A program made the translations under genes and the position numbers. A stretch of 64,000 bases of DNA, from contig NZ_BLAE01000057.1 of the NCBI RefSeq assembly GCF_009687865.1, positions 1 to 64,000 on the forward strand, read 5' to 3'. Positions 1 through 64,000 of this stretch are shown here, piece after piece. The stretch is from Acrocarpospora macrocephala (GTDB lineage Bacteria > Actinomycetota > Actinomycetes > Streptosporangiales > Streptosporangiaceae). Below the pieces are notes generated by a model. That model was given only the letters and a program-made list of their open reading frames with translations. It did no database searches and was not told the origin of the DNA. How positions within the stretch are numbered: the first letter of the stretch is position 1; the number at the start of each line of letters is the position of its first letter.

Positions 1-318
1 GTCCTGGTCACCCGGCTGGCCGCCTGCTGGCGCAGCCGCACCCCCTACCAACTCCGCGATCTCGACGGCCGCCCCCTCACCGTGGAGGAGGCCAAGGCGA
101 TCTGCGCCGAGCGATACGCGGTCAGCGACGCCGACCGCGCCAAGAACCGGCCCAAACGCGCCAGCACACGGCTGAAACAGGGCACCAACCAGGACACGAA
201 ACAGGGCACGAAACAGGGCACGAAACAGGGGACGAGCCGACGCGGTCAGGAGTCGCCACACGACGCTCCGGCAGCCGGCCCGTCCAGCAGCAAGGCTACC
301 CGCCACACGACGGCCTGA
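1..318 (+). CDS. C-terminal fragment of an unidentified protein (possibly transposase-related)
   Basis: The frame is open from the first base, so the protein starts outside the window; 105 residues are visible. They read as a compact domain end (VLVTRLAACWRSRTPYQLRD then EEAKAICAERYAV) followed by a basic stretch and a low-complexity tail with KQGT repeats and a Ser/Ala/Pro-rich end. I do not recognise the family. The W-R-x(n)-Y-x-LRD-x-DG arrangement and the neighbouring ISAs1 relic make a transposase end plausible, but that is only inference. No recognisable gene follows until the IS relic, so this side of the window may be an insertion hot spot. Confidence 0.4.
   Translation, partial: VLVTRLAACWRSRTPYQLRDLDGRPLTVEEAKAICAERYAVSDADRAKNRPKRASTRLKQGTNQDTKQGTKQGTKQGTSRRGQESPHDAPAAGPSSSKATRHTTA
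175..234 (+). repeat. 12-bp tandem repeat coding for KQGT
   Basis: Five consecutive 12-bp units (AAACAGGGCACG and close variants) code KQGT, NQDT, KQGT, KQGT, KQGT. The period is a multiple of three, so copy-number change would keep the frame of the surrounding gene. Confidence 0.85.
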
Positions 319-624
319 CCGGCCCTCACCACCCCCAACCGACGCGCAACGCCGTGACACCCAGTCCCGGCGTCGACCCCGCCTACCCTGATCCTTCAAA
401 GCTTGATCGGCTTGACTTCCGTTAGGAACTCAAAACCCGGCCTTGATCCGCGACAAAACCGCAGGTCACGCGACCCGTGAAAAGATCTACCTGCCCGCCG
501 CCATGCGATGAGCCATCCGCCAGGCCCGAACAGAACACGGTCGTTTCCGCCGACATCACGCATCGCCGGCGCAAGCACGCCCGCTACCCGCACCCCCGCG
601 AGGCGTTCCACGCCTTCCCCGCCG
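319..624. other. Intergenic stretch without a convincing gene
   Basis: I see no gene with a start signal here. The open frames on both strands are Pro/Arg-rich GC artefacts. It probably holds the eroded 5-prime part of the ISAs1 transposase that becomes recognisable from about 625, but the residues before that point do not align by eye. Confidence 0.4.
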
Positions 625-1180
625 CAAATCAGCAGAGGTCTGTTCGACCAGCTCAACGCCCTGCCCTGGAGCGAGGTCCCCATCGAGCAGATCACCGACG
701 GCCACGGCCGCACCGAGATCCGCACCATCATCCAGACCGTGCCCGCCCCCACCCCGGGACACCCTTCCCGCACGTCACACAGGTCCACCTGATCAAACCG
801 AAGGCCGACGACCTGAACTGCAAGCCGGTGCCGGCCGTCGCGGTCCTGGGGGTCACCACCTTGACCGCTCACCGGGCCGGTCCCCGCCGACCCGCCGAGT
901 TCATCCGCGGCGAGCGATCGATCGAGAACAAGGATCATCACCTCCGTTCTCCCGCGGGCCGCCAGGGGCGTCGCGTGACATTGCGACAGCCCGAGACGTG
1001 ACCTTCGGCGAAGACCGGTGCAAGATCCGGACCGCCACAGCTCCATCGATCTCCGCGATTGTGCGCAGCTACGTGATCGGCGCGTTGCGCCTGCTCACCT
1101 TCACCAACATCGCCGACGGAACCCGCTGGGCCCGCGACGACTTTCACAACCCGTTGATCGCTCTCGGTCTCACGATCTGA
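625..1180 (+). pseudogene. Frameshifted ISAs1-family transposase relic
   Basis: Three pieces of one transposase lie in order in three frames. Frame 1 (from about 625) gives GLFDQLNALPWSEVP followed by GHGRTEIRTI, like the ISAs1 N-x-P-x-L-x-x-Q-L-x-ALPW and HGR-x-E-x-R-T segments. Frame 3 (about 860-960) gives TTLTAHRAGPRRPAEFIRGE and then SIENKDHH, matching the T-S-L-T-A...IRGHW-x-IEN-x-x-H block. Frame 2 (998-1180) gives VTFGEDRCKIRTATAP and then the conserved C-terminal helix ending at a TGA. At least two frameshifts separate them and the N-terminus is missing, so the element is dead. I could not place the terminal inverted repeats. The family assignment rests on my memory of ISAs1 motifs. 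Confidence 0.75.
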
Positions 1181-1380
1181 GAGCTCCTTCAGCCCTGCCC
1201 AGAGGACATCACGCGGTGATTCGTTATCGAGGTGAGCGCGAGCAGCAGGCCGTACCCGATGGTCAGGCGAAACCCCGGACAAACTCACCAGCGTTCCCGG
1301 CTCAGCGAGGTTGTCGGCTATCTGGGTACGACCCGCCCGTCTGTCACGTCACTTGAGACTGGTAATCGGCGTACTCGTGT

Positions 1381-4300
1381 TCAGGCGTGGGTGGTCAGCG
1401 TTGAGCCGGTGCGGGATTTCCTGACGTGGAGTTGGGTGGGGATTCGGGTGCGGAGTTCGGGGACGTGGCTGATGACGCCGACGGCTCGGCCGCCTTGGCG
1501 GAGGGAGTCGAGGATGTCGATGACGTCGTCGAGGGTTTCCTCGTCCAGGGTGCCGAAGCCTTCGTCGACGAAAAGGGTGCCTATGTCGGTGCCGCCGGCC
1601 TCGGCGGTGACGACGTCGGCGAGGCCGAGGGCCAAAGCGAGGGAGGTGATGAAGCTTTCGCCGCCGGAGAGGGTGGCGGGGTCGCGGTCGATGCCGGTCC
1701 AGGCGTCGAGGACGCGGAGGCCCAAGCCGCCGCCGGAGCGGGTCCGGGAGGCGGCGCTTCGGCGTTTGTCGTACTGCAGGAGGTAGCGTCCGCCGGACAT
1801 GTGGGTGAGGCGGTCGTTGGCGGCGTCGACGACCTGGCGGAGGCGTTCGCCGAGCACGTAGGCGGACAGGGCCATGTCCCACTGGTTGTCGGTGGAGGTG
1901 CCGTTGGCGAGTTCGGCCATCCGGCGGGCCAGGAGGTGGGCCGCTTCGGCGGGGACGCGGCGTTTCACGGCGGTGGCCAGGTCGGCGGAGAGCGCGGTGA
2001 GGTGGTCGTGGCGGTGGCGGGCCTGGTCGCGGGTGGAGGTGCGGTCTTCGTGTTCGTGTTCGGCCTGCTCGCGTTCTTCGGTCAGTCGAGCCAGGTCGGG
2101 GGGTGGTTCCGCGGCGGCGGCGAGGAGTTCCGGGTCGGACAGGAGTGCGGTGATGGCGGCGTGCTCGTCGCGGAGCGCGTTGAGGCGGTCGGTCATGATC
2201 GTCCGTTCCGCCCCGGTCCGTACGGCGGCTCGGGCGTCTTCGATGCCGCGGAAACCGGCGTCGAGCGCGGCGCGGACTGCTGCCTCGTGGGCGGTCTCGC
2301 GTTCGGCTTCGGCTGAGGCGGCGGAGCGCAGGGCGGCGGACGCGGCGCGAAGCCGGTCGGCCTCGATGGCGAGCCTGGCCATCCGGGCGGCCAGGGTGGG
2401 GTCATCGCCGCAGGCTGTTTTGATGATCTCGGCCAGCCGATTCTCGTCGGCCGCGATCTGTTCTGCCCTGGTGCGAGCCGATGCCAGGTCGATCGCGTTC
2501 TGGCGGGCCCGGTTCTCCAGGTCGGCCAGTTCGGCGGTCAACTGGGAGACCTCCCGCGCGTCCGCCGGTTCGCGTGCGGCGGTCATGCGGACCCGCGCGA
2601 GTTCGAGTCCCGCGTCTGTACGGGCCTGGACTGCGGCTTCTTCGGTGAGGTCCACGGTGTCGCGGACGGCGTCGTAAGCGGCTTGGGCGTTGGCGGCACC
2701 CGCGACGGCGTCGGCAGCCGCTGAGATCAGGTCGGCTTCACCGGCGATCCGGGTCCTCCGCTCGGCCACGGAGGCGTCGTCGCCTCTGGCCTCGTCGAGC
2801 CGCGCCACGATTCGGTCCTGTTCGCCCAGAAGCGCGGCCTCCTCGGCGCGGAGTTCCGCCAGCGCGCGCCTGACCTCCTCCGCTCGCTCGCGGGCCGATT
2901 CCAGTTCGCCGCGCAACGTCTCGACTCGCGCGGCCAGGTCCTCTTCCGTCGCCGCCAGCGCCCGCAGTCCCGAGAGCACGTCTTCCTCGGCCGTCCAGGC
3001 CGCCTCCGCGTCTCCCACCGGCAGCCCGTCGGCCTGATCTGCCGCCGACTCCAGCCGCGAGGCGACCGTGGCCACCCGGGATTCCGCGGCCTCCCGCGCG
3101 CTCTGCGCGCCATCCGAATCGGCCTGCGCCGCCTCCTCGTCTTCCGCGCCCGGGGCGTCCGCGAAGGACTCGGCGGGCGCCGGGTGCGCCTCGGACCCGC
3201 AGACCACGCAGGCCTCCCCCGCGACCAGACTCGCCGCGAGTTCCGCCGCCATCCCGTCGATCCGCGCCTGCCGGACGGCCAGCAACCGGTCCAGCATCAC
3301 CTGCGCCTCATCGGTCGCCGCCCGCCGGACCTCCTCCGCCTCGGCCAGTTCGTCCGCCAGTTCCTCCCGCCGGAGCGCCGCGTCGAACCGCCCACGGGCC
3401 GCCAGGCACCGAGCCTCGACAGCGGGAATCTCCGCCACCCGGGACCGTAGTTCGCCGAGCTCGGCCGTGGCCGCGGCGAACTCCCCAGGCAGCTCCGCCA
3501 GCCGCGCACCCACCTCGGCCTCAGCCCGCCCGAAACGCTCGCCCTCGCTCCGCAGACTCCTCAACTCATCCCGAACCACACCCAACCGGGCTTCCTCAGC
3601 ACTCAGCTCCTGAAGCCGGGCAGCCTCCTCCCGGCAACGCCGCTCCCACTGAGCCAACGTCGATTCCGAGGAAGGCACCTGATCCGGATCGTGGAATAGG
3701 TGGGGGGCCGCCTGTTCGAGGGCGAGCAGGAGGGCGCGTTGGTTCGCCTGCGCCTGGGTTAGAGATCGGGCCAGCGAATCGCGGTGGCGAACCTTGTTGA
3801 GGGTCGATTCGGCTGCTTCGTGGGCCGATTCGGCGAGCGGGAGGGTGGTCGCGGCGTGATGGGAGGCGGTGCGGCGGAGTTCGGCCTCTTGAAGGTCGTC
3901 GGGGAGGACGGCCAGGCGGTCGTTGATCTCGTGTTCGGTCTTCTCCAGGGAGAGGAGCTCGCTGGCCGCCTCCGTTCGGGCGGTACGAAGGAGAGCCAGG
4001 CGAGCTTCCTCAGGTTCAAGCTGATTCAGGCGTGCGATTTCATCTCGATAATCCTGTTCGAGGACAGCTAGTTCCTCTGGGCCGACATCGCCCACTTGTA
4101 CGGCTTCCGCCTGCGCGATGGCGGCCCGCGCCAGCGCCGTGCGGTGATCGTGCTGGAGGATCAAGGGCAGGACGCGATCCGCGGCGGCGGCCTCGGCGAG
4201 GAGGGTTTCCAGGTCGGCGCGTTCCTCAGCGGTGGATTCGAGTTCGTCGCGCCGCAACACGGCGTCGGCATGGCGGTGGCGCCGTTCGGCGAGGGCGCGG

Positions 4301-5124
4301 GCCTGGTCGTGGCGGGCACGCGCGGACTCGAGCGTGGCTTCGCTCGCCGTACAGGCCTGGGCGGAGTCGCGGGCGGCGGAATCGGCGGCAGCGAGGAGGG
4401 CGGCGCTCCACCCCAGCGGGTCGGAGTCGGGGTCGAGGGCGGTTTCGGCCAGAAGGGCGGAGCCGGCCGCGCCGCGCATCTGGTTGACGGCGGCGTGCAC
4501 CTGGGCGCGGAGGGATTCCTCCGCGCGGCCGGTTTCGCGGCGGTGGTCGGCGAGCCATTTCTCCACCCCGGTGAAGAGCCGGACCGAGAAGAGGCGTTCC
4601 AGGAGTTTGCGGCGGTCGTCGCCGTCGGCGCGGAGGAAGCGGGCGAATTCCCCCTGAGGCAGCATGGCCACCTGGGCGAACTGGTCGAGGTTCATGCCGA
4701 GCAGGCCGCCGATGAGGTCTCCGGCCTCGTCGATACGGGTGGTGAGGCCGACCCAGTCGTCCTTGAACTCTTCGACGATGACCTTGGCGTTCTCGGTGAC
4801 CATGCCCTGACCACGGAGTTTGGGACGCAACCAGGCGGGCGAACGCCGGATCCGCAGGCGCCGCCCGCGGATCGTCGCCTCCAGCAGGACCTCGGGCCCG
4901 CGATTGGGCGGGGCGTGGTCGCAGCGGAGCGTGCGGGCGCTGTTGCGCAGACCGGGCACCACACCGTAAAGGGCGCAGCAGACCGCGTCGAGGACGGTGG
5001 TCTTGCCCGCGCCGGTGGGGCCGTGGATGAGGAACAGGCCCGCCGCGCCGAGGGTGTCGAAATCGACCTCCTCGACGCCGGGGAAGGACCCGAAGGCTGA
5101 GATCCGCAGCCGGTGCAGCCTCAT
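1381..5124 (-). CDS. sbcC: SbcC-like SMC-family exonuclease subunit
   Basis: This is the ATPase and coiled-coil subunit of the SbcCD (bacterial Mre11-Rad50) nuclease, which trims hairpins and blocked DNA ends. The 1247-residue protein has Walker A GPTGAGKTT at 35-43, a long Ala/Glu/Arg-rich coiled coil, a zinc-hook CVVC at Cys639/Cys642 near the middle, a second coiled coil, the ABC signature TLSGGESF and the Walker B/D-loop FVDEGFGTLDEETLDDV close to the C-terminus. The size is normal to slightly long for the family. The ATG directly follows the TAG of sbcD (TAGATG), so the two are cotranscribed and probably coupled. Several long open frames on the opposite strand are shadows of its codon bias. 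Confidence 0.96.
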   Translation of the reverse strand: MRLHRLRISAFGSFPGVEEVDFDTLGAAGLFLIHGPTGAGKTTVLDAVCCALYGVVPGLRNSARTLRCDHAPPNRGPEVLLEATIRGRRLRIRRSPAWLRPKLRGQGMVTENAKVIVEEFKDDWVGLTTRIDEAGDLIGGLLGMNLDQFAQVAMLPQGEFARFLRADGDDRRKLLERLFSVRLFTGVEKWLADHRRETGRAEESLRAQVHAAVNQMRGAAGSALLAETALDPDSDPLGWSAALLAAADSAARDSAQACTASEATLESARARHDQARALAERRHRHADAVLRRDELESTAEERADLETLLAEAAAADRVLPLILQHDHRTALARAAIAQAEAVQVGDVGPEELAVLEQDYRDEIARLNQLEPEEARLALLRTARTEAASELLSLEKTEHEINDRLAVLPDDLQEAELRRTASHHAATTLPLAESAHEAAESTLNKVRHRDSLARSLTQAQANQRALLLALEQAAPHLFHDPDQVPSSESTLAQWERRCREEAARLQELSAEEARLGVVRDELRSLRSEGERFGRAEAEVGARLAELPGEFAAATAELGELRSRVAEIPAVEARCLAARGRFDAALRREELADELAEAEEVRRAATDEAQVMLDRLLAVRQARIDGMAAELAASLVAGEACVVCGSEAHPAPAESFADAPGAEDEEAAQADSDGAQSAREAAESRVATVASRLESAADQADGLPVGDAEAAWTAEEDVLSGLRALAATEEDLAARVETLRGELESARERAEEVRRALAELRAEEAALLGEQDRIVARLDEARGDDASVAERRTRIAGEADLISAAADAVAGAANAQAAYDAVRDTVDLTEEAAVQARTDAGLELARVRMTAAREPADAREVSQLTAELADLENRARQNAIDLASARTRAEQIAADENRLAEIIKTACGDDPTLAARMARLAIEADRLRAASAALRSAASAEAERETAHEAAVRAALDAGFRGIEDARAAVRTGAERTIMTDRLNALRDEHAAITALLSDPELLAAAAEPPPDLARLTEEREQAEHEHEDRTSTRDQARHRHDHLTALSADLATAVKRRVPAEAAHLLARRMAELANGTSTDNQWDMALSAYVLGERLRQVVDAANDRLTHMSGGRYLLQYDKRRSAASRTRSGGGLGLRVLDAWTGIDRDPATLSGGESFITSLALALGLADVVTAEAGGTDIGTLFVDEGFGTLDEETLDDVIDILDSLRQGGRAVGVISHVPELRTRIPTQLHVRKSRTGSTLTTHA

Positions 5125-6216
5125 CTACGCCGTCGTCTCCTTGATCCGGTAGGCCGTGATCGCGTCTTCCAGCAGCCGTCGCTCGTCGGCGTCGGCGGGC
5201 TCGCCCCTGACCTCGCGGACGAAGTCGAGGGCCACCTCGATCTCCGGGCGGCCGGATATCCGGGCGCTGCGGGCGATCGGCTCGATTCCCCCTTCGGGGG
5301 CGAAATGCAGGTCCACCGTATGGGGGAATCGGGCGCGCAGTTGCTCCATCGCGGCCTTTGGCCGTACCGGATCGGTGAGGGTGGCCTGGATCCAGTGGTC
5401 GCTTGGGTCCAGGGCGAGGAGGTCGGACAGGTGGCCGCGGATCCGGCGGAGCGGGCGGGGGACGGGGGCGGGGACGAAGGTGGAGGTGGCGGCGTCGAGG
5501 TCGATCAGCCAGGAGCCTTTGACGTGGTCGGCCTCGGAGAAGGAGTAGGCGAGGGGGGAACCCGAGTAGCGGACGGTGTCGCTCATGCGCTGGCGGCCGT
5601 GCAGGTGGCCGAGGGCGACATAGTCGACGCCTTCGAACGCGGTCAGCGGCACGTGGGCCACCCCGCCGACGGTGATGTCGCGCTCGCTGTCGCTGGCCGC
5701 GCCGCCGACCACGAACGCGTGCGCCAGCACCACCTTGCGCTCGCGCGGATCGGCGCGGATCCGGTCCATGGCATGGGTGATCGCGGCCGTGTGGGTCCGC
5801 TCGGCCAGCTGCCACGGACCCTTCACCAACTCCGGCTCCAAGTACGGAATGCCGAAAAATCCAACATTGTTGATGACGACTGGAAGCCAGGACCGCCCCG
5901 GATCGGTACGCAAATGGACCCGATCCATCAGATCGGCCCCGAACCCCAGCCGCACCGGAGAGTCATGGTTCCCGCTGATCACCACGGTATGCACATCGAG
6001 GGCACGCAGCCGCGCCAGCGCCTCACCGCAGAGCGCCACGGCGTCGACCGGAGGAAGGGCCCGATCATAGACATCTCCCGAGATGAGCACCACGTCCACG
6101 CGCTCCTCCCGAACCGTGGCCACGAGATGGTCCACAAAGGCCTCTTGCGCGCGCAACAGGCTCTCGCGGTGGAACGACCGGCCCAGGTGCCAGTCCGACG
6201 TATGCAGCAGGCGCAT
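5125..6216 (-). CDS. sbcD: SbcD-like metallophosphoesterase exonuclease subunit
   Basis: This is the Mre11-like nuclease partner of SbcC, 363 residues. Calcineurin-type metallophosphoesterase motifs are in order: SDWHLG (Asp8, His10), SGDVYDR (Asp48), SGNHDS (Asn83, His84), HAFVVGG, and ALGHLHG for the last metal ligands. The C-terminal third is the usual SbcD capping region. It is the first gene of the sbcD-sbcC pair and faces the alpha/beta hydrolase gene, so the interval 6217-6333 should carry divergent promoters. I see nothing unusual in it. Confidence 0.96.
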   Translation of the reverse strand: MRLLHTSDWHLGRSFHRESLLRAQEAFVDHLVATVREERVDVVLISGDVYDRALPPVDAVALCGEALARLRALDVHTVVISGNHDSPVRLGFGADLMDRVHLRTDPGRSWLPVVINNVGFFGIPYLEPELVKGPWQLAERTHTAAITHAMDRIRADPRERKVVLAHAFVVGGAASDSERDITVGGVAHVPLTAFEGVDYVALGHLHGRQRMSDTVRYSGSPLAYSFSEADHVKGSWLIDLDAATSTFVPAPVPRPLRRIRGHLSDLLALDPSDHWIQATLTDPVRPKAAMEQLRARFPHTVDLHFAPEGGIEPIARSARISGRPEIEVALDFVREVRGEPADADERRLLEDAITAYRIKETTA

Positions 6217-6333
6217 GTCGCAGGAAGCTAACAGGTCCCTCCGACAAATGTGGCCCCTGCCACGTCGGCAGCAACACGTAATGTCTTAACCTTGTGATCC
6301 GTGGGCACAGTAAGGAGGAGGGCACGACTCGGA

Positions 6334-6363
6334 ATGTTGATGGTCCCGCGGGGAGCGGCCTGA
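6334..6363 (+). other. Possible nine-codon leader ORF coupled to the hydrolase start
   Basis: ATG at 6334 opens a nine-residue frame (MLMVPRGAA) whose TGA (6361-6363) shares its last A with the ATG of the hydrolase gene (6363-6365). A strong purine run AAGGAGGAG lies at 6312-6320, 13 nt before this ATG, which is a long spacing. A second weaker SD, GGGAG at 6351-6355, sits correctly for the hydrolase start. The overlap could be chance. Confidence 0.3.
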
Positions 6364-7841
6364 TGGCGATTGGCCGGGGCACCCTGAGTGTCGTGGCGGG
6401 CGTGCTGGTAGCCGCGCTCGCGATTTTGGGTTACCTGCTGCCTCCGCCGGCATTCGATCCGCCGCCGCTGGTGAAAGCGCCCGCCTTCGAGGAGCTGCCC
6501 GAGCAGCCCGCGTCCGAACGCCGGCCGGTGAGCACCGGCACGCCGATCCAGGTTCAGCGGATCACCGTCCCGGTGCGGGGCGAGGAGCTGAAGGCCACCA
6601 TCCGCGTTCCCACGACGCCCGGCAAGCACCCGGCGATGGTCTTCGTGCAGGGCTCCGGCTCAGGCTCCGGCGACGAGTTCACGAGCCAAGCCGAATGGCT
6701 AGCCAAATCCGGAATTGTCACCCTTTCTTATGACAAGCGGACGGTCGGGTACTCCTTCCGGAACCGGGACTTCGCGCTCCTCGCCGAGGATGCCCTGCAC
6801 ATGATCGACGTGCTGCGCGCCCGTTCCGACGTGAATCCGGCCAAGACCGGCCTGTGGGGCGTCAGCGAAGGCGGCTGGGTGGTGCCGATCGCCGCGGCCA
6901 ACAGCCACGATGTGGCCTATACCGTGCTCGTCTCCTCGCCCAACGTCTCGCCGATGCGCCAGGTCGCGTTCGCGCTGAACGAGCAGCTGGAGCGCCTGCA
7001 CGCGCCGAACGGCGTGCGCGACCTGCTCACCCGCGCGATGGGCGGCGTCGGCTTCGACTTCCTCCGCTACGACAGCGTCCCCGCGCTCAGCCGCATCACC
7101 CAGCCCACGCTCGCGCTGTACGGCACGATGGACCCCTCCATCCCGTTCGTGCAGAGCACCGAGACGCTGATCAACTCCCTCCCGACCAGCAACTACACCA
7201 TCCGCTTCCTGGCCGGGGCCGATCACGCCATGCGGATCAACGGCGGCCGGTTCGTGCCCGACTACCTGCCCACGCTGGCGAACTGGATCCAGAGCCTGCC
7301 GGCGCTGCCGCAGCTGAAGATGGCGGGAGCCACGCCGATCCAGCGCTTCCAGGCCAGCGACGTGCCGGCCGCGCCCTGGTATGGCGGGAGCACCTTCCTC
7401 GGCCTCACCCTCACCCTGGCCGCGGTCGGTTACGTGGCCGCGCCGGTGACCGAGATGATGGTCCGGCTGCGCGGTCGTGACCTGCGGCATCAGACCAACA
7501 TGCAGCTGTGGCCGGCGCTCAGGCGCAGGCTCAGGCGGATGGCCTGGACGGGGCTCGGGCTGCTGGCCGCCGTGCTGGCGTTCATCATGCTGATCGTGCT
7601 GTTCTCGGTGAACCAGGCGGGGGCCTGGCCTGCCGTACAGGCCGGGTGGCTGGTGGTGCGGGTGCTTGCGGTGTTGATCCTGGCGCAGGAGGCGGGCGCG
7701 GTCGGGGCGCTGATCGTCGGGCTGCGGGATGGCTGGCAGCCGTCCCGGTGGCAGAAGGCCACGCTGACCGGCGTGCTGGGCGGCACGGGGCTGCTGCTGG
7801 TTACGGCCGCTTACTACGGTCTGTTCGCATTCCCCTGGTAG
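6363..7841 (+). CDS. Membrane-anchored alpha/beta hydrolase (serine hydrolase)
   Basis: A 492-residue protein. An N-terminal membrane segment (about residues 3-27) is followed by an extracytoplasmic alpha/beta-hydrolase domain with nucleophile elbow GVSEGG (Ser168), Asp257 in YGTMDPSIP and His288 in GADHAM, a complete catalytic triad. Unusually, the C-terminal 120 residues add about four hydrophobic helices (from about 360 to the end). The substrate is unknown; the fold is like acyl-aminoacyl-peptidase/dipeptidyl-peptidase hydrolases. I chose ATG 6363 because GGGAG lies 7 nt upstream; an in-frame GTG at 6294 would add 23 polar residues before the membrane helix and looks wrong. Confidence 0.85.
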   Translation: MAIGRGTLSVVAGVLVAALAILGYLLPPPAFDPPPLVKAPAFEELPEQPASERRPVSTGTPIQVQRITVPVRGEELKATIRVPTTPGKHPAMVFVQGSGSGSGDEFTSQAEWLAKSGIVTLSYDKRTVGYSFRNRDFALLAEDALHMIDVLRARSDVNPAKTGLWGVSEGGWVVPIAAANSHDVAYTVLVSSPNVSPMRQVAFALNEQLERLHAPNGVRDLLTRAMGGVGFDFLRYDSVPALSRITQPTLALYGTMDPSIPFVQSTETLINSLPTSNYTIRFLAGADHAMRINGGRFVPDYLPTLANWIQSLPALPQLKMAGATPIQRFQASDVPAAPWYGGSTFLGLTLTLAAVGYVAAPVTEMMVRLRGRDLRHQTNMQLWPALRRRLRRMAWTGLGLLAAVLAFIMLIVLFSVNQAGAWPAVQAGWLVVRVLAVLILAQEAGAVGALIVGLRDGWQPSRWQKATLTGVLGGTGLLLVTAAYYGLFAFPW

Positions 7842-7996
7842 GGAATTGCCCCGTTATGTGGGCATCGGTTGGCCGAACCTGCCGATGAAGTTGCCATACA
7901 TCGCCAAAGGCGACGGCATGACGGCCGCGGGGGCGGTTCAATGTAATCGCAGCGGCACTGTCAGTGACGCATCGGTAGATCGATATTCCAGTCGGG

Positions 7997-9418
7997 GTGG
8001 ACGTGAAGAAGCCAGCGGGGGTGATCGGGTGGCTCGCGCTCTCGGCCGTTCTGCCCGGCGCGGCCCACCTGCGGGCCGGGTGGACACGTACCGGATTGGC
8101 CCTGCTGGGGACCTATCTGGGCATCGTGCTGACGGGTTTCGCCATCGTGAAGACGGCGGATGCCGGGCTGGCGGGTCGCGCGCTGCGCTGGCTGACGGCG
8201 ATCAGCGTGCTGGCGTGGGCGGCCGCGCTGGGCTGGTTCGTCCTGATCGTGCACTCGTTCATCGTGCTGCGGCCGTGGCGGTTGCCGAGGAAGGGGCAGA
8301 TCCTCACCGGGACCGTCGCGGGAGTCCTGGCGATCGTGATGGCGGCGCCGTTCGTGATCACGGCGCAGTATGTGACAGTCTCGCAGCGTGCGCTCGAGCG
8401 GATGTTCGGCGGCTCCGGCGAGCCGATCGGGGATCCCTGGTCGGGTCGGGATCGGGTGAACGTGCTGCTGGTCGGCGGCGACGCCGACGAGAACCGGATC
8501 GGGATGCGGACCGACAGCGTGAACGTGGCGAGCGTGGACGTGCGCACCGGCGACACGGTCGTGTTCAGCCTGCCGAGGAACCTGGAGGATGTTCGTTTTC
8601 CGCCCGGCAGTCCGATGAATGCCCGTTTCCCGGACGGGTTCCGCCTTCCGGTGGGGGTGGGAGGTTCGCGGGAGGACCTGCTCTTCTCGGTCTGGGAGTA
8701 CGCGGACGAGCATCCGGAGCTGTTCGGCGGGCGGCAGGGCATGGGCGCCCAGACGCTGAAGGAGACCGTCGGCTACACGCTCGGATTGAAGATCGACTGG
8801 TACGCGATGGTGAACATCTGGGGATTCGCCCGGATTGTCGATGCGCTGGGCGGGCTGGTCCTCACGGTGGATCGGGATGTCGTGTTCGGGCGGTACAACG
8901 AGGGCCTGGTCCGGGCGGGCACCCGGCGGCTCGGCGGCGCGGAGGCGCTGTGGTTCGCGCGATCGCGCACGTTCAGCGATGACTTCACCCGGATGCGGCG
9001 GCAGCGTTGCGTGTTCAACGCGCTGCTGACCCAGGCCGATCCGGCGAGCGTGCTGGCCAGGTTCAACCAGATCGCGGCGGCCACCCAGGACATGATCCAG
9101 ACCGATGTGCCGCGGGGCATGCTGGAGCACCTGGTGCCGCTGGCGGCGAAGGTGAAGCACGCGAAGGTGACGAGCGTGCAGTTCGTGCCGCCGTTGATCC
9201 ACACGGGGTATCCGGACTGGGACCTGATCCGGCGTGTCACCGCGCAGGCACTGGAGGATCAGAAACGGCCCAAATCTGTTCAAACCCGGTCCGCGAACCC
9301 GGTCGAAGCGGTCGCGGCCCCGACTGCCGCTCCCCCGACCGTTGCGCCCCCAGCTGCTGTGCCCCCGGCTGTTGTGCCGTCGCCGGATCAGCTCAAAGCG
9401 GGATGTGACGGGATGTGA
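7997..9418 (+). CDS. LytR-CpsA-Psr (LCP) family cell-wall ligase
   Basis: LCP proteins transfer anionic glycopolymers from lipid carriers onto peptidoglycan outside the membrane. This 473-residue protein has about four N-terminal hydrophobic segments (residues 8-130), more than the single helix of classic LCPs. The LCP domain follows: NVLLVGGDADENRIGMRTDS (pyrophosphate-binding region), DTVVFSLPRNLEDV, the Tyr/Trp-rich core, LGGLVLTVDRDV, LGGAEALWFARSR and DDFTRMRRQR. The C-terminus is a Pro/Ala-rich tail ending in LKAGCDGM. The start is GTG with only a weak SD. With the exopolysaccharide locus at 42-56 kb it fits a role in surface polymer attachment, but the substrate is unknown. Confidence 0.9.
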   Translation: MDVKKPAGVIGWLALSAVLPGAAHLRAGWTRTGLALLGTYLGIVLTGFAIVKTADAGLAGRALRWLTAISVLAWAAALGWFVLIVHSFIVLRPWRLPRKGQILTGTVAGVLAIVMAAPFVITAQYVTVSQRALERMFGGSGEPIGDPWSGRDRVNVLLVGGDADENRIGMRTDSVNVASVDVRTGDTVVFSLPRNLEDVRFPPGSPMNARFPDGFRLPVGVGGSREDLLFSVWEYADEHPELFGGRQGMGAQTLKETVGYTLGLKIDWYAMVNIWGFARIVDALGGLVLTVDRDVVFGRYNEGLVRAGTRRLGGAEALWFARSRTFSDDFTRMRRQRCVFNALLTQADPASVLARFNQIAAATQDMIQTDVPRGMLEHLVPLAAKVKHAKVTSVQFVPPLIHTGYPDWDLIRRVTAQALEDQKRPKSVQTRSANPVEAVAAPTAAPPTVAPPAAVPPAVVPSPDQLKAGCDGM

Positions 9419-9421
9419 CCG

Positions 9422-10429
9422 TCAGTGGGTGCGGAAGGACTCCTTGGCCAGCCGTCTGACCTGGTCTTCGTCGATGGTGTGGCCGAGGCCGGGCTGGGTG
9501 AGCGGGACCGCGACGACGCCGCCGGAGGCGCCCACCGGCGGGGTGACGATCTGGGCGCTTCGCGGGGGTTCGGTGACGTCGCTGGGCAGGGTGCAGCCGG
9601 GCAGGCTGGCGACCGCCACCGTGGCCGCCCTGGCCAGACCGGCGCCCCGGCCGTCCGCGCAGGTGATGTCCCAGCCGGCGGCGACCGCGTAGTCGTGTGC
9701 TCGCCGTACCGCGGCGAGGGAGCCGAACAGCGAGGGCCGCAGGAGCAGCGCCCGGCCCGCGTGCACGGTGATCGCCCGGTCCAGTTCCTGGAGCGAGGCG
9801 ACCTCCACCGCGACCGGGGCCGTCACCCGGTCCTGCAGCTCGGCGCTGGTGAGCAGGTCGGTGCAGGGGCGTTCGATCCCGGCCAGGCCGTAGGAGTCCA
9901 GTGCCTCCAACTGCGCGATCTCGGTGTAAGCCCCGCACCCGTCCACGGCGATGGCCAGCGCCGGGTATGCCGCGCGAACCGCCCGAACCGGCTCCACATC
10001 CCACCCCGGGTGGACATTTAGCGTGACATGTCCGTATCCGCCCCCAACGTAGCGGTTGACGCGGCTGACCGTGCCCTCCAGTGACCCGTCGGCGCTCACC
10101 CGCACGGTCGCCGCTAGCGACGTACGGCTACCGCCCAGCGCGTGGGCGAGCGGGACGCCGATGAGCCGGGTCCACAGATCCCAGCACGCCATATCGGCGG
10201 CCGAACCGCCTGGAATGCCCCCGAGCTCATTAGGATGCTCCCAATCCACCCCGATAAGGGCTTCACCCAGGGATTCCTCAAGATCCTCCCAGGTGTCCAG
10301 GGCGGGCTGCACGACCTCGCCCCACCCGGCCATGCCGCCATAGTCGGTCAACTTGACGAGGATGCTCTCCGGACGCCGCCCATAGGGCAGGACCAGCCGG
10401 AACACCTCGATCTCGCGGACACGCGGCAC
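9422..10429 (-). CDS. Enolase-superfamily protein (NAAAR/OSBS-like) lacking catalytic lysines
   Basis: A 335-residue protein that aligns by eye with N-acylamino-acid racemase/o-succinylbenzoate synthase: PGGSAADMACWDLW (residues 73-86), PGWDVEPVRAVRAAYP (141-156), VDGCGAY (162-168), GIERP (184-188), LPGCTLPSDV and a C-terminal PPV...VPLTQPGLG. The catalytic K-x-K before PGWD is T136-L137-N138, and the second catalytic Lys (in NIKPGRVGG of active enzymes) is R231. Metal ligands are partly kept (Asp163, Glu186) and the third is Glu209 in VAVEVAS instead of the D-E-S motif. By family knowledge the racemase/synthase chemistry should be lost, so this may be a pseudoenzyme or a new activity. It lies 4 bp past the convergent LCP stop and just downstream of the MFS gene. 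Confidence 0.8.
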   Translation of the reverse strand: MPRVREIEVFRLVLPYGRRPESILVKLTDYGGMAGWGEVVQPALDTWEDLEESLGEALIGVDWEHPNELGGIPGGSAADMACWDLWTRLIGVPLAHALGGSRTSLAATVRVSADGSLEGTVSRVNRYVGGGYGHVTLNVHPGWDVEPVRAVRAAYPALAIAVDGCGAYTEIAQLEALDSYGLAGIERPCTDLLTSAELQDRVTAPVAVEVASLQELDRAITVHAGRALLLRPSLFGSLAAVRRAHDYAVAAGWDITCADGRGAGLARAATVAVASLPGCTLPSDVTEPPRSAQIVTPPVGASGGVVAVPLTQPGLGHTIDEDQVRRLAKESFRTH

Positions 10430-10444
10430 GTGACTCCCCCTTGC

Positions 10445-12259
10445 TCAGACCTCCATGGTGACACGTCCGGCGAGGAGCACACCTGCCCCGGCCATTGCCG
10501 CGAGCAGCACGAAGCACAATGCGTAGGCGGCGGACACGGTGAAAATGGCGCCAGTGACGGCGATTGCGACAACGGTCAGCACGGACTCCCCGACAGCGAG
10601 CGACGCACTGTTCTTCCCCTGCTCCCCCGGCTCCGACAATTCCAGAACGAGCACCGACAAGGTCGGATAAACCACGCCGATTCCGAATCCAGCCACCGAC
10701 CAGCCCACGAAAGCCACCCATACTGGCACTTCAGGCACGACGATCGGCGCCGTCACCGCGACTCCGACCGCGATGAGCGCGCACCCGAGCGCAAGAAGAC
10801 GATTCCGCCGGTACGGCTTGCGCCCCTGAATCCACGAACCGAGCGACCAGAACAGCGCGCCCCCAGTGAGGGCGATACCGCCCTGATCGGGTGAAAGGCC
10901 GCGCTCCTCGAACAGCACCAGCGGAATCAGGACCTCAGCGGCGAGAAAGGCACCAGTGGCGATACCGCGCAACGCCACAACAGCCGGAAGCCCTCGGGCC
11001 CCGCGCATCGTCCCCCGGGGAAGCAGCCTCGGCAACGAGACCGCCAGCACCACCAGCCCCGCGACGATCAGCACAACGTTGCTGCCACCACTGCCGTATT
11101 GCAGCAATCCCGCACCGATCGCCGCCAGCACCCCCATCGCCAGCCGAAGCCGAAATCCCCCATCAGCCGTGCTGGCGGCTGCCGACCCGCCCAGCCCGAC
11201 AGCCTCCAGTTCGCCTTCCCGAACACCTTGCCCGACGGCTTCCCGCGCACCTTGCCCGACGGATTCGTCCAGACGTCGCCGCCCGACCTCCGGCCCACCT
11301 TCCTGCTCTACGTCCCCCGCACCCTGCCCGACGGATTCCACCAGACGTCGCCGCCCGACTTCCCGCGCACTTTGCCCGACGGATTCGTCCAGGCGTCGCC
11401 GCCCGGCCTCCGGCCCGCCTTCCCGCTCTACTTCCCGCGCACCTTGCCCGTCGAATTCGTCCAGGCGTCGCCGCCCGACCTCCGGCCCACCTTCCCGCTC
11501 TACTTCCCCCGCACCTTGCACAACGGATCCGTCCAGGCGTCGCCGCCCGACCTCTGGCCGACCTTCTTGGCCGGTTTCGTGGAGGCTTTCCCGGCCGGTT
11601 TCGCGCGTGCTTTCCCACCCGGTTTCGCGCACGGTGGCTTCCTCGGGGTTCTCGTGCTGCGTTGCTCTTCCGTGCCCGGCGAGACCCCGCCAGAGGGCGA
11701 ACACCGCCGGGGCTGCCAGGACCGGAACGGCCAGGAATACCCACCGCCAGCTGAAATGTTCGGTCACGAACCCGGTGATCGCCGGGCCTACCACCGAGGG
11801 AAGCACCCATGCGGCGGCCAGCAGCGAGAACACCCGAGGGTGCGTCGCCGCCGGATAGATTCTTCCGACGAGGACGTAGATCGCGACGTCGAACATGCCT
11901 CCGCCGAAGCCCTGCAGGAATCGCCCGAGCAGGAAGACTTCCATGGTGGGCGCGGCCCCCGCCAGGGTCAGGCCCGCCAGGAAGGCCAGCAACCCCGTCC
12001 ACAGGGGCGCGTCCGGACCCCGTACATCCCCCCACCGGCCGCCCGCCACGGTTGCGATCAACGCGGCCGCGATGCCACCGCTGAAGGCCAGGCTGTACAA
12101 GTGGTGGCCTTCCAGCTCCCGCGCGACGGCGGGCATCGCCGTCGCCACCGCGAGATATTCGAACGCCACCAGCATGAAGAGCGCGACCATACCCACGCTC
12201 AAGGCCCGATATCGCTGGTCGAAGATCTGCGGACGATCAGGGGTAGTCACGGTAGTCAC
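10445..12259 (-). CDS. Major facilitator superfamily exporter with expanded central loop
   Basis: A 604-residue MFS protein of the drug:H+ antiporter type. The first six helices (about residues 20-190) include GGRWGDVRGPDAPLW, the conserved loop 2-3 motif, and FLQGFGGGMFDVAIYVLVGRI. The second six helices run from about 370 to the C-terminus. Between them the normally short cytoplasmic loop is replaced by about 165 residues of charged, repetitive sequence (see the repeat entry). Without it the protein would be near the usual 430. The start is GTG with a second in-frame GTG three codons on. It is downstream of, and in the same orientation as, the VWA/MoxR operon, with 166 bp between. Confidence 0.88.
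   Translation of the reverse strand: MTTVTTPDRPQIFDQRYRALSVGMVALFMLVAFEYLAVATAMPAVARELEGHHLYSLAFSGGIAAALIATVAGGRWGDVRGPDAPLWTGLLAFLAGLTLAGAAPTMEVFLLGRFLQGFGGGMFDVAIYVLVGRIYPAATHPRVFSLLAAAWVLPSVVGPAITGFVTEHFSWRWVFLAVPVLAAPAVFALWRGLAGHGRATQHENPEEATVRETGWESTRETGRESLHETGQEGRPEVGRRRLDGSVVQGAGEVEREGGPEVGRRRLDEFDGQGAREVEREGGPEAGRRRLDESVGQSAREVGRRRLVESVGQGAGDVEQEGGPEVGRRRLDESVGQGAREAVGQGVREGELEAVGLGGSAAASTADGGFRLRLAMGVLAAIGAGLLQYGSGGSNVVLIVAGLVVLAVSLPRLLPRGTMRGARGLPAVVALRGIATGAFLAAEVLIPLVLFEERGLSPDQGGIALTGGALFWSLGSWIQGRKPYRRNRLLALGCALIAVGVAVTAPIVVPEVPVWVAFVGWSVAGFGIGVVYPTLSVLVLELSEPGEQGKNSASLAVGESVLTVVAIAVTGAIFTVSAAYALCFVLLAAMAGAGVLLAGRVTMEV
11210..11629 (-). repeat. In-gene minisatellite, 72/48-bp units, inside the MFS gene
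   Basis: It codes residues 211-350 of the MFS protein. First come three 8-residue units (RETGWEST, RETGRESL, HETGQEG-). Then there are five units beginning V/AGRRRLD: two of 24 residues (237-260, 261-284), one of 16 (285-300), one of 24 (301-324) and one of 16 (325-340). The 16-residue units lack the EREGGPE segment. All unit lengths are multiples of three, so the frame is kept. Confidence 0.9.
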
Positions 12260-12425
12260 ATCCCGAACCGTACAAACCCACCTACACCCCCGGCCATCCG
12301 CACTTGGGCGTAGGACCTCCGCCGGAGCATCCCAACCTTAGGGGAAGTGGCTCCAGACCTTGAGCGGGAGACGCCCCAGACCACGGGCGGGAAGCGCCCA
12401 GAGTGATCTCGCCCCTCCGAGGGCT

Positions 12426-13583
12426 CTATTTGGGCTTGAGGTGGCGTTCGGCCCAGGCCGCGATGTCCCTTCGTTCGATGGCGGTGGCCATGAGGCCGGG
12501 GAAGGCGTCGGGGGTGCAGGCGAAAGCGGGCACGCCCAGGGCGGCGAGGGCTGCGGCGTTGTCGCGGTCGTAGGCGGGGGTGCCTTCGTCGGAGAGGGCC
12601 AGCAGGACGATGACCTGGACTCCGGCGGCGGTCATGGCCGCCACCCGGCGGAGCATCTCGTCCCGGACGCCGCCTTCGTAAAGGTCGCTGATCAGGATGA
12701 AGATGGAGTCGTTGGGGCGGGTGATCAGGCCCTGGGAGTAGGCGATGGCGCGGTTGATATCGGTTCCGCCGCCGAGCTGGGTGCCGAAGAGCAGTTCGAC
12801 CGGGTCGTGGAGCTGGTCGGTGAGGTCGACCACGGCGGTGTCGAAGACGACGAGGCTGGTGCGGAGGGAACGCATCGAGGCCAGGACCGCGCCGAAGACG
12901 CTCGAATAGACGACGGAGGCGGCCATCGAGCCGCTCTGGTCGATGCACAGCACGACTTCGCGCTGCACGGCCTGCTGTTTGCGGGCGTATCCGACCAGCC
13001 GGGAGGGCACGACGGTGTTCCGGTCGGGAAGATAGTTCTTGAGGTTGGCGCGGATCGTGCGATCCCAGTCGATGTCGGCGGTGCGCCGGGGACGATGGGT
13101 GCGCGCGGCCCGGTCCAGTGCGCCGGTCACCGCCGCCCGGGTCTTCTGGACGAGCTGCCGTTCCAGCTCGTTGACTACCTTCCGGACCACCGCCCGCGCC
13201 GATTCGCGCGCCTGCTCCGGCATCACCCGGTTGAGCGACAACAGCGTCCCGACCAGGTGCACGTCGGCTTCGACGGCTTCCAGCATCTCCGGTTCGAGCA
13301 GCAGACGGCTCAGGTTGAGCCGTTCGATCGCGTCCTTCTGCATGACCTGAACGACGGAGGACGGGAAGTATGTCCTGATATCGCCGAGCCATCGGGTCAC
13401 CTTGGGCGCCGACGATCCCAGCCCGGCACTGCGCGAACTGTCGCTCCCGCCCTGGTCGTAAAGCGCGGCCAGGGCCGCGTCCATACCCGCGTCTCCCGCA
13501 CCCAGCTCCCCGCTGGAACAGCCCGGCATGCCGTCGGCCTCGCTCCCGAGCACCAGCCGCCACCGGCGTAACCGCTCGTCCAT
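12426..13583 (-). CDS. VWA-domain (CoxE-like) protein of the MoxR operon
   Basis: A 385-residue cytoplasmic protein. An N-terminal helical region of about 200 residues precedes a von Willebrand A domain with a complete metal-ion-dependent adhesion site: D215-x-S217-x-S219 in CIDQSGSMAAS, GGGTDIN, and LISDLYEGG. Such proteins work with MoxR AAA+ ATPases, as in CoxE, NorD or the chelatases. Last gene of the operon: its ATG overlaps the DUF5682 stop (TGATG), with GGGAGG just upstream. A TTG one codon earlier is also possible. Being terminal and tightly coupled it is probably made in stoichiometry with DUF5682. Confidence 0.9.
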   Translation of the reverse strand: MDERLRRWRLVLGSEADGMPGCSSGELGAGDAGMDAALAALYDQGGSDSSRSAGLGSSAPKVTRWLGDIRTYFPSSVVQVMQKDAIERLNLSRLLLEPEMLEAVEADVHLVGTLLSLNRVMPEQARESARAVVRKVVNELERQLVQKTRAAVTGALDRAARTHRPRRTADIDWDRTIRANLKNYLPDRNTVVPSRLVGYARKQQAVQREVVLCIDQSGSMAASVVYSSVFGAVLASMRSLRTSLVVFDTAVVDLTDQLHDPVELLFGTQLGGGTDINRAIAYSQGLITRPNDSIFILISDLYEGGVRDEMLRRVAAMTAAGVQVIVLLALSDEGTPAYDRDNAAALAALGVPAFACTPDAFPGLMATAIERRDIAAWAERHLKPK

Positions 13584-16393
13584 CAAGCCCTCCCCAGAAT
13601 CGCCAGCACGGTCTTTACGGCCCCAGCGGCCTGGCTCTCGTCATACGTGATCTCTACCGGCGCCGTCGCACCGGAGGCGACCCGAGAGCCGATGGCCCGC
13701 CGTTCCGGCGGCGCGAAGGCCCCGAAGGTACGCCTCAGCAGCGGCAGCACATCAATGAACGCCTCCCCCTGGAGCCCGCTCAGCCACCCGTCCACCATCG
13801 CGAGCAACCGCGCGTCGTGCACGAGCATCAGCCCGCCCCCGGACAGGAACCCTTCGATCCAGACCGCGACCCGAACCGGCGGATGCCCCAGAGACATCGC
13901 CCTCGACATCCGGTCATCAGCGTCATCGATGACCTCGGCGTCGAACAGGATCCGCACGATCCGCCCTTCGATCACGCCCGGCACATCAGCCCGATCGGCC
14001 ACCCCGCGCAACGCCGCCAACCACCTCCCCCTCGGCGATGTGACGGCATAGGCCGCAGAGGAATCCACACTTCTCGACGCCACATCTGAGGACATGTTCC
14101 CGGACGAGATCGCGCCTCCGGACGAGGTCGCGCCTCCGGACGAGATTGCGTCTCCGGACGAAGTCGCGCCTCCAGGCGAAGTCGCGCCTCCAGGCGAAGT
14201 CGCGCCTCCAGGCGAAGTCGCGCCTCCAGGCGAAGTCGCGTTCGTGGTGGCGGGGTCGTCGAGGAGGGTGACCGCTGAGGTCACCGCGTCTATTTGCACG
14301 ACCATTTCGCGGGCGGTGTCGTCGTCCAAACCGGATACGGCAGGAGACAGGCCGGCGCAGCTGCGGGCCAGCAGGGAGGTGACGATCGAGCCGAGACCGT
14401 CGGCGGGGGTGCCGCGGACGTCGCCGTAGCGTTGGGCACGGACGAGGGCGGGCAGGGCGGCCATGAGATGCCGGACGTCGTGGTCGAGCGCCGCCCGGTC
14501 GCCGATGGCCTTCAGCACGTGCGGGAGCGCGTCCGGTAGATCGGCGAGCAGGCACTGCTCGACCAGGCCGGTGAGATCCGCGAGGGCGACGCCCTGGGCC
14601 TCAGCCGCCGGCGAGCCGGGGGTGGGGGAATGGGCGGGCCCGGCGGCGACTTCGCGGATCTTGGTCGTGGCGGCGGACGGGACGGTGATGCCGCAGGCCG
14701 CGGCTTCGATCAGGGTGATGTCGTATTCGGGATGCCATTCGAGGGTCCACGACTCCTTGAAGGTGCCCTTGCCGCGGGTCTCCCGTAAGGTGCCCCAGGG
14801 CACGCCGAGGACGCGCAGGCGGTGCAGCAGCTTGCTGCGGTCCAGGTCCAAGGGTTTGCGGAGGTCCAGATCGTAGTCGCGGGCGAGGGCCTCCGGCTTG
14901 AGGCGCAGGCGCCGTTGTTCCTCGCGCAGGTGCCGTTGCAGCGGGACCATGGGGGTGGCGTCGGGGACATGGCCCAGGCTTTCGCCCACGACGAGCTGCC
15001 GCTGGATCAGTTCGACCGGGAGTTCGTCGCCCTCGCAGAGGACGGCCCTGGCCGCTTCGGTGACCTCGGCCAAGCCCGCGAGGGGCCTGCCGCGCAGGAC
15101 GGCGAGGCTGTTGGCGAGCCGGACCGATTCGATGACATGCGCGGAGGAGACGGGCAGGCCTTCCTCCCGGAGCACGCGCGCGGCCTTGGTCAGCCACCGT
15201 TCGATCGGCTGGACGGGGTTGTCGAACAGATGGTGATACCAGCCAGGCGAGGTGATGCCCGCGCCGTAACCGCTCCAACTGGCCAGCCGTCCATGGGTCC
15301 AGGGCACCCACGTCATCTCCGCCTTGACCTTGGGCAGTCCCCTAAGCACCCGATCATCGGCAACAGCCGTAGTCGCCTGAGTCAGGGCCGGCACATGCCA
15401 CGCGCCGCACACGACGACGATGTTCGTGAAGCCCTCCTTGACGGCCGCCCGAATCGTCCGGCGCATGTACGCCTCCCGCCGGGCCTCATACTCGTCGGGC
15501 GTGTAACCCTCCCGAACAGCCGCCATCGCCTCAGCGATCACCTCGAACGGGGTATCCCCCCGATGCTCGACGGCGTCCTCCCACCAACGCTCCGGATCGT
15601 CATAACCGGCCGCCGCGGCCAGCGCCCCAATCGGATCCACCCGAAACCCAGACCCATCAGCCTCCCGAGAAGCTTCCTCCGAATCCCGCTCCACCGGCCT
15701 GTCCGGGCTGGTCGCGCCCGGGCTACCACGGTCGAGGAGGGGCGCGGCGAGCTCACCTGGGCCACCACCATCGAAGGCGGGGTCAGCGGCCTCACCCGAG
15801 CCACCACTACCACTGCCGGAGGCGGGTACGGCAGCCTCACCCGAGCCACCACCACCGGAAGCAGGCACAACAGCCTCGGCCGAGCCACCACCGCCAGAGA
15901 CGGACACGATCGCCTCACTCAAGCCACCACCACCGGAAGCAGGCACGAGGGCCTCGGCTGGGCCGCCACCGTCGGAGGCGGGTTCGGGGGAGTCTCTTGG
16001 ATCTTCGGGAGTGTCGCCTGGAGTGTCGTGTTGGGGGCGGATGGCCAGGGAGTTGGTTGCGGGGAGGTCGCAGAAGCGGGCGGGGATTGCGGCGTGGGCG
16101 GCGTACTGGAGGGCTTGCCATTCTGGGGAGAAGGTGGCGAAAGGCCAGAACGCCGCTTTGGTGGGGTCGCCGGGGACGTGGGCCAGCAGGGCGACCGGGG
16201 GCTCCATCTCGGGGTCGGCGGCCAGGGAGACCAGGGCGTCGGCTTCGGGCGGGCCCTCGATCAGGACGATGTCGGGGGACAGTCGTTCCAGTTCGGCGCG
16301 GACCGCGCGGGCCGAGCCCGGGCCGTGGTGGCGGACGCCCAGGACGGTCAGGCGCGGCTCAGCTCGCATCGCGGCAGGCCCGGTAGAAGTCAC
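13583..16393 (-). CDS. DUF5682-family protein of the MoxR/VWA operon
   Basis: A 936-residue protein I recognise as DUF5682. The N-terminus has LGVRHHGPGSARAV (His22, His23) and DIVLIEGPPEAD (Glu46); further on is VVVCGAWHVPAL (His333). This H-H...E...H pattern resembles the putative metal site of the TraB/TIKI/EreA-ChaN fold, which would make it a hydrolase; that is inference. Two low-complexity inserts interrupt it: a Gly/Ser/Ala-rich segment (about 137-218) and a Thr/Ser/Pro/Gly repeat (about 716-765). The GTG start at 16393 overlaps the MoxR stop by 35 bp and has GGAAGG 6 nt upstream; an ATG at 16369 has no SD. The C-terminal half (about 780-936) looks like a separate helical domain. Confidence 0.8.
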   Translation of the reverse strand: MTSTGPAAMRAEPRLTVLGVRHHGPGSARAVRAELERLSPDIVLIEGPPEADALVSLAADPEMEPPVALLAHVPGDPTKAAFWPFATFSPEWQALQYAAHAAIPARFCDLPATNSLAIRPQHDTPGDTPEDPRDSPEPASDGGGPAEALVPASGGGGLSEAIVSVSGGGGSAEAVVPASGGGGSGEAAVPASGSGSGGSGEAADPAFDGGGPGELAAPLLDRGSPGATSPDRPVERDSEEASREADGSGFRVDPIGALAAAAGYDDPERWWEDAVEHRGDTPFEVIAEAMAAVREGYTPDEYEARREAYMRRTIRAAVKEGFTNIVVVCGAWHVPALTQATTAVADDRVLRGLPKVKAEMTWVPWTHGRLASWSGYGAGITSPGWYHHLFDNPVQPIERWLTKAARVLREEGLPVSSAHVIESVRLANSLAVLRGRPLAGLAEVTEAARAVLCEGDELPVELIQRQLVVGESLGHVPDATPMVPLQRHLREEQRRLRLKPEALARDYDLDLRKPLDLDRSKLLHRLRVLGVPWGTLRETRGKGTFKESWTLEWHPEYDITLIEAAACGITVPSAATTKIREVAAGPAHSPTPGSPAAEAQGVALADLTGLVEQCLLADLPDALPHVLKAIGDRAALDHDVRHLMAALPALVRAQRYGDVRGTPADGLGSIVTSLLARSCAGLSPAVSGLDDDTAREMVVQIDAVTSAVTLLDDPATTNATSPGGATSPGGATSPGGATSPGGATSSGDAISSGGATSSGGAISSGNMSSDVASRSVDSSAAYAVTSPRGRWLAALRGVADRADVPGVIEGRIVRILFDAEVIDDADDRMSRAMSLGHPPVRVAVWIEGFLSGGGLMLVHDARLLAMVDGWLSGLQGEAFIDVLPLLRRTFGAFAPPERRAIGSRVASGATAPVEITYDESQAAGAVKTVLAILGRA
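14097..14244 (-). repeat. 18-bp tandem repeat inside the DUF5682 gene
   Basis: About eight 18-bp units (plus-strand form CCAGGCGAAGTCGCGCCT with variants) code GGATSP-like hexapeptides; the four units at 14166-14240 are nearly identical. It is in frame with the gene and forms a flexible Thr/Ser/Gly linker of about 50 residues. Confidence 0.88.
15740..15985 (-). repeat. 48-bp degenerate repeat inside the DUF5682 gene
   Basis: It codes about 80 residues built from roughly 16-residue units of the type PASGGGGSGEAAV (residues 137-218). The units are less uniform than those at 14.1 kb. Its position splits the predicted N-terminal catalytic half between its H-H/E and H motifs. Confidence 0.75.
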
Positions 16394-17438
16394 GCCAATC
16401 CTTCCGTTCCCGTACGACGGTCTCCAGGTACTCCTGCCAGACGACCTGGTCGGACACCGGATCCTGGATCACGGCCCCGACGATCCCGGCCGCGACGTCG
16501 GCGGGCCGCAGGACGCCGTCGCCGAAGTGAGCCGCGAGAGCGATTCCGCTGGTCAGGACGGAGATAGCCTCGGCCGTGCTCAGCGTGCCGCTCGGCGACT
16601 TGACCTTGGTACGGCCATCGCCGGTCACCCCGGCACGCAGCTCGCGGAAGACCGTGACCACCCGGCGGATCTCCTCCATCCCGGCGGGCGTGTCGGGCAG
16701 CTCCAGGCTCCGGCCGAGCTGGGTGACCCGGCGGGAGACGATGTCGACCTCCTCCTCGGCGGTGGCGGGCGTCGGCAGCACCACGGTGTTGAACCGCCGC
16801 CGCAACGCGCTCGACAGCTCGTTAACACCCCGGTCGCGGTCGTTGGCGGTGGCGATCACGTTGAAGCCCTTGGCCGCCTGGACCTCCTCGTTCAGCTCCG
16901 GAATCGGCAGCGTCTTCTCCGACAGCACGGTGATCAAGGCGTCCTGCACGTCGGACGGCATGCGGGTGAGCTCCTCTACCCGGGCCAGCCGCCCTTCGGC
17001 CATCGCCCGCATCACCGGGCTTGGCGTCAGAGCCTCCCGGGACGGACCTTCGGCGAGCAGGCGGGCGTAGTTCCAGCCGTACCGGATGGCCTCCTCGGCG
17101 GTGCCCGCGGTGCCCTGGACCAGGAGGGTGGAGTCGCCGCTGACGGCGGCGGCCAGGTGCTCGGAGAGCCAGGTCTTGGCCGTGCCGGGGACGCCGAGCA
17201 GGAGCAGCGCGCGATCGGTGGCCAGGGTGGCGACGGCCACCTCGACGATCCGGCGGGGGCCGATGTACTTGGGTGTGATGGGCCCGCCCGAGTAGTCGGC
17301 GTCGCCGAGCAGGTATGTGGTCACCGCCCAGGGCGACAGCTTCCAGCCGGGCGGGCGCGGGCGGTCGTCGGCCTTGGCCAGGATCGCCAGCTCGTCCGCG
17401 TACTGATCTTCCGCGTGGGGGCGCAATACGGTGGTCAC
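16359..17438 (-). CDS. MoxR-family AAA+ ATPase
   Basis: A 359-residue AAA+ ATPase. Walker A is LLLGVPGTAKTW (GVPGTAKT at 82-89), Walker B is RLARVEELTRMP, sensor 1 is NVIATANDRDRG, and the arginine-finger region is LSSALRRRFNTVVLPTP. These are MoxR features; the Walker B Asp-Glu is here V-E-E, as in some members. The start is GTG at 17438 because AAGGAG stands 5 nt upstream and the first GTGA overlaps the stop of DUF5691; an open frame reaching back to 17642 is out-of-phase read-through of that gene. MoxR ATPases partner with VWA proteins in metal insertion or complex maturation. Here it is between DUF5691 and DUF5682, three genes of unknown role controlled together. Confidence 0.92.
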   Translation of the reverse strand: MTTVLRPHAEDQYADELAILAKADDRPRPPGWKLSPWAVTTYLLGDADYSGGPITPKYIGPRRIVEVAVATLATDRALLLLGVPGTAKTWLSEHLAAAVSGDSTLLVQGTAGTAEEAIRYGWNYARLLAEGPSREALTPSPVMRAMAEGRLARVEELTRMPSDVQDALITVLSEKTLPIPELNEEVQAAKGFNVIATANDRDRGVNELSSALRRRFNTVVLPTPATAEEEVDIVSRRVTQLGRSLELPDTPAGMEEIRRVVTVFRELRAGVTGDGRTKVKSPSGTLSTAEAISVLTSGIALAAHFGDGVLRPADVAAGIVGAVIQDPVSDQVVWQEYLETVVRERKDWRDFYRACRDAS

Positions 17439-18832
17439 GAGAACTCCTTGGTCAGGTCGAATCGGAAACGCAGCGTGGTCGGGAGAACGTGCAGGTCGTC
17501 GGGGAGGTGCCCGAGCTGGTCGTGCAGGGCGGGGTTGAGCCGTTCCGCGGCGAGTTTGGCCAGTTCGCCCGCGTTCCACGGCTGGCTGGCGGCGACTTCG
17601 ACGACACGCTCGAGGACGGCGGCGGCCAGAGGGCCGCTCCATGGCCGGGCGATACCGCCGAGCATCATGATCAGCTGGCCGTTGACGCTCTTGGCGCGGA
17701 CGAGCTCGGCGGCCCGGTGGGACTGCTCCGCGGGGGGCAGCACGGCCAGCAGGTCGGTGAGCGGCTCAAGGTCGAAGAGGGCGCGGGCCCAGCCGGGGTC
17801 GTGCTGGAGGATGGCCGCCCTGGTCCAGCCCATGACGACCTCGCGTCCCCAGTCGGGGATGGTCAGGCGGGTGATCTCGCCGACGCTGAGGCCGAAGTGT
17901 CCGGGCCAGAAGTCGAGCGGGGTGTGCGCGATCAGCTGCTGCAGCCACCAGCTCTTGCGGCCGCCGCTCCGACCGGCGGGGAGTTCGCTTCTGATGCCGT
18001 CTCGCTCCATGGCGCTGTCGCACCGCTCTGGCAGCTCGACCGTCAGCGTGTTCCCCGCTCTGACCAGCAGCCCGGCGGCCCGCTCGGCCATCCGCCGCCC
18101 GAGCCGCGAGCCCGGCAGCCGGGTCAGCAGGTCGGCGGCGGCGCGGCGGACCTCGCGGCGGCGGTCGTCGAGCGCGGCTTCCAGGAACGGCTCGTCGTCC
18201 AGGCTGAGCCCGTCCGCGAAGGTGCCGAGGAAGACCGCGCGTTCGGCGGGCGACTCCTTGTCCCAGCCGACGGCCAGGAGTTCCCGGGCGTCTCCCGGCG
18301 AGGCGGCCCGGAGCCGCTGCAGGAAGGCCCGGCGGTCGCCGCTGCTGCCGAACTCCCAGACGCCGTGGTCGAGCAGGCCCTCCCCGGACGACTCCTGATG
18401 CAGGTACGCCCAGGACGGGTTGAGCTCGGCCAGCCATCGACCCCGAGCCCCCGTCAGCACGCCAAGGTGAGCCCGGACCGATCGGTCACGCGCCCCGAGA
18501 TCCAGCAGTTGCGGAATCAACCGCGCAGGAACACGCACGCCGTGCTCCACCGCGAGCTCCAGCCACTCGCCGATCAGGCGGGAATGCTCTCCCGCGAGCA
18601 TCCGAGCCAGCCGATCGGCGGCCCTGGACGACACCAGCGGCAAGCTCTCCACCGGAGCCGCGGCCAGCTGCTCCGCCCGCACCGGCGTCTGCCCCGCCCG
18701 CCGCGCCACCACCTCCACGGCGGCCTGCTCCAACACGCTCACGGCCGTGGCACCAGCCCCGCGATCGCTCCCCATCAAGGCCGCCGAAACCAACTGCTCC
18801 CATCCAGCTCGGCTCATCACCTGCTCATTCAC
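17435..18832 (-). CDS. DUF5691-family protein
   Basis: A 465-residue, largely helical protein that I recognise as DUF5691 from its opening (WEQLVSAALMGSDRG) and its constant placement beside SWIM and MoxR genes. It is rich in Leu/Ala/Arg helices in the manner of HEAT-like repeats (for example EAALDDRRREVRRAAADLLTRLPGSRLGRRMAERAAG, cut here in the middle of a repeat run). There is no catalytic motif or membrane segment. I chose GTG 18832, which overlaps the stop of the preceding small ORF by GTGA. The same frame remains open upstream to 18967 across the repeat region, so a longer form is possible. Function unknown; adaptor or scaffold is a guess from the fold. Confidence 0.8.
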   Translation of the reverse strand: MNEQVMSRAGWEQLVSAALMGSDRGAGATAVSVLEQAAVEVVARRAGQTPVRAEQLAAAPVESLPLVSSRAADRLARMLAGEHSRLIGEWLELAVEHGVRVPARLIPQLLDLGARDRSVRAHLGVLTGARGRWLAELNPSWAYLHQESSGEGLLDHGVWEFGSSGDRRAFLQRLRAASPGDARELLAVGWDKESPAERAVFLGTFADGLSLDDEPFLEAALDDRRREVRRAAADLLTRLPGSRLGRRMAERAAGLLVRAGNTLTVELPERCDSAMERDGIRSELPAGRSGGRKSWWLQQLIAHTPLDFWPGHFGLSVGEITRLTIPDWGREVVMGWTRAAILQHDPGWARALFDLEPLTDLLAVLPPAEQSHRAAELVRAKSVNGQLIMMLGGIARPWSGPLAAAVLERVVEVAASQPWNAGELAKLAAERLNPALHDQLGHLPDDLHVLPTTLRFRFDLTKEFS

Positions 18833-18996
18833 ACGATCACCACCAGATACGGCCGACGCGCGGCACGACCCATAGCCCGGCCGCTCGAAAAATCCACCTG
18901 ACACTGGCGGCACCCAGCACCACTCATCGCCCGGCCATTCGAAGAACCCGCCTGACACTGCCGACACCCGGCCCGACTCGTCGTCTGGTCGTTCAC
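18829..18996 (-). CDS. Small ORF with two CxxC motifs between SWIM and DUF5691 genes
   Basis: A 55-residue frame, unrecognised. It starts with a GTG that overlaps the SWIM-gene stop (GTGA, 18996-18993) and ends in a TGA that overlaps the DUF5691 start in the same way. It contains two 18-residue repeats (54 bp each, 18969-18916 and 18915-18862), each opening with GCRQCQ: Cys11/Cys14 and Cys29/Cys32. Four cysteines in two CxxC pairs 14 residues apart could bind zinc. Its first and last codons resemble each other's junction (VVIL-stop/VNDQ and VVIV-stop/VNEQ), so it seems to have arisen by duplication of the SWIM/DUF5691 junction. Whether it is expressed is unknown. Confidence 0.4.
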   Translation of the reverse strand: MNDQTTSRAGCRQCQAGSSNGRAMSGAGCRQCQVDFSSGRAMGRAARRPYLVVIV

Positions 18997-20375
18997 AGGA
19001 TCACCACCCTGCCCTGTTCGTCCCAGGTGGTGAGGGGGCGCAGGCCGTCGGGTGTCCATTCGGTGGCGACGGTTACCGGATGGCCGCCAGAGACCGCGGC
19101 GAGTTGCCACGGGGTGCCGGTGGACGGGAGCAAGGGCACGGCGTTTTCCTCCTTCTGGTCGTGGTCGGCCAGGTGCCAGGCGGAGTCCGCCTGGGCGGGG
19201 ACGACATCGTTGAGGACGATGGGCCAGGATTCGGTCCACGGATCGCGGCTGAGGACGTCCGCGATCAGTTGCGGGACCTTGCCGGCCCGTACGCCATGGG
19301 GAGGCGTCGCGCTGGAGGCGGCGGCCGAGTGGCGTTCGGCGACCAGGGCGCGCAGGGGTGCGGAGCCGGGATAGAAGCAGAGGCTGGCGTCGATGGTCGT
19401 GCCGAGGACCAGTGAGCTGTCCAGCGGCTGGCCGACCGGGGCGAAGGAGAGCACCAGGGCGGCGCGGCCGGTGGCGCGGCCGAGTAGCCAGACCCGGCGG
19501 GAGAGCAGGCGGTCGCGGTCCTCGTCGCGGGAGCCGATGACCTGCCAGTGGTCCCGCACCGGCGGCTGGGCCAGCACGTTCTCCTTCGGCGTGGTGAAGC
19601 CCACCCGGGACCGGACCGTTTCGCGGAGGTCGCGGGGCAGCTCGGGGGATCTGCGGTGGGCGACCGCAAGCAGATGGACCAGCGCGTATTCCGACAGCAG
19701 GCGGGCCGGCCAGTCCTCATGCCGGAACACCCGGCTGAGTTCCGTCATGACGCTCGCGACCCCGGGCACCTGCGCGTCGACGAGCCGTTTGGACAGGTCG
19801 GCCCAGTCGGTCGGCGCGGTCTGGCGGGCGCCGGCGATGCCGTGCGCGATCTGGTCGCCCAGCCAGCGCTCCAGGTCGGCCAGACCGGCGTCGACCCGCT
19901 CCTCCCGCTGCCGCGCCCGCCGATCGTCACCGGACCCCCCGGAGCCGCCCGCGGCCTCGTCCGCCGCGATGGCGGCGATCTTCTCCGCGACCTTGGCCGT
20001 CTGCTTGGCCGCGCGCTCACGGCGCTGGTCCAGCCACTCCTCGACCCAGTCGACCGGCTCCTCGGCGGCGGGCACCCCGTCGGCCGACCAGAGCAGCAGC
20101 AGCCCGAGGGCATGCTTGCAGGGAAACTTCCGGCTGGGGCAACTGCACCGGTACGCGGGCTCCCGCAGATCCACACAAGCCCGGTACGGCTTGGCGCCGC
20201 TGCCCTTGCACTCCCCCCACAACGCGTCGCGCGCCACTCCGGCACGCGACCATTTCGCGGGCGCGCTCACACCCGCCGCCGCCTTCTGCGACGAGGCGTC
20301 CGGCGCGAGCGCCAGCACCTGATCCCGACTCCACCGTTCGATCACGCGCCGCACCATATCCGGGTCCGCCGACAA
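18993..20375 (-). CDS. SWIM zinc-finger protein, first gene of the MoxR/VWA operon
   Basis: A 460-residue protein with a SWIM finger near the N-terminus: C77-x-C79-x6-C86-x-H88 in YRCSCPSRKFPCKHALGLLLL. A charged coiled segment (about 125-165, VEEWLDQRRERAAKQTAKVA) and a long C-terminal region without a motif I recognise follow. SWIM fingers bind DNA or proteins. The start is TTG at 20375 without a clear SD; an ATG at 20357 is the alternative. Its GTGA end overlap opens the small CxxC ORF. The 58-bp gap to the divergent LuxR-type gene must hold both promoters. Confidence 0.88.
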   Translation of the reverse strand: MSADPDMVRRVIERWSRDQVLALAPDASSQKAAAGVSAPAKWSRAGVARDALWGECKGSGAKPYRACVDLREPAYRCSCPSRKFPCKHALGLLLLWSADGVPAAEEPVDWVEEWLDQRRERAAKQTAKVAEKIAAIAADEAAGGSGGSGDDRRARQREERVDAGLADLERWLGDQIAHGIAGARQTAPTDWADLSKRLVDAQVPGVASVMTELSRVFRHEDWPARLLSEYALVHLLAVAHRRSPELPRDLRETVRSRVGFTTPKENVLAQPPVRDHWQVIGSRDEDRDRLLSRRVWLLGRATGRAALVLSFAPVGQPLDSSLVLGTTIDASLCFYPGSAPLRALVAERHSAAASSATPPHGVRAGKVPQLIADVLSRDPWTESWPIVLNDVVPAQADSAWHLADHDQKEENAVPLLPSTGTPWQLAAVSGGHPVTVATEWTPDGLRPLTTWDEQGRVVIL

Positions 20376-20433
20376 TTCAACGTCGCCCAGCTCAGGACCG
20401 CATTCTGTCGGAGGCGCGTGAAATACTCACTCC

Positions 20434-23400
20434 GTGATGCCGCGAAACACGCAGCTCGGCCAAGAGGCGCAAAGCGCCCAGGGGATGCCAGGCGGTCAAA
20501 AAGGCGGCCAGGTAGGGCGAGGCGACGCGGAAACACGGCGTGGCCGCGAAGCACGTGGGGGGCAGGACGCACGGGGTGGGCGTGAGGCGGAAAGTGGATC
20601 GGTGGGCCCCGGGAGTTTGATTGGGCGGGGTGAGGAGCTTGGGCGGCTGGTGCGGGTGCTTGACGCGGCGGCCGGGGGGCTCGCGGGGGTCGCTCTTGTT
20701 GGTGGGGATGCGGGAATTGGGAAGACTCGGCTGATCCGGGAGCTGGTCGAGCTGGCCAGGCGGCGGGATTTCGTGGTGCTGGTGGGTCAGTGTGCTGAGT
20801 TGGGCGACGCGTTGCCGTACCTGCCGCTTACCGACGCGTTGCGGGGGGCCGCGGGCGGACCGGTGGTGGAAGGGCTGGCGGCGCGGCCGGTTTTGCGGCG
20901 GCTGCTGCCGGATTCTGATGCGGCTCCGGCCGATGTGGTGACGGGCGGGCTGGCGCAGCAGCGGTTGTTCGGTTCGATGTTGAGCTTGCTCACGGAGGTG
21001 GCGGAGCAGCGGCCGGTGCTGTTCGTGCTGGAGGATCTGCATTGGGCCGATCGTTCCACTCGGGATCTGGTGGTGTTCCTGACCCGGATGTTGCAGCGCG
21101 AGCGGGTGTGCCTGGTCGGGACGTACCGGACGGATGATCTGCATCGGCGGCATCCGTTGCGGCCGGTGCTGGCCGAGTTGCAGCGGTTGCCGCTGGTCAC
21201 CGGGGTGGAGGTGCCGCCGCTCGCGGATGAGGCGATGGCGGCGCATCTGGCCGCCCTGGGTGACGGGGACGCGAACGCGATCGACGGGGTGGTGCGGCGG
21301 GCGGGCGGGAACCCGTTCTTCGCCGAGGAGCTGTTCGCGTCCACGGCGGGCTCGGAACGGCTGCCGGGGACGCTGGCCGACGTGCTGATGGCGCGGGTCG
21401 AAGGGCTGTCGGACACGGCGCAGCAGGTGCTCAGGGTGGCGGCCGTGGCGGGCCGGAGGGTCGATCACGAAGTGCTCCGGGCGGCGGCGGGGCTGGCGGA
21501 CGAGCCGCTGGAGGAGGCGCTGCGGGAGATCGTCTCCCGGGGGTTGCTGGCCGTCGGGCACCGGATCGGCTACGAGTTCCGGCACGCGCTGCTGCAGGAG
21601 GCCGTCTACGACGATCTGCTGCCGGGCGAGCGGACCCGGCTGCATCTGGCGTTCGCGGGGCTGCTGACCGAACGCGGCGGATCCGCCGCCGAGCTGGCGC
21701 ATCATTATTCGGCGGCGCACGATCTGCGTGGCGCGGTGGTGGCTTCGGTGGAGGCCGGGCGACGGGCGATCGAGTTGGGCGCGCCCGCCGAGGCGCATCG
21801 GCATTTCGATCGCGCGCTCGCGGACTGGGCGCACGTTCCGGACGCCGAGCGGTTGACCGGGACGACTCGGGTCAGGCTGACCCTGGAAAGCGCCGCCGCG
21901 GCGGCCGACAGCGGCGACTACCACCGGGCGATCGCGCAGCTCAAACGGCTGCGGCAGCTGGTCGGCACGCCGGAACTGATCGCGGAGACCAACGAGCGGC
22001 TGGCCTACTACCAGGCCGACGCGGACGACTCCGCTGGGATGGTCGACACGGCCCACGCCGCTGTCACGGCCCTTGGTGACGAACCGGAGAACCCGCTGCT
22101 GGCCAAGGCGCTGGCGACGTACGCGCGAACGTTGTGGGACAACGGGCGGCCGGAGGAGGCGCGCGCGACGGCGACCCGGGCGCTGGAAGTTGCGCGCCGG
22201 ACCGGGGCGGCCGACGCGGAGATCACCGCGCTGATCTCGCTCGCGCTGTTCGAGGAGGTCACCGGCACACCGGCGCGGGCCGAGGAGCTGCTGTCCGGCG
22301 CGGCCGCGCAGAACTCCCCCAACCTGTCCATCAACCTGCGCGCCCGCTTCAACCACGCCCGCGTGCAGTACGAACGAGGCAACCTGGAGGCCGCCGCCAA
22401 GTCCACGGAGGAGGGGGTCAGGCTCGCCCGCGAGACCGGCCTCACCTGGAGCGTGTTCGGCACCGACCTGCGTTTCCTGCAATATCTCGTGCATTATGTG
22501 GACGGCGACTGGGCCACGGCGGAGACGCTGGCGAACGGGTTCGGCATCCGGGTGGGCACGATCGCGGAGGCGGTCCTGTCGTCGTTCGCGCTGTTCGTCG
22601 AGGTCGGCCAGGGGCGGCCCGCCGCCGACGAGCGGCTGCGCTGGCTGGAGCCGTTCTGGCCCCAGGACGAGTTCGTGATCTACATGGCGCGCGGGCTGGC
22701 CGCCGAGCAGGCGCTGTGGCGCGGGGATCCCGGGACGGCTCTGACGCACGTCGAGGCGGTGCTGGCCACGCTCACGCGACTCAACGCCGGATCCATCAGG
22801 ATGGCCGCGACCGGGCTGTGGGCGCTGGCCGAGCAGGCCAAAGATCACCGAATCACCGCCGAGCAGACGCGGAGCATCCGGGAACAAGCCGACGAACTGC
22901 TGGCCCGTGCCCGGTATGCGGCCGCCAACGGCCTGTCCGGGCCGCGTGGGGAGCTCGGCCCGGAGGGCAGGGGCTGGGCGGCGCGCGCCGAAGCCGACTG
23001 GCATCGGGTGTACGGCACGGCCACGCCGGAGATCTGGCGGACCACGGCGGAGGCGTTCTCGTTCGGCTTCCGCTACGAAGAGGCGCGGTCCCGGTGGCGG
23101 CTGGCCGAAGCCCTGCTCGAAGCCGGTGACCGGGCTTCCGCCCTGGTGGAGTGGACTGCCGCTGTGAAGATCGCCGATCGGTTGCGGGCGGTTCCGCTCG
23201 GGGCGGCACTGGCCCAACTCGGTCGGCGGGCTCGATTTTCGCTGACCGACGACGACCAGGCCGGACAGAGCGGACCCGGCAGAATGGGCGGATCCGGCGG
23301 ACAGGGTGGACCGGGTGTACCAGGTAGAACGGGCGGACCGGGCGGTCGAGGTGGTGCGGTCGAGGCTCTGCCGGTGAATGTGCTGGCCTCGCTGACCAGT

Positions 23401-23589
23401 CGGGAGCGTGAGGTGCTCGCGCTGGTCACGGCGGGGAACTCGAACCGGGAGATCGGCGAGCGGCTTTTCATCTCGCAGAAGACCGCGAGCGTGCACGTGT
23501 CCAACATCCTGGCCAAACTCGGGGTGGCCACACGAACCCAGGCCGCCGCGATCGCGCACCAGGAAGGGCTCGCGCCGCCCGGTGACTGA
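20434..23589 (+). CDS. Large ATP-binding LuxR-family regulator (LAL type)
   Basis: A 1051-residue transcription regulator. After about 60 residues of Gly/Gln/Arg-rich low complexity comes an AAA/STAND ATPase domain ([11 protein letters not shown], Walker [11 protein letters not shown] at about 91-99, Walker [18 protein letters not shown]), then a long TPR-like helical region. Next is a Gly-Pro linker with collagen-like triplets ([17 protein letters not shown]), and a C-terminal LuxR helix-turn-helix ([15 protein letters not shown] then [20 protein letters not shown]). This is the MalT/LAL architecture, where the ATPase senses a ligand. The start is uncertain: GTG 20434, ATG 20437, or a later GTG just before the IGRGEEL motif. 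It diverges from the SWIM/MoxR/VWA operon across 58 bp, so regulation of that operon is plausible. Confidence 0.9.
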
Positions 23590-23874
23590 GTCGCCCGGTG
23601 ATCTGTCAACCACAGACCCGCCTGGCCGATATCCCCTGACCAAGTGCGGCTCGACCAGCAACAACCTGCCCAGCCGAGCTCCGCTGGTCTCCTACGCGCG
23701 GAGCCGTGACTGAGTCGGCTGATGACCGACTCTCCCAATGCCGGTCTCCCAGTGGATGAGCCTCCTGTTGGATGAGGAGACATGCGTCCGAGGAATACAT
23801 GGCTGAGGAAATACGCGGCCGGCGGAAATACTCTGGAGCAAAGCGCCCTTCGCGAAGGATTTTGGAGGTCAATG
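23590..23874. promoter_or_regulatory. Aldehyde dehydrogenase upstream region with three direct repeats
   Basis: This 285-bp stretch has no gene I trust. Close to the ALDH start are three similar boxes: GAGGAATAC (23790-23798), GAGGAAATAC (23805-23814) and GCGGAAATAC (23822-23831), spaced 15-17 bp. They could be operator iterons. SD GGAGGT is at 23864-23869. Confidence 0.4.
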
Positions 23875-25410
23875 ATGACCCGCCACATCGTTTCCGTCAT
23901 CGGTGGTAAGGACAGCCAGGCCGCAGCGCCGTACAAGTCGGTTAATCCGGCTCGGGTGGAGCAGGTGGTGGCTGAGGTGGGGCTGGCGGACGCGGAGACG
24001 TTCGCGGCGGCCTGCCGGGTCGCGGCCGGAGCGCAGCGGGACTGGGCGAAGGTGCCCGCGCCGGTGCGCGGGCGGGTGATCGCGTCGATCGGGCGGCTGG
24101 TCGAGGAGAACGCGGAGACGCTGGCCCGGCTGGTGACCGACGAGATCGGCAAGCCGTACGCGGAGGCGCTGGGCGAGGTCCGGGAGATCGTGGACACCTG
24201 CGATTTCTTCCTGGGCGAGGGGCGGCGGCTGTACGGGCAGACGGTTCCGTCGGAGATGCCGGACAAGAGCCTGTTCACGTTCCGGGTTCCGGTGGGGGTG
24301 GCGGCGATCATCACGGCCGGGAACTTCCCGGTGGCGGTGCCATCCTGGTATCTGGTTCCTGCGCTGTTGTGCGGGAACGCGGTCGTCTGGAAGCCCGCTG
24401 AGTACGCGGCCGCTTCCGCGCACGCCCTCTACCGGCTGTTCGCGGCGGCCGGACTGCCCGACGGTGTGCTCAACATCGTGTTCGCGGACGGTGCGGCCAC
24501 CTTCGCCGGGCTGGACCAGGCGCTGGGTGAGGGTTCGGTGCAGAAGGTCGGGTTCACCGGGTCCTCCGAGGTGGGGCGCAAGATCGGCGAGCTGTGCGGG
24601 CGGCACCTGCAGTCGCCCTGCCTGGAGCTCGGCGGCAAGAACCCGATGGTGATCATGCCGGACGCGGATCTCGATCTCGCCGTCGAGGGCGCGCTCTTCG
24701 CCGGATTCGGTACGGCCGGCCAGCGCTGCACCTCACTCGGCACGGTCATCGTGCACGAATCCATCCACGACGACTTCGTGACCCGCTACACGGCGGCCGT
24801 GCGGGCCGCGTCCATCGGCGACCCGACCGGCGACGTGATCTGCGGCCCGCTGCTGGACCACAAGTTCGCCGACCGGTTCGAGGAGTACCTGACCTGGGTC
24901 GAACCCCACCACCAGGTGCTCACCGGCCCCACCGGCAAGATCACTGAATCCAGCCCCCGGGGCGAGTTCACCGGCGAAGGCGGCCTCTACTACCACCCCG
25001 TCGTCGTCGACGGCGTCCGCCCCGACGACCGGCTGTTCCTGGAAGAGACCTTCGGCCCCATCGTCGGCGTGACCACCTTCGAAACCCTCGACGAGGCCAT
25101 CCACCTCGCCAACAAACCCGGCTACGGCCTGTCCTCCTCGATCTACACCACCAACCCCACCTCCGTGTTCCGCTTCCGCGAGGCCGTCTCCGCCGGAATG
25201 CTCAGCGTCAACAACTCCACCTCCGGCGCCGAAGCCCACCTCCCCTTCGGCGGCAACGGCAAATCCGGCAACGGCAGCCGCCAGTCCGGCATGTGGGTCC
25301 TCGACCAGTTCACCCGCTGGCAAGCCATGAACTGGGACTACTCCGGCCACCTCCAAAAGGCCCAAATGGACGTCGCCGAGATCACCCCCGACATCGGCTT
25401 CCGCCTCTGA
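23875..25410 (+). CDS. NAD(P)-dependent aldehyde dehydrogenase
   Basis: A 511-residue ALDH-superfamily enzyme that oxidises an aldehyde to the acid. Motifs: AAIITAGNFPVAVPSWYLVP and VVWKPAEYAA (cofactor binding), GFTGSSEVGR, the general-base Glu in CLELGGKNP, the catalytic Cys in GTAGQRCTSLG, and LEETFGPIVGV plus PFGGNGKSGNG near the end. Length and motifs are typical. Substrate cannot be told from sequence. I chose the second of two adjacent ATGs (23872 and 23875) because GGAGGT ends 5 nt before it. Monocistronic as far as can be seen, with a possible iteron-controlled promoter upstream. Confidence 0.92.
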   Translation: MTRHIVSVIGGKDSQAAAPYKSVNPARVEQVVAEVGLADAETFAAACRVAAGAQRDWAKVPAPVRGRVIASIGRLVEENAETLARLVTDEIGKPYAEALGEVREIVDTCDFFLGEGRRLYGQTVPSEMPDKSLFTFRVPVGVAAIITAGNFPVAVPSWYLVPALLCGNAVVWKPAEYAAASAHALYRLFAAAGLPDGVLNIVFADGAATFAGLDQALGEGSVQKVGFTGSSEVGRKIGELCGRHLQSPCLELGGKNPMVIMPDADLDLAVEGALFAGFGTAGQRCTSLGTVIVHESIHDDFVTRYTAAVRAASIGDPTGDVICGPLLDHKFADRFEEYLTWVEPHHQVLTGPTGKITESSPRGEFTGEGGLYYHPVVVDGVRPDDRLFLEETFGPIVGVTTFETLDEAIHLANKPGYGLSSSIYTTNPTSVFRFREAVSAGMLSVNNSTSGAEAHLPFGGNGKSGNGSRQSGMWVLDQFTRWQAMNWDYSGHLQKAQMDVAEITPDIGFRL

Positions 25411-25423
25411 ACCCATCCAAAGA

Positions 25424-25435
25424 CCGAAATTTCGG
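25424..25435. promoter_or_regulatory. Perfect 12-bp palindrome after the ALDH gene
   Basis: CCGAAATTTCGG lies 14 bp past the ALDH stop. It is AT-richer than its surroundings and could be a small operator or part of a weak terminator; no U-run follows on either strand. Confidence 0.3.
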
Positions 25436-25583
25436 GTTACTCGCCGTTATCCGGCGCCGTCTACGCCCGCACCACTTCTCACCGCACCGGCGCCAAGAGT
25501 GCGGCCTTTCGCATCGGTTCTTCGCATCCGTAGAGATCCGACCTGTGAAAACTCTCGCGCGTGGATAACCGGGCCACAAAGGA

Positions 25584-25740
25584 CGGTCGTTCAGGCTCGT
25601 AAGTGGGCGAGGACAACATCGACCGGATCAAGAAGGCCTCGCAAGCGCTCGGTCGTTCAGGCTCGTAAGCAGGTGAGAACAACATCAACCGGGCCAAGAA
25701 GGCCTCGCGAGCGCTCGGTCGTTCAGGCTCGTAAGTAGGT
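25584..25740. repeat. 66-bp tandem repeat running into the response-regulator 3-prime end
   Basis: Two full copies (25584-25649, 25650-25715) and the beginning of a third (from 25716) each open with CGGTCGTTCAGGCTCGTAAG. The third copy contains the stop and last codons of the minus-strand response-regulator gene, so the array looks like tandem duplication of the 3-prime end of that gene plus its flank. The period is 22 codons. The 312-bp gap between ALDH and the response regulator holds nothing else apart from the small palindrome at 25424. Confidence 0.88.
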
Positions 25741-26361
25741 GAGGACGGCTAGGACGCGGCGGTGGTCGTCGGGGGCTGGAGGTAGGTCGAGCTTGGTGAG
25801 GATGCCGTTGACGTGTTTGGCGACGGCTGCGTCGGAGATGGCGAGGCGGCGGCTGATCGCGGTGTTGGAGCGGCCCTCCGCCATGAGGGCGAGCACGTCC
25901 CGTTCCCGGGGGGTGAGGCGTTCGAGGGTAGTGCGCAGGCGACGGCGGGTGAGCAGGCGGCGGACCACGTCGGGGTCGATGACGGTGCCCTGGGCGGCCA
26001 CCTGATCGAGGGCGGCGAGGAATTCGGTGACGTCGCCGACGCGGTCCTTGAGCAGGTAGCCGATGCCTGGACCGGTTTCGACGAGTTCGGCGGCGTTGGT
26101 GTGCTCGACGTACTGGGAGAGGATCAGGACGGGCAGGCCAGGGTGAAGGCGGCGCAGCCGCAAGGCGGCGCGTAGCCCTTCGTCGCGGAAGTCCGGCGGC
26201 ATGCGGATGTCGGTGATCACGGCGTCGGGTGTCTCCTGGGCCACGGCGGCGAGCAGTTCAGCCGCGTCGGCGACGGCACGGACGCTGTGCCCGAAGTGGG
26301 TCAGGATATGGGTCAGCCCTTCGCGCAGCAGAGCGGAATCCTCGGCGAGCACTACGCGCAC
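25723..26361 (-). CDS. NarL/LuxR-type response regulator
   Basis: A 212-residue response regulator: receiver domain with acidic pocket EDS (residues 7-9), phospho-acceptor Asp51 in VITDIRMPPD and Lys in YLLKDRVGD, then a LuxR helix-turn-helix (LTPRERDVLALMAEGRSNTA then SRRLAISDAAVAKHVN). The start is GTG 26361, inside the last codons of the histidine-kinase gene (10-bp overlap), so the pair is translationally coupled. It most likely controls the divergent ABC transporter next door. Its 3-prime end is duplicated in the 66-bp repeats downstream. Confidence 0.93.
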   Translation of the reverse strand: MRVVLAEDSALLREGLTHILTHFGHSVRAVADAAELLAAVAQETPDAVITDIRMPPDFRDEGLRAALRLRRLHPGLPVLILSQYVEHTNAAELVETGPGIGYLLKDRVGDVTEFLAALDQVAAQGTVIDPDVVRRLLTRRRLRTTLERLTPRERDVLALMAEGRSNTAISRRLAISDAAVAKHVNGILTKLDLPPAPDDHRRVLAVLTYLRA

Positions 26362-27599
26362 GGCAACTCCACGCCCAGCACCGTGGGGCCGCCCGGCGGG
26401 CTGGTCAGCGTGATCCTGCCGTTGAGCACCGAGACGCGGTCGGCCAAGCCCATCAGCCCGCTGCCGCGCGCCGGGTCGGCTCCGCCGGTGCCGTCGTCGC
26501 GGACCTCCAGCACCAGCAGCCGGCCCTGCCGCCACACGCCGATCCAGACCTGCCGGGCGTTGCTGTGCCGGGTCACGTTGGTGAGGGCTTCGCCGATGAC
26601 GAACCACGCGGTCGCCTCCACCGGTCCGGGTGGCCGCTCCGGCAGGTCGATGTCGACCTGGACCGGCACGGCGCAGTGCTCGGCCAGCTCGGCCACGGCG
26701 GCGGGAAGACCTCGGTCGGTGAGGATCTGGGGATGGATGCCGTGAACGAGATCGCGCAGCTCCCCCAGCGTGGCCCTGGCCTGCTCGTACGCCTTGCCGA
26801 CCAGGTCACGGGCGACGGGCGGCGCGTCAGCGAGCTGGAGTTTCGCCAGGCCCAGCGTCATGATGACGCCCGTCAGCCGCTGCTGGGCGCCATCATGCAG
26901 GTCACGCTCGATGCGGCGGCGTTGCGCGTCCATGGCGTCCATGATCCGTGCCCGGGATCGGGTCAGTTCCATCACCTCGGCGTCGAACGGGTGGGACACG
27001 AGCGTACGGGTGAGCGTCGCGCGACCCGCGGCGTACGCGGTGATCAAGTACATGACGACGGGCAGGGTCAGCACGCCGACGGCGGTGAGCGCGAACGCCT
27101 GCGGCAGCTCGGCGGCCACCAGACCGAAGATCCTATCGGGCTGGTAGTCCGGCAGGAGCACGACCAGCGCGGGAAAGCCGATCAGGTAGAGGGCGCAGCA
27201 GAAGAGCAGGCCGACCACGGCGTCCAGCCAGGCCAGCCCGAGCGCGAACAGCAGCGCGTAGCCGAGCTCCCGCCAGGTGGCCGTCTCCCCGAAACGGGCG
27301 CCGATCCAGCCCCACAGCCCGGGGCGTACGAGCCGGGGGTGGGGGGACGGCGCGGGTGCGGTGTCCACGAGCCGCAGCCGCCACCGCTCGACCGCGGCGA
27401 GCGGGATTCCGGCGAGGAGCACGCCGAGGCCGAACGCGGGGACGGCGATCAGTCCCGTGACCGCGGCCACCCACACGGTCGCGACGATCCAGCCGGTCAG
27501 CACGTAGGCGAGCGAGCGCCACGGCCACGACGAGGCGAGGAATCGCAGCGGGCCGCGGGTCATCGCCCGCCAGCCGTGCCCCGGTCGCCGCGTGTGCAT
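26352..27599 (-). CDS. NarL-type sensor histidine kinase (HisKA_3)
   Basis: A 415-residue membrane kinase. Hydrophobic segments lie at about 30-70 (two) and 112-190 (about three), with no large extracellular domain. Then come the HisKA_3 phospho-acceptor ERDLHDGAQQRL (His235), a dimerisation helix with ARATLGELRDLVHGIHPQIL, and an HATPase with ALTNVTRHSNA (N box), VRDDGTGG (G1) and GSGLMGLADRV (G2). The likely start is ATG 27599, with ATG 27563 as the alternative. The gene faces the ABC transporter, a common arrangement for envelope-stress or peptide-sensing export systems. Confidence 0.92.
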   Translation of the reverse strand: MHTRRPGHGWRAMTRGPLRFLASSWPWRSLAYVLTGWIVATVWVAAVTGLIAVPAFGLGVLLAGIPLAAVERWRLRLVDTAPAPSPHPRLVRPGLWGWIGARFGETATWRELGYALLFALGLAWLDAVVGLLFCCALYLIGFPALVVLLPDYQPDRIFGLVAAELPQAFALTAVGVLTLPVVMYLITAYAAGRATLTRTLVSHPFDAEVMELTRSRARIMDAMDAQRRRIERDLHDGAQQRLTGVIMTLGLAKLQLADAPPVARDLVGKAYEQARATLGELRDLVHGIHPQILTDRGLPAAVAELAEHCAVPVQVDIDLPERPPGPVEATAWFVIGEALTNVTRHSNARQVWIGVWRQGRLLVLEVRDDGTGGADPARGSGLMGLADRVSVLNGRITLTSPPGGPTVLGVELPCA

Positions 27600-27732
27600 G
27601 GACGAAACAGTAGGCCCCGCTCGGCCGGTATGGCCTTCCCGCAGGGACGACCCTCGGGGGTAGTGCTGGCGTTACCTTCAGGGGCTCCCGCACGCCACTG
27701 ACATCGCCGCGGGCGACGGGGACGCTCGCAGC

Positions 27733-28476
27733 ATGGAAATCGACGACGAGGCGGCCGTGCGGCTGCGGGCGGTGCGCAAGGTGTACGGCGCCGGCCTGGC
27801 CGCCGTCACCGCGCTGGACGAGGTGAGCGTGGACTTCGCCGCGGGCACGTTCACCGCGCTGATGGGACCCTCGGGTTCGGGCAAGTCCACGCTGCTCCAG
27901 TGCGCGGCCGGGCTGGACCGGCCGACGTCCGGTGAGGTCCTGCTGGGCGGGACGAGGCTGGGCGAGCTGGACGAGACGCGGCTGACGTTGCTGCGCCGGG
28001 ACCGGATCGGGTTCGTCTTCCAGGCGTTCAATCTGCTGCCGTTTCTGGACGCCGAGTCCAACGTGGCGCTGCCCCTGCTGCTGGCCGGTCGCCGCCCGCG
28101 CCGGGCGGAGACGACGGCGATGCTGGCCGCGGTCGGGCTCACGGACCGGGCCGGTCACCGTCCCGGGCAGCTGTCCGGCGGGCAGCAGCAGCGCGTGGCC
28201 ATCGCCCGCGCGCTGGTGACCCGCCCGCAGGTGCTGTTCGCCGACGAGCCCACCGGCAACCTGGACTCCGCCACCGGGCGTGGCGTGCTCACGCTGCTCC
28301 GCTCCCTGGTGGACGAGCGCGGCCAGACCATCGTCATGGTGACCCACGATCCGGTGGCCGCCTCCTGCGCCGACCGGGTGGTGTTCCTGCGGGACGGCCG
28401 TCCGGTCGGCGAGCTGGCCGGGCCGACACCGCAGGCGGTCGCGGAGCGGATGACGGCGCTGGAGACGGCGCCGTGA
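27733..28476 (+). CDS. MacB/LolD-type ABC transporter ATP-binding protein
   Basis: A 247-residue ATPase: Walker A GPSGSGKST (45-53), Q-loop FQAFNLLPFL, signature LSGGQQQRVAIARAL, Walker B VLFADEPTGNLDSATG and H-loop VTHDP. These features place it in the MacB/LolD family, whose members drive FtsX-like permeases acting on the envelope rather than moving solutes across. It is the first gene of the pair; the stop overlaps the GTG start of the permease (GTGA). It is separated from the divergent kinase gene by 133 bp. Confidence 0.95.
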   Translation: MEIDDEAAVRLRAVRKVYGAGLAAVTALDEVSVDFAAGTFTALMGPSGSGKSTLLQCAAGLDRPTSGEVLLGGTRLGELDETRLTLLRRDRIGFVFQAFNLLPFLDAESNVALPLLLAGRRPRRAETTAMLAAVGLTDRAGHRPGQLSGGQQQRVAIARALVTRPQVLFADEPTGNLDSATGRGVLTLLRSLVDERGQTIVMVTHDPVAASCADRVVFLRDGRPVGELAGPTPQAVAERMTALETAP

Positions 28477-30929
28477 TCCGGCTCATCTGGCCCGGCCTGG
28501 CCGCCCGCCGCTCGAGCCTGACCGGCTCGTTCCTGGCCCTCGCGCTCGGCGTCGCGCTGTGCGCGGCCGCCGGCGCCGCCCTCGTCGCCGCGCTCGACCC
28601 GCCCGGCGACCGGCCATTGTGGTACGCCACGCCGGACGTGGTGATCGCCGGGCCCGATCGGGCGGGGGGCCGCGGGGAACCAGGGAACGCCGTCCTGCCC
28701 CCGGGCGAGCGCGGCCACGTGCCACCTGGCATCCCAGCCCGGCTGGCCGCGCTGGACGGCGCCGGGCGGATGATCGTGGACATGGCCGCCTACGCGCGGC
28801 TCGACGGCGCGACCGAGGCCCACCCGTGGTCGGCCGCCGCCCTGCATCCAGGCGTGTTCCTGGCCGGTGGACCGCCACGGACCGACGGCCAGGTCGTGCT
28901 GCCCGCGCCGACCGCGCGGCGGCCGGGTGACCCGGTCACGGTGGCCACGGCCGACGGCCCGCGACGGTTCGTGGTCAGCGGAGTGCTGGCCACCCCGGCC
29001 CCGCAGGCGCTGTACGTCGCCGACGCCACCGCCGCCCGGCTCGCCCGCGGACGGATCGCCGCGGTGGCCCTGTTCACCCCGTCGGCCGACGCCGACGCCC
29101 TGGCCGCCCGCGCGCGGGTGGCGCTGGCCGATCGGCCGGAGCTGCGCGTGCTCACCGGTGAGTCCCGGCGTTCGGCGCACCCTGACCCGGACGCGGGACT
29201 GCTGCTGGTCGCCATCACCCTGCTGGGGGAGTCCGCCGCCGTGGCCTGTCTGGTGTCCGCGTTCGTGGTCGCCGGCGCGTTCACCTTCACGGTGGCACAA
29301 CGGCGGCGGGAGTTCGGGCTGCTGCGCGCCGCCGGGGCCACGCTGCGGCAGATCCGCCGCCTCGTGCTCGGCGAGGCGCTCGGGGTCGGCGTGCTGGCCG
29401 GGCTCGCGGGCTGCGCGCTCGGCGCCGCGATCGCGGAGCCGTTCGCTCGCCGGCTGGCCGCCGCCGGTCTGGCGCCGCCCGGTTTCACCGTCCGGATCAC
29501 CCCGTGGCCGATGGCCGCGGCATTCACCCTCGGTGTGGTCGTGGCCGTCGTCGGCGCCTGGCGGGCGGCCCACCGCGCCGCCGCGGTACGGCCGGTCGAG
29601 GCGCTCCGGGAGGCCGCGGTGGAGCGCCCCGCGATGACGTGGGTCCGGTGGCTGGCGGGGCTGGCCTGCCTGGCCGGAATCGTGCCGATCATTCCGCTCA
29701 TGCGCACCCCGGAGGGGGCCGCGTACCTGCTCGTCGTCGTACTGCTGCTGATCTTCGCGGGCGCGGCGCTGGCCCCGGCTGTCGTTCCGTTCCTGGTCCG
29801 GACGCTCACCGTCGCCGGGCGTGGCCCGGTCAGGGTGCTGGCACGCGAGAGCGCGCTGGCCGCCGTTCGGCGGACCGCGGCCACCGCCGTGCCGGTGCTC
29901 GCCACCGTGGGGCTCGCCGGGGCGTCCCTGGCCGGTACGGCGACGCTCTCCGCCGCGCAGGCCTTGGGTGCCCGCGACCACGTCACCGCGTCCGCCGTAG
30001 TGATCCCCGCGGGGGCGGCGGCGCTGCCGGACCCGGCCGCCGCCACGGCGGAGCGGGTGCCCGGCGTCACGGCGGCCGTACGGATCAAGCAGACGTTCGC
30101 CTATGACCGCGACGACCGCATGATCCGGCAGCATGCCGCCTGGTATGTCGACGGAGCCGCCGCGGCACGGGTGCTGCGCCTGCCCGTCACGGCCGGCTCG
30201 GCGGCAGGGCTCACCGGCGACACCGTGGCGGTGTCCCAGTCGCTGGCGGAGGCCCACGGCTGGCGGGTGGGGACGAAGGCGGCACTGTGGCTCGGCGACG
30301 GCGCCTTGGTACTGCCCCGCGTGGTCGCCACGTTCCGGGACCGGCTGGGGCTGCCCGCCGTGCTGCTGCCGTGGACGACGCTCCACGAGCACTCTTCCGT
30401 GCCGCTGCCCGACGCGGTCTACCTGGCCCTCGCCCCCGGCGCCGAGCGCGCCGTCGAGGATGCGGTACGGCCGCTGGGCGGAACGCTGACCTCCACCGGA
30501 AAACATCTGTCCACCGTGGACGCCGAGTTCGACACCCTCTCCCGCCTCGCGCTGCTGGCGATCGTCGGCATGGCCGTCGTCTACACCGCCATCTCCATCG
30601 TCAACGTCCAGTTGATGGCCGCCGGAGAACGGGCGCGGGAACTGGCCATGCTCCGCCTCGCCGGAGCGACGCCCCGACAGGTGCTGCTCATCGTGGCGCA
30701 CGAGGCCACGCTGGTCGGTGTCGCCGGCGGCCTGCTCGCCGGTGGAGTCACCGCCGCCACCCTCACCGCGGTCACGGCCGCGTTAAGCCCGCTCGTGTCC
30801 GCGGTGCCGATCGTGGTCCCCTGGGCGCCCCTGCTCGCGACCTCGGCCGGCTGCGTGCTGGTGGCACTGCTCACCAGCCTCGCCTGCGCCGTCCCGGCGG
30901 CCCGGCGGACCATCTCCCGTCCCGGCTGA
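28473..30929 (+). CDS. FtsX-like ABC transporter permease
   Basis: An 818-residue permease with two FtsX domains. One N-terminal helix (about 12-35) and an extracytoplasmic segment (about 50-235) precede a three-helix core (about 245-370: ESAAVACLVSAFVVAGAFTF, the cytoplasmic RRREFGLLRAAGATLRQIRR, GVLAGLAGCALGAA). A second unit follows with another extracytoplasmic segment and AIVGMAVVYTAISIVNVQL with ARELAMLRLAGATPRQVLLI. The double unit makes about ten helices, a layout known from actinobacterial bacitracin/lantibiotic-type and lipoprotein exporters. The substrate is unknown. It ends 9 bp from the convergent S8 protease gene. Confidence 0.93.
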   Translation: MIRLIWPGLAARRSSLTGSFLALALGVALCAAAGAALVAALDPPGDRPLWYATPDVVIAGPDRAGGRGEPGNAVLPPGERGHVPPGIPARLAALDGAGRMIVDMAAYARLDGATEAHPWSAAALHPGVFLAGGPPRTDGQVVLPAPTARRPGDPVTVATADGPRRFVVSGVLATPAPQALYVADATAARLARGRIAAVALFTPSADADALAARARVALADRPELRVLTGESRRSAHPDPDAGLLLVAITLLGESAAVACLVSAFVVAGAFTFTVAQRRREFGLLRAAGATLRQIRRLVLGEALGVGVLAGLAGCALGAAIAEPFARRLAAAGLAPPGFTVRITPWPMAAAFTLGVVVAVVGAWRAAHRAAAVRPVEALREAAVERPAMTWVRWLAGLACLAGIVPIIPLMRTPEGAAYLLVVVLLLIFAGAALAPAVVPFLVRTLTVAGRGPVRVLARESALAAVRRTAATAVPVLATVGLAGASLAGTATLSAAQALGARDHVTASAVVIPAGAAALPDPAAATAERVPGVTAAVRIKQTFAYDRDDRMIRQHAAWYVDGAAAARVLRLPVTAGSAAGLTGDTVAVSQSLAEAHGWRVGTKAALWLGDGALVLPRVVATFRDRLGLPAVLLPWTTLHEHSSVPLPDAVYLALAPGAERAVEDAVRPLGGTLTSTGKHLSTVDAEFDTLSRLALLAIVGMAVVYTAISIVNVQLMAAGERARELAMLRLAGATPRQVLLIVAHEATLVGVAGGLLAGGVTAATLTAVTAALSPLVSAVPIVVPWAPLLATSAGCVLVALLTSLACAVPAARRTISRPG

Positions 30930-30938
30930 GAAGCCAGG

Positions 30939-32456
30939 TCAGTTGCAGGTGGCGACCTTGATCCAGTAGTTCGGGCGGGTTTGGCGGAGGGAGGTGGTGG
31001 TGCCGGTGGTGCCGAGGTACTGGCCGGAGCCGTTGGCGTAGGTGAGGAAGAAGAAGCGGACGGTGGCGCGGCCGGCGGAGACGTGGGTGCTGTTGGCCGC
31101 GCGGAAGCAGGGCTGGGGCGATGGGGTGGGCGATGGTGACGCGGACGGAGTCACAGACGGGGTCGCCGTTGGGGTCACAGACGGGGTCGGGGTCGCGGTC
31201 GAGGTCGGTGTTGGGGTCGCCGTCGGAGTTGCTGTTGGGGATGGGGATGAGCTGTCGGTTGGTGCGTGGAGGAGGGTGTTAGGGGAGCCTGTGCCGGGGG
31301 AGGTGACCTTGTCGGGGGTTGCGTTGGAGATCAGGGTGTCGCGGATTTGTTGCGGGGTGGCGGTGGGGGTGGTGGAGAGGAGGAGGGCGGCGGCGCCTAC
31401 GACGTGGGGGGTGGCCATGGAGGTGCCGCTGATGGTGTTCTTCGCGGTGGCGGAGGTGTGCCAGGCGGAGACGATGTCGGTGCCGGGGGCGAAGATGTCC
31501 AGGCAGGGGCCGAAGTTGGAGTAGGTGGCGCGGGCGTCGGTGCGGGTGGTGGCGCCTACCGTGATGCCGGCGGGGACGCGGGCCGGGGAGGAGTTGCAGG
31601 CGTTCGCGTTGCTGTTGCCTGCCGCGAGGCCGTACACGACGCCGGAGTTGATGGAGTTGGTGACGGCGGTGTCGAGAGCCTGGCTGGCGGAGCCGCCGAG
31701 GCTCATGTTGGCGACGGCGGGTTTGACGGCGTTCTGGGTGACCCAGTCGATCCCGGCGATCACGCCCGCGGTGGAACCTCGGCCGCTGCAGTCGAGGACG
31801 CGGACGGCGACCAGCCGGACGCCCTTGGCGATGCCGTAGGTCGCGCCGCCCACGGTGCCGGCGACGTGGGTGCCGTGGCCGTTGCAATCGGTGGCGTTGG
31901 CGTCGTTGTCGACCAGGTCGCGGCCGGAGGTGGCGCGGCCGCCGAAGTCCTGGTGGGTGGTGAGGATGCCGGTGTCGATGATGTACGCGGTGACGTTGGC
32001 GGCGGTCGTCGCGTACGAGTAGCGGTTGTTGAGGGGGAGCGCCCGCTGGTCGGTGCGGTCGAGGCCCCAGGAGGGCGGGTTGGGCTGGTCGGTGTCGAGG
32101 GTGATGACCCGATCCTGCTCGACGTAGGCCACGTCGGGGTCGGCGGCGAGCCGCTTGGCCTGAGCAGCCGAGGCCCGGAGCGAGAAGCCCTTGAGCGCCC
32201 GCTGGTAGACGTTCTTGACCTGACCGCCGTTCTCGGCGACGAGGTCACGCGACTGCGCCCGGACGTCGCCTTCGCGCGGATCCTTCAGGACCACGATGTA
32301 ACTTCCGGCGATCGACTCGGGCGAGCCCGCCCCGACAATGACGGCGGCGGACGCGGGAGCCGTCAGCGATACGCCCACCAGCGCGGCGGCGAGCACGACG
32401 GCCACGCCTCGCGAAAGGAAGACAGCGTGGGGGGATCGGTGCGGTGAGGGGCGCAT
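30939..32456 (-). CDS. Secreted S8 (subtilisin/proteinase-K-like) serine protease
   Basis: A 505-residue preproenzyme. A signal peptide (1-38, ending ASA) is followed by an inhibitor-I9 propeptide (YIVVLKDP to VAYVEQDRVI, about 52-118). The catalytic domain has Asp161 (IIDTGI), His194 (NGHGTHVAG) and Ser346 (GTSMATPH). Then comes a Thr/Pro/Ser-rich linker (about 395-440) built from PTAT/PTPS repeats, and a C-terminal domain of about 60 residues with two Cys that I do not recognise. The proteinase-K-like core with paired Cys is usual for actinobacterial exoproteases. The ATG has AAAGGA 7 nt upstream. It lies after the small HTH gene and the M14 gene, all minus strand. Confidence 0.94.
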   Translation of the reverse strand: MRPSPHRSPHAVFLSRGVAVVLAAALVGVSLTAPASAAVIVGAGSPESIAGSYIVVLKDPREGDVRAQSRDLVAENGGQVKNVYQRALKGFSLRASAAQAKRLAADPDVAYVEQDRVITLDTDQPNPPSWGLDRTDQRALPLNNRYSYATTAANVTAYIIDTGILTTHQDFGGRATSGRDLVDNDANATDCNGHGTHVAGTVGGATYGIAKGVRLVAVRVLDCSGRGSTAGVIAGIDWVTQNAVKPAVANMSLGGSASQALDTAVTNSINSGVVYGLAAGNSNANACNSSPARVPAGITVGATTRTDARATYSNFGPCLDIFAPGTDIVSAWHTSATAKNTISGTSMATPHVVGAAALLLSTTPTATPQQIRDTLISNATPDKVTSPGTGSPNTLLHAPTDSSSPSPTATPTATPTPTSTATPTPSVTPTATPSVTPSASPSPTPSPQPCFRAANSTHVSAGRATVRFFFLTYANGSGQYLGTTGTTTSLRQTRPNYWIKVATCN

Positions 32457-32523
32457 CGAAGGTCCTTTCCTGGGGAGCGAGTCACGAGCTTCCAGGAAAT
32501 TTCCGGCTGAATTGGGTCGTATG

Positions 32524-32961
32524 TCATTTTCGATCTGACGAGCGGAGGGCGCGCAGCACGGCTAGTACAGTCGGCAGTTCGTGGTCGGCCAATGACTCGA
32601 CCAGTTCGCGTAGCTGCTTGCGCTGGGCGGCGGGGTCGTCGGCGAGCCAGCGCCCGCGTGGGCGGCGCGGGCCCAGCAGGGTCACCAGCGAGTGCGCGGG
32701 GAGCCCGAGGATCACCTCCAGTTCCCCTACGGCCGCCAGGGACGACGATCGCTCCGGGCGGGACCTGCCCCGCTGCCAGTTGCTCAGGCTCGCCAGGCTG
32801 ACCTGCGCCCCGCGCTCCGCGAGGCGCACGTGCAGCCGTTCCAGCGACAGCCCCCGGGCCGCGATGGCGGCCCGGAGCGCCCGTTCGAACGGACCGGTGC
32901 GCAGGAGTACGGCGAGTTCCCGTTCGGTCCCACGCACCCGGTCAGCTGCCACACATGTCAC
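32524..32961 (-). CDS. Small helix-turn-helix DNA-binding protein
   Basis: A 145-residue protein. The part from about 27 to 72 (LRAAIAARGLSLERLHVRLA, then VSLASLSNWQRGRSRPER) has the XRE/Cro-like helix-turn-helix pattern. The C-terminal 70 residues are helical and Leu-rich with no domain I know. The start is uncertain: GTG 32961 has no clear SD. It sits between two secreted-protease genes in the same orientation, 67 bp from the S8 gene and 27 bp from the M14 gene, so a regulator of extracellular proteolysis is a reasonable guess. Confidence 0.7.
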   Translation of the reverse strand: MTCVAADRVRGTERELAVLLRTGPFERALRAAIAARGLSLERLHVRLAERGAQVSLASLSNWQRGRSRPERSSSLAAVGELEVILGLPAHSLVTLLGPRRPRGRWLADDPAAQRKQLRELVESLADHELPTVLAVLRALRSSDRK

Positions 32962-32988
32962 AGTTTCACCGCATCGTGGCGGCGTCTA

Positions 32989-34809
32989 TCACTGCTGTGT
33001 GATCTTCATGTCATCTATCCCGGCCTCGACCAGTGAGGCGGTCGAGGCGTCCGCGGCCTGCACCGTGATCTGCACGTTCTGCCCGGCGAAGCCGGAGATG
33101 TTCGCGGTCCCGGTCGCCCAGGCGCCGTTGCGGTTGCTGGCCGCCCCGAGCTGCTGGAACACCTGGGTGCCGTTGACGAGCACCCGCAGGTAGTCGGCGG
33201 TGGAGGAGTTGGATCCGTGCGCGAGGTACCACGAGAACGACAGGGTCAGGGTTCCGGAAGCGGGCAGCGTGATGGACGGCGACCGGATCGACGTCACCCC
33301 GCCGTCCACGTCGAAGTCGCCCGCGGCGGCTCCCGCCGAAGCGCCGGTGACCAGGTCGAAGGAGCCGCTCACGGTGGTGCCGAGCTGCTTGGCCCCGCTG
33401 GAGGTGGTGGCCGCAGGATCGGCCCGCTCCCACTGGCCCAACGTGGCGGTGTCGGTGCCGAGCGGGTTGGTCGTCCAGCCGGTGGCGGTCTCGAACGTGT
33501 CGGTGTAGACGACCGTCGGCGGGGTGGCGTTGCAGTACTGGACCTCCTTGCCGATGATCCGGTAGACGCAGTCGGAGTATTCGAGGAACCGCAGCACGGC
33601 CTCGCGCAGGCGGGTGGTCTGGGGGACGATCTGCTCGTCCGGCGGGTAGAAGCCCGGGCTGGAGCTGACCGGATACATCTCGATGGTGTAGGCGAAGATC
33701 TTGTAGACGCCCCACATCCAGTCGTCGATGGAACCGTCGGTGATGTAGAGGTCGCTGGCCTGCTCCGGGGTGTACCCGTTGGTGGAGGCCATGTTCTGGC
33801 CGAGCGCCGCGTGCGCGTCCCGGTCGTCCTGGGTCAGCCCGGGCGCGGTGTTCGCGGTCGTGTAGCCGTACGGCCAGAGGATCAGTTCGCCGTAGGTGTG
33901 CCAGTCGACGGTGGACTTGATCTGCTGGACGCCGCCGACGACCCGGCTTCTGACGAAGTCGGCGACGGCCTTGACCTCGGGGGCGGATTCGGCCGAAGGG
34001 CCGCGGTAGGTCTCGCTGGAGGTCGTACCGGACGAGCCGCCGCAGCAGCCCCACTGGTAGCCCCAGTTGCGGTTGAGGTCGGTGCCGACGGCCGAGGAGC
34101 CGGTGTTGGGCTGGCGGTTCTTCCGCCAGGAGCGGTAGGAGCCGGTGGCGATGTCGTACTCGCCGCCGTCGGGGTTGAGGTCGGGCATGATCCAGATTTC
34201 CCGGCCGTTCACGATGTCGGTGATCCGGGAGTCGGTGCCGTAGTTGTCGGTGAGGAGGTTGAGCAGGTAGATCGCCATTTCCACGGTCAGGTGCTCGCGC
34301 GCGTGCTGGTGCGCGGTGAACAGCACCTCGGGCTCGTTCTCGTCGGCGGCCACATTGTCGCTGATCTTGACGGCCATCAGGTCCCGGCCCTGGTACGACG
34401 TGCCGTAGCTGATCTTCCTGGCGATCCCGGGATGGTCGGCGACCACCTGGTTCACCACCGCCGTCAGCTCGGCGAAGTTGTGGTAGGCGCTGTCGGCCGC
34501 CGGGAAGTCCAGCGGCTGCGGCACCTGGGGACCGAGTTTGGGAGCGAGGACGGTGACGGTGTAGCCGAGTTGCCTGATCGCGGCGACTTCGGCCGCGGTG
34601 GCGGTCACCACGACCGAGGTCGCCGCCACTTCGTCGATGGCCGCGCCGGTGGCGGCGATGTCGCTGCGCTGGGGCTGCGTGCTCGCCCCTGAGACCAGAT
34701 ACTGCCGGTTGGGCAGCGGCTCCGCCGCCGACTGTGCCGCGCCGGCGCCGGTGAATCCCCAGGCGCAGAACACAACGAACAGTACGAACCCTGTTAAGAC
34801 GCGCTTCAC
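32989..34809 (-). CDS. Secreted zinc carboxypeptidase (M14 family)
   Basis: A 606-residue secreted protein. A signal peptide (1-25) and a propeptide-like region to about 105 precede an M14 metallocarboxypeptidase domain. The zinc site is HAREH (His169, Glu172), with the third ligand in [12 protein letters not shown] (His near 301) and the catalytic Glu in FAYTIEMYP (about 381). The C-terminal 170 residues (from about 435, after two Cys) form a jelly-roll-like domain ([29 protein letters not shown]) of the P-domain/CUB-like type common in secreted hydrolases. The GTG start has GGAGGT 8 nt upstream. It probably shares the protease region's regulation with the S8 gene. Confidence 0.93.
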
Positions 34810-34957
34810 CCTTTTTGACCTCCATCTGCGGACTTGTCCACAACGTGAGATGGAGGCACCTTTCGTTCAAGTGCGTCACACGCCCATAAGTCAAGATAGT
34901 TACGCGATAGAGTCAGATCGCTGGACTTCTCCCCCAATACTGTGATTTTTCAATGAC

Positions 34958-34994
34958 GAAGGCCCGGCCCCCTCGGAAGAGAGACCGGGCCTTC
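34958..34994 (-). terminator. Hairpin terminator after the FtsH-like gene
   Basis: A 10-bp perfect stem GAAGGCCCGG (34958-34967) / CCGGGCCTTC (34985-34994) lies just past the stop at 35007. There is no U-run on the minus strand, which is common for actinobacterial terminators. Confidence 0.6.
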
Positions 34995-35006
34995 AGAGAA
35001 ACAGGG

Positions 35007-37976
35007 TCAGACTGGCTTGTCCCTGCCGTCGTACCCGAGCAGCCGCATGGCCACGTCGGGTTCCATCGCCGCGGCCAGCAGCTGCGCCCGCTCGTTGGCC
35101 CGATCCCGGGCCTCCTCCGCGCGCTTGCGCGTCGCCTGCTGCGCCCGCAGCACCGCGACCATGGCGCCCACCAGACCAGCGAACACCAGGAACCCGACCA
35201 GGAAGGCGATCGCCGTGCCCGCCGTGAACCCGCCCGAGGCGCCCAGCTCGGCCGAATCCGGCGTGGCGACACCGCTGCCGAAGGTCACGACCAGCACGAC
35301 CACGAACACCGCCAGCGCCAGCGAGGCCCCGAGCAGCGCCCACAGCATGCCACGCGACTTGGGCTCCTCCGCCGGCGGCGGCTGGTACGGCTGCGCGTAC
35401 CCCGGTGCGTACCCGGGTGGCGGCGGCGGAGGCGCAGGCTGCCCGCCGCCGTTCCACGGCACGAACTCGGGCTGCGCCACCTCGGCCACCGGCCCGCCGT
35501 TGCCGTTGACCTTCACGATCTCGGCGGTGGCGAAGCTCGGCGGCGGGGTGCCCAGACCGGGGCCGCCGGCCGCGACGGCCACCGGCTCCAGCTGGAGCAG
35601 CGGCCGCGCCACCGGCAGCGGCAACATCGAGACGCCGTGCTCCAGGTGCGCCCGCAGCGCCGCCTCGTGATAGGCCTCGATCTCCTCGATGAACTGCACG
35701 TCCTTGTAGATCGCGCCGTTCACGACCGTGCCCTGCACGCCCTCCATGACCGCCTTGACGTCGTCGCCGCTGAGCGTCTTGTACGTCTCGAGCGCGTGCG
35801 CCACCGCGAGCACTTCCTCCCGGTTCTCCCGGAGCAGGTCCTCGGCCTTCTCCAGCAGCCGCCGCAGCGTGAACTCCACCCGCATGCCGAGCTCGTTGGG
35901 CGCGATCCTGTCACCCTTGCTGCCCGGCTGCGCGGCCAGGAAGCCGATCTCCGCGGGCCCACCCCGGCGGCGCTGGTCGGGAGCGCCCGGCATGATCCCC
36001 ATCTGCTGCAGCGCGGGCAGCGAGGAGATCCCCGCGCCCATGCCCCAGTGCGACTCCATGTGACCGGCCACCATCGTGGCGCTGGCCAGGTCGCTGGAGA
36101 CGCCGGAGGAGTTGTCATCGCCGAAGAACAGCCGCTCCCCCGCCAGCGAGGCGAGCGAGACCAGGATGTCGGCCTCGTAGGTGGAGCGCCATTCGGTGAA
36201 CTGGTCCTCCACCGGGATCTGGGACACCATGCCCAGGTAGTACGAGCCCTTCTCGATCGTGGCCAGGTCGATCTCCAGGTTGTGCTGGACCCGGACCGCC
36301 ATGACCGCGTGGCAGGCCTCGTGCACGGCGGTGGCGTGCCGCTCGCGCTCGACATACTCGACGCCTTCCGGCGGGCCGAGCTTCTTGAGGTGCTTGGCCT
36401 TGATCACGTCCTGCCAGGTGATCACCTCGCGGCCGTCCCGGATGGCGGTGATCAGGGACTCGTTGACCAGGTCCTTGATCGTCGCGCCGGTGCCGTACGG
36501 CGTGATGGTGGCCAGCTTCTCCATCTGCGCTTCGGTGAGCTCGTGGTTGACCTTGCCGAAGTAGCCCTCGTAGGTGCGGAGCCGGCCCGCCTTCGAGGGG
36601 TAGCCGACCTTGTAGATGCGGTCGATCCGGCCGGGCCGCAGCAGCGCCTCGTCCAGCGCGTTGGGCATGTTGGTGGCCATCATGACGAGGATGCGGTACT
36701 TGGGCGGGGGCTTGGGGCGCATGCCGAGCAGGCGCCGTACGTGCCGGTTGATGATGCCGCGCGGCTTCTTCAGGCCGGACAGCTCGGTGAGCAGGGCCTG
36801 CAGGGTGCCCATGTCACCGCCGCCGCCGCCCATGCCGCCCATCATGAACATGTTCCGGCGGGACTTCGGCTCCTCGGGCGGCGCGAACGCGTTCGCCAGC
36901 TGGGAGAGCGTGTCGCCGGACAGGTAGGAGTGCCCGTTGCAGTCGCCCTTCCCGAACGCGCCGGTCATGCCGGGCCCGGTCTGCGGGCCCTGCTGGGCCA
37001 GCGAGCCGCGGCGCCCGAGCGAGTCGGCCTCGTCGAAGAAGACGATCACGCCGCCGTACCGCAGGGCCAGCTTGCGCAGCTTGCGGAAGAGCGACTTGAC
37101 CTTGAGGATGCCGATGCCCATGAACATGTTCACGAACGCGCCCGGATCCACGAACACGTACGGCTTGCCGGTCTCCCCCGCGACCGCCTCGGCCATCAGG
37201 GTCTTGCCGGTCCCGGGCGGACCCCACAGCAGCAGACCGCTGGGCACGTAGCCGCCGCGCTGCTCGATCTCGTCGGGCCGCTCCAGGAAGACGATGTTCT
37301 CCTTGACCCGCTCGACCACGTGGTCCTGGCCCCAGACGTCGGAGAAGCGCGTCTTGATGTCGTCGGGGAAGTAGGTCTCCATCCCGCCCCGGGACAGGAA
37401 CCAGAAGATGACCACGAACTGCAGCACGACGAACACCAGGATCATGCTGTACTGGATGATCATCGGCAGCCACGACCACACCAGGGCCGGAGCCTGGAAC
37501 AGCGCCTGGATCGGCGTCGGGTCGTTGGGCAGCAGCTCGGCCAGGACGAAGGCGATGAGCGTGATCCAGAACGCCCACTTGATCACCCGGGCCAGCCGGA
37601 ACCTGCCCCAGTCGCTGAAGGTGCGGTGAGTCCATCGCTCGAAGCCGCCGAAGACGCCCTTGGTCCAGAAGCGGTGGTATCCGGCGGATCGCTCGCTGAT
37701 CAGGAAGTGCACCTGGCGGAGCGCGTCGACGCCGATCAGCCAGAGGATCCACGGGGTGGCGGCGGCCTGCTCGTAGAGGGCGTCCTGGAGGGTCATGATG
37801 CCCTCGTACTCGCCATAAGTCTTGAAGCTCAGCAGCAGGAACGCCACGCCCAGGAAAATGATGATCTTCGAGCGGTCCCAGAAGGCCATCTTCTTGCGGG
37901 TCTTCGGGTCCCGGTCGTCAGGGCCCGTACCTGGGGGGCGGAGCCCTTCGTATTCCGGTCGGGTGGCCGACTTCAT
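35007..37976 (-). CDS. FtsH-like membrane AAA+ metalloprotease with insertion and C-terminal membrane extension
   Basis: A 989-residue protein. The N-terminus has about four hydrophobic segments (38-52, 75-83, 132-150, 168-195). Then the AAA domain: Walker A GPPGTGKT (252-259), Walker B VIVFFDEAD (310-318), sensor/SRH NALDEALLRPGRID (439-452). Then an M41-type zinc site VHEACHAVM (His552, Glu553, His556) with GERLFFGDDNSSGVSSDLAS for the third ligand. Unlike classical FtsH it has about 105 extra residues (321-425, Gly-rich GGMGGGGGD in the middle) inside the ATPase between Walker B and sensor 1. It also has a Pro-rich linker and two more helices (about 885-945) at the C-terminus. It is cotranscribed with the lipoprotein gene 47 bp upstream. 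The substrate is unknown. Confidence 0.88.
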   Translation of the reverse strand: MKSATRPEYEGLRPPGTGPDDRDPKTRKKMAFWDRSKIIIFLGVAFLLLSFKTYGEYEGIMTLQDALYEQAAATPWILWLIGVDALRQVHFLISERSAGYHRFWTKGVFGGFERWTHRTFSDWGRFRLARVIKWAFWITLIAFVLAELLPNDPTPIQALFQAPALVWSWLPMIIQYSMILVFVVLQFVVIFWFLSRGGMETYFPDDIKTRFSDVWGQDHVVERVKENIVFLERPDEIEQRGGYVPSGLLLWGPPGTGKTLMAEAVAGETGKPYVFVDPGAFVNMFMGIGILKVKSLFRKLRKLALRYGGVIVFFDEADSLGRRGSLAQQGPQTGPGMTGAFGKGDCNGHSYLSGDTLSQLANAFAPPEEPKSRRNMFMMGGMGGGGGDMGTLQALLTELSGLKKPRGIINRHVRRLLGMRPKPPPKYRILVMMATNMPNALDEALLRPGRIDRIYKVGYPSKAGRLRTYEGYFGKVNHELTEAQMEKLATITPYGTGATIKDLVNESLITAIRDGREVITWQDVIKAKHLKKLGPPEGVEYVERERHATAVHEACHAVMAVRVQHNLEIDLATIEKGSYYLGMVSQIPVEDQFTEWRSTYEADILVSLASLAGERLFFGDDNSSGVSSDLASATMVAGHMESHWGMGAGISSLPALQQMGIMPGAPDQRRRGGPAEIGFLAAQPGSKGDRIAPNELGMRVEFTLRRLLEKAEDLLRENREEVLAVAHALETYKTLSGDDVKAVMEGVQGTVVNGAIYKDVQFIEEIEAYHEAALRAHLEHGVSMLPLPVARPLLQLEPVAVAAGGPGLGTPPPSFATAEIVKVNGNGGPVAEVAQPEFVPWNGGGQPAPPPPPPGYAPGYAQPYQPPPAEEPKSRGMLWALLGASLALAVFVVVLVVTFGSGVATPDSAELGASGGFTAGTAIAFLVGFLVFAGLVGAMVAVLRAQQATRKRAEEARDRANERAQLLAAAMEPDVAMRLLGYDGRDKPV

Positions 37977-38023
37977 GGCAGCGTCACCACCCGGGTTTCT
38001 GATCTATGGACAAGGTGGGCTCC

Positions 38024-38734
38024 TTACCCGAGCGACTTCCTGATCTTGAATGACTGGGTGATCCCGTCCAGTTCGGTGGCCCGCTGGCGGTAGCAGGTCG
38101 CCGAGCAGCGGACGAGCAGGATGGAGACCTTGGTGCTGCCCGCGTTCAGATACCCGGTGAGGTCGAAGGTGTGCGTCTCACCTTGCGGCCCGACCTGGTA
38201 GTTGAAGCGGACGTGCACGCCGCTGGTGCCATCCCCGGGCTCGAGCACCTCGTCGTCGAGCAGCTCGAAGTTCTGCAGGGGAAACTCCGGGTTCGACTGC
38301 GCGATCTGGTCGCGGTACGACTTGGTCACCGGCCACACCCAGTTGCGCAGCGCGTTCAGCGACATGGTGTCCCGCTGCTCCTCGGTGAGCGGCTGAACCA
38401 CGGAGTACACGAACGGTTCCTCGGCCTTGACGCCGAAGGGGATGAAATGCTGCGCGCCCGGACTGGCGTCGCCGTCGAAGGCGGCCGTCCAGACGAACTG
38501 CGCGCGCATGCGGGCGCTCTCGGAATTGGGATCCTCGCCATAGAGGATCTGCTGGATGGGTTTGTGGTCGACCTTTGACCAGGAGGCCGGAACCTTGAAA
38601 TAGGTCTCGCCCTCGTTGTCACGGACATACGTGAACTGGGAGCCACCACATCCGGCGAGTCCAGCGACGAGCGCACCCGCCGCGAGGGACGCCAGTCCTG
38701 CGATACGCACCCGCGATCTTTTCACCTGGGCCAT
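38024..38734 (-). CDS. Predicted lipoprotein upstream of the FtsH-like gene
   Basis: A 236-residue protein with basic N-terminus (VKRSRVR), hydrophobic stretch and lipobox LAGC (Cys29). The mature part (KVPASWSKVDHKPI, later HVRFNYQVGPQGETHTFDL and two Cys near the end) resembles small secreted lipoproteins of the LpqN/PsbP-like kind, though I cannot assign a family. It is first in a two-gene operon with the FtsH-like protease, so it may be its substrate, partner or sensor on the outer face; that is inference from placement. Confidence 0.8.
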   Translation of the reverse strand: MAQVKRSRVRIAGLASLAAGALVAGLAGCGGSQFTYVRDNEGETYFKVPASWSKVDHKPIQQILYGEDPNSESARMRAQFVWTAAFDGDASPGAQHFIPFGVKAEEPFVYSVVQPLTEEQRDTMSLNALRNWVWPVTKSYRDQIAQSNPEFPLQNFELLDDEVLEPGDGTSGVHVRFNYQVGPQGETHTFDLTGYLNAGSTKVSILLVRCSATCYRQRATELDGITQSFKIRKSLG

Positions 38735-38770
38735 ACCTCCGCTTTGCGGGTCTACGAGGTAGTAGTGCCC

Positions 38771-38818
38771 GTTTTCCCAGTATCCATCTCACGCTGAGCT
38801 TGTTACATCTGGGAAAAC
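38771..38818. promoter_or_regulatory. 10-bp inverted repeat and direct repeats in a divergent promoter region
   Basis: GTTTTCCCAG (38771-38780) and CTGGGAAAAC (38809-38818) are perfect inverted repeats 28 bp apart. The 10-mer CTTGTTACAT occurs twice, at 38799-38808 and 38850-38859. The 233-bp gap (38735-38967) is clearly AT-richer than the genes and separates the lipoprotein/FtsH-like operon from the CMD-family gene. Confidence 0.5.
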
Positions 38819-38967
38819 TTGACCAAATCTTGCCCAGATCTTAGCTCGACTTGTTACATGATCACAGCATGTGGAAACCCGGGTTTGGTTGAAGTATAAA
38901 ACTTTTTTCCGCCTGGCCCTGGCGCGCGATCGGGCTGAGGATGGAGATAACGAACCCGGGAGTCTAG

Positions 38968-39360
38968 ATGAGGGAACACGAGGTCGGCGAGGTCGGGCAA
39001 GACCTGGGCGACCCGCGGACGCGCGGAATGGAGATCATGAAGCGGGTCTACGGCTGGGAGCACGCCGGCGACGCGCCCGGCGACTTTTTCGCCATGACGG
39101 TCGAGCACCTCTTCGCCCAGGTTTGGGGGCGCGGCGTGCTGTCGATGCGGGACCGGCGCCTGCTGCTGATCGCCCTGCTCCTCGGCCAGGGCCTGGACGA
39201 GGCGCTCGGCACCCAGCTCGACGCCGCGCTGCGCGGCGGCGACCTGACCGCGGCCGAACTGCGGGAGATGGTCGTCTTCCTCACCCACTACGCGGGCTGG
39301 ACCCGCGGCGCGAAGTTGAACGACCAGGTCGAAGAGATCATCGCGCGCACCCTCGACTGA
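38968..39360 (+). CDS. Carboxymuconolactone decarboxylase (CMD/AhpD-like) family protein
   Basis: A 130-residue all-helical protein. The pattern DFFAMTVEHLFAQVWGRGVL, SMRDRRLLLIALLLGQGLDE and MVVFLTHYAGWTRGAKLNDQ is the CMD fold, without the CxxC of AhpD. Members are decarboxylases or peroxidase-like proteins; this subtype has no known substrate. The ATG has GGGAG at 38958-38962. An SDR gene follows after 16 bp on the same strand, so the two are probably one operon acting in the same small-molecule conversion. Confidence 0.85.
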   Translation: MREHEVGEVGQDLGDPRTRGMEIMKRVYGWEHAGDAPGDFFAMTVEHLFAQVWGRGVLSMRDRRLLLIALLLGQGLDEALGTQLDAALRGGDLTAAELREMVVFLTHYAGWTRGAKLNDQVEEIIARTLD

Positions 39361-39376
39361 ACCCTAAGCTGCCGCC

Positions 39377-40135
39377 ATGCCCACCGCACTCATCACCGGC
39401 GCCACCGCGGGAATCGGCGCGGCCTACACCCGCCGCCTCGGCGGCGACGGCTTCTCGCTGGTGCTGGTCGCCCGCGACCGGGACCGCCTCGCCGCCGACG
39501 CCGCGGTCCTGCGCCGCCGGTACGGCGTCACGGTCGAGACGCTGCCCGCCGACCTGTCCACCGACGCGGGCCTGACGGCGGTCGAGGATCGCCTCGCCCA
39601 AGGGGTCGACCTGCTGGTCAACAACGCCGGGTTCGGCCACCCGGGCGAGTTCCTCAAGGTCCCGGTGGAAGCCGAGCTGACCATGCTCAAGGTGCACTGC
39701 GAGGCGGTGCTGCGGCTGACCTACGCCGCGCTGCCCGCCATGCGGGAGAAGGGGCGGGGCGGGGTGATCAATGTCGCCTCGGTGGCGGCGTTCTTCTCCC
39801 GCGGGACCTACAGCGCGACCAAGGCGTGGGTGGTCAACTTCAGCGGCTCGGTCGCGGCCGAGGTGGCCGGATCGGGCGTGCGGGTGATGGCCCTGTGCCC
39901 CGGCTTCGTGCGAACCGAGTTCCACCAGCGGGCCCGGATGGACACCTCCGGCATCCCGGGCTTCCTCTGGCTGGCCGCCGACGACGTGGTCCGGGCCTCG
40001 ATGCGCGACCTCGCGCTCGGCAAGGTGGTCAGCGTGCCCAGCCTGCGGTACAAGGTGATCGTGGGCGTGGGGCGGCTGCTCCCGCAGAACCAGATCGCCA
40101 GGATCTCCACCCGGCTGGGCCGCAGATTCCGCTGA
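39377..40135 (+). CDS. Short-chain dehydrogenase/reductase
   Basis: A 252-residue SDR with cofactor motif TGATAGIG (residues 8-15), NNAGFGHPGE, catalytic Ser in INVASVAAFF, and YSATK (Tyr/Lys). The Arg at the end of the second strand (LVARDRDRL) favours NADP. The C-terminal RYKVIVGVGRLLPQNQIARI resembles the membrane-associated 17-beta/ketoacyl reductase-like group. It follows the CMD-family gene and converges on the lectin-like gene (12 bp apart). Confidence 0.9.
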   Translation: MPTALITGATAGIGAAYTRRLGGDGFSLVLVARDRDRLAADAAVLRRRYGVTVETLPADLSTDAGLTAVEDRLAQGVDLLVNNAGFGHPGEFLKVPVEAELTMLKVHCEAVLRLTYAALPAMREKGRGGVINVASVAAFFSRGTYSATKAWVVNFSGSVAAEVAGSGVRVMALCPGFVRTEFHQRARMDTSGIPGFLWLAADDVVRASMRDLALGKVVSVPSLRYKVIVGVGRLLPQNQIARISTRLGRRFR

Positions 40136-40147
40136 GCGCGCGCTCCT

Positions 40148-41872
40148 CTAGTAGAGCGGGGGCCTGTTGGTCTCGGCGGCAACGCACGGTTTGTCGGCGG
40201 TGCAGCCGCTGCCGGGCGCCACGACCGCGACCGAGGCGGTGAACGATGTGATGACGCCCACCGGCATCGTGCTCACCTGGGTATAGGTCAGCGCGCCGCC
40301 CGCGGGCAGGTCGACCGTGGTGTCGATGTCGCCCGTACCGTCCGCGGCGGGGCAGACGGCGCCGCCGGTCGCGGTGCACTTCCACTTCAGCGGCTTGAAC
40401 GCTGGCGGCCACGTCACGGCGATGGTGGCGTCGTTCATCGCGCCGGGGCCGGGATTGGCCGCTGAGGCGGTGTAGGTGAACTTATCCCCCGCCACGTACG
40501 GGTTCGGGTGGGACGAGATCTTCACGACCGCCTTGCCCAAGACCGGCTTGATGGCGGCAGGCTTCACCGAGACCGTGCTGGTCACCTTGTCGTGGCCGGC
40601 CTCGATGCCGCCGGTCGCGACGGCGTTGCCGGAGACGGACGTGCCGAGCGCCACGTCGACCCTGACGGGCGGGTAGTGCGCGCCGGGCGCGATGTGCGTC
40701 ACGCTGGTGCAGCTGACGACGCGGCCCGCGATCGTGCAGGCCCAGCCGTCGCCGCTGGCCGCGGTCGGGGTGACGCCCGCCGGGACGCTCCAGCTCAGCT
40801 TGACCGGGTCGTCGGACCAGCCGAGGCTCGGGTTCACGGCGACGTCCAGGTGGTACGCCCCGGTCCGCCCGCCCTGCCAGGGACCGTTGTCGGTCACGGT
40901 CAGCTTCAGGTCGGCGTCGAGCGTACGGGCGGAGAAGCCGCCGATCTCGTGCACCGCCGCCGCGTTGCCGGTCGCGGCGGCCCAGCCGACTTTCAGGGTC
41001 TTGGGCAGCGGCTCCTGGCGGGGCAGCTTGTCCAGGTCGAGGTCGGTGACGACCGGCGTCGGACCTTTGCCGTCATTGAAGTCGATCCGGACGTTCATGA
41101 CGTTGCTGGAGTTGATGTCGACGGTGACGTGGCGCTTGGCGTCCGCCCGCCTGGTGGCCGCGTCGATGGCGAGCGGATGGGTGGCCGGATCGAGTGACTT
41201 GCCGGAGATGTAGTCATAGCCAGCCGCGGCGGAACCGCGGACGGCGACGCTGTTCGGCTTGAGGCCGGGCCCGCCGGGGCCGCCGGGGGTGCCGGGGGTG
41301 CCGGGGGTGCCGGAGAAGTTGCCGAACACGTCGAAGCCGATGCCGACGAACGCGCCGGACAGGCCCTTGTAGCCGAGACCCTCACCGGCGTCGACCTTGG
41401 TCTCGGCACCGTCCACGATCCAGAAGGCGATGCCGTCCGCGCCGAACTTGCCGGTGGTCGGCTTGCCTTTGTACTGGTACATGTCGAACTCGAACCTGAC
41501 GCCACGTTCGGCCTTGATCGGCTTGTCGAGCAGCAGCGAGCCCGCGTTGAAGCCGCTGTTGCCGGTGAGGCGGAACGCGCCGCCGCCGTCGGGGTCCGCC
41601 TTCGCCCTTCCGTCCACGACCTCGCGGCAGGCCGGGAGGAAACCGGCCACGGTGGCGGTGGCGGCCGTAGCGCACGGACTGTCGGCGCCCCGGGGGCTGC
41701 CGATCACCCAGCCGCTGGAGGAGATCCTGGCCCCGGCGAACGACTCGGAGCTTAGCGGCACCGCCGACGCCGACGAGGTCGCGACTGTGACGCTGAGGCC
41801 GGCGAGCACGGTGGCGGCCGCGATGCGGCCGACCACCTGCGCTCTCCGCGGACGCGGGCGTCCGATATCCAT
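40148..41872 (-). CDS. Secreted L-type-lectin-like protein with repeat domains
   Basis: A 574-residue exported protein: signal peptide ending ASA (about 37), then an L-type lectin-like beta-sandwich (FRLTGNSGFNAGSLLL, RFEFDMYQYKG, GADGIAFWIVDG, GAFVGIGFDVFGNF, VTVDINSSNVMNVRIDFNDG). This is interrupted by a collagen-like GTPGTPGTPGGPGGPG stretch (about 198-213). Two or more DUF11-like immunoglobulin-type domains follow (AGAHYPPVRVDVALG, NPYVAGDKFTYTASAANPGP). It probably binds carbohydrate outside the cell. The start is ATG 41872, with a [14 protein letters not shown] 41902 adds ten polar residues. It neighbours the exopolysaccharide locus, whose product could be its ligand. Confidence 0.8.
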   Translation of the reverse strand: MDIGRPRPRRAQVVGRIAAATVLAGLSVTVATSSASAVPLSSESFAGARISSSGWVIGSPRGADSPCATAATATVAGFLPACREVVDGRAKADPDGGGAFRLTGNSGFNAGSLLLDKPIKAERGVRFEFDMYQYKGKPTTGKFGADGIAFWIVDGAETKVDAGEGLGYKGLSGAFVGIGFDVFGNFSGTPGTPGTPGGPGGPGLKPNSVAVRGSAAAGYDYISGKSLDPATHPLAIDAATRRADAKRHVTVDINSSNVMNVRIDFNDGKGPTPVVTDLDLDKLPRQEPLPKTLKVGWAAATGNAAAVHEIGGFSARTLDADLKLTVTDNGPWQGGRTGAYHLDVAVNPSLGWSDDPVKLSWSVPAGVTPTAASGDGWACTIAGRVVSCTSVTHIAPGAHYPPVRVDVALGTSVSGNAVATGGIEAGHDKVTSTVSVKPAAIKPVLGKAVVKISSHPNPYVAGDKFTYTASAANPGPGAMNDATIAVTWPPAFKPLKWKCTATGGAVCPAADGTGDIDTTVDLPAGGALTYTQVSTMPVGVITSFTASVAVVAPGSGCTADKPCVAAETNRPPLY

Positions 41873-42077
41873 AGCTTTCCCCCGATTTTGAGCAATCCGC
41901 ACGACCGGCGGTGCGTACTCCTCGAATCGACGGAGATTTCCTCAGAAAGCCGATGTCGGGCACAGACCGCAAGGCCAGGCGTTCACGACATGTATCGGCA
42001 GTTCCGACCCAAAGGAAACATAAGCCAAATAGGGACAAATGGCTCTATATCCGCTTCACTTGGGGAATTCTTGAAGG
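41873..42077. promoter_or_regulatory. AT-rich promoter region of the lectin-like gene
   Basis: This 205-bp gap is visibly poorer in GC than its neighbours (for example AACATAAGCCAAATAGGGAC and TCTATATCC). It lies upstream of the minus-strand lectin-like gene and downstream of the UGD-type gene. I cannot pick out a specific promoter. Confidence 0.3.
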
Positions 42078-43325
42078 CTACAGCAACTCCACGTTGTGCC
42101 CCTCGCAACGGCGGCGAGTGTCGAAAACGTAGGCCGCGTGCTCCTGCACCAGGGCGTAGTCGAACACGTCGTGGTCGGTGAGCAGCACCACCGCGTCGGC
42201 CCTGCGCAGCTCGGCGGCGGTCAGCTCGACCGGCTCCACCCCGGCCGGCGGCTCCGCGTAGGGATCCACGGCCGCGACGTCCGCGCCCAGCCGCCGCAGC
42301 CGCTTGGCCACCTCCGCCGCGGGCGACTCCCGCGCGTCCCCGGTGTTCTTCTTGTACGCCATGCCGAGCAGCAGCACCCGGCTCCCCCGCATCGCCAGCC
42401 CCCGCTGGTTCAGCCCCAGCATCACCCGATGCGCCACATAGTCGGGCATGTGCTCGTTGACGTCGTTGGCCAGCTCCACGAACCGGAAGTTGTGCCCCAG
42501 CGACCGCTTCACCTTCCACGACAGGTACGAGGGGTCGATCGGCAGGCAGTGCCCGCCCACCCCCGGCCCCGGCACGAACCGCAGGTAGCCGAACGGCTTG
42601 GTGGACGCCGCGTCGATGGACTCCCACACGTCGATGCCCAGCTCGGCGGCGAACACCGCCAGCTCGTTGACCAGCGCGATGTTGACGTGCCTGAAGGTGT
42701 TCTCCAGCAGCTTGGACAGCTCGGCGACCCGGGTCCCCGACACCGGCACGACCCGCTCCACGACGGAGCCGTAGAACTCCGACACCGCCCGCAGCGAGGA
42801 CTCCGACACGCCCGACACGATCTTCGGCGTGTTGGCGAGCCCCCAGTGCGGGTTGCCCGGGTCGATGCGCTCCGGGCTGTAACCCAGGTGGAAGTCCTCC
42901 GGGGCACGCAGCCCGCTGCCGTCCTCCAGGATCTCCTGCAGGAGCTCCTCGGTGGTGCCCGGATAGGTGGTGGACTCCAGCACGACCGTACGGCCCGGCC
43001 GCAGCAGCGGCGCGATGGACCGGCCGGCCGAGACGATGTGGCTGAGGTCGGGCGCGCCGTCCCTGAGCGGCGTCGGCACCGTGATCACGCAGACGTCGAA
43101 GTCCGGGCTCTCGGCCGGATCCAGCACCGCGCGGTAGCGCCCGGCTTCCAGGATCGCCTCCAGCCGGGCCGAGGACACGTCCTCCACGAAGGACTCGCCC
43201 GCGTTGAGGAGCTTGACCCGGCAGATGTCGACGTCCACGCCGGTCACGTCGTAGCCCGCCTCGGCGGCCTGCACGGCTAGCGGCAGGCCGACGTATCCCT
43301 GCCCGATGACCATGAGTTTGCGCAT
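42078..43325 (-). CDS. UDP-glucose/UDP-ManNAc-type nucleotide-sugar dehydrogenase
   Basis: A 415-residue NAD-dependent four-electron dehydrogenase that makes a UDP-uronic acid. Motifs: N-terminal Rossmann IGQGYVGLPLA (7-17), LESTTYPGTTEE, YSPERIDPGN, TFRHVNIALVNELA, and the catalytic Cys260 in GVGGHCLPIDP; the third domain has LLGMAYKKNTGDARESP. These details (SPERIDPG, DARESP) favour the WecC/WbpA-like N-acetyl-hexosaminuronate group over UDP-glucose dehydrogenase. It is the last gene of the minus-strand exopolysaccharide operon; the start follows the epimerase stop by four bases. Confidence 0.93.
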   Translation of the reverse strand: MRKLMVIGQGYVGLPLAVQAAEAGYDVTGVDVDICRVKLLNAGESFVEDVSSARLEAILEAGRYRAVLDPAESPDFDVCVITVPTPLRDGAPDLSHIVSAGRSIAPLLRPGRTVVLESTTYPGTTEELLQEILEDGSGLRAPEDFHLGYSPERIDPGNPHWGLANTPKIVSGVSESSLRAVSEFYGSVVERVVPVSGTRVAELSKLLENTFRHVNIALVNELAVFAAELGIDVWESIDAASTKPFGYLRFVPGPGVGGHCLPIDPSYLSWKVKRSLGHNFRFVELANDVNEHMPDYVAHRVMLGLNQRGLAMRGSRVLLLGMAYKKNTGDARESPAAEVAKRLRRLGADVAAVDPYAEPPAGVEPVELTAAELRRADAVVLLTDHDVFDYALVQEHAAYVFDTRRRCEGHNVELL

Positions 43326-43329
43326 ATTT

Positions 43330-44277
43330 TCACACCGTCCCAGCGGTAGTCAGCGTACGTTCGAACCAGGCCACCGTGTGCTTCAGACCGTCGCCCAGCG
43401 GCACCGGGTCGACGGTCGGGAACAACCTGGTGAGCTGGTCGCAGGCGGCCTGCGAGTGGCGCACGTCGCCCAGCCTGGCGGGCACATGCCGGGTGGCCGG
43501 CGGCTTCCCGAGGATCTCGCCGATCAGGGTCACCAGGTGGTTGACCGTGATCCGGGTGCCGAAGGCCAGGTTGACCGGGGCCGGGCTGGTGACCCGGCGC
43601 AGGGCCGCGTCGGCCAGCAGCCGCACGACCGTGCCGACGTAGGTGAAGTCCCTGGTCTGCTCCCCGTCGCCGTGCACGGTGACCGGCTCGCCGCGCAGCG
43701 CCGCGTCCACGAAGGCGGGGATCACGGCGGCGTACGCGTGCCCGGCGGCCTGCAGCGGGCCGTACACGTTGAAGAACCGGAGCGGCAGCACCGGCAGCCC
43801 GAACGAGGAGCCGTAGGCCAGCGTGTACGCCTCGGCCGCCAGCTTGCTCGCGCCGTACGGGCTGAGCGGGCGGGTGGCCAGGTCCTCGTGCTTGGGCGTC
43901 ACCTCGGTGTCGCCGTACACCGAGGAGGACGAGGCGAGGATCAGGTGCGCGCCGCTCGCGCGGCACGCCTCCAGCACGTTCATCGTCCCGGTCGCGTTGA
44001 CGTCGTGGCTGGCCACCGGGTCGGCCAGCGATCTGGGCACGGACGGCCTGGCGGCCAGGTGCACCACCGTGTCGGCGGCGGCGGCCAGCTGGTCGAGCAG
44101 CGGCCGGTCCAGGATCGAGCCCTCGACGAGTTCGGCCGAGCTGCCCTCCAGGTTGGCGGCGCTCCCCGTGCTCAGATCGTCCAGCGCGACCACCCCGCGT
44201 ACGCCGGGAAATCCCGTCAGAAAAGCGCAGAGATTCGCCCCGATGAATCCCGCGCCACCGGTGATCAGCACTCGCAT
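43330..44277 (-). CDS. NAD-dependent nucleotide-sugar epimerase/dehydratase
   Basis: A 315-residue extended SDR: GGAGFIGANL cofactor loop, DDLSTGSAANLEG, HLAARPSVPRS, ASSSSVYGDTE, catalytic YGASK, LRFFNVYGPLQ and DGEQTRDFTYV. This is the UDP-glucose 4-epimerase/UDP-GlcNAc(A) 4-epimerase type (WbpP/Gna-like), so it probably acts on the UDP-sugar made or used by the dehydrogenase next to it. I chose ATG 44277, with GGGGTGGG just upstream; the frame stays open further back to 44439 but that part is in the intergenic gap and poorly coding. Confidence 0.9.
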   Translation of the reverse strand: MRVLITGGAGFIGANLCAFLTGFPGVRGVVALDDLSTGSAANLEGSSAELVEGSILDRPLLDQLAAAADTVVHLAARPSVPRSLADPVASHDVNATGTMNVLEACRASGAHLILASSSSVYGDTEVTPKHEDLATRPLSPYGASKLAAEAYTLAYGSSFGLPVLPLRFFNVYGPLQAAGHAYAAVIPAFVDAALRGEPVTVHGDGEQTRDFTYVGTVVRLLADAALRRVTSPAPVNLAFGTRITVNHLVTLIGEILGKPPATRHVPARLGDVRHSQAACDQLTRLFPTVDPVPLGDGLKHTVAWFERTLTTAGTV

Positions 44278-44383
44278 ATCCCACCCCAATGGCATGTGAT
44301 CGATATTCGAGATCACTTTAGGACCGGGGTCGCGGAAATGCGTGTACCGCGATTTCCGTGTCGCCTGGCGGTGAAATTGCCAT

Positions 44384-45538
44384 TCACCGTGCGCCGGAAA
44401 TATCCGCCAGGACCGGGTTGTGCCGATAAAGGTCCTCATAAAGCGCGCGCACGTCGTCCACGAAACGCGGAATGCCGAAGAGGCGTTCGGCCCGGGCGGC
44501 GGCGGCCCGGCCCAGCCGGTCGGCCAGGTCCCGGTCGGTGAGCAGCAGGATCGCCGCCGCCGCCAGTTCCCGGCTGTCGCAGCCGGTGAGCAGCCCGGTG
44601 GAGCCGTCCGCGACCACCTCGGGCACGCTGCCGACCCGGGTGGCCACGCACGGCACGCCGGACAGCGCGGCCTCGATCAGCGACAGCGGGGTGCCCTCGT
44701 TGTCGGAGGTGAGCAGGACCAGGTCGGCGGCCGCGTGCACGGTCTCCAGGTCGGGCCGCCAGCCGAGCAGGCGCAGCCCCGGCACGCCGCGCAGCGTGTC
44801 GGCGAGGTCGCCGTCCCCGCACACGGCGAAGTGCGCGTCCGGCACCGTGCCCCGGATCAGGCGGGCCGCCTCCAGGAACCGGTCGGGGCGTTTGACCTGG
44901 GTGATCCGGCCGATGTAGGCGACCACGGGCACGTCCTGCGGCAGCCCGAGCTCGACGCGGGCCTGCCTGCGCGGCGGCAGCGGCGGCACGCGGGTGCCCG
45001 GGGGCAGCACCGTGAACTTCTCCGGCCGCCCGATGCCGGCCGCGAGCAGGTCGTCGCGGACCTGCTCGCCGACCGCGACCAGGCGGTGGCTGAGCCGGGC
45101 CAGGCCGCGCTCGGTCGCGATCATCGCGGCCCGTTTCGGCCCGGTGAAGTAGCCGTGCAGCAGGTGCCCGTGGAAGGTGTGCACCCGGGCGGGCACCCGG
45201 GCGATCGTGGCGGCCACCCGCCCGAGCGCGCCCGCCTTGGCGGTGTGGGTGTGCACGATGTGCGGCCGGAACGCGCGCATCTCGCGAACCAGCCGGGCCA
45301 GCGCGCGGAGGTCGTCGCGGGGCCCGATCGAGCGGCCGAGGCCAGGCACCCGGATCGCCGCCGCGCCCTGCCCGCGCAGGTCCAGGTAGTCGCCCTCGCC
45401 CGGGGCCAGCGCGCCGGTGTAGATGCGCTGCTCGAACCGGGCCGGGTCGAGGTGGTTGAGCAGCGTCACCGCCTGCAGCGCGGGACCGCCCACGTTCATC
45501 CGCGCGATCACCCGCATGATCCTGATCCGCTTACCCAT
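44384..45538 (-). CDS. Glycosyltransferase family 4
   Basis: A 384-residue GT-B enzyme of GT4: N-terminal RVIARMNVGGPALQAVTLLN (GG loop), HTHTAKAGALGRVAA and VHTFHGHLL in the acceptor half; VVAYIGRITQVKRPDRFLEA, FAVCGDGDL and DLVLLTSDNEGTPLSLIEAA (E-x7-E motif) in the donor half. It transfers a sugar from a nucleotide donor to a lipid-linked glycan in the cytosol. Its start overlaps the end of the polymerase-like gene by 8 bp. A 106-bp gap follows before the epimerase. Confidence 0.93.
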   Translation of the reverse strand: MGKRIRIMRVIARMNVGGPALQAVTLLNHLDPARFEQRIYTGALAPGEGDYLDLRGQGAAAIRVPGLGRSIGPRDDLRALARLVREMRAFRPHIVHTHTAKAGALGRVAATIARVPARVHTFHGHLLHGYFTGPKRAAMIATERGLARLSHRLVAVGEQVRDDLLAAGIGRPEKFTVLPPGTRVPPLPPRRQARVELGLPQDVPVVAYIGRITQVKRPDRFLEAARLIRGTVPDAHFAVCGDGDLADTLRGVPGLRLLGWRPDLETVHAAADLVLLTSDNEGTPLSLIEAALSGVPCVATRVGSVPEVVADGSTGLLTGCDSRELAAAAILLLTDRDLADRLGRAAAARAERLFGIPRFVDDVRALYEDLYRHNPVLADISGAR

Positions 45539-46736
45539 GTACGGCCTCCGCGTGCTCCTTGGGGGCCCGTTGTGGCCCGGCCGGAAGTTTGGTCCACGCC
45601 AGGGCCGACAACAGGCTCGTGACCATGACGATTGGCATGCGCTGGCGAAGGATTAGGCCCACGTTTGCCATCGTCGTGGCGTACGCGAGGGTCGCCGGAA
45701 GCAGGAAGAGTGCCAGGATCAGCAGCAGGCGCGGATCTCGCCGCCACAGCCGCCGGGCCCCGACGGCGGCCAGCACGAGCAGCACGTACCAGAGCAAGGT
45801 CTCGATCTTGCCGAGCTGGAAGACCAGGCTGCCGTCGGCCCACGGGAACGGCGAGAACACGGTGTAGAGCAGTTTCGGGCCGAGGGCCGCCCACGGGTCG
45901 CCGCCGTCGGTGAACAGCACCCCGGAGCCGCCGCCCGCGTTGGCCTGCCGGACGAGCATGGACTGGCCGCGATCGAGCTGCTCCCGCATGATGTCCAGCG
46001 GCGGCCCCTGCAGCATGAGCAGCCCGGCCACCGCCGCCACCAGGCCGATCCCCATCGCCCGCCGCGACCGCAGCAGCCCGACCGCGAGGGGCAGCGCGCA
46101 CATGAACACCATGTAGGGCCGCACGTGCCACAGCGTCCACAACGCCAGCGCCAGCAGCAGCAGCTTGCGCACGTCGAAGCGGTGCAGGTGGGACAGGACC
46201 AGATACAGGGAGGACACCACGAGGAACGCGTTGATGCCATCCTTGAACGTGTCCGAGGTGTGGAACAGGAACGACGGCATGTACGCGGCCAGCGCCAGCA
46301 GCCGGAACGCCGCCCGCTCGTCCGCGCCCACCAGCAGCGCGGCCCGGTAGAGCACCACGCACAGCGCGCAGGCCACCAGACCCACCACGGCCGTGCAGGC
46401 CAGCGGCGCAGGACCGCCGCAGAAGGTGATGACCAGGGCGAACAGGTTGCACGGCACGGCCACCGCGTGGAGGTTGCTCATCTCGGCGGCGGTGACGAAG
46501 CGGAAGCCCGACATATCCCAGTACCGCGCGATGTCGGTGGCCCAGGCTTCGTAGGTGAGGTTGTCGCCGCCGTACCCGAGCAGGTCGGCCCTGATCACCA
46601 GGGTGTGCACGATCAGCCGGACGGCGAGCGCCACCAGCAGGACCGGCAGCACTTTCACCGCCACGTGTTTCGGGAAGCAGGCCCACACCATCCAGGTGAG
46701 CAGCACCGCCACCAACCCCACCACCACGAACTCCAC
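45531..46736 (-). CDS. Polytopic membrane protein, probable polysaccharide polymerase
   Basis: A 401-residue protein with about 10-11 hydrophobic helices (for example VVVGLVAVLLTWMVWACF, MVFMCALPLAVGLLRS, MGIGLVAAVAGLLMLQG, ETLLWYVLLVLAAVG, LLLILALFLLPATLAYA) and a larger loop with LGPKLLYTVFSPFPWADGS. There is no catalytic motif I can name. By position between glycosyltransferases, and by topology, it best fits the Wzy-type polymerase or O-antigen ligase role, for which sequence conservation is low. I chose GTG 46736 since AAGGAGGT lies 5 nt upstream. It is the first gene of the minus-strand operon, divergent from the GT4 gene at 46782. Confidence 0.65.
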   Translation of the reverse strand: MEFVVVGLVAVLLTWMVWACFPKHVAVKVLPVLLVALAVRLIVHTLVIRADLLGYGGDNLTYEAWATDIARYWDMSGFRFVTAAEMSNLHAVAVPCNLFALVITFCGGPAPLACTAVVGLVACALCVVLYRAALLVGADERAAFRLLALAAYMPSFLFHTSDTFKDGINAFLVVSSLYLVLSHLHRFDVRKLLLLALALWTLWHVRPYMVFMCALPLAVGLLRSRRAMGIGLVAAVAGLLMLQGPPLDIMREQLDRGQSMLVRQANAGGGSGVLFTDGGDPWAALGPKLLYTVFSPFPWADGSLVFQLGKIETLLWYVLLVLAAVGARRLWRRDPRLLLILALFLLPATLAYATTMANVGLILRQRMPIVMVTSLLSALAWTKLPAGPQRAPKEHAEAVHG

Positions 46737-46746
46737 GCCGACCTCC

Positions 46747-46781
46747 TTGCACCGATGATCACGCTGAGTACTATCACGGTC
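46747..46781 (+). promoter_or_regulatory. Promoter, probably giving a leaderless transcript
   Basis: TTGCAC (46747-46752) and TACTAT (46769-46774) are separated by 16 bp. Counting seven bases on from the -10 places transcription start at the ATG 46782, so the first glycosyltransferase mRNA may lack a leader. It lies in the 45-bp divergent gap of the exopolysaccharide locus. Confidence 0.45.
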
Positions 46782-47915
46782 ATGCTCCGTAACTATCCGC
46801 GCCGTCCCGACATGGTGGTTCAGCTCATCGGTCATCTCGGCTCAGGTGGTGCGGAACACCAGGTCGTGCTGCTGGCCAGGGAACTGAAGGCCCGGGGGGT
46901 GCGCAGCGAGGTCCTGGTGATGTTCGGCGGCGGGCCGCGCGAGGCGCACCTGCGCCAGGCGGGCATCCCGGTCGTGGACCTGGGCTTCCGCACGTTCCTG
47001 CGGCACGGCTGGCGCGCGCTGCCCGCCAGCTTGCGGGCCTGCGTCCGGATGGTGCGCTACCTGCGGCGGACCCGCCCGGACGTGCTGCACGCGCACCTGT
47101 TCCCGTGCTACGTGGCCGCCGCCGCGCTGGCCCGGCCGGCCCGGGTGCGGGTGCTGGTGGCCGGCCGCCACACCGCGCCCGGCCAGCACCGGCTGCCGGC
47201 GCTGACGCGCGTGCTCGACCGGTGGGCCAGCAAGCGCGCCGACCACCTGGTGGCGGTCAGCCAGGAGCTGGCCCGGCAGGTCGGCCGGGTGACCAGGACA
47301 CCCGCCGCCAAGATCGGGGTCGCCTACAACGGGCTGTCCACCGCGGCCTTCGCCCGGCATATCCCGGCCCAGCTCGCCACCGAGCGGCCGGTGATCCTGG
47401 CGGTCGGGAACCTGCACCGGTGGAAGGGGCACAGTGTCCTGGTCGGCGCGGCGGCCCTGCTGAAGCAGCGCGGCCTGGACTGCACGGTGATCGTGCTCGG
47501 CGAGGGCCCCGAGCGGGAGGCGCTCTCACTGCAGGCGCGGACGTTCGGGCTGGACCTGCGGCTGCTCGGCGCGCGGCCGGACGTGGGGCGGTGGCTGGCG
47601 CGGGCCGATGTGGTCGCCCATCCGTCACTGTCCGAACCGCTCGGGATCGCCGTGATGGAGGCGATGGCGGCCGGAGTGCCGGTGGCCGCCAGCGCGGTCG
47701 GCGGCATCCCCGAACTGCTGACCGGCCGTGGCCTGCTGGTCCCGCCCGGCGACGCCGAGGCGCTGGCCCTAGCGCTGGAACGGCTGCTCCGCGACCCCGC
47801 GCGCGCCGCCGCGCTGGCCGCCGCCGCGCAGACGTGGAGCAGGGAGCACCTGCACGCCGGGGCGACCGTGGACCGGCATTTGAGCATCTATGGCCAACTG
47901 CTGTCCTGCAGATAG
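46782..47915 (+). CDS. Glycosyltransferase family 4
   Basis: A 377-residue GT4 enzyme: VVQLIGHLGSGGAEHQVVLL at the N-terminus, DVLHAHLFPCYVAAAALA, VAGRHTAPGQHRLP, AVGNLHRWKGHSVLVGAAAL, IVLGEGPEREAL, and ADVVAHPSLSEPLGIAVMEA with the E-x7-E motif. It probably adds a sugar to the lipid-linked repeat unit. Start: ATG 46755, 46782 or 46812 are all in frame and none has a clear SD; I prefer 46782 because a promoter placed before it would give a leaderless mRNA. First gene of the plus-strand exopolysaccharide operon. Confidence 0.85.
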   Translation: MLRNYPRRPDMVVQLIGHLGSGGAEHQVVLLARELKARGVRSEVLVMFGGGPREAHLRQAGIPVVDLGFRTFLRHGWRALPASLRACVRMVRYLRRTRPDVLHAHLFPCYVAAAALARPARVRVLVAGRHTAPGQHRLPALTRVLDRWASKRADHLVAVSQELARQVGRVTRTPAAKIGVAYNGLSTAAFARHIPAQLATERPVILAVGNLHRWKGHSVLVGAAALLKQRGLDCTVIVLGEGPEREALSLQARTFGLDLRLLGARPDVGRWLARADVVAHPSLSEPLGIAVMEAMAAGVPVAASAVGGIPELLTGRGLLVPPGDAEALALALERLLRDPARAAALAAAAQTWSREHLHAGATVDRHLSIYGQLLSCR

Positions 47916-47962
47916 CTCGCGCGTTCATGGCGGTGCGCAGCCGCTGGACTACCCTGCGCGAT

Positions 47963-49090
47963 ATGCCGATCTTGACCAGGGCTCCGGCCCGCGTCCGCCG
48001 GGTCTGCCTGCTCATCGACCAGCTCGGGCGCGGCGGAACTGAGAAACAGCTGGTCCTGCTGGCCGCGGGCCTGCGGGACGAGGGCGTCGACGTCACGGTG
48101 CTGGTGCTGTTCGAAGGCGGGCCGCGCGAGCGGGAACTCCACGATCGCGGCGTCCGGGTGGTACGGCTCGGCCTGAGACGAATAGGCGGGGCCCCGTGGA
48201 CAGCGGCGGCGAACGGGTGGGCGCTGGGGCGGCTGGTGGCGCTGCTGCGCCGCGAGATGCCCGATGTGCTGCACTGCTTCCTGACGAGGGGTTACCTGCT
48301 CGGGGTGCCCGCAGGGCGGCTGGCCGGGGTGCCGGTCGTGGTGTCCGGGCGGCGGAGCGTGGCTCCCCCGGGCGGGCGAGTGCTGAAGGCCGCCGTGCGC
48401 GGGGCCAATCGCCTGACCGACCTGGTGATCGCCAACGCGTACGCGGTGGCCAACCGGGCGGCGCACGCCGAATCATTGACGCTGGGCAAGCTCGCCGTGG
48501 TCTACAACGGGCTCCCGGCGAGCGCGTTCGAAGCGGCGCCGCCGCTCGCGCTGGACGCCCGCGGGCCGGTGCTCGCGTGCGTGGCCAACCTGCGGCCGGA
48601 GAAGGGGCATCGGGATCTGCTGGCGGCGGCGAGCCGTACCGGCTGCGTGGTGGCACTCGCCGGGGAGGGACCCGAGCGGGCCGCGCTGGAGCGCGAGGCC
48701 GCGCGGCTGGGCGTGGACGCCCGGTTCCTCGGCGCGGTCCCGGACGTCCGGCCGCTGCTGGCCCGGGCCGACGCCGTGGTGCTGCCGTCGCTGGTTGAAG
48801 GGCTGAGCAACGCGGTCATGGAGGCGATGGCGGCCGGGCGGCCGGTGATCGCCACCGCCGTCGGCGGCACGCCGGAACTGCTCGGCGGCGAGCCCAGGCG
48901 CGGGTTGCTGGTGCCACCGAAAGCCCCGGACGCGCTGGCCCAGGCGATCACCGAGGTGCTCGGCGGCGCCCATCCCGGGCTCGGCGAGACCGCCAGGAAC
49001 TGGGCCAGGTCCACGCTCGGCATCGACCAGCTGGTGGCCGAGCACATCCGCCTGTACGGAGAACAGTTGGAGCGGCTATGTGCGGAATAG
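47963..49090 (+). CDS. Glycosyltransferase family 4
   Basis: A 375-residue GT4 enzyme, likely paralogous to the one before it: VCLLIDQLGRGGTEKQLVLL, DVLHCFLTRGYLLGVPAG, VVYNGLPASAF, LACVANLRPEKGHRDLLAAA, ALAGEGPERAALERE and ADAVVLPSLVEGLSNAVMEA (E-x7-E variant). ATG 47963 gives the cleanest N-terminus; an in-frame ATG at 47927 is the alternative and neither has a clear SD. Its stop overlaps the start of the AsnB-type gene by 13 bp. Same orientation as, and 47 bp after, the previous GT4. Confidence 0.88.
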   Translation: MPILTRAPARVRRVCLLIDQLGRGGTEKQLVLLAAGLRDEGVDVTVLVLFEGGPRERELHDRGVRVVRLGLRRIGGAPWTAAANGWALGRLVALLRREMPDVLHCFLTRGYLLGVPAGRLAGVPVVVSGRRSVAPPGGRVLKAAVRGANRLTDLVIANAYAVANRAAHAESLTLGKLAVVYNGLPASAFEAAPPLALDARGPVLACVANLRPEKGHRDLLAAASRTGCVVALAGEGPERAALEREAARLGVDARFLGAVPDVRPLLARADAVVLPSLVEGLSNAVMEAMAAGRPVIATAVGGTPELLGGEPRRGLLVPPKAPDALAQAITEVLGGAHPGLGETARNWARSTLGIDQLVAEHIRLYGEQLERLCAE

Positions 49091-50946
49091 CGGGACATAT
49101 CTCCTCAGCGGGGGCGGACCACGAGCTGGTCCGGCGCATGTGCGACGCGCTCGTGCACCGGGGGCCCGACGGGGACGGCTACCACTGCGGCGAGACCGCC
49201 GGTCTCGGCATGCGACGGCTGGCGATCATGGACGTGGCCGGGGGCGCGCAGCCGGTGCGCAACGAGCGCGGCGACGTCACGGCCGTGTTCAACGGCGAGC
49301 TGTACAACTTCCCCGAGCTGCGCGCCGAACTCCTGGCGAAGGGCCACCGGCTGGCCAGCTCCTCGGACTCCGAGCTGATCACCCACCTGTACGAGGACTA
49401 CGGCGACGACCTCGTGCGCCGCCTGCGCGGCATGTTCGCCTTCGCGCTGTGGGACGACACCCGGCAGCGGCTGCTGCTGGCCAGGGACCGGCTCGGCAAG
49501 AAGCCGCTCTACTACCGCGACCACCGGGGGAGCCTGACCTTCGCCTCCGAGCTGAAGGCGATGGACGTGCCGCGCACGGTGGATCTCGCCGCGCTGCACC
49601 ACTACCTGACCTACCGGTACGTGCCCGCCCCTCACTCGATCGTGGCCGGGGTCAGGAAACTCCCGCCCGGGCACGTGCTGAGCTGGCAGGCCGGGCGTAC
49701 GGACGTCCGCCGCTACTGGCGGCTGGACGCCTCGCCCCGGCCGGTCGGCGACGAGGCCGGGGAGGCGGAGCGGCTCAGGGAACTGCTGCTGGACGTGACG
49801 CGGCGGCGCCTGGCGGGGGAACGCCCGGTGGGGGCGTTCCTGTCCGGCGGGCTCGACTCGGCGGCGGTGGTCGCGGCCATGGCCCGGGTCAGCAACGCGC
49901 CCGTGCGCACGTTCACGATCGGCTTCACCGATCCCCGGTTCGACGAGCGCGGCCCCGCGCGGGCGGTCGCCGCCCGGTACGGGACCGACCACCGCGACTA
50001 CGTCATCACGCCGTCGGCCATCGAGTCCGTGGCCGAGGTGGCCCGGCGTTTCGACGAGCCGTTCGCGGACGCCTCGGCGATCCCGAGCCTGGCGGTGGCC
50101 CAGCTGAGCAGCGAGCACGTGACCGTGGTGCTCAACGGCGACGGCGGCGACGAGTGCTTCGCGGGTTACCGGCGCCACCTGCTGATGGCGCGACTGGACC
50201 GGATGCGGGTGCCCGGCGTGCTCGGGCGCGGCCTATCCGCCGCCGGTTCCGCGCTGATCTCCCGGGGCTCCCCCGGCACGCTGCCGCGCCAGGCCGGGTG
50301 GGCCCTGCGCACGCTCGGCCAGCCGCCCGCCCGGCGCTACGCGGGCCTGATGACCTGCTTCGACCACGCGGCCAAGCGCGCGCTCTACACGCCCGAGGTC
50401 GCCGCGTCGCTGGCGCACCTGGACAGCGCCGCCCTGGTGGACGAGGCGTTCGCGGCCTCCCGCGCGGGGACCACGCTCGGCCGTGCCGTGGACGCCGACA
50501 TCTCCACCTACCTGCCGGGAGATCTCCTGGTGAAGGCGGATATCAGCACCATGGCCCACTCCATCGAGGCGCGCTCGCCCTTCCTCGACCACCACCTGAT
50601 GGAATGGGCGGCCGGGCTGCCCGACCACTTCCGGATCAGGAAAGGCAGGACGAAACACCTGCTCCGCACCGCCGTGGCCCCCTGGCTGCCGGCCGAGACG
50701 CTCGCCCAGCCCAAGAAGGGCTTCGGCGTGCCGCTGGCCGCCTGGCTGCGCACCTCGCTGCGCGAGCTCGTCCACGACACGCTGACCGACCACACCGCGG
50801 GCTCCCGGGGGATCTTCCAGCCCGAGCTGGTGTCCCGGATGCTCGCCGAGCACATGGCGGGACGTGACCACGCCACCCGGCTCTGGACGCTGCTCCAGCT
50901 GGAACTCTGGCATCGTTCCGCCGACCGGCCCGCCGTGCCCGTATGA
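49078..50946 (+). CDS. AsnB-type glutamine-hydrolysing amidotransferase (asparagine synthase family)
   Basis: A 622-residue class-II amidotransferase. The nucleophile Cys2 (MCGIAGH) heads the glutaminase domain (HRGPDGDGYH, NGELYNF, DSELITHLYEDYG), and the C-terminal synthetase domain has the PPi loop FLSGGLDSAAV (about 256), DGGDECFAGY and the ending KKGFGVPLAAWLR. In polysaccharide loci such enzymes amidate uronic acids (as with WbpS), which fits the UDP-uronate dehydrogenase in the divergent operon; true asparagine synthesis cannot be excluded. The exact start is fixed by Cys2, with GGAG 7 nt upstream. Confidence 0.92.
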   Translation: MCGIAGHISSAGADHELVRRMCDALVHRGPDGDGYHCGETAGLGMRRLAIMDVAGGAQPVRNERGDVTAVFNGELYNFPELRAELLAKGHRLASSSDSELITHLYEDYGDDLVRRLRGMFAFALWDDTRQRLLLARDRLGKKPLYYRDHRGSLTFASELKAMDVPRTVDLAALHHYLTYRYVPAPHSIVAGVRKLPPGHVLSWQAGRTDVRRYWRLDASPRPVGDEAGEAERLRELLLDVTRRRLAGERPVGAFLSGGLDSAAVVAAMARVSNAPVRTFTIGFTDPRFDERGPARAVAARYGTDHRDYVITPSAIESVAEVARRFDEPFADASAIPSLAVAQLSSEHVTVVLNGDGGDECFAGYRRHLLMARLDRMRVPGVLGRGLSAAGSALISRGSPGTLPRQAGWALRTLGQPPARRYAGLMTCFDHAAKRALYTPEVAASLAHLDSAALVDEAFAASRAGTTLGRAVDADISTYLPGDLLVKADISTMAHSIEARSPFLDHHLMEWAAGLPDHFRIRKGRTKHLLRTAVAPWLPAETLAQPKKGFGVPLAAWLRTSLRELVHDTLTDHTAGSRGIFQPELVSRMLAEHMAGRDHATRLWTLLQLELWHRSADRPAVPV

Positions 50947-52205
50947 GGAACACCCGTATGAGCAGCCTGCGCCGGGCCCTGGACACCGTCGCCAGCCAGG
51001 TCCTCCGGCTGGGGCTCGCGGCGGTGACCGGGGTGCTGCTCGCCCGGGCGCTGGAACCGGAGAGCCGCGGCGTGTACGCGGTCGTCGCCACCACGGCCGG
51101 GATCACCATCCAGCTCGGCCACCTGTCCCTGCAGCAGTCCCAGATCGCCTTCTGGCCGGACGCCGGCAAGCGCCGCGCGCTGCTGGCCAACGGGCTGTTC
51201 CTCAGCCTGGCGATCGGCGCGCTCTGCGCCCTCCTCGCGTTCGCCGCCAGCCTGGTGCTGCCGCTCGCCTCGCCGGCGCTGCTCGCGCTGGCGCTCCTCG
51301 CGGTGCCGTTCGGGGTGGCCGCGATCAACCTCAACGGCATCATGCTGCTGCGCTCCCGGCAGCGCCTGGTCAACCGGGCCTGGGTGCTGACCGGGCTGAC
51401 CCAGTGCGTGCCGCTGCTGGTCCTGATCGCTCTCGGCAAGGCGTCGGTGACCGCCGTGATCGTCTGCTGGGCGCTGTCCACGGCCTCGCCGTTCATGCTG
51501 TTCGCCGCCACGCTCAAGCTGCGCTCGCTGCGCGGCAGGATGCGGCTGGCCCGGCGCCAGCTGGCCCTGGCCGGGCGTTACCACCCCGGCCGCCTGGCCT
51601 TCTATCTGCTGCTCACCGTGGACGTGCTGCTGCTCAACGCCCTGGCCTCCGCCCGCGAGGCGGGCCTTTACACGGTCGCGGTGGCCGTGCTCTCGCTGGC
51701 CGCCGCCCCGGCGGAAGCCGTACGCCAGCTGAGCCTGGCCCGGCAGGCCGACGCCGACGGCGACGGCGCCCGCGAGGCCACCACCCGCGCCCTGCGCCTC
51801 AACCTGCTCACCGGCACCGCCGTCGTGGCCGTCCTCGCCGCCACCGCCCCGATCCTCATCCCGCTGGTGTACGGCTCGGCCTACGCGCCGAGCGTCGCCC
51901 CCATGCTCGCGCTGGCGCCAGGCGCGATCATGCTCGCCCTGCTCAAACCGGTCGAGCAGTTCCTGGTACGGCTGTCGCGCCCGATGACCATGACCGCCAT
52001 CGCGATCATCGCCCTGGGCGTGAACCTGGTGCTCAACGGCGTGCTCATCCCGCAGTGGGGCGCCGTCGGCGCGGCGCTGGCGTCCACGGCCGCGTACACG
52101 CTGATCGCCGTGATCGAACTCATCTGGTTCGTCCGGGCCTCCAAGACCGCCCCCAGGGAACTGCTCCCCCGGCGCGCCGACCTTGTTCCGGCCCGCTCCG
52201 GCTAA
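50943..52205 (+). CDS. Polysaccharide flippase (Wzx/MOP family)
   Basis: A 420-residue membrane protein with about 12 hydrophobic helices of the MOP/polysaccharide-transporter type (LGLAAVTGVLLARALEPESRGVYAVVA at the N-terminus, LAFYLLLTVDVLLLNALASAREAGLYTVAVAVLSL in the middle, ALGVNLVLNGVLIPQWGAVGAALASTAAYTLIA near the end; all lightly charged). It would flip lipid-linked repeat units outwards for the polymerase. The ATG overlaps the stop of the AsnB-type gene (ATGA); a second ATG at 50958 has GAGGA 8 nt upstream and may be the true start. Confidence 0.88.
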   Translation: MRNTRMSSLRRALDTVASQVLRLGLAAVTGVLLARALEPESRGVYAVVATTAGITIQLGHLSLQQSQIAFWPDAGKRRALLANGLFLSLAIGALCALLAFAASLVLPLASPALLALALLAVPFGVAAINLNGIMLLRSRQRLVNRAWVLTGLTQCVPLLVLIALGKASVTAVIVCWALSTASPFMLFAATLKLRSLRGRMRLARRQLALAGRYHPGRLAFYLLLTVDVLLLNALASAREAGLYTVAVAVLSLAAAPAEAVRQLSLARQADADGDGAREATTRALRLNLLTGTAVVAVLAATAPILIPLVYGSAYAPSVAPMLALAPGAIMLALLKPVEQFLVRLSRPMTMTAIAIIALGVNLVLNGVLIPQWGAVGAALASTAAYTLIAVIELIWFVRASKTAPRELLPRRADLVPARSG

Positions 52206-52347
52206 ACCATCCGCCGCCGCCGATGAAAATGACGGCAAAAGGCGCCGCAAGATCGCGCGTGGCGCCCCGGGTGTTCAATCCGGCATCTCTACCGTCTCAC
52301 TGGCACAGATATGACACGTCGAGCGAGTGTTCGGCAGAGGAGTCACC

Positions 52348-53367
52348 TTGGCTGCTATTGGCATGAACTATCTGGTAACCGGCGGCAGCGGATTCATCGG
52401 GTCGCACCTGACCGATGCCCTGCTGGATCGGGGTGATTCGGTGACGGTGCTCGACAACCTCTCCACCGGTCGCGCCGAGAACCTGCGTCACTCGGCCCAG
52501 CATCCGGCGCTGCGGATCGTCACCGGCTCGGTCCTGGACGAACTTGTGGTGGACGAACTGGTGCACCAGTGCGATGTGGTCGTGCACCTCGCCGCCGCCG
52601 TCGGGGTGCAGCTGATCGTGGAGCAGCCGTTGCGGTCGCTGACCACCAACATCCGCGGCTCCGAGATCGTCATCGGGGCCGCGCACCGTTATCGCAGGAA
52701 GATCCTGGTGGCCAGCACCAGCGAGATCTACGGCAAGAACTCCGGCGGGCCGCTGGCCGAGGACGCCGACCGGATCCTGGGCAGCACGTCCGTCTCCCGC
52801 TGGTCCTACAGCACCGCCAAGGCCGTGGACGAGATCCTGGCCAACGCGTACTACCGGGAACGCGGTCTGCCGACCGTGGTGACGCGCCTGTTCAACACGG
52901 TCGGGCCCCGGCAGAGCCCCGCCTACGGGATGGTCGTGCCGCGGCTGGTCCGCCAGGCGCTCAGCGGGCGGCCGCTCACCGTGTTCGGCGACGGCACCCA
53001 GTCGCGGTGCTTCGTGCACGTCCTGGACGTCGTCGACGCGCTGCTGCGGCTGCTGGACGAGCCGCTGGCGGTCGGGCAGACCTTCAACATCGGATCCTCC
53101 GACGAGGTCACCATCCTCGAACTGGCCAAGACGGTGATCGAACTGACCCGGAGCACCTCCGGGGTGGAGATGATCCCCTACCACGAGGCGTACGCGAAGG
53201 GCTTCGAGGACATGGCCCGGCGGGTGCCGGACAGCTCCCGGCTGCGGGCCCTCACCGGGTGGCGCCCGCAGCGCAACCTGGACGACATCCTGCTCGACAC
53301 GATCACGGAGACGATGCGCGAGATGTCCCGCGGGCGGCAGTGCGAAGCAGGGATCGACGCGCGGTGA
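52348..53367 (+). CDS. NAD-dependent epimerase/dehydratase (UDP-glucuronate decarboxylase/RmlB-like)
   Basis: A 339-residue extended SDR: LVTGGSGFIGSHLTDALL, DNLSTGRAENL, HLAAAVGVQLIVEQP, ASTSEIYGKNSGG, catalytic YSTAKAVDE, RLFNTVGPRQSPAYGMVVPR and VFGDGTQSRCFVHV. The STSE-x-YG and R-x-FNT-x-GPRQ pattern resembles UDP-glucuronate decarboxylases and related dehydratases. It should supply a modified sugar for the polymer. The start is TTG 52348, with AGAGGAG 5 nt upstream; ATG 52363 lacks an SD. About 140 bp of poorly coding sequence separates it from the flippase, so it may have its own promoter. The end overlaps the next gene (GTGA). Confidence 0.88.
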   Translation: MAAIGMNYLVTGGSGFIGSHLTDALLDRGDSVTVLDNLSTGRAENLRHSAQHPALRIVTGSVLDELVVDELVHQCDVVVHLAAAVGVQLIVEQPLRSLTTNIRGSEIVIGAAHRYRRKILVASTSEIYGKNSGGPLAEDADRILGSTSVSRWSYSTAKAVDEILANAYYRERGLPTVVTRLFNTVGPRQSPAYGMVVPRLVRQALSGRPLTVFGDGTQSRCFVHVLDVVDALLRLLDEPLAVGQTFNIGSSDEVTILELAKTVIELTRSTSGVEMIPYHEAYAKGFEDMARRVPDSSRLRALTGWRPQRNLDDILLDTITETMREMSRGRQCEAGIDAR

Positions 53368-54377
53368 GTCTGGCAGTCAGTGTGGGGACGGTGGTGTCGG
53401 CGGCGGCGATCGGAGCCGCCGCCACCGTTCCGGTCCGGAAGTTCGCGCTGTGGACGCGGCTGACCGACCGGCCCGGTGGCCACAAGGCCCACCGTCGTCC
53501 CACCCCATACCTGGGCGGCCTGGCCATCCTGATCGCCACGCTGCCGCCGGTCGCGTTCCAAGCGGGCAACCCGGCGGTACGGGCCGTCATCCTGGGCGCG
53601 GCCGTGCTCGCCCTGGTCGGCCTGATCGACGACCTGCGGCCGCTCGGGCCGCTGCCGCGGCTGCTGGTGGAGACGCTCGCCGCGCTGGCCGTGGTGTTCA
53701 ACGGGGTGCAGGCCCCGGTCACCGGCACCTGGCTGGACATCCCGCTGACCACGATCTGGATCGTGGTCGTCACCAACTCCTACAACCTGCTCGACAACAT
53801 GGACGGCGCGCTGAGCGCGGTCGCCGTCGCCACCTGCGGCATGCTGGCCGTGGCCGCGTTCGTCACCGGCGCGCCCGCGGCGGCCGTCATCCCGCTGGCG
53901 CTGGCCGGGGCCTGCGCCGGCTTCCTGGTCCACAACTGGACCCCGGCGCGGATCTTCATGGGCGATTGCGGCTCGCTGTTCATCGGCTTCGCCATCGCCT
54001 GCTCCGCCGTGCTCGTGTTCGACGCGCCCGGGCAGGCTCCGGCGGGACTGCTGCTGGTCACCTTCGTGGCCACCGTGGACACCCTCGTGGTGGTGGTCTC
54101 CCGCCGCCGGGCGGGCCGCTCGGTGATGTGCGGCGGGACCGACCACGTCACCCACCGGCTGCGCCGGCTCGGCCTTTCGGTCTCGCAGACGGTCCTCGTG
54201 CTCGCCGCGGTGACCACGCTGACCTGCGGCCTGGCCTGCGCGGTGGCCGTGCTGGCGCTGGCCCCGCTGCTCGCCCTGGCCCTGGCCGTCGGCTCGGGTC
54301 TCGTCCTCGTCGTTCTGCTGCAGGGCGTGGACGCCTACCCGGCCGCCCGCCCCGCGCTGCAACCCTCAAGGCGGTAA
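53364..54377 (+). CDS. WecA/TagO/MraY-type polyprenyl-phosphate sugar-1-phosphate transferase
   Basis: A 337-residue polytopic membrane enzyme that starts repeat-unit synthesis by transferring HexNAc-1-phosphate from a UDP-sugar to undecaprenyl phosphate. Seen: DRPGGHKAHRRPTPYLGGLA, LIDDLRPLGPLPR, NSYNLLDNMDGALS, HNWTPARIFMGDCGSLFIGF and GTDHVTHRL on cytoplasmic loops, with about ten helices between. These are the WecA-family motifs. The GTG start (53364) overlaps the epimerase stop (GTGA). It is unusual in standing late in the operon, just before the chain-length/kinase gene. Confidence 0.92.
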   Translation: MSLAVSVGTVVSAAAIGAAATVPVRKFALWTRLTDRPGGHKAHRRPTPYLGGLAILIATLPPVAFQAGNPAVRAVILGAAVLALVGLIDDLRPLGPLPRLLVETLAALAVVFNGVQAPVTGTWLDIPLTTIWIVVVTNSYNLLDNMDGALSAVAVATCGMLAVAAFVTGAPAAAVIPLALAGACAGFLVHNWTPARIFMGDCGSLFIGFAIACSAVLVFDAPGQAPAGLLLVTFVATVDTLVVVVSRRRAGRSVMCGGTDHVTHRLRRLGLSVSQTVLVLAAVTTLTCGLACAVAVLALAPLLALALAVGSGLVLVVLLQGVDAYPAARPALQPSRR

Positions 54378-54381
54378 ATCC

Positions 54382-55767
54382 TTGGAACTCCTCTCCTATC
54401 TGCGACTGGCCCGCCGGAACTGGTGGATCATCGCCCTGGCGGCGGGCACGGGCGCCGGGGGCGCGATGCTCGTGACCCAGCAGATGCCCGAGCGGTATGC
54501 CGCGACGGTGTCCATGCTCGTGGCCGCCGAGGACGACGAATCCAGCGCGGCCGGGGCGTACCAGGCCAACCTGCTGTCGCAGCAGCGGGTCAAGTCGTAC
54601 GCGAACCTGATCACCAGCCGCCGGGTGGTGAGCGAGGTCGCCCGGCCCGAGGGCCTCAACCCGGATTCGCTGGCCAGGAACGTGAAGGCGGAAGCCGTGC
54701 CGGACACGGTGCTGCTGCGGGCGACCGTGGAGGACGGTGATCCGGCCAGGGCCGGGCGGCTGGCCAACGCGGTCGGCGAGCAGCTGACCAAGCTGATCGA
54801 CCAGATCGAGCGGCCGGACAAGAACAGCAAGTCCACCATCAAGGTCACGGTCATCGACAAGGCCGTCACGCCCGGGAAGCCGGTCAGCCCGCGCCCGCTG
54901 GTGAACCTGTCCATCGGCGTGCTCCTCAGCCTGCTCGCCGCCGGCTCGGCGATCGTCCTGTACGACCGGCTCGACACCACCGTGAAGACCCCGGAGGACC
55001 TGCTGGAGGCCACCGGCGGGGCGGTGCTCGGCGTCATCAGTTACGAGAAGGACGCCAAGCTGTACCCGTTGATCGTGCGCGATCAAGGCAGTTCCATCCG
55101 GGCTGAGGCGTTCCGGGCGATCCGTACGAACCTGCAGTTCGTCGGCATCGACGAGAAGCCCAGGTCGTTGGTGATCACCAGCTGCCTGCCGGGCGAGGGC
55201 AAGTCCTCGACCTCGGTCAACCTGGCCATCGCGCTGGGCCAGGCCGGCTGGCGGGTGCTGCTCGTGGACGCGGACCTGCGCCGCCCCAGCGTGCCCGACT
55301 ATCTCGGCATCGAGGGCGCCGTCGGGCTCACCAACGTCCTGATCGGCACCTCCACCCTGGCCGACGCCCTGCAGACCTGGGGCGACGACCAGATCCAGGT
55401 GCTGCCCAGCGGCCCCATCCCGCCCAACCCGAGCGAGCTGCTCAGCTCCCACCAGATGCGGCAGCTGCTCATCCAGCTCCGCAAGTCCTACGACATGGTG
55501 CTCATCGACGCGCCGCCGCTGCTCCCCGTCACCGACGCGGCCACCCTGGCCGCCGTCGCCGACGGGGTCCTGCTGGTGGCCCGCAGCGCCAAGACCCAGC
55601 GCGACCACCTCGCGCACGCCACCACCCAGCTCAGCTCGGTCAGCGGACGCCTGATCGGCTCGATCCTCAACTTCACACCGTCCAGGACCATCCACCACTA
55701 CGGCTACGACTACAGCTACGAACCCATCAAGGAAGCCGAACCCGACAAGATCCCGGTAGGGGTCTAA
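54382..55767 (+). CDS. Wzc-like polysaccharide copolymerase and BY-kinase (single chain)
   Basis: A 461-residue protein. The N-terminal Wzz-like part has two membrane helices (about 13-31 and 174-193) around an extracytoplasmic domain. The cytoplasmic bacterial tyrosine-kinase domain has Walker A SCLPGEGKSS (about 267-276), Walker A' VLLVDADLRRPSV (about 291) and Walker B MVLIDAPPLL (about 372). The C-terminus has a Tyr cluster YGYDYSYEP (Tyr440, 442, 444, 446) for autophosphorylation. It would set chain length through phosphorylation cycles with the neighbouring phosphatase. The TTG start (54382) has AAGGCGG upstream and follows the previous stop by 4 bp. Confidence 0.92.
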   Translation: MELLSYLRLARRNWWIIALAAGTGAGGAMLVTQQMPERYAATVSMLVAAEDDESSAAGAYQANLLSQQRVKSYANLITSRRVVSEVARPEGLNPDSLARNVKAEAVPDTVLLRATVEDGDPARAGRLANAVGEQLTKLIDQIERPDKNSKSTIKVTVIDKAVTPGKPVSPRPLVNLSIGVLLSLLAAGSAIVLYDRLDTTVKTPEDLLEATGGAVLGVISYEKDAKLYPLIVRDQGSSIRAEAFRAIRTNLQFVGIDEKPRSLVITSCLPGEGKSSTSVNLAIALGQAGWRVLLVDADLRRPSVPDYLGIEGAVGLTNVLIGTSTLADALQTWGDDQIQVLPSGPIPPNPSELLSSHQMRQLLIQLRKSYDMVLIDAPPLLPVTDAATLAAVADGVLLVARSAKTQRDHLAHATTQLSSVSGRLIGSILNFTPSRTIHHYGYDYSYEPIKEAEPDKIPVGV

Positions 55768-55776
55768 TTAATTAGA
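55763..55776. promoter_or_regulatory. Perfect 14-bp AT palindrome at the kinase stop
   Basis: TCTAATTAATTAGA is fully self-complementary and overlaps the TAA stop of the BY-kinase gene. In a genome this GC-rich an all-but-four A/T 14-mer palindrome is unexpected. It could be a binding site for an AT-preferring protein or part of the end of the plus operon. Confidence 0.45.
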
Positions 55777-55852
55777 AACCCGTCCATAGACAGCCGCACG
55801 GCCGCCGACCAGGCGATTCACCGCTGCGGCTGTCCAGATCACGACTTTCTCA

Positions 55853-56428
55853 TTAATCGTTGGCGCTCTCCGTGCCGCCGGCCAGCAGGCGCAGCGGCAC
55901 GGAGAGCTCGGCGGCGATGCGCCGCCCCACCGCGCGATAGACGCGCCCAGAACGGCCGATCGGATCGACCACATCAGGTTCCGCCACTCGGACCATCCCC
56001 CTCCTGGCCGTCGCCTCGGCCAGCAGCGCCCTCCCCCGCTCCTCCGCCTCCAGGAAGCGCACGACCAGGCCTTCCGGAATGGCCCGGACCAGGGCGCCGA
56101 ACTCCGCGATCGTGAACACCCGGCCCACCGACGCCGGAACCCGGGTCACCACCTCGGCCCGATGCCGCCGGGTCGCCGTCAGCACCAGATCGGCCTCGAC
56201 CACCATCTCGGATTCCAGCGGCCGGGACACGAACTCCCCCACCTCCGCGCCCATCCGCCGAAGCACCTCCCGAGCCCCCGCACTGATCGGCACCCCCGCC
56301 ACCGTGCGCGTCCCGGCACTGCCCACCTCGACCCCCGAGACCGCCGCCAGCGCGGCCCTGGTCAGGCACTCCGCGATCGGCGATCGGCAGATGTTCCCCG
56401 TACAAACGAACAGCACCCGAAACCCCAT
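55853..56428 (-). CDS. Low-molecular-weight protein tyrosine phosphatase (Wzb-like)
   Basis: A 191-residue LMW-PTP: the signature loop V-C9-TGNICR15-SP at the N-terminus and general acid Asp in VVDPIGRSGRVY near residue 158. It is somewhat longer than usual (about 150) through a Glu/Arg-rich insertion (about 118-150). It should dephosphorylate the tyrosine cluster of the BY-kinase. It converges on that gene with 85 bp between; the products would work as a kinase/phosphatase pair while being made from separate transcripts. Confidence 0.92.
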   Translation of the reverse strand: MGFRVLFVCTGNICRSPIAECLTRAALAAVSGVEVGSAGTRTVAGVPISAGAREVLRRMGAEVGEFVSRPLESEMVVEADLVLTATRRHRAEVVTRVPASVGRVFTIAEFGALVRAIPEGLVVRFLEAEERGRALLAEATARRGMVRVAEPDVVDPIGRSGRVYRAVGRRIAAELSVPLRLLAGGTESAND

Positions 56429-56516
56429 CCGACGAGGTTAGGCAGGAGGGCCAGATTGTCTTCCGGGGTTTGACACAAACTTGATCGGCAATCGCCGCAC
56501 CTTTAGTCGTATGTCC

Positions 56517-56542
56517 CGGCTTGGCCGCGCCTGTGTCTGGAC
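56517..56542 (+). repeat. Truncated copy of the structured-RNA 5-prime end
   Basis: The 26 bases here are identical to 56591-56616, the first arm of the structured element described next, but the sequence after it (ACAACCGCACCTTC) is unrelated and the partner arm is absent. It looks like a partial duplication 74 bp upstream of the complete copy. Confidence 0.7.
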
Positions 56543-56591
56543 AACCGCACCTTCTTAACCCGGCCATCACTCCTATCCAGGGCAATCAAGC

Positions 56592-56714
56592 GGCTTGGCC
56601 GCGCCTGTGTCTGGACTGAGGAACGCAGGGTCGCGAAGCGGCCCGGAGTGACGAGGGAAGACACAGGCTGAAGGCGGCCAAGCCCGCCGTGCCGGAGGCG
56701 CGGCCATAGACACA
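56592..56714 (+). ncRNA. Structured RNA-like element, copy 1
   Basis: Four nested or adjacent helices can be drawn. P0 GGCTTGGCCGC (56592-56602)/GCGGCCAAGCC (56674-56684), 11 bp. P1 GCCTGTGTCT (56603-56612)/AGACACAGGC (56659-56668), 10 bp. P2 GGGTCGC-GAA-GCGGCCC (56628-56644). P3 (56686-56704) closed by GGA. The two internal strands are nearly invariant with copy 2 (63632), while P1 has a compensatory T-A to A-T change and P2 an extra G-C pair. A strong hairpin terminator follows directly. No known family is recognised, and there is no ORF of note. The strand is chosen from the terminator orientation. Confidence 0.6.
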
Positions 56715-56752
56715 GAACCCTCGCCGTCGGAGGGGGGAGACGGCGAGGGTTC
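56715..56752. terminator. Bidirectional hairpin terminator between RNA copy 1 and msiK
   Basis: A 14-bp perfect stem GAACCCTCGCCGTC (56715-56728) / GACGGCGAGGGTTC (56739-56752) with a Gly-rich-looking GGAGGGGGGA loop. It is followed by GTTCT on the plus strand and lies 70 bp from the msiK stop on the other, so it can end both transcripts. Confidence 0.8.
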
Positions 56753-56821
56753 GTTCTGAGGGGTTTCGTAAAGCCAGGTTGGTGGCCGCCCCCCGCCGGA
56801 CTGGCGGGGGGCGGACGTTCT

Positions 56822-58042
<1,221 letters not shown>

Positions 58043-58109
58043 GCCAGTCCTTCACGCTGCCCGAGGACCGGCACGGAACCCCCGCCGCCGGTCTCCACTA
58101 GGGGAAAAG

Positions 58110-58123
58110 TGGATACGTTTTCA
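58110..58123. promoter_or_regulatory. LacI-type operator candidate upstream of msiK
   Basis: TGGATACGTTTTCA fits the half-symmetric LacI-family pattern TGGAnnCGnTTnCA with central CG. It lies about 70 bp before the msiK start and shares most positions with the site at 58231. Confidence 0.5.
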
Positions 58124-58230
58124 TGCATCTCACCCGAACCGGACATGCCTGTCAAGCGATTCCCTTAGTTTCCGCCTGTCATGACATTCCCGTTATCGTA
58201 TTGAGACTGGAGGTAACTGTGGAATTCTGA

Positions 58231-58244
58231 TGGAATCGTTTCCA
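58231..58244. promoter_or_regulatory. LacI-type operator candidate at the regulator start codon
   Basis: TGGAATCGTTTCCA has perfect outer arms TGGAA/TTCCA around TCGT. It overlaps the first base of the LacI-family start codon, so binding would repress the regulator's own gene. Confidence 0.6.
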
Positions 58245-59257
58245 TGAGCAGTCCAGCGCAGCGCCGTACGACGATCAAGGACGTGGCCGAGATGGCCGGG
58301 GTCGGGGTGGCGACCGTCTCGCGGGTCCTGTCGGGGGGATCGGCGAGCGCGGAGACGCGGGAGCGGGTGCTGGACGCGGCCACCAAGCTGGACTACCGGC
58401 CGAGCGCGCTCGGGCGGAACCTGCGGCAGCAGCGCAGCGGCGGGATCGCGCTGCTGGTGCCGGACATCACCGACAACTTCTACGCGCGGCTCGCGGACGG
58501 CGTGCTCTCCTGCGCCCGCTCCTACCGCGAGCCGGTCACCATCGGCGTCACCGGCGACGACCCGGAGCAGGAGGCCGACCTGGTCGGGTCGCTGCTGGAG
58601 CAGAGCATGGACCGTGTGATCGCGGTGCCGTCGGGGGACGGCGAGATGTGGGCGCCCGCGCTCCGGGCGGGGCTGAGCGTGGTCTTCGCCGACCGGCGGG
58701 TGTGGCGCGACCCGGCGCCCGGGCAGCAGCGGGTGCTGGACGAGGTGCCGGCCGTGCTCGCCGACGACCGGGCCGGAGTGCGTACGGCGGTGGAATACCT
58801 GACCGGGCTCGGCCATCGCAAGATCGGCTTCCTGGCCCGGCACGGGCAGACCCAGCGGACCCGGGCGTTCCGCACCGCGATGGGCGAGCTGCTGGACGAG
58901 GAGCTGGTGGTGCCGGCGCGGGCGAGCCGCGACTCCGCCTACGCCGCGGCGTCCGGTCTCTTCCAGCGACGGCCCGACATCACGGCCGTCCTGACCGGGG
59001 ACAACATGCTCGGCGAGGCGGCCGTGCTGGCGGCCAGGGAGCTGGACGTGCGGATTCCGCGGGACCTGTCGCTGGTGATGTTCGACGACGTGCCGTGGGC
59101 CGAACTCTGCTCCCCGCCGCTGACAGTGGTGGCCCAGCCCGCGCAGGACATCGGGTATCGGGCGGCGGAGCTGGTGATGCGCCAGGGCCGGCGGCCGAAG
59201 ACGGTCATGCTGCCGACCCAGCTGATCATCAGGGGCAGCTGCGGCCCGCGCAGGTGA
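58244..59257 (+). CDS. LacI-family transcriptional regulator
   Basis: A 337-residue repressor: N-terminal helix-turn-helix TIKDVAEMAGVGVATVSRVLSGG (about 8-30), hinge helix, and a periplasmic-binding-like ligand domain (GIALLVPDITDNFYARLADG, AVEYLTGLGHRKIGFLARH, VLTGDNMLGEAAVLAARELD, SLVMFDDVPWAEL). It probably binds a sugar or sugar-phosphate. The ATG overlaps the end of a five-codon frame starting at 58230 (ATG GAA TCG TTT CCA TGA) and the operator. It diverges from msiK with about 200 bp between. It converges on the DUF4012 gene, overlapping it by 29 bp at the 3-prime ends. Confidence 0.92.
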   Translation: MSSPAQRRTTIKDVAEMAGVGVATVSRVLSGGSASAETRERVLDAATKLDYRPSALGRNLRQQRSGGIALLVPDITDNFYARLADGVLSCARSYREPVTIGVTGDDPEQEADLVGSLLEQSMDRVIAVPSGDGEMWAPALRAGLSVVFADRRVWRDPAPGQQRVLDEVPAVLADDRAGVRTAVEYLTGLGHRKIGFLARHGQTQRTRAFRTAMGELLDEELVVPARASRDSAYAAASGLFQRRPDITAVLTGDNMLGEAAVLAARELDVRIPRDLSLVMFDDVPWAELCSPPLTVVAQPAQDIGYRAAELVMRQGRRPKTVMLPTQLIIRGSCGPRR

Positions 59258-61040
59258 CGGTGGTGCGCTGCGGGCGCACCAGGGGCTGGACCGGGACGTT
59301 CGGGCGGGCCGCGCTGTGGGGCTCGCGGAGGTCCAGCTCGATGGTCGCGGTCCGGCGGGGGCCGAGTTCGATGACCTTGGAGTAGACGGGGTGGAACCGC
59401 TCCTCCTCGACGATCATCTCGGTGGCGGCGCCGTTGATCCTGGCGGCTTTGAGGGTGGCGCCGACGGGGGCGTACAGGGAGAACCAGATCTTGTTCGCGC
59501 CGACGGGCGGCTGGTCGTGCGGGGTGTCCATCCGGTACGTCACGTACTTGGGGAGGGTGCCTTCGGGCACGTCGTTGGTCAGCCGGATCCGGATCCGGCT
59601 GGTGCGCCAGTCGCCCTCCCGGGGGCCGAGGTCGTAGTTGAGCTCGCGGTCGAGGTAGTAGTCGAGCTTGGTGCCGCCGGAATTGTTGACCACCAGGCCC
59701 GCGTACGGTCCGCGCGCGGTGGACAGCGTCCCGCCCAGCGGGGTGGTGGCGATCAGGGCCTGGTCGCGGTCGTGCCGGCTCCAGATCCGCAGACGGCCCT
59801 CCTCCACGAGCTGGAAGAAGACGGGCAGGGCTTCGAGCCCGGGCAGCCGGGTCAGCGCGTCGCCGACCGACCGCGCGATCGTGACGAGGAAACGTTTGCG
59901 CTCGATCGGATCCTGGTAGCGGGCGTAGGCCGCGCGCTCGGTGAGATCGACCACGTTGGCGGCCGTGACCTGCTCCCCGCCGGGCAGCGTGACCGGTCCG
60001 ACCAGGGACAACATCCGGGCCAGGCCGACCGGATCGGTCGCGATGGCGCCGTCCAGGCGGGTGCCGGTCTGCCGTTGCCAGAGCCGGGTCCACGTCTCCG
60101 CCGCGTACGGGAAATGGGGTGAGAGGTTGGAATTGGACAGCAGTTCCACCGCGCTCGGGCCGTACCGCGCGACATACGCGGGCCCGTGATCGACCACGGG
60201 CGTGGTGGCGTTCCTGAGCCCGTTGTTCGCGGCCAGGTTCTTGATCGCGAAACGCCCGCCACCGGCGGAGAGGATGCCGAACGCGCCCACAAGACCGCCC
60301 GTGCCCCGGGCCTCGGCGTTGGTCTGGAACGCGAGGAAGTAGCGGCTGGGCTTGTCCCGGCCGAACAGCGCGGGCAGCGCGACGAGCTGCGCCGCCCTGT
60401 CCACCCAGCCGCGCAGCCGGTCGATCTCCTTGATCGCGCTGGCCCGCGCGGCGTCGATCGCGCCGACCCCCGTGCTCTCCGGCACGCGGGTCAGCTCGCC
60501 GCGAGCCAGCAGGAGCCGGAGCCGCGCCCGCTGCACCGCGCCCGTGACGTCGGTTCCGGCCAGCTTCGCCAGCAGCCCGGTCAGGCCGGGAACGCCGCCG
60601 GAGATCGAGCCGCGCAAGGCGACGGCGACCTCCTGCAGCTCGTCGAGCGCGAGGGTCAGCTGGTCCGCCGCCCGCGCGATCCCGCGGACGACCGCCGCCT
60701 CCTCGCCCATGACGGGCAGCCGGGAGAGCAGATCCCAGTCCGCTCCCCCGGTGACCCGCCGGGCCGCCGCCGCGTGCTCCCGCGCCTCCGACAGCGCCTT
60801 CGCGAAGTCCGGCAGGGAGTCCAGCAGCGGCTTCCCGGCTTCCTGCGTCCCCGCCCGCCCGGCGCGCGACCGAGCGGACGACAACGCCGACGAAAGATCG
60901 TCATGCGCCTCGGCCAGGGCTGATCGGGTCGCGGTCAGGTGGTGCCAGGTGGTCAGGCCCAGGTAGGCCGACCACCCGGCGGCCATGGCGGGCAGCGCGC
61001 CGATGAGCGCGAGGCCCGCCAGCAGGCGGCGTTTGTTCAC
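59229..61040 (-). CDS. DUF4012 membrane-anchored surface protein
   Basis: A 603-residue protein with one N-terminal membrane helix (about 7-28), a helical coiled stretch (about 38-180), and the DUF4012 region: RYFLAFQTNAEARGTGGLVG, FAIKNLAANNGLRN, ERKRFLVTIARSVGDAL and VVNNSGGTKLDYYLDRELNY. DUF4012 proteins are extracytoplasmic, found in actinobacteria and often beside exopolysaccharide genes; no activity is known. The GTG 61040 follows the TAA of the LPWTG-protein gene by five bases and has no strong SD, so it may depend on coupling. The stop overlaps the convergent LacI gene by 29 bp. Confidence 0.85.
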   Translation of the reverse strand: MNKRRLLAGLALIGALPAMAAGWSAYLGLTTWHHLTATRSALAEAHDDLSSALSSARSRAGRAGTQEAGKPLLDSLPDFAKALSEAREHAAAARRVTGGADWDLLSRLPVMGEEAAVVRGIARAADQLTLALDELQEVAVALRGSISGGVPGLTGLLAKLAGTDVTGAVQRARLRLLLARGELTRVPESTGVGAIDAARASAIKEIDRLRGWVDRAAQLVALPALFGRDKPSRYFLAFQTNAEARGTGGLVGAFGILSAGGGRFAIKNLAANNGLRNATTPVVDHGPAYVARYGPSAVELLSNSNLSPHFPYAAETWTRLWQRQTGTRLDGAIATDPVGLARMLSLVGPVTLPGGEQVTAANVVDLTERAAYARYQDPIERKRFLVTIARSVGDALTRLPGLEALPVFFQLVEEGRLRIWSRHDRDQALIATTPLGGTLSTARGPYAGLVVNNSGGTKLDYYLDRELNYDLGPREGDWRTSRIRIRLTNDVPEGTLPKYVTYRMDTPHDQPPVGANKIWFSLYAPVGATLKAARINGAATEMIVEEERFHPVYSKVIELGPRRTATIELDLREPHSAARPNVPVQPLVRPQRTTVTCAGRSCP

Positions 61041-61045
61041 CCTGG

Positions 61046-62143
61046 TTACTCGGCAGCGCTCGCGCGGCGACGGCGAACCGCGATCAGGGTTCCGGTCACG
61101 CCGGCGGCGAGCAGACCCCCGCCGACCGCGGCCACGGCGCCGACCGGCGCTCCGGTCCACGGCAGCGTGGCGGCGGCGCCGCCCCCGCCCCCGCCACCGG
61201 AGGCCACTTGGCGCCCGCGGCCGCCGGCCCAGCCGAGATCCCCGGCGTCGGCGAAGTCACCGGCGTCCATGAGGTTGCCGAACTCCTGGATGTCGCCACG
61301 ACCCCACTGGTGCCCGTGATCCCCGTGCTCGCCGTGATCACGATCCCCGTGCCCGAAGTGATGACCGTGCCGACCGTGGTCATCGCGGCCACCGTGGTCG
61401 CCGTGGTCGCCCCCATCCAGCACGATGTGATCGCTGCGGTCGCTGTGATCGAGCTGATCTCTGCCATCCGTGTGGAGCACGTTGGTCCCGCGAATCACGT
61501 TGCCCCGCTGCCGATCGAAGCTCTCGCGCCGATCGAAGCGCTCGCGCTTACGGTCGTTCACGCGCTGATCGACGGATTGACGCTGATCGTTGTCCTGGCG
61601 TTGATCGTTGTCAATGCGGATGTCGGTTCTGTTCTTGTTCTTGTTGTCGTTGTCGACGTCGTTGTCGTTGTCGTTGTCGTTATCGTTATCGTTGTCATTG
61701 TCGTTGTGGTGCTTGTGACACTTGTGAACGAGCTTGGTGATGCACGGGTGCGGCACCGGCGGGTCGCCCAGCTCTTCGCCGTCCTCGTAGCCGGACTCGT
61801 AGCCCGCCAGGAAGCCCGCCCGGAAGCCGGCGGCGTAGGCCAGCGCGCCGGGCGGCACGATCGGGGCCGCGTTGGTGCCCCCGGTCCCCGTCGCGTTGGC
61901 GGCCGCGGCCGCCCGGCCGGCCAGCCAGCCGATGGTGTAACCAGCGGCGTAGCCGTCCGCGTAGCCCTGCTCGAACGTGGGAGGTTGGGGTGGGTACGGC
62001 TGGGCGATCGCCGCCGCCAGATACCCGCTAGTAGGTGGTACCGCCGCGCTCGAAGCGAGCGCGGTGGCGTTAAGGGACAGTCCGCTGAGAGCGACGCCGA
62101 CGGCCGCCCCCAGCAGAAGAGTGAACTTACGTTGTGCGGCCAT
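61046..62143 (-). CDS. Surface protein with Asn-Asp repeat, His/Asp-rich region and LPWTG sorting signal
   Basis: A 365-residue exported protein, family unknown. It has a signal peptide (1-32), then Gly/Tyr/Ala heptad-like repeats (QGYADGYAAGYTIGWLAGR, AAGFRAGFLAGYESGYEDGE). Next is a Cys/His cluster (CITKLVHKCHKHH, about 134-146), an uninterrupted Asn-Asp dipeptide repeat (147-162), Asn/Lys/Gln/Arg-rich repeats and a His/Asp/Gly-rich region (about 225-290). It ends with LPWTG (327-331), a hydrophobic helix and RRRR, the classic sortase signal. The His/Asp content suggests metal binding (inference). It is cotranscribed with DUF4012 downstream. No sortase is in the window. Confidence 0.8.
   Translation of the reverse strand: MAAQRKFTLLLGAAVGVALSGLSLNATALASSAAVPPTSGYLAAAIAQPYPPQPPTFEQGYADGYAAGYTIGWLAGRAAAAANATGTGGTNAAPIVPPGALAYAAGFRAGFLAGYESGYEDGEELGDPPVPHPCITKLVHKCHKHHNDNDNDNDNDNDNDNDVDNDNKNKNRTDIRIDNDQRQDNDQRQSVDQRVNDRKRERFDRRESFDRQRGNVIRGTNVLHTDGRDQLDHSDRSDHIVLDGGDHGDHGGRDDHGRHGHHFGHGDRDHGEHGDHGHQWGRGDIQEFGNLMDAGDFADAGDLGWAGGRGRQVASGGGGGGGAAATLPWTGAPVGAVAAVGGGLLAAGVTGTLIAVRRRRASAAE
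61640..61710 (-). repeat. Hexanucleotide microsatellite coding Asn-Asp
   Basis: On the plus strand GTTGTC (and GTTATC) is repeated about ten times with one GACGTC break. It codes the Asn-Asp run of the LPWTG protein. Six-base units keep the frame, so slippage would change the repeat length only. Confidence 0.88.
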
Positions 62144-62274
62144 TCCGACTCCCCGGCGCCAGATGTGCTGAGCCCCGCATTCGGGTCACATGGCCCCATT
62201 CCACGGTGAGAACGGTGCGTGAATCGGACTGGACGCGCTCACTTCAGAGAATGATCACTCTTTGTTGACCAAGA

Positions 62275-62742
62275 TCAGAGGATCTTCTCCAGGCTGGAGA
62301 CCAGGCTGGGGTCGTCCGGCTGGACCTTCGGCGCGAACCTGGACACGACCTCACCATCGGCGTTTACGAGGAACTTCTCGAAGTTCCACTGGATATCGGC
62401 GCCGTCGCCGATCAGCTCGCGGTAGAGCGGGTGCCGCGTGTCGCCGTTGACGTCGGTCTTCTCCAGCAGCGGGAAGTCCACGCCGTAGGTGGTGGAGCAG
62501 AACTCCTGGATCTCCTCCGCCGATCCGGGCTCCTGGCCCATGAACTGGTTGCACGGCACGCCGATGACGGTGAAGCCGCGCTCGCCGTAGGTGTCCTGGA
62601 GCTGGACCAGGCCGCCGTACTGGGGGGTGAGGCCGCAGCGGGAGGCGACGTTGACGACCAGGGCGGCCTTGCCGCCGAGCAGCTCGCCGAGGGTGGTAGG
62701 GGCACCGGCCAGGGTGGTCACCGGGATATCAAGAATGCTCAT
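62275..62742 (-). CDS. Glutathione/thioredoxin peroxidase (BsaA-like)
   Basis: A 155-residue non-selenium glutathione peroxidase family enzyme: peroxidatic Cys36 in VNVASRCGLTPQYGGL, the Gln/Trp partners in FTVIGVPCNQFMGQEPGS and QWNFEKFLV. In bacteria this type mostly uses thioredoxin to reduce hydrogen or organic peroxides. The chosen start, ATG 62742, gives the family's usual N-terminus (MSILDIPVTTLAG); the open frame upstream to 62982 has no homology I see. It stands alone between the LPWTG-protein gene and a gene-poor stretch. Confidence 0.93.
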   Translation of the reverse strand: MSILDIPVTTLAGAPTTLGELLGGKAALVVNVASRCGLTPQYGGLVQLQDTYGERGFTVIGVPCNQFMGQEPGSAEEIQEFCSTTYGVDFPLLEKTDVNGDTRHPLYRELIGDGADIQWNFEKFLVNADGEVVSRFAPKVQPDDPSLVSSLEKIL

Positions 62743-63134
62743 AAGCCCGACTTTACCTAGAACATGATTCCGCCTCCGCTTCGGAGGCGTGTCCCGCGCG
62801 CATCCCCGGGCTCCGATCTCAAACCCCACGCGCGGGCCATCTTCTGGGCAGCCCACTCCTTGATCGTCTTCGGGCCGGGTCAGCTCCGCCCCGCGAGACG
62901 TGCCGTGTTCGGCGCGTGATCGGCAAATACCTCTCCGCAGCGTGTCGAAGTCGGCGCGGCAGGCCGGGTCGGCGTACTTCAATCCGCGCTAAGGACCCGT
63001 CGCGGAGCCGCCGGATTGCCCCAGGGAAATCCGGCCCATGGCCGAGCGGACGGCCACGCCCACGCCATGGGCGGGACCGCGCACGGGCGCGTTCACGCGC
63101 CCGTCTCCGCACGCGACCCGGAGAAGGGAGCGTT
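62743..63134 (+). promoter_or_regulatory. Gene-free stretch with hairpin-rich leader of the transglycosylase gene
   Basis: No convincing gene. Its second half could be a structured leader with three perfect hairpins: CCGGATT/AATCCGG (63011-63017/63028-63034), GCCCATGG/CCATGGGC (63034-63041/63065-63072) and ACGGGCGCG-TTCA-CGCGCCCGT (63083-63104). The first two abut. Leaders of cell-wall lytic genes in actinobacteria often carry a c-di-AMP (ydaO) riboswitch, but I do not find its core motifs here. The first half may contain eroded minus-strand coding sequence (for example KTIKEWAAQKMARAWGL near 62835). Confidence 0.4.
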
Positions 63135-63632
63135 ATGGACAGACAGCGCGCCATGCGCAGCACCACCGCCGCGGCCGTGCTCACGATCGCGGCTCTAGGT
63201 TCGGCCCCGGCGCTCGCCGAGAGCGAACCTGAGCGGATCGGAGCGCAGCAGAACGGCGAGTCGCAGGTTCACTACGGCACCTGGCGGACCACCGCCAAGC
63301 AGATCTACCGCCCGGCCCGCGAGATCCGTACCAACGACGTCAAGGCCTTCGCGTCGCAACTGGTCAGCCGGCGGCTCTGGTCACCCGTCCAGTTCCGCTG
63401 CCTGGACAGCCTGTGGACCCGGGAGAGCAACTGGAACCACCGCGCCTACAACCGCTCGTCAGGCGCGTACGGCATCCCGCAGGCGCTACCCGGCCACAAG
63501 ATGGGCCTGGTGGCCTGGGACTGGCGATTCAACCCGGCAACCCAGATCCGCTGGGGGTTGAGATACATCAAGGGCCGATATGGCTCACCATGTGGTGCGT
63601 GGGGGCACTTTAGGTCGCACAATTGGTATTAG
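63135..63632 (+). CDS. Secreted lytic transglycosylase-like protein
   Basis: A 165-residue exported protein: signal peptide ending ALA (28), a short linker, then a transglycosylase/Rpf-like C-terminal fold: LDSLWTRESNWNHRAYN (putative catalytic Glu97), SGAYGIPQALPGHKMG and NPATQIRWGLRYIKGRYGSP followed by CGAWGHFRSHNWY. This matches the small actinobacterial proteins annotated as aggregation-promoting-factor or SLT-like, which cleave peptidoglycan. The ATG has GAAGGGAG about 4 nt upstream. Its stop TAG at 63630 ends on the first base of the second structured-RNA copy. Confidence 0.87.
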   Translation: MDRQRAMRSTTAAAVLTIAALGSAPALAESEPERIGAQQNGESQVHYGTWRTTAKQIYRPAREIRTNDVKAFASQLVSRRLWSPVQFRCLDSLWTRESNWNHRAYNRSSGAYGIPQALPGHKMGLVAWDWRFNPATQIRWGLRYIKGRYGSPCGAWGHFRSHNWY

Positions 63633-63740
63633 CGAGGGCGCGCCAGTGTCTGGACTGAGGAACGCAGGTCGCGAAGCGGCCGGAGTGACGAGGGAAGACA
63701 CTGGCTGAAAGCGACCGAGCCGCCGTGCCGAAGGCGCGGC
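63632..63740 (+). ncRNA. Structured RNA-like element, copy 2
   Basis: Same architecture as copy 1. P0 GCGAGGGCGC (63632-63641)/GCGACCGAGC (63711-63720) is weaker, with a possible tandem G-A pair. P1 GCCAGTGTCT (63642-63651)/AGACACTGGC (63696-63705), 10 bp perfect. P2 GGTCGC-GAA-GCGGCC (63667-63681). P3 (63722-63740) closed by GAA. The internal strands CTGGACTGAGGAACGCAG and CGGAGTGACGAGGGAAG are identical to copy 1. It begins at the transglycosylase stop codon, so it may be a 3-prime UTR element or a separate RNA. Confidence 0.6.
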
Positions 63741-63782
63741 AATAAGCGAAGAGAACCCAGGGGAAGGGGTCCCTCTTCGGTG

Positions 63783-63810
63783 AAACGCCCGGGCCCAGCC
63801 CGGGCGTTTT
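63783..63810 (+). terminator. Rho-independent terminator after RNA copy 2
   Basis: AAACGCCCGGG (63783-63793) / CCCGGGCGTTT (63799-63809) is an 11-bp perfect stem with a CCCAG loop, ending in TTTT. A weaker GAAGAG/CTCTTC hairpin lies before it (63748-63778). It also faces the convergent gene at 63821. Confidence 0.9.
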
Positions 63811-63820
63811 GCTTTGGCGG

Positions 63821-64000
63821 TCAGGCGCAGGCTTTCGCGACCTTCTCCATGGTGCCCGTGCCGCCCGCGATCGCGGTCTGGGTGGCGTCGACGGCGGACT
63901 TGCGGGTGGTCACCTCGATCTTCTTCAGCTCGTCGGCGAAGCCCTGGACGGCCTGCTTGATGGCGGTGTCCTGGATGCTCGCGGCCTTCGCCTCGACCTC
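63821..64000 (-). CDS. C-terminal part of a helical protein (truncated by window end)
   Basis: The last 59 residues and the TGA are visible; the start lies outside. They are Ala/Lys/Glu-rich and helical (IQDTAIKQAVQGFADELKKI, then TTRKSAVDATQTAIAGGTG and EKVAKACA), with one Cys two residues from the end. I do not recognise the family; it looks like the end of a small secreted or lipoprotein-type helical protein. It converges on the RNA copy 2 terminator. Confidence 0.6.
   Translation of the reverse strand, partial: EVEAKAASIQDTAIKQAVQGFADELKKIEVTTRKSAVDATQTAIAGGTGTMEKVAKACA

Follow-up and report, generated by a model that had tools for sequence, protein, structure and literature searches.

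The question raised by this locus is whether two similarly folded elements on its plus strand belong to a structured RNA or to a repeat of the DNA itself. The window, by which we mean the whole stretch of 64,000 nucleotides analysed here, contains copy 1 at 56592-56715 (+) and copy 2 at 63633-63748 (+), with a mean column identity of 87% over 153 columns including flanks. The first-pass annotation had proposed that both copies have the same helices, and their alignment bears this out for P0, P1, P2 and P3. The double change described in P1 is likewise real, copy 1 having GCCTGTGTCT/AGACACAGGC and copy 2 GCCAGTGTCT/AGACACTGGC, such that T-A is replaced by A-T on both arms. P2 reads GGGTCGC-GAA-GCGGCCC in copy 1 and GGTCGC-GAA-GCGGCC in copy 2, which confirms the additional G-C pair reported for copy 1, and the single-stranded inner segments GGACTGAGGA and GACGAGGGA are indeed the same in both. 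Allowing up to 3 mismatches, the window has two occurrences of the 21-mer CGGAGTGACGAGGGAAGACAC, where 0.01 would be expected. When copy 1 is folded jointly with its following hairpin, the energy is -107.4 kcal/mol (z -9.3), a value that none of 200 dinucleotide shuffles reached.

Layout of the two copies and their surroundings

The element is approximately 115-130 bp long and consists of two hairpin modules on one strand, P0-P1-purine inner loop-P2 followed by P3 and a short unpaired tail. In copy 1 the fold pairs the P0 5′ arm GGCTTGGCCGC (56592-56602, +) with the 3′ arm at 56674-56684, and the P1 5′ arm GCCTGTGTCT (56603-56612, +) with the 3′ arm at 56659-56668. Between the arms of P1 lie the conserved inner strand GGACTGAGGA (56613-56622, +), the P2 hairpin (56623-56649, +) with its apical GCGAAGC, a C-GAA-G triloop, and the second conserved inner strand GACGAGGGA (56650-56658, +). 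The P3 hairpin GCCGTGCC-GGA-GGCGCGGC (56686-56704, +) closes on a C-GGA-G triloop, and is succeeded by the unpaired 3′ tail CATAGACACAG (56705-56715, +); P3 has a comparable tail behind it in numerous other copies and in other genera. The inverted repeat formed by P0 does not include P3 or its tail, hence the two ends of the element are unlike. Copy 2 is a 116-bp insertion immediately after the TAG stop at 63630-63632. Its length and parts were checked: P1 is formed by 63642-63651 with 63696-63705, P2 by 63662-63686, P3 by 63722-63740 and the tail by 63741-63748, all on the plus strand. Copy 2 scores 114.6 bits with our covariance model R1, the window copies being among the model's own building rows.

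The hairpins directly after both copies had been taken for terminators of the element, a claim that fell on comparison with sister genomes, as these hairpins belong to the neighbouring genes and are present also without the element. That behind copy 1 (56716-56752, -) lies outside the element, behind an ABC-transporter ATPase gene (56822-58042, -), and the same or a similar hairpin is found in G001 and G003 without the element. Behind copy 2, the same or a similar hairpin is present at the element-free site of G001, G002 and G003. A simple scan found no plus strand terminator behind either copy; its only terminator-like site follows gene 56822-58042, on the minus strand. Terminator hairpins were therefore rejected as parts of the element. 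No sigma-70-like promoter was found at copy 1 or copy 2.

Several other repeats were observed nearby. A solitary left piece lies upstream of copy 1 (56517-56542, +), 26 nt of which are identical to positions 2-27 of the BLAST query. Ahead of it, at 56487-56516, is a left module of the form GG(T/C)AACC-CCGCACC-TTAGTCGTATGTCC (or GGCAACC, GGTAATC), also found at L003, L004, L007, L014, L015, L022, L028 and L032. About ten copies of this genome have it in front of the element, as do copies elsewhere in the genus. L001, L002 and L009 are longer composites in which the left arm is repeated. Elsewhere in the window, 66-bp direct repeats (CGGTCGTTCAGGCTCGTAAG...) stand in a row at 25584-25746, two of them full and the third only begun, whilst tandem repeats at 11212-11667 and 14082-14261, with spacings that are multiples of 24 and 18 bp, are probably coding low-complexity sequence. 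An ORF at 61046-62143 (-) contains a long alternating Asn/Asp run (NDNDNDND...) and an anchor-like C-terminal end.

Copy number, host range and insertion polymorphism

A BLAST search with copy 1 against the whole 12.1-Mb Acrocarpospora genome returned 55 matches (E up to 10, fragments included). Matches of at least 60 nt fall at 35 distinct places, counted from the BLAST listing with the place on contig C53, which matches on both strands, entered once. An RNA gene of two copies or of a single locus was rejected on account of these 35 places and the empty sites in sister genomes. Three further members, L043, L044 and L045, form a short subfamily with only piecewise BLAST matches. Their P2 is minimal (GCGAAGC or GCGGAGC only) and they differ mainly in P0 (GGCTGC, GGGTGC, GGATGC), with a matching 3′ arm in each. 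Four units lie head-to-tail at C9:17452-17903, solitary left-arm pieces or pieces of P3 plus tail are found by BLAST elsewhere in the genome, and L033 and L034 are decayed copies in which both helices and inner strands are affected. Tandem arrays with a period of 114-115 bp were found in Streptosporangium pseudovulgare; in this genome (G009) many arrays sit on few contigs (C11, C12, C13, C14, C22), and two P2 types occur within one array. A second interspersed repeat of Acrocarpospora has the form GGGCGGAGCCCG...AACAAA...GGTGGGACAA, and the left flank of L029 alone has about 30 further matching places in G001.

Matches to the element were obtained in 19 of 60 genomes by BLAST, or 15 of 60 without G012, G020, G029 and G050, whose matches are short and probably due to chance. 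All five genomes of the genus gave matches (source genome counted), as did 13 of 32 further genomes of the same family, about ten of them convincing by the reader's judgement, and outside the family there was one short match. A search for both inner strands, matched exactly and separated by a spacer of 8-38, recovered at least 116 stretches in the named genome collection, for which about 0.06 chance matches are expected if all bases are taken as equally frequent (our own calculation). In four genomes with 84 matches to the forward pattern, a near-identical pattern in reverse order produced none. Genera among the matches listed were Streptosporangium, Acrocarpospora, Nonomuraea, Herbidospora, Planomonospora, Microbispora, Actinomadura, Thermomonospora, Kribbella, Actinophytocola, Virgisporangium, Catellatospora, Gordonia, Williamsia and Rhodococcus, which we take to belong to several actinomycete orders. 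Inspection by eye did not reveal P0 or P3 in members from Actinophytocola and Gordonia, and the class-wide part is thus P1, the inner loop and P2. The covariance-model search of related actinobacterial genomes that the first-pass annotation had suggested was carried out with R1, built from 66 rows. Under stricter filters, and with no more than 12 candidates scored in each genome, this search placed the element in 16 of the 295 class genomes that are at least 95% complete; 13 of the 16 are from the same family.

The absence of a named family, as had been supposed, agrees with our Rfam searches, which gave no match in the window at the gathering score. At 12 loci with members from other genomes the single match was a tmRNA gene outside the element. 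Below the threshold, 8 weak matches fell within 56450-56800, 6 of them beginning at or after 56708 on the neighbouring hairpin. At locus L300 of Thermomonospora echinospora (6367-6738, -; 6924-6984, +) a copy lies approximately 190 bp from the tmRNA gene. Copy 1 had no BLAST match in phages or plasmids and the exact core had none in viral contigs, hence a phage or plasmid origin was rejected. The open literature, to which the search was confined, yielded no paper on the core sequences as actinomycete repeats, the letter matches being eukaryote papers by their titles. Nor did the open literature on related repeats yield anything on such an actinomycete repeat, and the sections of PMC3733652 consulted mention neither actinobacteria nor Streptomyces.

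Comparison with sister genomes shows the element to be polymorphic for insertion. At the copy 2 site G001, G002 and G003 read ...TAG|AAGAGAACCC, where the Acrocarpospora genome has 116 additional bp. The empty junction is TAG|AAGAG and one base (G) is shared, giving a duplication of at most 1 bp; the upstream reading frame ends at this TAG. G004 has a P3-like hairpin only at this site. The copy 1 site is occupied by a differently built family member in G002 and by another repeat in G001 (L105), similar to the second interspersed repeat described above, and no element was found there in the stretches from G003 and G004. For 14 further copies we searched G001 and G002 with the two flanks joined; 13 of these copies entered the 25 comparisons that were aligned (L029, and L011 in G001, were left out). 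Sites L005, L012, L016 and L044 are element-free in G001, as are L005, L006, L010, L011, L013, L016, L017, L018, L019, L043, L044 and L045 in G002. Occupied in G001 are L006, L010, L013, L019, L043 and L045, with shortened copies at L017 and L018, and the L012 site of G002 is a rearranged composite.

A closer look at the joins distinguishes two kinds. Those of L044 in G001 and G002 and of L045 in G002 are clean or nearly so, whilst at the element-free sites of L005, L006, L010, L011, L012, L013, L016, L019 and L043 several junction bases differ and there is no clean join. Target duplication at the clean sites is at most 1 bp for copy 2 and at most 3 bp for L045, and none was seen at L044, where a 2-nt difference lies just within the right flank. 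The inserted ends are CGAGGG...ATAAGCG in copy 2, CCGTGAGG...AATCA in L044 and GTGAGG...GACGCG in L045. Presence also varies in the gap between the ribosomal protein genes rplW and rplB, which was searched in 29 genomes and read in 25: G002, G003 and G036 have the complete element there and the other 22 of the 25 do not, with a shortened relative in G016. A match to a MITE or REP family, with terminal inverted repeats and target duplications, had been named beforehand as what would speak against an RNA. A mobile repeat is what was found; its P0 is an inverted repeat that leaves P3 and the tail outside, and its clean sites have no long target duplication.

Covariation and the strand that folds

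From 182 candidates, 124 were retained because their sequence was unique and 7 or more of the 10 P1 positions paired, a filter that favours P1 pairing. Of these, 92 have a P2 between 21 and 31 nt long; the exact-pattern search supplied 51 and another genome set 41. All 92 plus the two window copies make up a 94-row alignment. A smaller alignment, A2, has 66 rows, namely the window copies and 64 of the 92 chosen by hand with several less regular ones omitted; the wobble counts, the energy counts and model R1 were all based on this set. In the exact-pattern rows the inner strands and the innermost P1 letters are forced by the search, so the many invariant columns of the inner strands are partly a product of it (51 of 94 rows).

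Covariation over tens of copies, which the first-pass annotation had asked for, is strong. The 94 members contain 489 cells changed on both sides and still paired, compared with a shuffled mean of 167.4 (0 of 500 shuffles as high) and 83-163 when partners were slid. Paired cells amount to 78.8% vs 62.9% in shuffles, and the covariation score is 0.324 vs 0.104 shuffled and 0.047-0.080 slid; the corresponding values for the first, hand-picked 66 members are 81.6%, 346 double-change cells and 0.344. Pairing is highest in P1 (92.0%; both-side changes at 9 of 10 pairs), followed by P3 (84.5%; 8 of 8 pairs), P0 (77.9%; 10 of 11 pairs) and the two parts of P2 (65.7% and 59.8%), within which there are conserved non-standard G-A and A-G pairs. 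Moreover, in 85 occurrences found without any demand for pairing, P1 beyond the searched pattern was paired in 522 of 595 cells, compared with a mean of 341 and a maximum of 370 over 500 trials in which the 3′ arms were dealt at random. The helices drift with pairing kept, as in CTCCCGTTCT/AGAACGGGAG of Kribbella and GCCTGTTTCT/AGAAACAGGC of Herbidospora. The excess of double changes over the shuffled and slid controls therefore indicates that the folded strand is under selection. The original argument, that compensatory change speaks for selection on RNA and not for a DNA repeat, survives in its first half only as selection on a folded strand, seen over 94 members; its second half does not, as the element is an interspersed, insertion-polymorphic DNA repeat.

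Individual double changes have to be read with care. The copy on contig C53 carries an inversion confined to the part lying between the P1 arms. Orthologous copies also differ by whole modules: P3 is GATCC/GGATC in L010 and GTGCC/GGCGC in its G001 orthologue, and P0 is GGCTGC/GCAGCC in L043 and GGGTGC/GCACCC in its orthologue from G001. The inversion and these module differences are DNA-level events. Because both arms of P3 or P0 differ together, some double changes need not be two mutations, and as exchange with another copy can alter both sides of a pair at once, single double changes are worth less, though they are not worthless.

The plus strand is the more stable of the two in 63 of 66 members, with RNA energies and with DNA energies alike. 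G-T outnumbers A-C in P1 (29:5) and P3 (18:6) over the 66 members; it does not in P0 (13:19), and the two are near-even in P2 (26:24). Hairpins of RNA usually prefer GNRA or UNCG tetraloops, and the P2 caps comprise one GNRA and no TTCG. What is common instead is C-GNA-G with any N, capping 65 of 125 unique P2 and 64 of 86 unique P3 hairpins, with C-GCCA-G on a further 3 and 2, respectively. The complementary C-TNC-G was not found among the P2 caps or among the 86 unique P3 loops. About half of the P2 hairpins have another cap or none assigned by the simple loop finder. A GNA or GNNA loop on at least two G-C pairs is the rule given, in the sections consulted, for extraordinarily stable DNA mini-hairpins, the GCGAAGC fragment melting at up to 78 °C (PMC4686876). 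The loop part of this rule holds for the P2 and P3 hairpins capped by GNA or GNNA. These caps favour, rather than prove, single-stranded DNA; the DNA reading is taken from the literature, as the energy parameters used give GNA loops no bonus for DNA or RNA.

Gene context was classified with genes called by third-position GC content and not curated: 130 sites lie between genes, 17 inside a predicted ORF and the others were not classifiable. Between co-directional genes the element is in sense at 59 sites and antisense at 28 (n = 87, two-sided p = 0.001). A further 30 of the 130 lie between convergent and 13 between divergent genes, and both groups were left out of the orientation test because flipping the element leaves them unchanged, which sets aside a tally of 89:41 that had included them. 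The Acrocarpospora genome alone gives 12 sense and 7 antisense at co-directional sites with the stricter gene calls. A cruder count of this genome had looked random ((-,-) 10, (-,+) 10, (+,+) 7 and (+,-) 2 over 29 rows, tandem copies counted separately), and the 59:28 count is preferred to it as it uses stricter gene calls and one row per site. Copy 1 is itself antisense to both neighbouring genes. Scarcity between divergent genes fits promoter avoidance. The sense bias could stem from selection on RNA or from insertion into the lagging-strand template, a behaviour of IS200/IS605 elements, whose transposition is reportedly coupled to replication.

Readings of the element and comparison with known systems

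We searched the genomes for an enzyme that might move the element. The Y1 transposase model PF01797 matched 7 of 10 carriers and 2 of 6 genomes without a BLAST copy, and the reverse transcriptase model PF00078 matched 7 of 10 and 1 of 6, respectively; G016, which has the shortened relative, is among these six. Neither model matched in the carriers G003, G031 and G036, where a divergent RAYT below the reach of PF01797 is possible. None of 24 Y1 loci, taken with about 1.5 kb on each side where the contig allows, contained the element by R1. Neither enzyme is thus supported as an obligate partner, both being unmatched in those three carriers.

On balance, we lean towards the reading that both window copies belong to a new family of REPIN/ERIC-like mobile repeats, folded and non-autonomous, whose plus strand is read as single-stranded DNA by an enzyme from elsewhere. 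Recognition as single-stranded DNA by some enzyme is probable. The element would move while its plus strand is single-stranded during replication or repair; this strand would fold into the hairpin modules, and the enzyme, supplied from elsewhere, would recognise their shape together with the GGACTGAGGA/GACGAGGGA inner loop. Recognition of this sort may explain why the helices covary and why the caps are of a DNA type.

A structured RNA that acts in the transcripts of neighbouring genes (in 3′ untranslated regions and operon gaps) or as a small RNA, with RNA selection keeping the helices and transposition being secondary, would account for the strong covariation, the conserved inner strands, the better folding of the plus strand and the surplus of G-T over A-C in P1 and P3. 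It would also suit the sense orientation at 59 of 87 co-directional sites (p = 0.001), yet 28 of these 87 are antisense, 13 of 130 sites are between divergent genes, and copy 1 opposes both of its neighbours. Sister genomes have empty sites, including in the rplW-rplB gap, the window copies have no promoter-like site and no terminator-like site on the plus strand, the caps seldom take the tetraloops usual in RNA (1 GNRA and 0 TTCG in P2), and the element has no Rfam match at the gathering score; we consider this reading unlikely. The sense bias would equally suit a SINE-like retroelement, in which RNA of the plus strand folds, and a conserved 3′ tail resembling ATCAACACAG serves as a primer or as the recognition site for a reverse transcriptase before the copy is inserted. 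A similar unpaired tail does stand behind P3 in several genera and PF00078 matched in 7 of 10 carriers vs 1 of 6 genomes without a BLAST copy. However, carriers G003, G031 and G036 have no such match and the clean sites have no long target duplication, which leaves this account improbable.

Equally hard to sustain is a double-stranded DNA repeat, a protein-binding or cruciform site, in which template-switch repair and gene conversion keep the palindromes and the folded strand is not selected. The inversion in C53 and the module differences between orthologous copies are what such a repeat would produce. However, the loops, the balance of G-T and A-C in P1 and P3 and the folding energy all indicate one strand, and the conserved inner strands are asymmetric. 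Equivalent strands predict as many C-TNC-G as C-GNA-G caps, whereas P2 has 0 vs 65 and no C-TNC-G was found among the 86 unique P3 loops.

The preferred reading, a mobile repeat recognised as folded single-stranded DNA, has a bolder form that we put forward tentatively, as a possibility we rather doubt. The family would extend across several actinomycete orders and be recognised and moved as a folded single strand whose conserved inner loop has a three-dimensional shape of its own. The enzyme responsible would be distinct from Y1 transposases and integron integrases alike, and the element might also have a further role within 3′ untranslated RNA. If true, this would be another kind of structure-read single-stranded mobile DNA beside IS200/IS605-REPIN and attC cassettes. 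The element is widespread in antibiotic-producing actinomycetes, where it sits in operon gaps and, in some species, between rplW and rplB. It joins strong helix covariation with mobility, and covariation alone is thus no proof of RNA. It also offers a system in which to seek the mobilising enzyme by asking which protein binds the folded plus strand.

Small mobile repeats with known mechanisms have been described mostly from proteobacteria. REPs are repetitive extragenic palindromes moved by RAYT transposases. The present element resembles REPIN and REP sequences in being short, extragenic, dispersed, hairpin-forming, non-autonomous mobile DNA. Compensatory changes are called common in REPINs, themselves mobile DNA, in the sections of PMC3116915 consulted, and the solitary P3-tail and left pieces recall the REP singlets and doublets described in parts of PMC3116915 and PMC3733652. 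Unlike REPINs, which are two inverted REPs, the element consists of two unlike hairpins with a conserved purine inner loop. A GTAG or CGTC tag is absent from its clean insertion ends (copy 2, L044, L045) and, in contrast to the REPIN/RAYT system, the element is missing from the 24 Y1 loci and PF01797 is unmatched in three carriers. ERIC sequences are about 127 bp long, intergenic and non-autonomous, form a stable stem-loop, and have TA ends and TA target duplications, according to the portion of PMC2759123 consulted. The element is like them in length, intergenic position, hairpin formation and lack of autonomy, but copy 2 has no TA ends and at most 1 bp duplicated, and its hosts are actinomycetes rather than enterobacteria. 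It is unlike a classical MITE in having no long target-site duplication at clean sites.

MIRUs are short actinobacterial repeats that occur in tandem, in operon gaps near stop codons and mostly in sense, and going by this general description the element is similar as a short, tandem actinobacterial repeat in operon gaps. The hairpin design and inner loop seen here are not known from MIRUs. The attC sites, as described in parts of two papers, are recognised as single-stranded DNA through their structure, their sequence being little conserved (PMC2727003), and a RYYYAAC consensus is named for them (PMC8632094). By that description they resemble the element as proposed here, a single strand that would be read by its structure; in attC, unlike here, the site is not itself the inserted unit. 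As the element is of REPIN/ERIC character, yet has neither GTAG/CGTC ends, RAYT neighbours nor TA duplications, we would place it beside these systems as a structured, non-autonomous mobile repeat family of actinomycetes.
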